A stretch of 25,292 nt of DNA from a virus, in IMG/VR virus record IMGVR_UViG_3300034068_000223, positions 1 to 25,292 of that record. The stretch is one strand, 5' to 3'. Each line of letters opens with the position of its first letter. Within the stretch, counting starts at the first letter, position 1. Positions 1-25,292 of the stretch are shown piece by piece. Both the position numbers and the translations under genes were made by a program. The notes beneath the pieces are model-generated. The model was given only the letters and a program-made list of their open reading frames with translations, searched no databases and was not told the origin of the DNA.

Positions 1-708
1 GAAATGATCCACGTTTGCGGTTTGTCGTTCGACGGGGTTATGGGAATTTCACCGATTAAGGCGGCCCGCGAAACATTCGGAATCGGTTTGGCGGCCAACC
101 AGTTCGGCGCTCAATTCTTTGGCAACGGCGCAAACGTCGGCGGCGTGTTAACGCACCCCGGACGTTTGTCGGACGAAGCATATACACGAATCAAAAATTC
201 GTGGGCGAATTCATACGGCGGTTTGGGCAACGCCCACAAGACCGCGATTCTTGAAGAAGGCATGAAAATCGAGCGCATGACGATTCCGCCCGACCAAGCG
301 CAGTTCTTGCAAACCCGCGTTTTTCAAGTTGAAGAAGTCGCCCGTTGGTTTCTTATTCCGCCGCACATGATCGGCGACCTTAAAAATTCCGCGACCCGTG
401 CAAACGTCGAAGAACAAGGCATCCAATTTGTGCGAAACACGATCCGCCCCTACGCCGTGCGCTGGGAGGAAGAATTCACGCTCAAATTGTTTGGTTCTGA
501 ATCCGCATTCTTTGTGCAGTTCAACCTCGAAGGTTTACTTCGCGGCGACATAAAATCACGATACGACGCCTATGCGGTCGGTCGTCAATGGGGTTGGTTG
601 TCGGTAAACGACATTCGCAAAAAAGAACAACTGCCCGACGTCGATGGTGGCGACATTTATTTGCAACCATTGAACATGGTGAACGCTGGTCAAGACGAAA
701 GCATTTAA
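1..708 (+). CDS. Phage portal protein, HK97 type (5' partial)
   Basis: This is the C-terminal 235 or so residues of a portal protein, the dodecameric ring at the capsid vertex through which DNA is packaged. The reading frame is open from base 1, with a Glu codon before the first Met at base 4, so the gene starts outside the window. Visible family features are the 'VMGISPI' loop region near the start, a 'KTAILEEGMKIERM' segment with 'QFLQTRVFQVEEVARWFLIPPHMIG' order typical of HK97-type portals (residues about 80-125), and 'NTIRPYAVRWEEEF' further on. The C-terminal part ends in 'GGDIYLQPLNMV', also typical of the family. It lies directly upstream of the prohead protease and capsid genes, the usual order. 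The missing N-terminal portion would be roughly 150-200 residues. Identification is confident. Confidence 0.93.
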   Translation, partial: EMIHVCGLSFDGVMGISPIKAARETFGIGLAANQFGAQFFGNGANVGGVLTHPGRLSDEAYTRIKNSWANSYGGLGNAHKTAILEEGMKIERMTIPPDQAQFLQTRVFQVEEVARWFLIPPHMIGDLKNSATRANVEEQGIQFVRNTIRPYAVRWEEEFTLKLFGSESAFFVQFNLEGLLRGDIKSRYDAYAVGRQWGWLSVNDIRKKEQLPDVDGGDIYLQPLNMVNAGQDESI

Positions 709-712
709 GACG

Positions 713-1939
713 ATGCCGTTTTCCGATTACCCACAAGCCGCAACCGACAACGCCAACCGCGCGTTGGAGCATCGCGAAGAATACGATTCCCAATGCGGAA
801 CGCCCGTTGGTTGGGAAACCGCTCGCATTTTATCGGAGCGTGAGGCCATATCGGTTGAACGCCTACCCCGCATTTATTCGTTTTTATCACGCGCCAAGGT
901 TTACGACCAAGGCGATTTTTTCGATTCCGAGAAAAACGAAATTTGCGGATCCGTTATGTTCGCCGCGTGGGGCGGTGACGAAATGTTGATTTGGGCCGAA
1001 GAAACATATAAAAATTCTGAAGAATATAAAATGGAACATGACATTAACCGCGCCGAACCCGGCGAACTCGAATTAGGCGATTTCGTGCGTTGGAATTCGT
1101 CAAATGGGTTCGCCTATGGTCGCATCATAGAAATCGCGTTAGAAGGCGAATTAGAGGCCGATTCGGGGTTCGTAGTGAACGCAACCGAGGACGACCCCGC
1201 CGCAAAGATTCGAATTTTCCAATTTGATTCTGAAATTGAGGCATACGTCGAGCAAGAACCAGCGCTGAACGTGGTGCATCGTTTTTCTACTTTAGAAAAA
1301 TTTGCCGCCGACGTTCGCAAGAACATTCCGATTATGGAGCGCCGCACCACGACGCAACGCGCGGACGTGAACGGCCAAACCATCGCGGGCTATGCTGCCG
1401 TGTTCAATTCGCCGTCCGAAGATTTGGGCGGGTTCATTGAATACATCGCGCCGGGCGCGTTTGATTCCGTTATGAACGACGACGTTCGCGGGTTCTATAA
1501 CCACGATTACAACTACCTTTTGGGCCGCGCATCGTCCGGAACCCTCCGTTTGTCAACCGACGAACGCGGTTTGCGGTACGAAATTGATTTGCCGAACACA
1601 ACCTACGCCAACGACTTGATTGAGTTGATGCGCCGCGGTGACGTCAATCAATCGTCGTTCGCCTTTATGATCGAATCCGATTCTTGGTCGGTCAAGGGCA
1701 AACAAAACATTCGCACGATCACGAAAATATCGCGCCTCATTGACGTTGCACCCGTCGTGATTCCCGCATACCCCGCCGCCACGTCGCAACTTGTGACGCG
1801 TGCGCTAAACACCGACGCCGAGGTTCAAACCTCGGTTGCCGACGCCGAACCAGTTGGTTCGGAAATCGAAAACGTAGACAAGGCTGAACGGCCGAATTTG
1901 CGCTCTTTACTTTTAAGAATAATTAACCTTAATTCATAA
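713..1939 (+). CDS. Prohead protease fused to two N-terminal accessory domains
   Basis: A 408-residue protein with three parts. Residues 1 to about 105 form a helical domain with 'CGTPVGW' (about 29-35), 'RIYSFLSRAKVY' and 'AAWGGDEMLIWAEE'; I recall similar domains in Bacteroidota phage head proteins but cannot name one. Residues about 118-200 look like a small beta-barrel (SH3/Tudor-like: 'GDFVRWNSSNGFAYGRI', 'EDDPAAKIRIF', 'VVHRFSTLEKF'). Residues 208-408 are the HK97 prohead serine protease (U35): 'NGQTIAGYAAVFN', 'PGAFD', candidate catalytic His264 in 'FYNHD' and Ser314/Ser315 in 'NQSSFAF'. The protease matures the capsid by cutting scaffold regions. An internal ATG at 1334 sits exactly at the start of the protease domain, so a free protease could also be made (inference). 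The gene lies 4 bases after the portal gene and just before the capsid gene. Function of the first two domains is unknown. Confidence 0.9.
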   Translation: MPFSDYPQAATDNANRALEHREEYDSQCGTPVGWETARILSEREAISVERLPRIYSFLSRAKVYDQGDFFDSEKNEICGSVMFAAWGGDEMLIWAEETYKNSEEYKMEHDINRAEPGELELGDFVRWNSSNGFAYGRIIEIALEGELEADSGFVVNATEDDPAAKIRIFQFDSEIEAYVEQEPALNVVHRFSTLEKFAADVRKNIPIMERRTTTQRADVNGQTIAGYAAVFNSPSEDLGGFIEYIAPGAFDSVMNDDVRGFYNHDYNYLLGRASSGTLRLSTDERGLRYEIDLPNTTYANDLIELMRRGDVNQSSFAFMIESDSWSVKGKQNIRTITKISRLIDVAPVVIPAYPAATSQLVTRALNTDAEVQTSVADAEPVGSEIENVDKAERPNLRSLLLRIINLNS

Positions 1940-1943
1940 AATC

Positions 1944-3143
1944 ATGAATTCAATTCAACTGCGCGAAAAACGCGCCGCGTTGGTAAACGAGATGAACAAT
2001 ATCGTTGCCGCCGCACAAACCGAAGGCCGTTCGCTGAACGCCGAGGAAAATCAAAAGTTTGATGCAATCGAAACCGACGTTCGCGCCTATGGCGAAAGCG
2101 TTGAGAAAATCGAGCGTGCCGAGCAAATGAAGAAGGAGATTGCCGCCGGTCGCGAAGTACGCGCCGAACAAAAGGAAATCACCAAGCACGCAGCATTTTC
2201 AAAATACCTTCGTAACGGAATGGGCGGTCTTACTGCCGAAGAACGTTCTTTGGTTGAAATGCGCGGTACCGATTCTCAAATCACCACTACCGATTCACTC
2301 GGTGGATTCTTGGTTCCCGAAGATTTCTCGAACATTCTTGACGTTGCGACGAAATTCACCGGCGCCATTGAGGGTCTTGCTCAAGTTCTAAACACTACAA
2401 GCGGCGCTACTTTGCCTTATCCAAAGGTGAACGATACCAGCGTTGTCGGTGCAATTTTGTCTGAAGGTTCCGCCGACGTGGTTTCCGATATGACATTTGC
2501 CGCCCTAAACCTCGGTGCTTACACTTATTCTTCAAAAATTGTTAAGGTTTCTTACCAACTTTTGCAAGATGCAGCGTTCAATCTTGACGAATTCCTTGTG
2601 AACACTCTTGGCGAGCGTATCGCACGCGGTCAAAACGCACACTTCACAACCGGCACCGGATCAAGCCAACCACAAGGTTTGATCACCGCTGGTTCAAGTG
2701 CATTGACTACCGCGAGTGCAACTGCAATCACGGCCGACGAAATCTTGACGCTAATTCATAGCATCGACAAGTCGTACCGCAACTCACCTAAATTTGCCTT
2801 GATGGGTGCCGACACTACGGCTGCCGCTATTCGCAAACTGGGCGTTGGTTCTTCTAACGACTTCCCCGTATTTATTCCGGGAATGGCAATGGGCGAACCC
2901 GACCGCGTGTTCGGAGTTCCCTTCTACGTCAACAACGACATGGACGCAATCGCCGCTACTAAAAAGGCATTGGTCGCCGCTGATTTCAGCAAATATGTCG
3001 TTCGCAACGCTGGAGGCGTTCAAATGCTTCGTTTGAACGAGCGTTTTGCTGATGCCCTTTTGGTTGGGTACATTGCTTACAAGCGTTCCGACGCGGGTGC
3101 AATCGACACCGCTGCCATCAAGTACATCACTCAAAAGGCATAA
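1944..3143 (+). CDS. Major capsid protein, HK97 fold
   Basis: 399 residues. Residues 1 to about 80 are a charged helical segment (coiled-coil heptads, 'LREKRAALVNEMNNI', 'EKIERAEQMKKEIAAG') acting as the scaffolding delta domain of HK97-type capsids. Mature shell residues start near 'TTTDSLGGFLVPEDFSNIL' (about 114-132), the normal N-terminal arm of this family. The upstream protease presumably cuts around residues 100-112. 'GERIARGQNAHFTTG', 'PQGLITAG', 'GVPFYVNNDMD' and the C-terminal 'VGYIAYKRSDAGA' are typical of the family. Base usage differs from the neighbours: many T-ending Ala, Gly, Leu and Val codons (gct, ggt, ctt, gtt), which fits selection for high translation of the most abundant virion protein (inference). 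Start ATG is 4 bases after the protease stop. Confidence 0.95.
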   Translation: MNSIQLREKRAALVNEMNNIVAAAQTEGRSLNAEENQKFDAIETDVRAYGESVEKIERAEQMKKEIAAGREVRAEQKEITKHAAFSKYLRNGMGGLTAEERSLVEMRGTDSQITTTDSLGGFLVPEDFSNILDVATKFTGAIEGLAQVLNTTSGATLPYPKVNDTSVVGAILSEGSADVVSDMTFAALNLGAYTYSSKIVKVSYQLLQDAAFNLDEFLVNTLGERIARGQNAHFTTGTGSSQPQGLITAGSSALTTASATAITADEILTLIHSIDKSYRNSPKFALMGADTTAAAIRKLGVGSSNDFPVFIPGMAMGEPDRVFGVPFYVNNDMDAIAATKKALVAADFSKYVVRNAGGVQMLRLNERFADALLVGYIAYKRSDAGAIDTAAIKYITQKA

Positions 3144-3147
3144 TCGA

Positions 3148-3333
3148 ATGGAAGTTCGATTCATTAAAACTTTGGTTGGTAACGGGTTTGCATATCGCTC
3201 TGGCGAGGTGCATACCCTTACCGCCGAAGCGGCGATGGAGTACGTTGTCGCGGGTTTGGCTGAAGTTATCGCCAAACCCGTCGACCAACGCGCTGAACGC
3301 GCAGTTCCAAAAACTAAAGTTCAAAAAAGATAA
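3148..3333 (+). CDS. Small head protein after the capsid gene
   Basis: 61 residues starting at the ATG 4 bases after the capsid stop; an in-frame ATG further upstream would lie inside the capsid gene and is not credible. The pattern is 'M-x-V-x3-K ... G-E-V-H-T-L-x5-A-x4-V-x-A-G-L-A-E', which resembles very small phage proteins found beside capsid genes that carry a 'K...G.....A......G.A' core and a basic, disordered C-terminus (here 'VPKTKVQKR'). A role in capsid decoration or head completion is plausible from position only. The 56-residue protein at 5261 has the same residue pattern, so the two may be paralogues. Confidence 0.75.
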   Translation: MEVRFIKTLVGNGFAYRSGEVHTLTAEAAMEYVVAGLAEVIAKPVDQRAERAVPKTKVQKR

Positions 3334-3338
3334 AAATC

Positions 3339-3920
3339 ATGATCACGCAAAAAACAATTCAGATTGTAACGCCCCCAGCGTCGGAACCATTAACATTGGC
3401 CAACGTGAAGGAATTTTTGCGAGTTGATCACAACGACGACGACGTTACGTTGGCGATTTTTATTTCCGCGGCCCGTGAATTGTGCGAATCATTCACTCGG
3501 TTGGCGCTGATGCCAACCACGTTCGAAGAATACTTCGACGATTTCCCAACGTATTCGGGGGACTACAAAGACGAAATACATTTGTCGCGCTCGCCAGTTA
3601 CGGCCGTGACCTACGTCAAATATATTGACGGAAACGAAACAACCATCACGGCAAACGCCGCCGACTACAAAGTCGATTTAATTTCCCGACCCGCCCGCAT
3701 TTCACCCGACGCGGGTTGGTTTGGAACCTACGAAACAATCAACGCCGTATTCATTCGCTACGTTGCGGGATACGCCAACGCCGCGTCGGTTCCGGCGGCA
3801 CTTAAACAAGGAATGCTTTTGGTCATCGCCGATATGTACGAAAACCGCACGGATTCCGTGAAGCGGTTGCCAACGGCGTCGGAATATCTTTGGAACCCCT
3901 ACCGAGTTTTTTCATTTTAA
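3339..3920 (+). CDS. Head-tail connector (HK97 gp6-like adaptor)
   Basis: 193 residues. The N-terminal half carries the gp6-like signature: 'LTLANVKEFLRVDHNDDDVTL', then 'FISAARELCESFTRLAL' (residues about 20-60), the helix pair that builds the connector ring under the portal. The middle holds a beta-rich 'LSRSPVTAVTYVKYIDG' segment and a 'IRYVAGYANAASVPAALKQGMLLVIADMYENR' stretch, both usual for this family (adaptor proteins of about 100-200 residues). The start ATG is 5 bases after the preceding gene. It should sit between portal and head-closure protein, the next gene. Confident on family, less so on exact ring position. Confidence 0.88.
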   Translation: MITQKTIQIVTPPASEPLTLANVKEFLRVDHNDDDVTLAIFISAARELCESFTRLALMPTTFEEYFDDFPTYSGDYKDEIHLSRSPVTAVTYVKYIDGNETTITANAADYKVDLISRPARISPDAGWFGTYETINAVFIRYVAGYANAASVPAALKQGMLLVIADMYENRTDSVKRLPTASEYLWNPYRVFSF

Positions 3921-3923
3921 GCG

Positions 3924-4370
3924 ATGAACCCCGGCGATTTCGACCAGCGCATCGTGATTCAATCGTTCGTTCCCGCGGAATCGAGCGTGGTCGCCGTTGT
4001 TGATACCTTTGAGCAACGCGTGACAAACGATTTCGGCGAACTGGTTTCGGAATCGTGCGTCGTTGACGCAATCCAAGACGAACTTGGCGGCATCGCCCAA
4101 GATTATTTCGGGCAACGCCGCGTCGATTTCACAACCTTGGCGGCCGTATGGGCGAAGGTCGAAGAAAAATCGGGCGTCGAAGGTGAAATGTCTTATCAAC
4201 TAATCGCCGAACGGCGGGTTCAATTCGTGATCCGCTGGCGCAGCGACATCAACGAACAAATGCGGATTCTTTACCGCTCAAAGATTTACGAAATCGAATC
4301 TATTATTTCGGACGACGCGCGAAAACATACAATGAAGATTCATACTAAATTGTCGGACAATGGCCAGTGA
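3924..4370 (+). CDS. Head-closure / head-tail joining protein with an internal insertion
   Basis: 148 residues, longer than the usual 100-115 of the SPP1 gp16-like head-closure family. The family signals are 'MNPGDFDQRIVIQSF' at the start and, from about residue 68, 'DFTTLAAVWAKVEEKSGVEG' followed by 'VQFVIRWRSDINEQMRILYRSKIYEIESI'. Between them, residues about 22-54 are extra and carry the recurrent Phe-Asp-Gly-Cys motif (F29, V33, D36, G38, C45) seen in two tail proteins of this window. After the insertion the native text appears to resume at 'QDELGG'. The family forms the stopper ring below the adaptor. Start ATG is 3 bases after the upstream stop; the end overlaps the next gene by 11 bases. 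Confidence 0.85.
   Translation: MNPGDFDQRIVIQSFVPAESSVVAVVDTFEQRVTNDFGELVSESCVVDAIQDELGGIAQDYFGQRRVDFTTLAAVWAKVEEKSGVEGEMSYQLIAERRVQFVIRWRSDINEQMRILYRSKIYEIESIISDDARKHTMKIHTKLSDNGQ
3999..4085 (+). repeat. Recurrent F-D-G-C motif, copy A
   Basis: Codes residues 26-54 of the head-closure protein. Spacing is F29, R32, V33, D36, G38, S42, S44, C45, A49. It is the most divergent of the first four copies (Phe replaces the first Gly, Val replaces the Glu) but keeps exactly the Phe-to-Asp distance of 7 and the Phe-to-Cys distance of 16. It occupies the place where related head-closure proteins have only a short loop. Confidence 0.7.
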
Positions 4371-4878
4371 TGGATTTGGTATTGACAACGAGCAAACGAA
4401 AGCGGATTTCGCTCGCGTGGTTCGTGAATTAAACAAATTTGCGCACGCCATCGACGCGCGTGAACTCGGCAAAATGCAGCGTTCGGCAATGAAGTTGACG
4501 CAAGACGCGATGAAGGCCGAAATCAAAGACGCGAGCGAAACGTTCAAAGTGTACCGCAACGGCGGTTTGTATGCGGAAATCAAACCCGGAACGTTGGCGA
4601 AATCCATTGGTATCGGAAAATCAAAGGTCAACAACCCGCGTTTGTTTTCCGCGTATTGGGTCGGGCCGCGCGTGAAGGGTTCATTCAAAGACCCCGAAAA
4701 GGGCGGATGGTTCGCGCACTTCATTAACTACGGGAACATTTCGTCGGGCAACTACGGCGGCAAAAACCGCGGTTTCGCGGAACGCGCAAAGGCCCGAACC
4801 AGCGGTTTGGTCATGGCTAAATTTACCAATGATGCGGGAAAATATATTGAAAAGGAATTCAACAACTCCGTGAAATGA
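4360..4878 (+). CDS. HK97 gp10-like tail completion / morphogenesis protein
   Basis: 172 residues. The position after the head-closure gene and the layout fit the HK97 gp10 family: N-terminal helices with 'LGKMQRSAMKLTQDAMKAEI', a middle 'GTLAKSIGIGKSKVNNPRLFSAYWVGPR' segment, then 'KGGWFAHFINYG' and a terminal helix. Such proteins help complete the neck or tail top. It overlaps the head-closure gene by 11 bases and the next gene by ATGA, indicating coupled translation. Family call is moderately confident; no catalytic residues are expected. Confidence 0.8.
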   Translation: MASDGFGIDNEQTKADFARVVRELNKFAHAIDARELGKMQRSAMKLTQDAMKAEIKDASETFKVYRNGGLYAEIKPGTLAKSIGIGKSKVNNPRLFSAYWVGPRVKGSFKDPEKGGWFAHFINYGNISSGNYGGKNRGFAERAKARTSGLVMAKFTNDAGKYIEKEFNNSVK

Positions 4879-5264
4879 TTGGTAAAGTAGTAAAATCCAA
4901 GTTCACAACCGACGCGAACCTCGCGGCGTTGTTCGGCGGCCGCGTGTTTCCAGCCGTCGGCGCACAAGGCCAAGTGACGCCATACGCAATCTATGAGGTG
5001 ATCAATAATTCACCCACGCGGTCGAAGGATTCCGATTCGCATATTGACGAAATCGACGTGCGAATCACGTTGGTTTCAACTAACTATTCAGACACGGCAA
5101 CTGGTGTCGACAACGTACGTTCGGCCTTTGTTCGGATGCGCGAAATAATTTTGGACGTTGCCGTTCAAAGTTGTAAATTTGACGGGGAACGGGATTTGTT
5201 TTCAGACGACGAACGATTTTTCGCCAAGCAAGTTGACCTAATTTTTAGAATCATCAAATTATGA
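4875..5264 (+). CDS. Tail terminator / completion protein (DUF3168-like)
   Basis: 129 residues. 'TTDANLAALFGGRVFPAVGAQGQVTPYAIYEVIN' followed by 'DEIDVRITLVSTNYSDTATGVDNVRSAF' matches the layout of DUF3168/gpU-like tail terminators: a short helix, a 'P-Y-x-x-Y' strand and a strand-helix unit. These cap the tail tube and bind the neck. The gene overlaps both neighbours by ATGA (4875-4878 and 5261-5264), as expected within the connector operon. Confidence 0.78.
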   Translation: MIGKVVKSKFTTDANLAALFGGRVFPAVGAQGQVTPYAIYEVINNSPTRSKDSDSHIDEIDVRITLVSTNYSDTATGVDNVRSAFVRMREIILDVAVQSCKFDGERDLFSDDERFFAKQVDLIFRIIKL

Positions 5265-5431
5265 TAAAAGTACAACTAACAAAAGATTGGGAAGTTATGC
5301 GCGAGCGCGTGATCACCAAAGGTTCGTTCGTTATGGTTCCAAACCATACGGCCGAACAACTCAAAGCCGCCGGGTTCGTCGCAAAGGACGAGGCCGACGC
5401 AACCATCGAAAATAAACCCCTTAAAAAATAA
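5261..5431 (+). CDS. Small protein before the tail tube gene
   Basis: 56 residues, read from the ATG that overlaps the preceding stop (ATGA). The residue pattern 'K-x-Q-L-T-K ... T-K-G-S-F-V-M-V-P-x5-A-E-Q-L-K-A-A-G-F-V-A' is like that of the 61-residue protein after the capsid gene: a short strand, a 'G...V' turn, a helix, and 'AG' before a charged tail. I cannot name the family or the role. Coupling to both neighbours (the tail tube ATG is 6 bases downstream) supports that it is translated. Confidence 0.65.
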   Translation: MIKVQLTKDWEVMRERVITKGSFVMVPNHTAEQLKAAGFVAKDEADATIENKPLKK

Positions 5432-5437
5432 AACATC

Positions 5438-5872
5438 ATGCCAGCATCAACCGCAATCATGAACGCAACCGACGTATTGATCCAATTCAGTACGGACGGC
5501 GTGACCTACGACGAAGTAGGTCGCATGACAAACGCGAGTTTGTCAATATCAATGGAAACCCGTGACATTTCAAACAAAGATTCCGCCGGGTTCCGCGAAC
5601 TTTTGAGCGGACAACGCTCTTGGTCATTAGCCGGCGACGGATTGGTCGTGTACTCTTTAACGGGTGCCGACGGATTTTCCGACATTTTTGGATATTGGAC
5701 TGGACGCACGAATTTGTACGTCAAATTTGGTTCGGTTACTGCCTCCGAAAAAAGTTACTCCGGCCGTGGATATATCACGTCTTTGGATCAAGAAGCGGGA
5801 GTTGAAGACAACGCGACATTCTCATTTTCTTTTGAGGGAAGCGGAGCGTTGACCGAAGTGACAAACGCTTAA
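5438..5872 (+). CDS. Major tail (tube) protein, TP901-1 type
   Basis: 144 residues. 'NATDVLIQFSTDGVTYDEVGRMTNASLSISMETRDISNKDS' and 'RSWSLAGDGLVVYS' followed by 'GRGYITSLDQEAGVEDNATFSFSFEGSGALTEV' are the classic strand order of TP901-1-like tail tube subunits: an N-terminal 'TRDISNKDS' loop and a C-terminal 'D...TFSFSFEGSG' strand. It polymerises into the tail tube around the tape measure. A strong terminator follows 8 bases after the stop, as is common after tube genes, keeping this abundant product above the downstream tail proteins. Confidence 0.9.
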   Translation: MPASTAIMNATDVLIQFSTDGVTYDEVGRMTNASLSISMETRDISNKDSAGFRELLSGQRSWSLAGDGLVVYSLTGADGFSDIFGYWTGRTNLYVKFGSVTASEKSYSGRGYITSLDQEAGVEDNATFSFSFEGSGALTEVTNA

Positions 5873-5880
5873 CAATTAAC

Positions 5881-5906
5881 GGGGGCGGAAACGCCCCCAT
5901 TTTTTT
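5881..5906 (+). terminator. Rho-independent terminator after the tail tube gene
   Basis: A 7-bp stem (GGGGGCG / CGCCCCC) with a GAAA loop spans 5881-5898 and is followed by ATTTTTTT. It separates the tail tube from the tail chaperones, whose start lies 7 bases further on. No promoter is visible between them, so downstream tail genes probably depend on partial readthrough. Confidence 0.92.
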
Positions 5907-5912
5907 ACTTTT

Positions 5913-6221
5913 ATGATTGAATACATCGAAACAAACAACAAGCGTTTTCCAGTCCGTTTCGGATTTAACGCATTGCGTGAATTTTCACGCGCAACGGGAA
6001 TGCCGCTCGCGGCCTTGACGTCTTTACAAAATGACATAACACTCGACCAAGCGATCACGCTGGTTTGGTGCGGGTTCAAAGACGGCGCACGAAAGGACAA
6101 AATGCCATTCAAAATGGCGATTGACGACGTGGCCGATTTGTTGGACGACGATTCGTCAATTTTGGAAAAGTCGTTCGAAATTTTCGGTCGTCAATTCAAT
6201 TCAGAAGAAGAAAAAAAATAA
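5913..6221 (+). CDS. Tail assembly chaperone, short (G-like) form
   Basis: 102 residues, translated without frameshift. 'NNKRFPVRFGFNALREFSRATG' and 'LDQAITLVWCGFKDGARKD', then a 'DDVADLLDDDSSILEKSFEIFGRQF' segment and an acidic-lysine end (SEEEKK) are typical for the G-like chaperone of siphoviruses. It binds the tape measure protein during tail assembly and is absent from the virion. The stop codon immediately follows an A8 run, where a -1 shift gives the longer G-T product (see 6212-6218 and 6218-6574). Confidence 0.85.
   Translation: MIEYIETNNKRFPVRFGFNALREFSRATGMPLAALTSLQNDITLDQAITLVWCGFKDGARKDKMPFKMAIDDVADLLDDDSSILEKSFEIFGRQFNSEEEKK
6212..6218 (+). other. -1 ribosomal frameshift site (A AAA AAA)
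   Basis: The zero-frame codons are GAA AAA AAA TAA. The heptamer A-AAA-AAA fits the X-XXY-YYZ slippery rule, and a stop directly follows, which pauses the ribosome. A slip of one base leads into the -1 frame at 6218 (ATA ACC GGC). The -1 frame is open from before the site to 6574, and the position matches the programmed frameshift of lambda G/GT-type chaperones. Confidence 0.85.
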
Positions 6222-6574
6222 CCGGCCAAAGCATCGACGGCAACGGCGATTTTGAACTGCCCACTTGGGATTCACTTGAAGCGTACGCGTTTGGTCAAAT
6301 AGGTTTGTCGCCGTCGCAATTTTACGGAATGACGCCGCGGGAGTTTTCAAATACTTCGCGGGGTTATTCCGAAAAGTTGGAACAACAATATCGCGCTGAA
6401 TGGGAACGGGCGCGATGGATTGCGTCGGTCAATATAGCGCCACACACGAAGAAACGTTTGAAACCGACCGATTTAATTCGGTTCCCGTGGGAAACTAAAC
6501 GTTTAGGCCCGAAACACGTTTGGACGCGTGGCGAGGTCATAGACGCACACAATCAAAGGTTTGGCAAGTCATGA
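6218..6574 (+). CDS. T-domain extension of the G-T tail chaperone (reached by -1 frameshift)
   Basis: About 118 residues in the -1 frame, giving a G-T fusion of about 220 residues. There is no good independent start: the only early initiator is a TTG at 6305, and the frame is open back through the slippery site. The extension has 'LPTWDSLEAYAFGQIGLSPSQFYGMTPREFSNTSRGYSEKL', the hallmark of T-like domains ('GLSP..FY.MTP.EF'). The T domain recruits tail tube subunits, while G binds the tape measure. The stop overlaps the tape measure ATG as ATGA. A G/T pair between tube and tape measure is the expected arrangement in siphoviruses. Confidence 0.85.
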   Translation: MTGQSIDGNGDFELPTWDSLEAYAFGQIGLSPSQFYGMTPREFSNTSRGYSEKLEQQYRAEWERARWIASVNIAPHTKKRLKPTDLIRFPWETKRLGPKHVWTRGEVIDAHNQRFGKS

Positions 6575-9141
6575 ATTTAAGTTCAATCAATTTAAGGTTT
6601 TTCGCGAACATTGCCCCGTTGATCGGCGGACTGAACAAAGCGGAAAGGGCGCTCGACCAAACGGGGCGCAAATTTGAATCCATTGGTAAAGGATTAACGA
6701 AATCGTTCTCAATGCCCGTTGCGGCACTTGGGGCGTTGTCGGTTTCCGTCTTTAGCGGGTTCGAACAACAAATGGCCGAGGTCAAAGCGGTTTCGGGCGC
6801 TACCGCCGACGAGTTTCAAAAGTTAAAAGCGAACGCCGAAAAACTTGGCGCAACGACTATTTTCACCGCCAAAGAGGTTGGCGGCTTGCAAGCCGAATTC
6901 GCTCGACTGGGTTTCACCGCCGACGAAATTACAAAGGTCACCGAGGCCACACTTTATTTGGCCCAAGCGTCGGGTTCCGACCTCGCCCGCTCCGCTGAAA
7001 TCGCGGGTTCAACGCTCCGCGCGTTTGGAATGGACGCTACCGAAACAACGCACGTCGCCGACGTTATGGCCGAGGCGTTCAACAAATCGGCGTTGGATTT
7101 GGCGTCATTTGCCGATTCCATGAAATACGTCGGCCCCGTTGCTCGCGCCGCTGGCGTTTCTTTAGAGGAAGCGTCCGCGATGCTCGCCGTGTTGTCGAAT
7201 TCGGGAATCAAAGGTTCACAAGCGGGAACGTCGCTGCGCCGAATCTTGACCGACCTTGGTTCTGAAAGCGGAACCACGGCCGAGAAAATCGCCAAGTTGG
7301 CATCGAAAGGTATTTCGATGGAAAACGCAATGGACGACGTGGGCCGCACGGCTCAATCGGCGTTGATTGTACTGCAAAACGGCGTCACTCAAATTGACCC
7401 GCTTACGAAATCATTTGAGAATGCCGACGGCGCAGCCAAGGCGATGGCCTTAATTATGGGCGACACGTTGCAAGGGTCAATGAAGGGGTTTACGTCGGCA
7501 TCCGAAGGCGCAATGATTCAAATCGGCGAACTGGTTTCGTCCGCATTGCGCCCGTTGGTTGACATCGCAACGCGGGCAATTTCCGCATTTAACGATATGA
7601 ACCCAACAATCAAAAAATTGATGGTCGGGTTCGTATTGGCGACGGCAACCATAGGCCCCGCGATTCTCGCGGTCGGCGGATTGGTTCGGACGTTTGCACT
7701 ATTAAAGGGGGTAATGATGGCCGCAAACCCCGCGTTGTTGGCCGTTGGATTAGCCGTTGGCGTGATCGGCGCCGTAATGATGGCGAGTTCGTCGGCAATG
7801 GAGGGCGCAACTGGCGAATTGATAAGGCACAAAACCGAAGCGAATTCATTGATTGCGGTCATTGGCGACACAAACGTTTCTCAAGAAACGCGAAACGCAT
7901 TGATTGATAAATTCAACGCCAAGTTCGGTTCGTACATCGGAAACATCAACAAAGAAAAAACGTCGGTTCAAGACCTCGCAAAATTCCAAAAATTGTTCAA
8001 CGACGAATTGTCGCGGAAAATAAAAATTGCGGGAACCGAAAAAATAATGACCCGCGAAATGGAGCGGGCCGCGCAAATTCAAGCGGACATCATAGACCTC
8101 GAAATTCGCCGCGTTAAGGCTCAAACCGATTTGCAAAAAATCCAAGCGCAAAACGACCCAGCGCGTACGGCTGATTTGGAATTGAACTTGATGCGTTCGA
8201 TTGAATCGACCACGGCCGCAATCGCACGCAAAACTAAAGAATCCGAAGGCCTCGTTTTGGCCGTGAGCGCCTTGGCCGGCAAGTTGGAAACAATGAATCC
8301 AACAATGGCCACAACCGCAACCACGACCACGGCCGCGGGCGCCGCGGCCGCGGGTGCCGTACCAAAGGTTGACAAATTGACGGATGGTTTCCTCGATTTG
8401 AACGCCGAGGTCGAACGATTGGCGAGTTTAGAAAAGCAATTCAACCAAGCAATGTTCGCGGAGTTTGAGGGCGGATTCAAAAAAGATTTGCAGTTCTTAC
8501 CCACGATGGAACCGATCGACATGGAGGATTTGGTCGACCCCGAAGTGTTCGTGGAGTTACCAGCCGGGTTCGCGAAAATGTCGTTGTCGGTGCAAGAATT
8601 TAGCAAAAATGTATCGGCCGCAATTACTGGCGCCGCGATTGGTTTCACAATCGGCGTTGCGGAAATGCTCGGATCAGCGGCCGCGGGCGGCGAAGGCTTC
8701 AGAAACTTTGGTCAATTTGCATTGCAATCATTGGCGGGATTGCTGCAATCGGTTGGCGAAATGGCAATCGCATTCGGTTTCGGAATGGAGGCTATTCAAT
8801 TAGCGCTCACGTCGCTGGGCGGAGTTGGCGCAATCGCAGCCGGTATCGCAATGATCGCGTTGGCGTCGGGAATCAGAACCTCCCTCGCGGCAAAAGGCAA
8901 TTCAATGGGCGGCATTCCAGCACTCGCCGAGGGCGGAATCGCCACGGGGCCGACGCTCGCATTGATTGGTGAAGGTAAAGGGCCGGAGGCGGTCATTCCG
9001 TTGGACAAACTCGAGGGAATGATGGGCGGCGGTTTCGGCAATGGCCAAAACGTAGTCGTCACCGGGCGCATCCAAGGTTCCGACATTTTAATTTCGTCCG
9101 AGCGGGCTGAACGTCAACGTTCACGCTACCGCGGATTTTAA
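6571..9141 (+). CDS. Tail tape measure protein
   Basis: 856 residues from the ATG that overlaps the preceding stop; an in-frame TTG at 6520 inside the chaperone is less likely. Residues about 60-330 carry the TP901-type core: 'GFEQQMAEVKAVSGATADEFQ', 'AKLGATTIFTAKEVG'-like order, 'MAEAFNKSALDLASFADSMKYVGPVARAAGVSLEEASAMLAVLSN' and 'GSQAGTSLRRIL'. Hydrophobic stretches follow near residues 350-420 and in the C-terminal third, usual for proteins that insert in membranes during DNA ejection. A helical, coiled segment lies at about 430-580. The C-terminus ends with 'PALAEGGIATGPTLALIGEGKGPEAVIPLDKLEGMMGG', the standard tape measure tail. Its length sets tail length; by the usual 1.5 angstrom per residue rule the tail would be roughly 130 nm (inference). 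Confidence 0.94.
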   Translation: MNLSSINLRFFANIAPLIGGLNKAERALDQTGRKFESIGKGLTKSFSMPVAALGALSVSVFSGFEQQMAEVKAVSGATADEFQKLKANAEKLGATTIFTAKEVGGLQAEFARLGFTADEITKVTEATLYLAQASGSDLARSAEIAGSTLRAFGMDATETTHVADVMAEAFNKSALDLASFADSMKYVGPVARAAGVSLEEASAMLAVLSNSGIKGSQAGTSLRRILTDLGSESGTTAEKIAKLASKGISMENAMDDVGRTAQSALIVLQNGVTQIDPLTKSFENADGAAKAMALIMGDTLQGSMKGFTSASEGAMIQIGELVSSALRPLVDIATRAISAFNDMNPTIKKLMVGFVLATATIGPAILAVGGLVRTFALLKGVMMAANPALLAVGLAVGVIGAVMMASSSAMEGATGELIRHKTEANSLIAVIGDTNVSQETRNALIDKFNAKFGSYIGNINKEKTSVQDLAKFQKLFNDELSRKIKIAGTEKIMTREMERAAQIQADIIDLEIRRVKAQTDLQKIQAQNDPARTADLELNLMRSIESTTAAIARKTKESEGLVLAVSALAGKLETMNPTMATTATTTTAAGAAAAGAVPKVDKLTDGFLDLNAEVERLASLEKQFNQAMFAEFEGGFKKDLQFLPTMEPIDMEDLVDPEVFVELPAGFAKMSLSVQEFSKNVSAAITGAAIGFTIGVAEMLGSAAAGGEGFRNFGQFALQSLAGLLQSVGEMAIAFGFGMEAIQLALTSLGGVGAIAAGIAMIALASGIRTSLAAKGNSMGGIPALAEGGIATGPTLALIGEGKGPEAVIPLDKLEGMMGGGFGNGQNVVVTGRIQGSDILISSERAERQRSRYRGF

Positions 9142-9153
9142 CAAAGCAAAAAA

Positions 9154-12003
9154 ATGGGCGTTCGTTTATTCTCTGAATTCCGTTCCGATCGGGGCGACAA
9201 ATACAAAATTGAAATTCACGATACGCAATTCGTGGCGGCATCGACGGAATTCAACGTCGATTCCCGCGGTTTTGAGTTAACGTACGACGGCGAAACCGAC
9301 GACATCGTTTCACCTATTGTAGGTTCGAAATTGACGTTCGGCGCATATTCAACCGACGGGACATTCGAAACCTTTATCGCCTTACTTAAAACATTCCAAG
9401 AAACACGATTCCGCGTTGTCGCGTACCGCGCGTCGGGTCAAGACATCGCGTCTGACTTCGAAACACGCGTCGTGAGCGACGGAGGTATCGTTGAATCTTT
9501 ATCGTGCGTTACGGACGCCGTGACGGCCCTTGGTGTGGGTGCTTACGAATTGTATTGGGTCGGCTGGTTAACGCAAGACCTCGTAAACATCGAAGACGTA
9601 TCGCAGCCCTACGTTTACGAAATGACCGCAACCGATGGTTTGGGTCGTTTGGCGAACATAGATTATACCGCCGACAACGCAATCATTCAAGCGAACGGAT
9701 TTAAGGCGACCAAGGTTGTTGACGTTATTAAAAATGCGCTGGTAAATATCGGAACCTCGGATTTATGGGGTGCGGGCGACGTGTTCTTTGAAACGTCGGT
9801 TGACTGGTGGGAAACAACCGCGCAAACATATTCGACCGCAACCGACCCGTTGGCGGGCCACGCGTTCGACGTTCGTTTGTTCAACGAGTTCGACGACGAC
9901 GGCAACGTTGTTCGTTCGTCTTCGTTTGAATTTTTGCGACAAATCGCCACACTTTACAACGCCCGTATTTTCATTCAGCGCGGCCGATTTGTTTTCGAAC
10001 AATACGGCAACCGCGACACGTCGTCGCGCTACGTTTCGCGGTACACGAAAACCGCCACGGCAATCGCCCGTGTTTTAATCACCGACGACGTTGACGTGGA
10101 TCAAACGTTGATGGCTGCACGGCGGTCGGGAAACAACTACAATTTTTTGCCCGCGGTTAAAAACGCAAAGGTTCACTACATTCAAAAGTTCTTGAATCCA
10201 TTTAATGCGTTCGGCGTATTCCGTTTTCGGAACCATACCAACGCATACCCCGCGGGATTCATTGCGGGCGGTGCGGGAATCGAATTGGCGCTCGGAGCGA
10301 CGCAATTCAATTTTCAAGTGATCGGGCCGCCGACTTTAACGTCGCCAATTTTTCCCGTCCTAAAAATACGGATTCGCGTACAAGACGCGTCAACGGGAAC
10401 GTTCTACTACTACAACCGAGCATACAATGGGGTCGCGGCCGGCGGCGCAATGTTCGGGATTCCAGCGTGGTCAACAACGGCGGGTGAATACTTTTTTGAC
10501 TTGCCCGCATTCTTTTCAAGCGGAACCGCGATCACCTCATTTCACCTTCAAATCATTACCGAGGATATTCCAGTAAGCGGTGAAATGGATTTTTTGCTAA
10601 ACGTTCATGGCGTTTTCCGTTCGTCGAACGGCTCGACATACACCCCGTCCGTTCCCGCGTTATTCGACGCGATTTTTCTTTTCGGAATCAAAACCGACGG
10701 CGCCGACAACCCGGCGGGGGTCACGTTCTCGTCGAACAATACAACGGCGGACGTTGATTCAAATATCGTTCTCGAACTGGGCGAGGTATTCATTGCCGAC
10801 GGCCCGCGACAAATGGGCCACATGGCCGCGTTCAATGGTACGGATTATGTCGGCACGTCAACGTGGCGCAAAGGTTCAACTGGTACGGGGATTCCGATAT
10901 TGAAACTATTGACCAACGAAACGTTGGCATTGCACGTTCGCCCGATTGAACAATACAACGGGTCAATCATTGGCACGTTTGGTATCGGTCAACGCGTTGT
11001 TTTTAATTCAAGCGCGTACCTTATGACCGGCGGAACGTTTACGGCCAACGTGGACGAATGGTCGGCGACATGGTACCGAATCCAAACCATTCGTGAGTCG
11101 GTCACGGCGTTGGACGCGGTCAACGATTTGGTCACGCGGTCGGTCTTGGGAACCGCTACGACGTCGGGTGAATCGCCGAACGATATAATTGGCGGCCGTA
11201 TTGGCGGCATGATCATAAACATCGACGAACAAAGGGTCGGCCCGTACGAACAAACGGCAACGGGCGGACGCATCAACGGAACCGCAAACGTCACGGGCGT
11301 TGCGACGATGGAAAAAACCACAATCGTTGGTTTAGAACAATACATCGACGCGTTTGTCGCACGCGTTACCGCCGACGGCGGCGTGACGGAATCGCGGTCG
11401 TGCATATCTTCAGCAATCACGACGTTGGCAAACGGGCAACTCGTTTCACTTATTCCCACGGCCTTATCGTCAACGCTAAACGCGACCGAGGCGGTCACGA
11501 TGGGCAAGACGTTGGGCGTCGCTGGTGCGACCTCGTTGTCGTCCACGCTCGGCGTTACGGGGGCGACGTCGCTCGCTTCAACGCTCGGCGTCACGGGCGC
11601 AACCACAATGAACGCCGCAACCATAAACGGGGCGGCAACGCTGAACGCGAAATCGAGCGTCAACGGATCGTGGAACGCTGACATTCGCGACATCGACGCG
11701 GGCGCGGGTGCGGATTATTCGGTTGAAGAAACGGACTATATTTTGTTCGTGAACTACACGGGCGGTTCGGGAACCTTCACCATTTATTTGCCGCCAGTTG
11801 ACGCGAACGAAGGGCGAATGATTCGGATCAAAACGGATTCGACGATTTCAAACTCGCACGCGTTGTCAATCGAACCCGATCCGGGCGACACGGGCGCATC
11901 GATTGACGGCGAAGCATCGTCCGACATGAAACGTCCATACGACGGCGCGACCTATCTATGCCACAACGGCGATTGGTGGTTGATTCAGAAAAAAGAAAAG
12001 TAA
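9154..12003 (+). CDS. Large tail hub / fibre protein with two recurrent motifs and a repeat stalk
   Basis: 949 residues. The N-terminal third (residues about 1-300) resembles the baseplate hub-like tail proteins of Bacteroidota siphoviruses: 'TRFRVVAYRA', then 'YELYWVGWLTQDL', 'PYVYEMTATDGLGRLA', and later 'FEFLRQIATLYNARIFIQRGRFVFEQYG'. Copy B of the recurrent motif (residues 101-129) falls between 'RFRVVAYRA' and 'ELYWVGWL', segments that I expect to be close together in relatives. The middle is beta-rich without recognisable enzymatic motifs. Residues 731-759 hold copy C. Residues about 775-830 are a run of 10-12 residue repeats ('TLGVTGATSL') typical of trimeric fibre stalks, and the last 100 residues form a small capping domain. 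It follows the tape measure by 12 bases. Likely at the tail tip, linking hub and fibre. Confidence 0.8.
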   Translation: MGVRLFSEFRSDRGDKYKIEIHDTQFVAASTEFNVDSRGFELTYDGETDDIVSPIVGSKLTFGAYSTDGTFETFIALLKTFQETRFRVVAYRASGQDIASDFETRVVSDGGIVESLSCVTDAVTALGVGAYELYWVGWLTQDLVNIEDVSQPYVYEMTATDGLGRLANIDYTADNAIIQANGFKATKVVDVIKNALVNIGTSDLWGAGDVFFETSVDWWETTAQTYSTATDPLAGHAFDVRLFNEFDDDGNVVRSSSFEFLRQIATLYNARIFIQRGRFVFEQYGNRDTSSRYVSRYTKTATAIARVLITDDVDVDQTLMAARRSGNNYNFLPAVKNAKVHYIQKFLNPFNAFGVFRFRNHTNAYPAGFIAGGAGIELALGATQFNFQVIGPPTLTSPIFPVLKIRIRVQDASTGTFYYYNRAYNGVAAGGAMFGIPAWSTTAGEYFFDLPAFFSSGTAITSFHLQIITEDIPVSGEMDFLLNVHGVFRSSNGSTYTPSVPALFDAIFLFGIKTDGADNPAGVTFSSNNTTADVDSNIVLELGEVFIADGPRQMGHMAAFNGTDYVGTSTWRKGSTGTGIPILKLLTNETLALHVRPIEQYNGSIIGTFGIGQRVVFNSSAYLMTGGTFTANVDEWSATWYRIQTIRESVTALDAVNDLVTRSVLGTATTSGESPNDIIGGRIGGMIINIDEQRVGPYEQTATGGRINGTANVTGVATMEKTTIVGLEQYIDAFVARVTADGGVTESRSCISSAITTLANGQLVSLIPTALSSTLNATEAVTMGKTLGVAGATSLSSTLGVTGATSLASTLGVTGATTMNAATINGAATLNAKSSVNGSWNADIRDIDAGAGADYSVEETDYILFVNYTGGSGTFTIYLPPVDANEGRMIRIKTDSTISNSHALSIEPDPGDTGASIDGEASSDMKRPYDGATYLCHNGDWWLIQKKEK
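9454..9540 (+). repeat. Recurrent F-D-G-C motif, copy B
   Basis: Codes residues 101-129 of the 949-residue tail protein: F102, R105, V106, D109, G110-G111, E114, S115, C118, A122. Phe-to-Asp is 7 and Phe-to-Cys 16. It sits in what should be a short turn between two strands of the hub domain. Confidence 0.8.
11344..11430 (+). repeat. Recurrent F-D-G-C motif, copy C
   Basis: Codes residues 731-759 of the 949-residue tail protein, with 'FVARVTADGG', then Glu-Ser and Cys at the standard spacing (Phe-to-Asp 7, Phe-to-Cys 16). It stands immediately before the stalk-like repeats. At DNA level it is clearly diverged from copy B, so conservation is at protein level. Confidence 0.8.
11500..11640 (+). 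repeat. Short protein repeats of the fibre stalk
   Basis: Encodes several imperfect units of the form 'T-L-G-V-x-G-A-T-S/T-L/M-S/A-S', starting around 'MGKTLGVAGATSL' and ending in 'INGAATLNAKS'. Such 'GVTGATTL' units are common in fibre stalks of tailed phages, where each turn of a trimeric beta-structure uses one unit. DNA repeats are imperfect but visible (ctcggcgt(t/c)acggg at least twice). Confidence 0.75.
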
Positions 12004-12008
12004 ACGAA

Positions 12009-12052
12009 TCAACGCTTCATCAACGCTTCATCGACGCTTCATCGACCTTTTA
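12009..12052 (+). repeat. Tandem 11-bp repeats upstream of the 101-residue gene
   Basis: Four consecutive 11-bp units: TCAACGCTTCA (12009), TCAACGCTTCA (12020), TCGACGCTTCA (12031), TCGACCTTTTA (12042). One unit per helical turn suggests a multi-site protein-binding region for the promoter that follows. A near copy, TTCATCGACGCCTCA, lies at 25059-25073 before the small terminase gene. Confidence 0.75.
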
Positions 12053-12067
12053 TCATTGTTGATAAAA
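12048..12067 (+). promoter_or_regulatory. Inverted repeat beside promoter (possible operator)
   Basis: TTTTATCA (12048-12055) and TGATAAAA (12060-12067) are perfect 8-bp inverted arms around TTGT. There is no T-tract after it, so an operator is more likely than a terminator. The right half (TTGTTGATAAAA) recurs exactly at 16423-16434, inside the promoter of the SSB-like gene. Confidence 0.45.
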
Positions 12068-12073
12068 TCACGA

Positions 12074-12102
12074 TTGCCTCGTAAGATAACGAATTAAATT
12101 TG
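12074..12102 (+). promoter_or_regulatory. Bacteroidota-type promoter for the tail-fibre unit
   Basis: TTG at 12074-12076, an 18-base spacer and TAAATTTG at 12095-12102 fit the -33/-7 consensus. The ATG at 12110 is only 7 bases after the -7 box, so the transcript would begin at or almost at the start codon (leaderless or nearly so). Confidence 0.65.
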
Positions 12103-12109
12103 TAGAACA

Positions 12110-12415
12110 ATGAATCCATATCTTTATATTTCGTTATTCCGTCGGCAACGTTTGAACGCGTTGACGTCGGCCGTTGGTTTCACGACCACGGGCGGCCGAC
12201 TTGGCGTGACGATATTTGTTGACGCATTCAGCGAAAACGTCGAGCGCGATGGTGGAATCTTTGAATCGGTCGAATGCGTTGCACGCGCATTGCAATCTTT
12301 AGGATCGGCAACATATACGGACGCCTTCGATTTGTTTCGCAACCGCATGACGGACGACGGCGCAACGTTTGAAAATCCGTGTTTTAACAATTTAATGTAC
12401 ACAATTTCACAATGA
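12110..12415 (+). CDS. 101-residue protein made largely of two recurrent motifs
   Basis: Not a family I can name. After a 35-residue N-terminal part ('MNPYLYISLFRRQRL...GGRLGVTIF'), it holds motif copy D (residues 37-65) and copy E (residues 71-101), 36 residues apart. So more than half of the protein is the motif that is also inserted in the head-closure and hub proteins. Each copy should form two short helices around a Gly-Gly turn, with one conserved Cys in the second helix (inference). It has its own promoter with almost no leader, and its stop overlaps the fibre gene start by ATGA. A role as adaptor between tail tip and fibre, through motif-motif contact with the 949-residue protein, is an attractive but untested idea. 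Confidence 0.75.
   Translation: MNPYLYISLFRRQRLNALTSAVGFTTTGGRLGVTIFVDAFSENVERDGGIFESVECVARALQSLGSATYTDAFDLFRNRMTDDGATFENPCFNNLMYTISQ
12218..12304 (+). repeat. Recurrent F-D-G-C motif, copy D
   Basis: Codes residues 37-65 of the 101-residue protein: 'VDAFSENVERDGGIFES' followed by Cys. Phe-to-Asp is 7 and Phe-to-Cys 16; Asn replaces the usual Arg before Val. Confidence 0.8.
12320..12412 (+). repeat. Recurrent F-D-G-C motif, copy E
   Basis: Codes residues 71-101 of the 101-residue protein: 'DLFRNRMTDDGATFEN', then Pro-Cys. Phe-to-Asp is 7, but Phe-to-Cys is 15, one less than in the other copies. Met replaces Val and Ala the second Gly. It forms a tandem pair with copy D. Confidence 0.7.
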
Positions 12416-14076
12416 GTTTTTTCGAAGACGCGTCGTTGGTTTTAATTCCAAGCGGCATAAAGAACGCAAAAGTTTATAGCGTTAAGCCGACCGATGGTAC
12501 GGGCGACCTAACCTTCAGCCGTGCCTCAAGCGCAACCCGTGTGCAAAGTGACGGCCTAATTGAAAAGGTGCGGACTAATCAAGCGCTACAAAGCGAAACG
12601 CTTGATAATGCTTATTGGACTAAGACCAATGTAAGCATCACCGCTAACGCTATTGCGAATCCTTTAAATGGTGCATTAACGGCTGAACTTCTCACGATAA
12701 CTGACCCGAGTGGCCCCGTAGAAAAAACAATCACCACAACTCAAACGCAGTCGTTTACCGCTGGAATTCCATATACGGCATCGGCTTACTTTAAGGCTGG
12801 AACAATTAGCACTCAATTCAAAATTCTTGCTTACGATGGCACCGCTCTTTATCAAGGTGGAATTATTGATTTAGCAATAATTGGGAATAGTACCGCACCT
12901 TATGAAGACGTTGGCGGTGGATGGTATCGTTTTCGTTTTACGTTTACTCCAGCAAATAGTACGTCAACTGGTTTTGTTTACCTTGTAAACTACGCTTTTG
13001 GAGTTGCTGCAAACGCTGGAACAAATGTTTACGTTTACGGAGCGCAGATTGAAACGGGCGACATAGCAACAGACTACATCGCCACCACCACCGCAGCGGT
13101 ATCAGTTGGCCCCGTTAGCGGTTTACCCCGTTTGGATTATTTGGGGTCTACTTGCCCTCGCTTGTTGCTGGAGCCGCAGCGGACTAATCTCGTGACGTAC
13201 TCGGAGCAGTTTGATAATGCTTATTGGAGTAAAGATTTAGGCGTTAGCGTAGCGGCAAATGTCGCAATTTCCCCCGATGGCTATACAAATGCAGATAGAA
13301 TTTCATACACTTCAGCGGGCGCATCAATTTATCGTATAGTGTTGGGCATAAGTACCGCACATCAATTCAGTGTTTATCTAAAAGCCGAAGGCGCAAACAT
13401 TGGTAAGCAAATAAATTTAGAGTCTTCAACTAACATAAATGTAACACTTACCGGCGAATGGCAGCGTTTTGTTACAACAAGCAATGATGGGGTTGTAGCA
13501 ATTAAACGTCTTTTGGTCGGTCAAGCAGACGCAGTGCTTGTTTGGGGCGCACAACTTGAAGCGGGAACCTACGCCACCTCGTACATACCCACATTAGGGG
13601 CATCAGTTACAAGGGTTGCGGATGCTGCTTCAAAGACTTCGGCTTCGGCTCTTATCGGTCAAACCGAAGGTACTATCTTTTGGGAGTTTGCAGTTGATGT
13701 ATCAGCGGCCGCTGGCCACGAATCAATTATAAACATTGATAATGGTTCGTTTGGCAATACAATTTATATTATAAAATCAACGGCAGGAACCATCGGTGCG
13801 GAAATGTACGTTGGTGGAGTTGCGCAAGCAAGTTATACATCATCAGTACAAGCGGCTGGAACTCATAAAGCAGCGATTGGTTATGCAAATAACAACACCG
13901 CATTTTTTCTTAACGGAGTACAAATCGGAACAACCGATACGTCTTGCAGCGTGCCAGCAACGAGCCGCATTCAATTAGGAAGTAGTGTATTCGGTTCATC
14001 TACGGACAAAACCGCACAAGCCCTACTATTCAAGACCCGTTTAACCAACGCCCAATTGGCAGAACTAACCGCATAA
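12412..14076 (+). CDS. Tail fibre with two carbohydrate-binding-like modules and a LamG-like tip
   Basis: 554 residues, probably the receptor-binding fibre. Residues 33-53 hold 'LTFSRASSATRVQSDGLIEKV', a known opening of Bacteroidota phage fibres. Two related modules follow: about 55-230 and 258-400, each with 'DNAYW(T/S)K' near the start and 'WGAQ(I/L)E(A/T)G..AT.YI.T' at the end. 'LDYLGSTCPRLLLEPQRTNLV' links them. Residues about 405-554 look like a LamG/concanavalin-type lectin domain ('EGTIFWEFAVD', 'HKAAIGYANNNTAFFLNGVQIGT', 'IQLGSS'). Base composition is lower in GC and CpG than both flanks, and codon use differs, consistent with exchange of a receptor-binding module. Start overlaps the previous stop by ATGA. 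Confidence 0.85.
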   Translation: MSFFEDASLVLIPSGIKNAKVYSVKPTDGTGDLTFSRASSATRVQSDGLIEKVRTNQALQSETLDNAYWTKTNVSITANAIANPLNGALTAELLTITDPSGPVEKTITTTQTQSFTAGIPYTASAYFKAGTISTQFKILAYDGTALYQGGIIDLAIIGNSTAPYEDVGGGWYRFRFTFTPANSTSTGFVYLVNYAFGVAANAGTNVYVYGAQIETGDIATDYIATTTAAVSVGPVSGLPRLDYLGSTCPRLLLEPQRTNLVTYSEQFDNAYWSKDLGVSVAANVAISPDGYTNADRISYTSAGASIYRIVLGISTAHQFSVYLKAEGANIGKQINLESSTNINVTLTGEWQRFVTTSNDGVVAIKRLLVGQADAVLVWGAQLEAGTYATSYIPTLGASVTRVADAASKTSASALIGQTEGTIFWEFAVDVSAAAGHESIINIDNGSFGNTIYIIKSTAGTIGAEMYVGGVAQASYTSSVQAAGTHKAAIGYANNNTAFFLNGVQIGTTDTSCSVPATSRIQLGSSVFGSSTDKTAQALLFKTRLTNAQLAELTA

Positions 14077-14087
14077 TTCAACACACG

Positions 14088-14480
14088 ATGAAATTCTTAA
14101 AATACGAGTTCACGCCTACCCAGTGGGCAACGGCAAAAGCAAAGATTGAGTTAACGGGTACTGACCCCGAAGGCGAAACCTACACTTACTACAACCCCGA
14201 ATTAGTTACTGCCGTAGTGGAACTCGGGCACCTTTGCACTCAATGGGGAACCGATGCCGAAGGCAACCAAGTTTGTGAGGTAACGTCACCAAAGTACGCA
14301 GTTGACATTTTGTGGACTGCCGAACCTATGACTACTTCGTTTGCGTCTTATGTCGTATGGCCCGCCCCGTGCGGAGTGCATATTTTCGCTGGTTGGGAAT
14401 CAGCATACGCAACCGAGTATTGCGTAGCGAACCCGACCGCTGAATACTGCCAACCGCCCGTTCCACCCGTAGCGATTTAA
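14088..14480 (+). CDS. Fibre-associated protein of unknown function
   Basis: 130 residues with no named family that I recognise. Visible features are 'KFLKYEFTPTQWATAKAKI' at the start, aromatic-rich 'VDILWTAEP' and 'FASYVVWPAPCGVHIFAGWESAYATEYC' in the second half, and a proline-rich end (QPPVPPVAI). Four Cys residues are scattered. It lies 11 bases after the fibre gene and shares its unusual base composition, so it probably travelled with it. Likely a fibre-assembly helper or small tip protein, from position only. Confidence 0.7.
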   Translation: MKFLKYEFTPTQWATAKAKIELTGTDPEGETYTYYNPELVTAVVELGHLCTQWGTDAEGNQVCEVTSPKYAVDILWTAEPMTTSFASYVVWPAPCGVHIFAGWESAYATEYCVANPTAEYCQPPVPPVAI

Positions 14481-14484
14481 TGCG

Positions 14485-14667
14485 ATGACACGGGGCGAAC
14501 AAACTGGTTTAGCGTTCATGTCAACGATGGCATCGTGGTTGCCCCTTAACCCGATTTTGTCGGCGATTGCCTCAATTTTCGCCATCGCTTTGTCGGCGAT
14601 GCTGATTTATAAAACGTATCTTGACATTCGGTACCGGCACGAACTACGCAAAAAAGACAAACAATGA
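14485..14667 (+). CDS. Small membrane protein, holin-like
   Basis: 60 residues. One clear hydrophobic segment lies at about residues 18-46 (PLNPILSAIASIFAIALSAM), perhaps long enough for one long or two short helices, followed by a strongly charged C-terminal end (RYRHELRKKDKQ). Size, topology and location just before a second membrane protein and the endolysin make a holin or holin-partner likely. The start ATG is 4 bases after the previous stop and its stop overlaps the next start (ATGA). Confidence 0.7.
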   Translation: MTRGEQTGLAFMSTMASWLPLNPILSAIASIFAIALSAMLIYKTYLDIRYRHELRKKDKQ

Positions 14668-14840
14668 TTGATCGGTTATTCCGCAATCTAAAAACCACGT
14701 TCTTGGGTTTGATCGTTTTGCTCGTTTGCTTCGGTTTCGTTTGGTTCGGCAAAGCGACATTAACCGAACTTGGAGTTTTTGTAATGGGCGGTTTTGCAAT
14801 GTTATTTTTAAAAGACCCCAAAGGCGATGGCGAAAAGTAA
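14664..14840 (+). CDS. Small membrane protein, probable holin
   Basis: 58 residues, ATG overlapping the previous stop. A hydrophobic helix at about 13-30 (FLGLIVLLVCFGFVWFG) and a second at about 33-50 (TELGVFVMGGFAMLFLK) give a two-helix hairpin, then a short charged tail (KDPKGDGEK). Two-helix proteins of this size next to an amidase are typical class II holins. Together with the 60-residue protein it forms a membrane pair, so one may be holin and the other an antagonist or partner; the sequence does not decide. Confidence 0.72.
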   Translation: MIDRLFRNLKTTFLGLIVLLVCFGFVWFGKATLTELGVFVMGGFAMLFLKDPKGDGEK

Positions 14841-14952
14841 AACGCAATCCGTTTCAACCCACGTTTCAAAATCGCACAAACGCGGCAAACACGCGAAGTG
14901 TGCCAAACACGGCAACAAAACAAAGCCAAACCGCGGACAAGGCCGGTCGTGA
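14827..14952 (+). CDS. Very small basic protein
   Basis: 41 residues, overlapping the holin-like gene by 14 bases. It is extremely basic, rich in Lys, Arg and His ('KSHKRGKHAKCAKHGNK') and ends in 'NRGQGRS'. No known fold is evident. I have a general memory of similar Lys-rich ORFs with 'RGQGR' ends beside lysis genes in Bacteroidota phages, which supports translation but not a function. Confidence 0.5.
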   Translation: MAKSKTQSVSTHVSKSHKRGKHAKCAKHGNKTKPNRGQGRS

Positions 14953-14980
14953 CAAATAGTTTCCCTTTAGGGCAACCGCC

Positions 14981-15013
14981 AAAGTGTAAACTCAAATGGG
15001 CATAAAGTGTAAA
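14981..15013 (+). repeat. Direct repeat AAAGTGTAAA upstream of the endolysin
   Basis: AAAGTGTAAA occurs at 14981-14990 and again at 15004-15013, start-to-start 23 bp, in the 92-base gap before the amidase. This might be a regulator site for the lysis genes. No convincing promoter follows. Confidence 0.35.
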
Positions 15014-15044
15014 ACGTGCAACTTTTGATATTGAAAACGTGACC

Positions 15045-15461
15045 ATGCGTAAACTTACCCGAATCATTTTGCATTGTACCGCGACGCCCGAAGGCCGTCA
15101 CGTTGACGTCGCAACCATTAACGCGTGGCACGTCAAACGCGGTTGGTCGGGAATCGGCTACCATTTCGTGATTTATCTTGACGGATCCGTTCACGTCGGC
15201 CGCGACGTTTCAAAGGTCGGCGCACACGTCGCCGGGCATAACGCCGACACCATCGGCATCGTTTACGTCGGCGGCTGCGATGCGGCGATGAAGGCAAAGG
15301 ACACGTTGAACGCGGCACAAGAAACCGCGGTCGTCAATTTGGTTAAGGCACTTCGCGACCAGTTCGGGGCGTTGACGTTGCATGGTCATAACGAATACGC
15401 CGCGAAGGCGTGTCCGTCATTCAAAGTAAAAGACAAATTCAAATGGCTCGTTGGATATTGA
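15045..15461 (+). CDS. Endolysin: N-acetylmuramoyl-L-alanine amidase (T7 lysozyme-like)
   Basis: 138 residues from ATG 15045 (a GTG at 15039 would add two residues). It cuts the amide bond between N-acetylmuramic acid and L-Ala in peptidoglycan at lysis. Amidase_2 residues are present: zinc ligands His10 ('IILHCTA'), His115 ('HGHNE') and Cys123, with Lys121 two before it ('AAKACPSF'), just as T7 lysozyme has H17, H122, C130 and K128. Tyr39 ('GIGYHF') matches the T7 catalytic Tyr46. There is no signal peptide or separate wall-binding domain, so export depends on a holin. The spanin gene overlaps its end by 19 bases. Confidence 0.93.
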   Translation: MRKLTRIILHCTATPEGRHVDVATINAWHVKRGWSGIGYHFVIYLDGSVHVGRDVSKVGAHVAGHNADTIGIVYVGGCDAAMKAKDTLNAAQETAVVNLVKALRDQFGALTLHGHNEYAAKACPSFKVKDKFKWLVGY

Positions 15462-15871
15462 TTCCCCTCGCGATGGTCGTCGCATCGTGTGGTGCGGACT
15501 GGCACCTAAAACGTGCGATTGCAAAAGACCCCTCAATTCTCAAAACGGCTGCGGTTCGGTTCGACACAATCGTCGTGACGAAGGAGCGAAAATTAACCGA
15601 CACAATCTTGATGACCGAGCGCGATACGATAACGATTGAACGCGACCGCGTACGGGTGCGTTTGGTGCGTTCTTACGATACTTTGATGGTCGAGGGTACT
15701 TGCCTACCCGACACGATAAAAATCGACGTTATACGCGAAGTTCCGCAACTCGTTCAAAGGCGGTCATTCTTTACCAAGGGCGACCGCGTGTTCGGTTGGT
15801 TGCTATTCGTGGCGCTTGTTGTCGGGGTCGTGCTATACATAGGTCAACGAAACGGCAATCGTTGGTATTGA
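15443..15871 (+). CDS. Unimolecular spanin candidate (lipobox plus C-terminal membrane helix)
   Basis: 142 residues from ATG 15443, which puts the signal at the start; an upstream in-frame start at 15410 inside the endolysin would bury it. Residues 4-16 are a lipoprotein signal with lipobox Val13-Ala14-Ser15-Cys16, for attachment to the outer membrane after cleavage. The last 25 residues contain a membrane helix ('GWLLFVALVVGVVLYIG', about 115-132) for the inner membrane. The segment between is strand-rich and polar ('RDTITIERDRVRVRLVRSYDT'). An N-terminal lipobox with a C-terminal membrane segment is the u-spanin layout, which fuses the two membranes in the final lysis step. It follows the endolysin directly, as spanins do. 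Confidence 0.82.
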   Translation: MARWILIPLAMVVASCGADWHLKRAIAKDPSILKTAAVRFDTIVVTKERKLTDTILMTERDTITIERDRVRVRLVRSYDTLMVEGTCLPDTIKIDVIREVPQLVQRRSFFTKGDRVFGWLLFVALVVGVVLYIGQRNGNRWY

Positions 15872-16004
15872 TTTTCCCGACCATTGTGGTTCGGTCAATC
15901 TAAAACTTTAATTTATTGGGTCGCGCGTCAAAGCAAACGTTGACGTTTTTAACGTTGTTCAAAAGTTTATTTGTATTTATTTGGTTTATATTGATACGCC
16001 GTGT

Positions 16005-16059
16005 ATTTTATTTATATATATATATTTACCATAGGTAAATATATATATATAAATAAAAT
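16005..16059. repeat. Perfect 26-bp inverted repeat (AT-rich hairpin)
   Basis: Left arm 16005-16030 and right arm 16034-16059 are exact reverse complements over 26 bp, separated by ATA. Each arm has a (TA)n core of 12 bases, a GG/CC pair at the tip (TTTACC-ATA-GGTAAA) and AAATAAAAT/ATTTTATTT at the base. It can form a cruciform in DNA or a very long RNA hairpin. The only G:C pairs are two at the loop end, unlike an ordinary terminator, and no T-run follows. Confidence 0.95.
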
Positions 16060-16089
16060 CAACAACGCTTGTCAATAACTTTTGAGGCA

Positions 16090-16119
16090 TTGAATCATTG
16101 GTAAAGTTTTGTATATTTG
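16090..16119 (+). promoter_or_regulatory. Promoter upstream of the 61-residue membrane protein
   Basis: TTG at 16090-16092, 19-base spacer, TATATTTG at 16112-16119: an ideal -33/-7 pair. The downstream leader (AACAAACAAAAAACA) is A-rich and G-free, like those of the cassette promoters at 21954-22755. Confidence 0.85.
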
Positions 16120-16139
16120 CAGCCAACAAACAAAAAACA

Positions 16140-16325
16140 ATGATCATGGAAAACAAAAAAACTTATTTGGGCAAAGCAATGATGCAAAGCATCGTCGGCA
16201 CAATCTTATCGCTAACCGCCGTATCGCATACGTCAATGACGTGGACGTGCATTCTCGGCGCCCTCGCCTTGGTATGGCTTGCATCCGCGCACCACAACTT
16301 CAACAAATACGAAAATCGCGGGTGA
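16140..16325 (+). CDS. Small membrane protein of unknown function
   Basis: 61 residues from ATG 16140; ATG 16146 (59 residues) aligns better with the leader of the cassette genes and may be the real start. Two hydrophobic segments (about 15-30 and 34-50, 'WTCILGALALVWLAS') with a polar C-terminal end (HHNFNKYENRG) suggest a two-helix membrane protein. It is a single-gene unit with its own strong promoter and terminator, first in the probable early region. Such early membrane proteins often act on the host or exclude other phages, but nothing in the sequence shows this. Confidence 0.7.
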   Translation: MIMENKKTYLGKAMMQSIVGTILSLTAVSHTSMTWTCILGALALVWLASAHHNFNKYENRG

Positions 16326-16363
16326 CGTTGTTTGTTTGTTTCTGATTCCAAGCCCGCGTAATG

Positions 16364-16393
16364 CCCCGCCCGAAACGGCGGGGTTTTTCTTTT
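16364..16393 (+). terminator. Rho-independent terminator
   Basis: A 7-bp stem CCCCGCC / GGCGGGG with loop CGAAAC (16364-16383) is followed by TTTTTCTTTT. It closes the one-gene unit 16140-16325, 38 bases after its stop. Confidence 0.92.
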
Positions 16394-16416
16394 GTGAAAA
16401 ACTTTGACATCGGTTG

Positions 16417-16448
16417 TTTGATTTGTTGATAAAAGTTCATTACCTTTA
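16417..16448 (+). promoter_or_regulatory. Promoter for the replication operon
   Basis: TTTG at 16417-16420, 20-base spacer and TACCTTTA at 16441-16448. The spacer contains TTGTTGATAAAA (16423-16434), identical to 12056-12067 near the tail-fibre promoter. It lies 34 bases before the SSB-like gene and probably drives the operon through 21921, which has no internal terminator. Confidence 0.75.
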
Positions 16449-16482
16449 CCGAGCGTAAACAAACAAACGCATTTATTTAATT

Positions 16483-17007
16483 ATGACTACAAAACCCGAT
16501 TTCCAAAAAGGGGTTCGCGCTATTATCAGCGGAACCGCTCAATGGGCGCAATTAACGCCCAAGTCCGGCCCTAACAAAATGGCCAACAAATACCAATGCG
16601 ATCTAATGATTGACGATACCTCGTTGAAATTACTCGAAAGCATCGGTGCATATAAGTTCGTTCAAATCAAAGGCATGGACGGCAACCCGAAATACGAGGT
16701 TCCGGCCGTTCGTATTAAGGCGAACAACCCGCCCAACGTATTCGACACGCACAAGGCGACGTTCGACGACTACATCAACAATGGTTCAGTTCTGAAAACG
16801 AATTGCATCGTCAAGGCGTACGAATACAACGGCAAAAAAGGTTTGTCCGTTTGGGTGAACGACGTGATCGTTCTAAACCTCGCCGAGCGTGGCGAAGGTG
16901 GCGGCACTCCGTCCGATTTTTTCGAAGGCGTGAAGCCAGCCGAACCAACCTTTGACGCGGTTCAGCCGAACACGGCAACCAACGACGACGATGGTTTCCC
17001 GTTCTAA
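16483..17007 (+). CDS. Single-stranded DNA-binding protein, T7 gp2.5-like (DUF2815-like)
   Basis: 174 residues. An OB-fold-like order is visible: 'FQKGVRAIISGTAQWAQLTPKSGPNKMANKYQCDLMID' (residues about 7-46), then 'IKGMDGNPKYEVPAVRIKANNPPNVFD' and 'NNGSVLKTNCIVKAYEYNGKKGLSVWVNDVIVL'. The C-terminus is acidic and ends 'NDDDGFPF', the partner-binding tail typical of SSB proteins, which end in DDDIPF or a variant. It should coat ssDNA at replication forks and aid recombination with the RecE-like nuclease downstream. First gene of the replication operon. The end overlaps the next gene by 17 bases. Confidence 0.85.
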   Translation: MTTKPDFQKGVRAIISGTAQWAQLTPKSGPNKMANKYQCDLMIDDTSLKLLESIGAYKFVQIKGMDGNPKYEVPAVRIKANNPPNVFDTHKATFDDYINNGSVLKTNCIVKAYEYNGKKGLSVWVNDVIVLNLAERGEGGGTPSDFFEGVKPAEPTFDAVQPNTATNDDDGFPF

Positions 17008-17413
17008 CATTCACGACCGGTTACACTACGCCGAATGGGTGGTTCAGTTCTCCGAGAACTGGGCCGCTCAATCGACGGGTTCCATCAAACGCAATTCCCG
17101 CGTGACCTCAATCAACGAGTTGCGGCGAATGGTGATCGCATATTGCTATTGGGAAATCGGATTGAACCAATCCCAAACCGGGGCGGTTGTGAACCGCAAG
17201 CACCCCGCAATACATCACCAGTTGCGCGTTCATAACGAGGCGCACCAAACCGCGGGCAATACAAACCGCCAAACCGATCCTAACTACTGCCGCAACTACA
17301 AATTGTATGTTTCGGACATCGAACGGGAATCGCGCGAAACGTCAATCGAATACGTCAAAGCCGAAATCGAGCGACTGCAACTTCAATTAAACGAATTAAA
17401 CAAAAAACCATGA
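16991..17413 (+). CDS. DnaA domain IV-like DNA-binding protein
   Basis: 140 residues from ATG 16991; upstream in-frame starts would overlap the SSB gene more. Residues about 42-85 ('INELRRMVIAYCYWEIGLNQSQTGAVVNRKHPAIHHQLRVHNE') have the layout of the DNA-binding domain IV of DnaA: an N-terminal helix, 'glsqs.tG', and the H-P-A-I-H-H stretch at the place of the 'DHSTV' recognition loop. There is no ATPase domain. The C-terminal 45 residues form a long charged helix (coiled coil). It may bind the phage origin or compete with host DnaA for DnaA boxes (inference). Next to the SSB gene and overlapping the following ORF by ATGA. Confidence 0.75.
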   Translation: MVSRSNIHDRLHYAEWVVQFSENWAAQSTGSIKRNSRVTSINELRRMVIAYCYWEIGLNQSQTGAVVNRKHPAIHHQLRVHNEAHQTAGNTNRQTDPNYCRNYKLYVSDIERESRETSIEYVKAEIERLQLQLNELNKKP

Positions 17414-17547
17414 CCATCGAATTCAACTGGCGCAAAGAAGACGCCCTATTTTTAACGCCATCAATCGTGTATTTTAGCGATTCTGATTCGAAGCACGTTA
17501 TTTTCTCATTCATTTATTTTACGGCGCTGGTGTCGGTTAACAAATGA
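17410..17547 (+). CDS. 45-residue protein of unknown function
   Basis: Starts at an ATGA overlap with the DnaA-like gene and ends at an ATGA overlap with the RecE-like gene, so translation is strongly supported by context. It is 45 residues, with an acidic/aromatic start ('MTIEFNWRKEDALFL'), 'YFSDSDSKHVIFSFIYFTAL' and a short end. The second half is hydrophobic and could be one membrane-associated strand or helix. I cannot assign a role. Confidence 0.6.
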   Translation: MTIEFNWRKEDALFLTPSIVYFSDSDSKHVIFSFIYFTALVSVNK

Positions 17548-18278
17548 AAACGAAACCATTTTTGCCGTTGTCGTTTTCGAGCGTCAAAGAATTCGCAAAG
17601 TCGCCGAACCATTTTCTCGCCTACAAAAACAAAACGCGTGAGGCAACGGCGGCCATGACCCGCGGTTCGGCATTGCACACCTTTGTTTTGGAACCCGACG
17701 AATTCGAAAAGCGCTACCTCGTGGCGCCCGACATTCGTCGCGGTACGAACGCATGGAAGGAGGTCGAATCGGCTGCCGGAACGCGTGAAATACTCAAAGA
17801 TTCCGAATTCGAAATCATTGAACGTATGGCGGCCGCCCTTTGGGCGCATCCAGCCGCGGCGGAGTTGTTCGCACAAACGACCGCCGTCGAACAAGGTTTG
17901 GAATTTGAATTCAACGGAATCGCATTCCGCGGGTTCGCCGATATGGTGGCCCCGACGTTTGTCGCCGACCTCAAGTCAACGCAAGACGTTTCGGCGTCGG
18001 CGTTCAATCGGTGGATATTTGGAAACAAATATCATTTGCAAGCGGCGCTATACTGCGCGGCCTTGAAATTAGAAAAGTTCTACTTCATTGGCGTTGAGGC
18101 AAACTCGCCGTACAACGTCGGAGTTTTCGAAATGGACAAAACGTCGATTGAATTTGGTATATTTGAACTAATCGAATTAACCACGAAATTCAAAAAATGG
18201 GACGGAATGCCCGCGACCTACACGAACGACATAATTGTTTTAACGCCGCCGAAATGGTTGACGTCGAACAACGATTGA
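17544..18278 (+). CDS. RecE-like exonuclease, PD-(D/E)XK family
   Basis: 244 residues. Family signs: 'LSFSSVKEFAKSPNHFLAYK' near the start, 'TRGSALHTFVLEPDEFEKRYLVAP' (His45), a middle helix pair, then the catalytic core 'FRGFADMVAPTFVADLKST' with Asp133, Asp142 and Lys144 (D-x-K), and 'NKYHLQAALYCAAL' with Gln166. This is the exodeoxyribonuclease VIII C-terminal fold: 5' to 3' digestion of dsDNA leaving ssDNA for annealing. No RecT-like annealase is recognisable, so the SSB-like protein may serve the partner role (inference). Start overlaps the 45-residue ORF. Confidence 0.88.
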   Translation: MKTKPFLPLSFSSVKEFAKSPNHFLAYKNKTREATAAMTRGSALHTFVLEPDEFEKRYLVAPDIRRGTNAWKEVESAAGTREILKDSEFEIIERMAAALWAHPAAAELFAQTTAVEQGLEFEFNGIAFRGFADMVAPTFVADLKSTQDVSASAFNRWIFGNKYHLQAALYCAALKLEKFYFIGVEANSPYNVGVFEMDKTSIEFGIFELIELTTKFKKWDGMPATYTNDIIVLTPPKWLTSNND

Positions 18279-18517
18279 ACCGCGTGTCTGAATTTTTAGA
18301 ACGCGCCCGCACGCTGGCCGATCGTTGGGAATCCGACGACATGGTTTCGTTGTGCAATGATATTGAAATAATGGTCGCGTTTTGCGAAATGAATCTACCG
18401 AACTATGCCCTCACCCACTACATTAGCGGAACTCCGCCAGTTCGCAAAGATTCACAACGCGACGAAATACCCCAACGTCCCAACGTCGGCATTGCCGGTG
18501 ACGACATTCACCGATAA
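18254..18517 (+). CDS. Small helical protein of unknown function
   Basis: 87 residues from ATG 18254, overlapping the RecE-like gene by 25 bases and the VRR-NUC gene by 113 bases. Its first two thirds are strongly helical and charged ('VEQRLNRVSEFLERARTLADRWES'), and include three Cys/acid-rich turns ('LCNDIEIMVAFCEMN'). The 3' part, which shares DNA with the start of the VRR-NUC gene, is low in structure and may be unconstrained. No family recognised. Moderate confidence that it is real because of the operon context. Confidence 0.55.
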   Translation: MVDVEQRLNRVSEFLERARTLADRWESDDMVSLCNDIEIMVAFCEMNLPNYALTHYISGTPPVRKDSQRDEIPQRPNVGIAGDDIHR

Positions 18518-18836
18518 AACGGCAAACGGCCTCACCAATGCAATCATATACGACATCATGCACGTTCGCGGGGGCGCAGCATACCGAATCAACAACGGGG
18601 CAACTTACGACCGAGCAAAGAACATATATCGTGCGGGCGTCACGAAACGCGGCGTCCCCGATATTATTGCCGTCGTGGATGGGCGATTCATCGGAATCGA
18701 GGTAAAGATCGGAGCCGACCGCCAGTCGTCGCATCAACGCGAGGTCGAAGCGGAAATCAACGGAGCCGGTGGCGTGTATTTTATCGCGAAAACGTACGAA
18801 GAATATGTCGGTTCCCTCGCCGCCGCGCTCCGATAA
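18405..18836 (+). CDS. VRR-NUC domain nuclease
   Basis: 143 residues. The nuclease domain starts around 'FTDKTANGLTNAIIYDIMHVRGGAAYRINN' (about 35-64) and contains the active-site set: Asp86 in 'RGVPDII', Glu99-x-Lys101 in 'GIEVKIGADRQSSHQREV', and Gln111. It ends in 'AGGVYFIAKTYEEYV', usual for this group. VRR-NUC proteins are structure-specific DNases of the PD-(D/E)XK fold (recombination junctions, flaps). The N-terminal 35 residues overlap the preceding ORF in another frame. Confidence 0.85.
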   Translation: MPSPTTLAELRQFAKIHNATKYPNVPTSALPVTTFTDKTANGLTNAIIYDIMHVRGGAAYRINNGATYDRAKNIYRAGVTKRGVPDIIAVVDGRFIGIEVKIGADRQSSHQREVEAEINGAGGVYFIAKTYEEYVGSLAAALR

Positions 18837-19215
18837 GCAGCGCGGCGAATGGGCCGAAGCGCAGTTCGTGGCGGACGCGTTGAAAAATGGTTTCGAAATC
18901 TTCACGCCGATTGGCGATTGTTCGTCAATAGATTTCGTAATTTTTCACGATGGCAAACCGATACGAATTCAATGCAAAGCAACGTGGACCAACTTAAAGG
19001 GAAAATCGAAGTGGAACATTGGTAAAGGGTCTTCGGCGAAGAAAAGGTACACGGATCACGACGTTGACTTTTTAGCGCTCTACGATGGAAACATTGAGTG
19101 TTGGCGGTTTGTCCGGCCAAGTGAAACAAACGGACAAAAGACATTTAGAATACCGCAAGACGAAACAAAACAACTGGAAAACTGGCATGACCTCAAAGAA
19201 TTCAACGATCATTGA
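18805..19215 (+). CDS. PD-(D/E)XK endonuclease-like protein
   Basis: 136 residues from ATG 18805; a GTG further upstream would add overlap only. 'QRGEWAEAQFVADALKNGFEIFTPIGDCSSIDFVIFHDGKPIRIQCKAT' fits the small PD-(D/E)XK domain (PDDEXK_5/group-I-intron-endonuclease-like, also related to Holliday junction resolvases): Glu18, Asp43 and Gln56-x-Lys58 are the expected catalytic positions. Then a Lys-rich segment and 'YTDHDVDFLALYDGNIECWRF'. It overlaps both neighbours (32 and 29 bases). A junction resolvase for recombination or packaging is the most economical role; a homing-type activity is the alternative. Confidence 0.75.
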   Translation: MSVPSPPRSDKQRGEWAEAQFVADALKNGFEIFTPIGDCSSIDFVIFHDGKPIRIQCKATWTNLKGKSKWNIGKGSSAKKRYTDHDVDFLALYDGNIECWRFVRPSETNGQKTFRIPQDETKQLENWHDLKEFNDH

Positions 19216-21166
19216 TTTAGCACGGCGCTACCTCGCCGCCGGGTTCTCACCAATACCATTGGTTCCGGGCGATAAGCGCCCAAGCGTAAAGGGTTGGCAA
19301 CGCTACGGCGAAGAACCTATGGGTTGGGGCGAGGCCGACAAAATGTTTGCCGACACGGATTCCATCGGTATCGTTTGCGGTTACGATGGTTTGGAGGTTC
19401 TCGACATCGACGCCAAGCATTTTGACGGCGACGAATTAAACGAGTTCACGACGTTACTGGACGCCGAGGCGCCGGGCCTTCGCTCGAAAATGACCATTCA
19501 ACAAACGCGGTCGGGCGGTGAACATTGGATTTACAAATGCGACAACGTCGAAGGCAATCAAAAGTTAGCGCGGAATATAGAAGGCGAAACGACGTTTGAA
19601 ACACGCGGCGTCGGCGGTCAAATCGTGGTGTTTCCCTCGCCCGGTTACAAAATGAAAACCAAAATAACATTGGTTCAGCGGATCACGCCCGACGAACGCG
19701 AAATACTATTCCGCTGCGCTCGGTTGACATCCAGCGCCCCGCGCGTTGTGACCATCGCCCACGACCTTAAATTGAAATCGGAAATAAGCGCGAAAACGCC
19801 GTGGGGCGAGTTCCGCGAAACGCACACGGCGCTTGAAATACTCGAATCAAATGGTTGGAAAATCGTTGGGCAAAATGCAAAATATACATATTTGAAACGC
19901 CCCGGCGACACGGACGCCAAGACGTCGGGCGTTATTTTCAACGATACGGGTTTGTTTTGGCCTTGGACGACGTCAACCGATTTTGTCGCCGAGAAACCGC
20001 ACGACGCGTTTCAATGCTATGTCACGCTCGAATGCCGCGGCGACTTCAAAGAGGCATTCCGTCAACTGGCGTCGCGGGGTTACGGGGCGAAATATGCGCC
20101 GGAAAATATACCGCCGTCGGACGACGACGACGAACAAATCACCGACGATGAAATGATGGCGCACCTCATGACGTTGGAGGTGGATTCGACCATTCCCGTT
20201 GAACGCCCGCCCGTCGCGGTTGACGTGTTCACCGGTTTGGAATCGTTCGTACTGGGGTCGCTCGGTAACTTCGTTCTAATCCAAGGCAAAGCGAAATCGC
20301 GCAAATCTTATCTTGTTTCGGCGATTGCCGCCGCCGCGTTGTCGGAAAACGTCGTCGCCGAAGCGCTGCGCGGTTACATCGGCGACAAAGTGGTTTTGTA
20401 CATCGACACCGAACAAGGCGACTGGCACGCCGCACGGGCGAAGAAACGCATTTTGAACATGGCGGGTCTTGATCCGCTCACGAACAACGAACGATTAAAA
20501 TACTTCAAATTCCGCGGCCTTGACCGCAACGCCGAGCGTTTCGCGTTTGTCGAGTTCGCGCTTGAACGAATCCCCAACATTGGTTTGGTTGTCATTGACG
20601 GCATTGTTGACCTCGCGTCGAAGGGCGTGAACGACGAAGAAGAAGCGACTGAAATCGCCTCGCGGTTGCTCAAATGGACATCGGTTCATAATTGTATGCT
20701 GGTCGCCGTATTGCACGAAAACAAAAACGACCGCAACGCAAAGGGTCACCTCGGCGCATATTTAGTGCAAAAGGCGGAATCGGTCATCGGGGTCGCCAAG
20801 AACGAACACGACGCGTCGGCGTCAACCATTACGCCCGAGTACACGCGAAACATCGAGTTCCCGACGTTGACGATGCGGGTCAACAATGACGACACAATCA
20901 CGCTGGGCGAACATGAAGAATCGGATTTTTACGAACTCGACCGGGTTTGGTCGCCCGACGACCTTCAGCGCATCGCAAAAAAGATTGACGGGAAAATGAA
21001 AACCGAAATCGTGCCGTTCATTCGCGATACGGAAACGGCAAAGCAAAAGGAGGCGACCAAGGCGTTTAATTTAATGCTTGACCAAGGCATTGTCACAATG
21101 ACCAGCGGGCGACCACAACGCGCCGTGTACAACGACCACAACGACGAAATTGAAACACCATTCTAA
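19187..21166 (+). CDS. Replicative primase-helicase (prim-pol domain plus RepA-like ATPase)
   Basis: 659 residues from ATG 19187 (29-base overlap with the preceding gene); the upstream ATG at 19085 would lie inside it. The N-terminal prim-pol domain shows 'YLAAGFSPIPLVPGDKRP', the metal-binding 'VLDIDAKH' (Asp73, Asp75), 'SGGEHWIY' (109-116) and 'GVGGQIVVFPSPG' (141-153). Then an acidic linker ('PPSDDDDEQITDDE', about 309-322). The C-terminal RecA-like ATPase (AAA_25) has 'LIQGKAKSRKSYL' (P-loop 367-374, with Arg in place of the second Gly), 'VLYIDTEQGDW' and Walker B 'IGLVVIDGIVDL' (Asp471). It should prime and unwind at the fork, while the host supplies the polymerase, as no polymerase gene is visible. 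Confidence 0.9.
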   Translation: MTSKNSTIIDLARRYLAAGFSPIPLVPGDKRPSVKGWQRYGEEPMGWGEADKMFADTDSIGIVCGYDGLEVLDIDAKHFDGDELNEFTTLLDAEAPGLRSKMTIQQTRSGGEHWIYKCDNVEGNQKLARNIEGETTFETRGVGGQIVVFPSPGYKMKTKITLVQRITPDEREILFRCARLTSSAPRVVTIAHDLKLKSEISAKTPWGEFRETHTALEILESNGWKIVGQNAKYTYLKRPGDTDAKTSGVIFNDTGLFWPWTTSTDFVAEKPHDAFQCYVTLECRGDFKEAFRQLASRGYGAKYAPENIPPSDDDDEQITDDEMMAHLMTLEVDSTIPVERPPVAVDVFTGLESFVLGSLGNFVLIQGKAKSRKSYLVSAIAAAALSENVVAEALRGYIGDKVVLYIDTEQGDWHAARAKKRILNMAGLDPLTNNERLKYFKFRGLDRNAERFAFVEFALERIPNIGLVVIDGIVDLASKGVNDEEEATEIASRLLKWTSVHNCMLVAVLHENKNDRNAKGHLGAYLVQKAESVIGVAKNEHDASASTITPEYTRNIEFPTLTMRVNNDDTITLGEHEESDFYELDRVWSPDDLQRIAKKIDGKMKTEIVPFIRDTETAKQKEATKAFNLMLDQGIVTMTSGRPQRAVYNDHNDEIETPF

Positions 21167-21169
21167 ACC

Positions 21170-21616
21170 ATGACATTCGAAGAATCTTTAATTCACGAAC
21201 GCGACGCAATGATCGTGTTGAGTGACCTTTACCAATGGCGGACGATTAAGACGCCGCGATACGCCCGCATGGACGGAATCATTCTAAACTATGACAACGA
21301 CATGACCGCCGTTTACGAGTTCAAAGCGCGTTCCATGACCTTTGACGACTTGAAACGCCATCAAACGTATTTGATCACCTACGAGAAAATACTCGACGGG
21401 TGCCACGCGGCGCGAACGCTGGGCATTCCCTTTGTTTTAATCGTTTATTTGATTGGTTCGGAAAACATTATTTTGTTCAAAGTCGCCGACGAAAACGGCG
21501 ATTTGTTAATCGACTTTGACGTGGTACGCACGACCACGCAAAAGGACGTCAACGGGGGCGCAGTCGAACGCTACAACGCGTTTATTGGTCTAAACCATAT
21601 GAAGGTACTGCGGTGA
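21170..21616 (+). CDS. PD-(D/E)XK-like protein
   Basis: 148 residues, 3 bases after the primase-helicase. Residues 29-62 ('PRYARMDGIILNYDNDMTAVYEFKARSMTFDDL') give the Asp35 ... Glu50-x-Lys52 pattern of the PD-(D/E)XK fold, close to the Cas4/RecB type. Then 'YLITYEKILDGCHAARTLGIPFVLIVYLI' forms a helix and strand as in that fold. Family assignment is from motif order only. It is the fourth nuclease-like protein of this operon, and its stop is fused to the GTG start of the next gene (GTGA). Confidence 0.65.
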   Translation: MTFEESLIHERDAMIVLSDLYQWRTIKTPRYARMDGIILNYDNDMTAVYEFKARSMTFDDLKRHQTYLITYEKILDGCHAARTLGIPFVLIVYLIGSENIILFKVADENGDLLIDFDVVRTTTQKDVNGGAVERYNAFIGLNHMKVLR

Positions 21617-21921
21617 TATTAAACGGCCTTACACGCGCTGAAATCGAAGCCGTTGGGTTGGGTTGGATTCTCGACGACCCAGCGGACGACGACAAATTGG
21701 TGAACGCGATCATTGAGCGGATTATGCAAATGAAGGTCGGGGACTGCCTACCGATTAAGGACGTGACCAAGATTCAGCAAATCAAAGCCGCGAACCGCTC
21801 GGTCATGGTGTACAACGCTTTGAAAGTTGACGAAGTGGCCAATACATTGACAAAGGTTCGGGAATGCCGCATTCACCGACTGGCGGAATATATCGGGGGC
21901 AAGCCGCTAAAAATTGGTTAA
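21613..21921 (+). CDS. 102-residue protein of unknown function, GTG start
   Basis: Starts at GTG 21613, which overlaps the previous stop (GTGA); no in-frame ATG lies near the start, so the GTG is preferred. The protein is acidic in the first half ('GWILDDPADDDKLVNAIIERIMQM') and basic in the second ('VTKIQQIKAANRSVMVYNALK', 'ECRIHRLAEYIGGKPL'), mostly helical. Last gene of the replication operon. The stop is inside an AT-only palindrome at 21920-21938. No family recognised. Confidence 0.65.
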   Translation: MILNGLTRAEIEAVGLGWILDDPADDDKLVNAIIERIMQMKVGDCLPIKDVTKIQQIKAANRSVMVYNALKVDEVANTLTKVRECRIHRLAEYIGGKPLKIG

Positions 21922-21945
21922 ATAAAATAATTTTATTTTTTTTTG
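21920..21945 (+). terminator. AT-only hairpin with T-tract (end of replication operon)
   Basis: AAATAAAAT (21920-21928) and ATTTTATTT (21930-21938) are perfect arms around one A, and a run of Ts follows (21936-21944). The hairpin is weak because it has no G:C pair, but its placement right at a stop codon and in front of a promoter fits a terminator. Confidence 0.5.
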
Positions 21946-21983
21946 TTGAAAAGTTGCACGTTCAATAAATTGTTGTATATTTA
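21943..21983 (+). promoter_or_regulatory. Cassette promoter 1
   Basis: TTG (21954-21956), 19-base spacer, TATATTTA (21976-21983). Arms TTGTTGAA (21943-21950) and TTCAATAA (21961-21968) flank the -33 box as an inverted repeat with one mismatch; compare the perfect version in cassette promoter 2. The leader that follows (ACAAACAAACAAATAAAAAC) ends in AACGTCATG. Confidence 0.88.
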
Positions 21984-22014
21984 CATCAACAAACAAACAA
22001 ATAAAAACAACGTC

Positions 22015-22266
22015 ATGAAAAACCACACTATCTCAAACATCACTTACAGCATCGTAATCGTTGAAGAAACTTCGGTTAAAACTGAAACAATGACATTCGA
22101 ACGCCTATTCTTTAACAATAAAGAAGAAGGCAACGATTGGGAATTCATTTATGCCTTGGGCGAAATATCCGAACACGTTATCAAGTTGAACCTTGGCGAA
22201 AGTATTTACTTTAACGCGAACCGCGATATTGCCGAACACAAGGGAATCATTGTTCGGATCAGTTAA
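22015..22266 (+). CDS. Cassette gene 1, unknown function
   Basis: 83 residues from ATG 22015, the position fixed by the conserved leader AACGTCATGAAA. The protein is acidic overall and predicted beta-rich at both ends ('ITYSIVIVEETSVKTETMTF' and 'IIVRIS') with a helix around 'FIYALGEISEHVIKL'. No family recognised. It forms a one-gene unit with its own promoter and terminator. Small, acidic, strongly expressed proteins in such positions are often inhibitors of host defence or host enzymes, but here this is only a guess from context. Confidence 0.75.
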   Translation: MKNHTISNITYSIVIVEETSVKTETMTFERLFFNNKEEGNDWEFIYALGEISEHVIKLNLGESIYFNANRDIAEHKGIIVRIS

Positions 22267-22274
22267 ACCAAACG

Positions 22275-22299
22275 GGCGCCTTCGGGCGCCTTTTCTTTT
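22275..22299 (+). terminator. Cassette terminator 1
   Basis: GGCGCC-TTCG-GGCGCC (22275-22290), followed by TTTTCTTTT. The TTCG loop closed by C:G gives the very stable UUCG tetraloop in RNA. The same hairpin is found after genes 2, 3 and 4 of the array. Confidence 0.92.
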
Positions 22300-22312
22300 A
22301 TTTATTTATTTT

Positions 22313-22353
22313 TTGTTGAAAAGTTGCACGTTCAACAATTTGTTGTATATTTG
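22313..22353 (+). promoter_or_regulatory. Cassette promoter 2 with perfect operator-like inverted repeat
   Basis: TTG (22324-22326), 19-base spacer, TATATTTG (22346-22353). TTGTTGAA (22313-22320) and TTCAACAA (22331-22338) are perfect 8-bp inverted arms around a 10-base centre (AAGTTGCACG) holding the -33 box. A protein bound there would block the promoter. Confidence 0.9.
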
Positions 22354-22384
22354 AAGCAACAAACAAACAAATAAAAACAACGTC

Positions 22385-22669
22385 ATGAAAAACATCACCA
22401 AACTCGAAGCCGATTTTTTAACCGCAATCCTAAACTCTGAAAACGGAATGGGTTGCGAACCCGAATGGAATTGGTTTGAACAAATCCAATTTGATCCAAA
22501 GCAAGGTCGCGCATTGGCGTCGTCCTTAAAGCAAAAAGATATTTTAATTGTTGACGATACCGATGCAAAAAATACTTTTGCCGGAACCTATGTTTGCATT
22601 AGACCCATGTACTTCATTTCTAACGAAGACACGGGAAAAGTTCTTTTGAAAAACCTTTTCGTTGATTAA
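22385..22669 (+). CDS. Cassette gene 2, unknown function
   Basis: 94 residues from ATG 22385, with the same start context as cassette gene 1. The first half has a possible winged-helix look: 'ITKLEADFLTAILNSEN', a Trp-rich turn ('CEPEWNWFEQIQF') and 'GRALASSLKQKDILIVDD', a helix followed by a strand. The second half is strand-rich ('AGTYVCIRPMYFI'). Its only resemblance to gene 1 is the first three residues (MKN), which may be part of the shared leader. Function unknown. Confidence 0.75.
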   Translation: MKNITKLEADFLTAILNSENGMGCEPEWNWFEQIQFDPKQGRALASSLKQKDILIVDDTDAKNTFAGTYVCIRPMYFISNEDTGKVLLKNLFVD

Positions 22670-22677
22670 ACCAAACG

Positions 22678-22702
22678 GGCGCCTTCGGGCGCCTTTTCTT
22701 TT
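22678..22702 (+). terminator. Cassette terminator 2
   Basis: Same hairpin as terminator 1 (GGCGCC-TTCG-GGCGCC, 22678-22693) with TTTTCTTTT after it. The flanks are identical too: TTAAACCAAACGG before, TTATTTATTTATTTTTG after. Confidence 0.92.
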
Positions 22703-22714
22703 ATTTATTTATTT

Positions 22715-22755
22715 TTGTCGAAAAGTTGCACGTTCAACAATTTGTTGTATATTTG
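22715..22755 (+). promoter_or_regulatory. Cassette promoter 3
   Basis: TTG (22726-22728), 19-base spacer, TATATTTG (22748-22755). The inverted arms TTGTCGAA (22715-22722) and TTCAACAA (22733-22740) have one mismatch relative to copy 2. The leader is slightly shorter than in copies 1 and 2. Confidence 0.9.
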
Positions 22756-22783
22756 AATAACAAACAAACAAAAAAACAACGTC

Positions 22784-23044
22784 ATGAAATCAAACAAAAA
22801 CGGAACATTTAGAATTAACGACCTAAAGGCGTATGGCTTGATGGGTGCTAAATTTTACGCCATCGTAGAAAACGACCGCATCCAATCGTTCAAATCAAAA
22901 AGCAACACAATCCAAAACGGCGGGTTGTATGAACTCAAGTCGGTAGGCCCGGAGTTCCGCACAAACGGAAAATACTTTGTTGAAGTTGTCACGGACAAAG
23001 GAACATTTATCGCAAAGCACAACCTCGGAGTTTTACTATCTTAA
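22784..23044 (+). CDS. Cassette gene 3, unknown function
   Basis: 86 residues from ATG 22784. Predicted as an all-beta small barrel: 'AKFYAIVENDRIQSFK', 'GGLYELKSVGPEF', 'GKYFVEVVTDKGTFIAKHNL'. Basic overall, unlike acidic gene 1. It could be an SH3-like or nucleic-acid-binding fold, but no specific motif is present. It has the common leader and promoter. Confidence 0.75.
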   Translation: MKSNKNGTFRINDLKAYGLMGAKFYAIVENDRIQSFKSKSNTIQNGGLYELKSVGPEFRTNGKYFVEVVTDKGTFIAKHNLGVLLS

Positions 23045-23053
23045 ACCAAACGG

Positions 23054-23069
23054 GGCGCCTTCGGGCGCC
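23054..23069 (+). other. Cassette hairpin without T-tract (3/4 junction)
   Basis: GGCGCC-TTCG-GGCGCC again, but followed by TTACTTAAACGAAAC instead of TTTTCTTTT, and no promoter follows. As a terminator it would be leaky, so gene 4 is probably reached by readthrough from promoter 3. It may also protect the 3' end of the upstream mRNA. Confidence 0.8.
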
Positions 23070-23102
23070 TTACTTAAACGAAACAAACAAAAAAACAACG
23101 TC

Positions 23103-23342
23103 ATGAACAACTCAATCAAATCAACCAAAATCCGCGCTGGTCGCTACCAAGTAAACATCAATGGTTTGCAGCCCTTTATTGTTCAAGAACGATTGAACAA
23201 TGATTGTATGCCAACGGGAGAATGGAATATGTTTGCCCCGGACGGAGAATGGATGGACACACGTCATTCAAAAAAAGTGTGTTTATATCTATTGGACGAA
23301 ATGCACAAGTCGGGAAGGTTGAATGAATACCGATTATCTTAA
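23103..23342 (+). CDS. Cassette gene 4, unknown function, no own promoter
   Basis: 79 residues from ATG 23103 (leader AACAACGTCATGAA conserved). 'IRAGRYQVNINGLQPFIVQERLN', 'TGEWNMFAPDGEWMD' and 'HSKKVCLYLLDEM' give a strand-strand-helix layout that I recall from small proteins of Bacteroidota phages ('G.Y.V..NG..F.I...' then 'SK...'), again without a known function. It lacks a promoter and relies on readthrough of the hairpin at 23054. Confidence 0.72.
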   Translation: MNNSIKSTKIRAGRYQVNINGLQPFIVQERLNNDCMPTGEWNMFAPDGEWMDTRHSKKVCLYLLDEMHKSGRLNEYRLS

Positions 23343-23350
23343 ACCAAACG

Positions 23351-23366
23351 GGCGCCTTCGGGCGCC
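23351..23366 (+). other. Cassette hairpin without T-tract (4/5 junction)
   Basis: Same hairpin as at 23054, followed by the same TTACTTAAACGAAACAAAC sequence. The two promoterless junctions are nearly identical to each other, and the two promoter-bearing junctions are nearly identical to each other. Confidence 0.8.
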
Positions 23367-23387
23367 TTACTTAAACGAAACAAACAA

Positions 23388-23543
23388 ATGAAAACGGAAA
23401 TCGACACCCTCAAAACCGCGTGGCGCGATTACGCCAACGCGAAATCAATCGAAGAATTCAACGCAGCCGAAAAGGTTTTATTAAAGTTCCACAACAAATA
23501 CGGAACGATTGACATTCCAACCATAAAATCATTGATACAATGA
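23388..23543 (+). CDS. Cassette gene 5, small helical protein
   Basis: 51 residues from ATG 23388, directly after the A-rich leader AACAAACAA. Two amphipathic helices are apparent ('LKTAWRDYANAKSIEEFNAAEKVLLKF') with a Tyr-Gly turn and a short end. It has no promoter of its own. The stop overlaps the next start by ATGA, which joins the array to the following operon. No family recognised. Confidence 0.65.
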   Translation: MKTEIDTLKTAWRDYANAKSIEEFNAAEKVLLKFHNKYGTIDIPTIKSLIQ

Positions 23544-23779
23544 ACCCGCTATTAACACCATTCGAGAACGCCATCGTTCGACTGCATCGCCGCTATTTAA
23601 GGGGCGACAACACACGCGGCGCGGCGCGGTTAATCATTCGCGCAAAGATGCAATTCAAGTTCGTACTGGTTCGCGCCCTTCAGCAACAATGGGACGCGTT
23701 CGTTCCCGAACCAAAATGCGTTGTTTGCAACTGCCTAAACACCCGCGTCAACGCGGAAACGTGCGACGATCATGCGTAG
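23540..23779 (+). CDS. Small zinc-finger-like protein
   Basis: 79 residues. The N-terminal two thirds are basic and helical ('AIVRLHRRYLRGDNTRGAARLIIRAKMQFKF'). The C-terminal part has Cys60-x2-Cys63, Cys65, then Cys75-x2-His78, a plausible zinc knuckle ('PKCVVCNCLNTRVNAETCDDH'). It starts at an ATGA overlap and overlaps the next ORF by 8 bases. A DNA- or RNA-binding role fits, but is unproven. Confidence 0.65.
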   Translation: MNPLLTPFENAIVRLHRRYLRGDNTRGAARLIIRAKMQFKFVLVRALQQQWDAFVPEPKCVVCNCLNTRVNAETCDDHA

Positions 23780-23966
23780 GGGTTTTGTCGAGTGGCTCGA
23801 ACATATTGGTTCGGTGCATCAATCTAACAAACCAGCGGTCGCGCGTGCATTGCAGCAACTCGCCGACGAAGACCAATTCCGACCAACGTTGACGATCGTT
23901 GACGACCGAACCAAGGCGTTGACGTGCATCGTCGCCATCGGCCGTGAATTTAACTACAATGCCTAA
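23772..23966 (+). CDS. 64-residue protein of unknown function
   Basis: Starts at ATG 23772, overlapping the previous gene by 8 bases, and overlaps the HNH gene by 8 bases. Helical first half ('VEWLEHIGSVHQSNKPAVARALQQLADE') and a strand-rich second half ('PTLTIVDDRTKALTCIVAIG'). No family recognised. Its overlaps on both sides support it. Confidence 0.6.
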   Translation: MRRGFVEWLEHIGSVHQSNKPAVARALQQLADEDQFRPTLTIVDDRTKALTCIVAIGREFNYNA

Positions 23967-24261
23967 CATACCACAACGCAAACAACGCCCGTGGCTCACG
24001 GGTTCGGGGTTCGACAAAGGACGCCGCACGGCGAACTCCGCGTTTTACCAGTCGTCGCCGTGGCGTAAACTGCGCGGAATGTTCATCCGAACGAACCCCG
24101 TGTGTATTGAATGCGGCCGCGCTGGTGCGGTCGTTGACCATATCGTTCGCGTCAATGACAACCCCGACCTCGCGTTGACGTGGGACAATCTTCAAACAAT
24201 GTGTCACCCGTGCCACAACTCGAAGTCGGGTCGTGAGGCGCACCACAAACCAACACCATGA
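23959..24261 (+). CDS. HNH endonuclease (packaging-associated type)
   Basis: 100 residues from ATG 23959. 'FYQSSPWRKLRGMFIRTNPVCIECG' is the classical lead-in, with Cys49-x2-Cys52 and Cys82-x2-Cys85 as zinc ligands. The HNH core includes Asp60-His61 ('VVDHIVRV'), Asn77 ('WDNLQTMCHPCHNSKSG') and Asn87-x-Lys89. Small HNH proteins next to terminase genes help in DNA cleavage during packaging (established for HK97 gp74 and relatives). Its place shortly before the small terminase gene agrees with that role. Confidence 0.92.
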   Translation: MPNIPQRKQRPWLTGSGFDKGRRTANSAFYQSSPWRKLRGMFIRTNPVCIECGRAGAVVDHIVRVNDNPDLALTWDNLQTMCHPCHNSKSGREAHHKPTP

Positions 24262-24515
24262 CCGACATCACTAAATGCACGGGCGAAGGCTGCCCGCTCA
24301 AAGAAACGTGCCATCGCTTTACCGCGCCGGCTGAAATGTACCAATCGTACTTCATGACCCCGCCGGTTAAGAACGGCAAATGCGAATATCACTGGTCGCA
24401 AAATGCGACCTCAAGAACGATACTCGACCCAATGCGCGACGCGTTCGACGAAATGAACTGCGACGAATGCGGCGGGTTTGGTTATCACAAAATGAGTTGC
24501 TCGCACGTCAAATGA
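24258..24515 (+). CDS. Cysteine-rich small protein with two putative zinc sites
   Basis: 85 residues, ATGA overlap with the HNH gene. 'CTGEGCPLKETCHRFTAP' at residues 7-24 gives Cys7, Cys12, Cys18 (with Cys42 as probable fourth ligand), a motif I remember from small phage proteins in Bacteroidota ('C.GegCP.K..CyR.tA'). The end has Cys68-x2-Cys71 and Cys81-x-His83, a second site. No enzymatic residues. It could bind DNA or RNA near the packaging genes. Confidence 0.72.
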   Translation: MTDITKCTGEGCPLKETCHRFTAPAEMYQSYFMTPPVKNGKCEYHWSQNATSRTILDPMRDAFDEMNCDECGGFGYHKMSCSHVK

Positions 24516-24643
24516 TTAACACCCCAACCAATCGTTGTATTTTTTGCAACAACTTAAACACCAACCATGAAGCAATCATTCAAAGTCACAATAGAACACA
24601 ACGGCGAACAAACGTCAATCGCTACCCCAATGACGTGGTTTGA
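24512..24643 (+). CDS. Possible 43-residue CxxC peptide overlapping the next gene
   Basis: Begins at an ATGA overlap with the preceding stop and reads 43 residues, mostly inside the next gene in another frame (overlap 24567-24643). It contains Cys9-x2-Cys12 and 'CNNLNTNHEA', curiously like the 'CNCLNTRVNAE' of the 79-residue zinc-finger-like protein at 23540. It may be a real coupled peptide or only a decayed fragment. Low confidence. Confidence 0.3.
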   Translation: MINTPTNRCIFCNNLNTNHEAIIQSHNRTQRRTNVNRYPNDVV

Positions 24644-25022
24644 CGTGACCGACTGCATCGACGTCATACAACGTGCAATGCTCGGCGCGGGGTTTACGCT
24701 CGGCGGTACATTGATGATCGTGAGCGACGACGACGTGCGGAAAATGGATTGCCATTGTGCGCCGGATGCGAATCGGCGCGAGCATCGCCGCCAACAAAAC
24801 ATCGACAAACAATCGTTGAAGTTCTTGGAAATAATCGAGGTACAATTTTTACCGCACCACGATTTCGAAACCAAAGTATTTACTGGCGCAATGGGGGGTG
24901 ACGGCATCCGAGTTGCGGCAACGTACGAGGACGAATGCAAAGCCGCACGCGGTGAAGAATTTAATGAGTTGATGCCGATTGAATGGCGTCGTCTTGATGG
25001 GGAAATTTTTAAGTATTTATAG
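24567..25022 (+). CDS. 151-residue protein of unknown function
   Basis: Starts at ATG 24567. The N-terminal 55 residues form strand-helix-strand ('SFKVTIEHNGEQTSIATPMTWFDVTDCIDVIQRAMLGAGF'), then a His/Cys-bearing charged middle ('DCHCAPDANRREHRRQQ') and a long C-terminal part with 'FLEIIEVQFLPHHDFETKVFTGAMGGDGI'. No family that I can name. Last gene before the small terminase. Codon use is like that of the neighbours. Confidence 0.68.
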   Translation: MKQSFKVTIEHNGEQTSIATPMTWFDVTDCIDVIQRAMLGAGFTLGGTLMIVSDDDVRKMDCHCAPDANRREHRRQQNIDKQSLKFLEIIEVQFLPHHDFETKVFTGAMGGDGIRVAATYEDECKAARGEEFNELMPIEWRRLDGEIFKYL

Positions 25023-25146
25023 GTAGGGGGGGGTCAAATCAAAAAGACTTTTCGCCGATTCATCGACGCCTCAGTCGTATTTACGCGGTGTCAAAACTTG
25101 GGCGCCCTTTGTGTAGAACGATTCTAAATAACAAAACAATAAAATC
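25023..25146 (+). other. Non-coding gap before the small terminase gene
   Basis: 124 bases with an eight-G run (25026-25033), a near copy of the 11-bp repeat region of 12027-12041 (TTCATCGACGCCTCA, 25059-25073) and no convincing promoter of the -33/-7 type. Possibly a regulatory or packaging recognition (cos/pac-like) region, since such sites commonly lie near the small terminase gene. Confidence 0.55.
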
Positions 25147-25292
25147 ATGCCCGGAGGCCGTAAAAGAAAACCAACCGAAATGCTCAAGACCGCCGGAACC
25201 TTCCGCGCGGATCGCCACGCCAACAAACTGGAGTTGCCCCTCGGCGCCCCGGTTCCGCGTGCTGCGATGGGTGAAATATCACGCGAGGCATT
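25147..25292 (+). CDS. Terminase small subunit, P27 type (3' partial)
   Basis: First 48 residues only; the gene runs off the window. 'MPGGRKRKPTEMLKTAGTFRADRHA' is the N-terminal sequence pattern of P27-family small terminases ('RKP...K..GTfR.dRh'), followed by 'LPLGAPVPR'. The protein recognises phage DNA for packaging. The large terminase should follow outside the window, then the portal gene with which the window begins, if the molecule is circular. Confidence 0.88.
   Translation, partial: MPGGRKRKPTEMLKTAGTFRADRHANKLELPLGAPVPRAAMGEISREA

Follow-up and report, generated by a model that had tools for sequence, protein, structure and literature searches.

Unrelated small genes in repeated promoter-leader-hairpin DNA of a small tailed phage: a probable site of gene exchange

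Results

Four small genes are set in repeated regulatory DNA

The locus lies between two conserved genes of the window, by which we mean the whole stretch analyzed (25,292 nucleotides of a virus record), and all of its features are on the plus strand. The left anchor is a 102-aa gene with no assigned function (21613..21921) that is conserved in all relatives; its homologs occupy the same position in contigs L125 to L129 and are 95, 72, 72, and 45% identical by alignment. The right anchor (gene 5) encodes 51 aa (23388..23543) and is likewise conserved in all relatives, with 92% identity in L125 and 65 to 67% in L126 to L128. Between them are four small genes: gene 1 (22015..22266; 83 aa, net charge −5, 38.5% G+C), gene 2 (22385..22669; 94 aa, net charge −4, 38.2% G+C), gene 3 (22784..23044; 86 aa, net charge +6, modeled with low confidence as all-beta), and gene 4 (23103..23342; 79 aa). 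At the local base composition, the chance of finding four open frames this long directly behind leaders is about 1e-10.

When we searched the 25.3-kb window for repeated 20-, 25-, 30-, and 40-mers, we found none outside positions 21900 to 23420. Genes 1 to 3 are each preceded by TTG-N19-TATATTTR and then by an A-rich leader of 28 to 31 nt that ends in AACGTC before the ATG. Promoter P1 (21954..21983) reads TTG-N19-TATATTTA, while P2 (22324..22353) and P3 (22726..22755) both read TTG-N19-TATATTTG. In a promoter alignment, all three match the Bacteroidota promoter consensus TTTG/TANNTTTG (PMC6847099) except at the last base of P1, where the G that almost always closes the −7 box in Bacteroidota is missing. 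A-rich starts that lack a Shine-Dalgarno sequence are also normal in Bacteroidota (PMC6847099). Leader 1 (21984..22014) is nearly identical to leader 2 (22354..22384); leader 3 occupies 22756..22783, and leader 4 (23077..23102) has no promoter upstream. Overall, the 5′ flanks of genes 1 to 3 are 92.5 to 97% identical, compared with 64 to 66% for shuffled copies, and the 3′ flanks are 100% identical within two pairs, genes 1 and 2 and genes 3 and 4.

Each stop codon of genes 1 to 4 is followed by TAAACCAAAC and a GGGCGCC-TTCG-GGCGCC hairpin of about −14 to −15 kcal/mol, with a perfect stem of 6 to 8 bp and a UUCG loop, as in a standard terminator stem. Hairpin 1 (22274..22291; GGGCGCC-TTCG-GGCGCCT, −14.3 kcal/mol, z −3.2) and hairpin 2 (22677..22694) run into T-rich tails. 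Hairpin 3 (23052..23071, 8-bp stem) and hairpin 4 (23350..23367) have no T-run; of the four, therefore, just the first two resemble intrinsic terminators. Complete terminator-promoter joints occur twice, at 22264 to 22384 and 22667 to 22783. Because only hairpins 1 and 2 have T-rich DNA after them, we predict three transcripts: one from P1 through gene 1 to its terminator, one from P2 through gene 2 to its terminator, and one from P3 through genes 3 and 4 into gene 5 and onwards.

A preliminary description of this DNA had counted five small, mutually dissimilar genes, each in a near-identical promoter-leader-hairpin unit. Four of these genes belong to the array, but the 51-aa gene has neither an AACGTC-ATG leader nor a hairpin and is a conserved flanking gene rather than a cassette. 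Genes 1 to 4 are indeed unrelated to one another (best blastp E value, 0.18), and the near-identity of the flanks was borne out by the values above. The unit structure is complete with a promoter for genes 1 to 3, whereas the unit of gene 4 consists of leader and hairpin only.

Three further details of the regulatory DNA were observed. The spacers of P2 and P3 contain a dyad, CAACAATTTGTTG (approximate positions 22334 to 22346 and 22736 to 22748), that is kept as CAACATTTTGTTG in L126 to L128 but was not found in an early promoter at 16090; it is a possible operator. The promoter at 16090 to 16139 is itself of the array type and, with a AACAAACAAA leader, precedes a conserved small membrane-like ORF; in L126 and L127 the matching leader also ends in AACGTC-ATG. 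Finally, genes 3 and 4 both carry TATCTTAAACC (approximate positions 23036 to 23049 and 23334 to 23347), so the identity of their 3′ flanks includes the last few bases of the coding sequences, and a recombination junction may lie inside the end of the ORF.

The array belongs to a small tailed phage with candidate recombination genes

The gene content of the 25.3-kb window is that of a small tailed phage. Family scans of its genes found a portal protein, an HK97-type major head protein, an amidase, a primase with an AAA domain, a PDDEXK protein, and an HNH endonuclease. Contigs of the group measure 25 to 28 kb and encode HK97-type head proteins (phrog_10 and phrog_12); the scans made of them detected no T4 core genes, and no integrase or repressor was recognized in the ORFs scanned. 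The window phage is a small (about 26 to 27 kb), non-T4, tailed phage with Bacteroidota-type signals. A GTDB scan with the primase profile returned a single distant match and identified neither host nor prophage, and the part of the window from 18000 to 25292 had no DNA match among INPHARED phages. Rfam and tRNA scans were empty and thus gave no sign of a riboswitch or of a tRNA-type integration site. L125 runs on past the locus into the small and large terminase subunits and then the portal gene, which places the array between replication and packaging genes.

Two genes upstream of the array, both on the plus strand, are candidates for driving recombination. The gene at 17544..18278 encodes an ExoVIII/RecE-like exonuclease (phrog_412, E value of 6e-52; DUF3799 PDDEXK, E value of 1e-26). 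The product of 16483..17007 weakly matches gp2.5-type single-stranded-DNA-binding/annealing proteins (phrog_112, E value of 7e-7); its match to the Enc34 ssDNA-binding family (E value of 0.003) is below the cut-off. Judged by these profile matches, the two would make a fitting candidate pair, the second being the putative partner of the exonuclease.

Related phages carry different genes at the same position

Four relatives, L125 to L128, were close enough for comparison (primase and locus). L125 is about 95% identical to the window over most of the phage; L126, L127, and L128 are about 76% identical, and L129 is 61% identical. Between the anchors, L125 has a promoter, a leader, gene 4, a hairpin, and then gene 5, and it lacks genes 1 to 3. 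L126, L127, and L128 have both anchors and a matching type of promoter-leader, with one or two other genes each: a 98-aa gene in L126 (phrog_9437, with relatives in Agrobacterium phages), a 55-aa gene with a GGCCGCC-TTCG-GGCGGCC hairpin in L127, and genes of 57 and 52 aa in L128. None of these is similar to genes 1 to 4 of the window. In L129, the homolog of the left anchor is followed by an array-type promoter and leader, in which the contig ends. The five phages (the window and L125 to L128) therefore carry five different gene sets at the slot. The cargo genes are also poorer in G+C than the other phage genes (38 to 41% versus 51 ± 3%).

Alignment of the window with L125 places the join between their collinear blocks within the leader: the window up to 22023 and the window from 23076 both align with L125 positions 3594 to 3630. 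Such a junction is what a leader-to-leader exchange or deletion would leave. This close pair is the only one in which gain or loss was seen directly, and the alignment fits either direction. With regard to concerted evolution of the promoter units, a gap-free comparison does not clearly separate the units of the window from the L125 copy. In contig IMGVR_UViG_3300035665_000199 (the ends of L125 and L137), a self-overlap of 1.2 kb has an identity of only 95%, an indication that the assembly mixes two strains.

The preliminary description had likened the locus to a cassette platform, a reading that would have failed if related phages always carried the same five genes in the same order; the gene sets above agree with it. 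The flanks were expected to occur elsewhere with other genes, and they do so solely within this phage group in IMG/VR: we found neither the array flank sequence nor a donor phage carrying the array leader in IMG/VR outside the group. A scan with a strict hairpin-plus-leader pattern gave zero matches, and a first scan of viral sequences with AACAACGTCATGAA was too unspecific, the matches listed being mostly unrelated.

Gene 4 is shared, exactly from start to stop, with another type of phage

The gene 4 protein is identical in L125, and only 2 of 237 nt differ between the two DNA sequences, both silently, compared with 2 to 9% in neighboring genes. This low divergence hints at a recent exchange, the number of sites being small. 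Five contigs of another phage type (among them G001, of 59.7 kb, G002, and G003) encode a protein 80 to 81% identical to that of gene 4. In the stretches compared, these contigs and the window have no DNA in common besides gene 4; the similarity starts at the A of the ATG and stops 5 nt past the stop codon. The leader before the homolog differs as well, reading AATCTACCATCCT-ATG. Against these homologs, gene 4 has a dN of 0.12 and a dS of 0.46 to 0.58 (dN/dS of about 0.2 to 0.3), and gene 4 is therefore a real, selected protein. INPHARED phages gave one weak match to it (E value of 0.08).

The cargo genes may act against the host

Genes 1 to 5 had zero matches in Pfam, NCBIfam, and PADLOC, genes 1 to 3 had no match in INPHARED phages (gene 1 by tblastn), and gene 2 has no relative in IMG/VR. 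The gene 4 protein is confidently modeled with five strands and a helix (pLDDT of 93). Its fold matches in BFVD are nearly all uncharacterized small phage proteins, and its best PDB match (Z of 5.3) is below the level that would mean more than a common arrangement of these elements. The gene 3 model was of too low a quality for a fold search. A role of the cargo against host defenses or in host takeover is plausible by analogy: the position of the array, the size of its genes, their host-type promoters, and their turnover are as we would expect of accessory anti-host genes.

Discussion

Exchange at repeated regulatory DNA as the likely origin of the array

As a whole, the locus is best explained as a hypervariable cargo slot whose units are exchanged by recombination at the repeated regulatory DNA, a reading that we consider likely on the sequence comparisons above. 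The spot is probably a plug-in site for swapping helper genes. Small AT-rich ORFs are kept in units of promoter, A-rich leader, ORF, and hairpin, in which the repeated DNA would supply the expression signals (a host-type promoter, a ribosome leader of the non-Shine-Dalgarno kind, and a terminator) for what may be early expression. The same DNA would also serve as homology, so that units could be gained, lost, or exchanged between coinfecting phages. For the agent of swapping, we infer homologous recombination at the flanks as the best candidate, probably driven either by host RecA or by two phage proteins, the ExoVIII-like exonuclease and the ssDNA-binding protein. Phage recombinases can act on homology that is short and diverged (PMC3945230), and phage T4 has been reported to recombine over about 50 bp of homology or less (PMC4177764) and over microhomologies of 2 to 10 bp (PMC9391042).

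The flanks could instead be expression signals only, kept alike by selection as parts of a shared early regulon, while the ORFs enter by illegitimate recombination in which the repeats take no part. An array-type promoter and leader do precede a different, conserved gene at 16090, selection acting on illegitimate events would also leave gene-exact boundaries, and for archaeal viruses the relevant part of PMC11065993 describes unrelated early accessory genes that share a conserved regulatory sequence upstream, with no claim of recombination. However, the promoter at 16090 has just the boxes and part of the leader in common with the array, whereas near-identity within the array extends over about 70 nt of flank, in addition to identical hairpins, which exceeds what expression needs; in addition, the junction between the window and L125 falls inside the leader. 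We regard this explanation as quite unlikely. We judge it very unlikely that one promoter-leader-hairpin unit was duplicated in tandem within a single lineage and that its ORFs then diverged or were overwritten with little exchange between phages. Duplication does account for the multiplied regulatory DNA, given the close likeness of the flanks in the window (92.5 to 97%) and the identical 3′ DNA of units 1 and 2. The ORFs, however, bear no trace of a common origin despite flanks that hardly differ, which rules out divergence as their explanation; moreover, gene 4 also occurs in an unrelated phage, and nonhomologous genes fill the slot in relatives. As a pure explanation, duplication is set aside, and for the ORFs it is largely refuted.

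The tandem order of ORF and then hairpin recalls a site-specific cassette system of the integron type, with the hairpin as the recombination site. We rejected an integron cassette array, which is hardly credible here: the units bring their own promoters, the GTTRRRY-type core of attC sites does not recur at the hairpins (one chance match in four), the ORFs examined by family scans include no integrase, and the hairpin, with its perfect stem of 6 to 8 bp and UUCG loop, is a standard terminator stem.

Comparison with known systems

On our best reading, the array works like the promoter-early stem-loops (PeSLs) of T4-type phages and like morons, but in a different kind of phage. PeSLs (Arbiol et al. 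2010 and Comeau et al. 2014, as cited in PMC4503421 and PMC3950731) are, as summarized there, composites of promoter and stem-loop that are repeated in one region between small nonhomologous genes, and they are held to mediate gene shuffling by homologous recombination (PMC4503421, PMC3950731). The array shares this composition and the variation of slot genes between related phages; exchange by homologous recombination at the motif may occur here too, one junction (window/L125) falling in the leader. In contrast to the PeSL phages as they are summarized, the window phage is small and non-T4 and has Bacteroidota-type promoters and long A-rich leaders; the array is confined to a single locus with no more than three promoters and four hairpins, and the leader and ATG lie inside the repeated unit. 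Since the group has HK97-type head proteins and the scans made detected none of the T4 core genes, we say that the array works like a PeSL and do not file it as a T4 PeSL. The haloarchaeal virus HGTV-1 also has a conserved promoter and inverted-repeat motif before many ORFs, which its authors compared with PeSLs (PMC3950731, in the section on these motifs). Unlike the window phage, HGTV-1 is a tailed virus of archaea whose genome is very large, with the motif at most ORFs of one genome side, and that section describes no exchange between relatives.

Morons (Juhala et al. 2000, cited in PMC7067206) resemble the cargo genes, as summarized there, in being extra genes of deviating G+C content between genes that are adjacent in relatives. 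Morons also bring their own promoter and terminator; of the cargo genes, 1 and 2 have both, gene 3 has a promoter but lacks a T-run, and gene 4 lacks a promoter. Several tandem units with identical regulatory DNA, as in the window, set the array apart from morons so summarized. Morons are presented there as prophage genes expressed in lysogeny (PMC7067206), and no lysogeny gene was recognized in the window phage. A further likeness is to the early anti-defense regulons of archaeal viruses, in which, according to the relevant part of PMC11065993, unrelated small accessory genes share one highly conserved regulatory sequence that has been used to predict anti-defense genes. There, unlike in the window, the promoters are archaeal and an anti-defense function has been shown for some genes, and that part proposes no exchange mechanism.

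How phages take up single small genes without breaking their expression is an old question, to which the T4-type PeSLs are the main worked answer. The locus described here adds a second, compact case from a phage and host of a very different type, and the idea is testable because it is precisely at the slot that several relatives differ. Should the cargo prove to be anti-host, such genes could be searched for in Bacteroidota phages by means of the promoter-leader, a strategy already applied to the shared sequence of archaeal viruses according to the relevant part of PMC11065993.

Similar patterns at other loci

A general scheme for Bacteroidota phages would have promoter, translation leader, and terminator act as a universal join; single ORFs would cross from ATG to stop between unrelated phages and be read from the recipient's repeated leader, and the dyad CAACAnnnTGTTG in the array promoters would control the joined genes as one co-regulated anti-host regulon. 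We think this broader scheme rather unlikely.

Three other loci have patterns that resemble the array, and in two of them small genes are inserted at duplicated leaders, which supports the cargo-slot reading itself. In G002 (L203), positions 13707 to 13957 hold a 70-aa gene flanked on either side by a copy of a 17-nt leader, upstream of the gene 4 homolog; this gene is missing from the near-identical phages G001 and G003. At 4243 to 4881 of L128, between the HNH gene and the next conserved gene, four copies of ACCTTTAACRCYAA precede three unrelated small ORFs (73, 67, and 56 aa; about 40% G+C) and one conserved gene. These two loci have short leaders only, without promoter or hairpin, and the duplicated leader is therefore the feature that they and the array have in common. 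In G001 (L200), repeated leaders of the CTTAACCAAAAAACAATTG type follow hairpins between small genes at 15573 to 16040, downstream of the gene 4 homolog, and form a weaker array of similar style in another phage.
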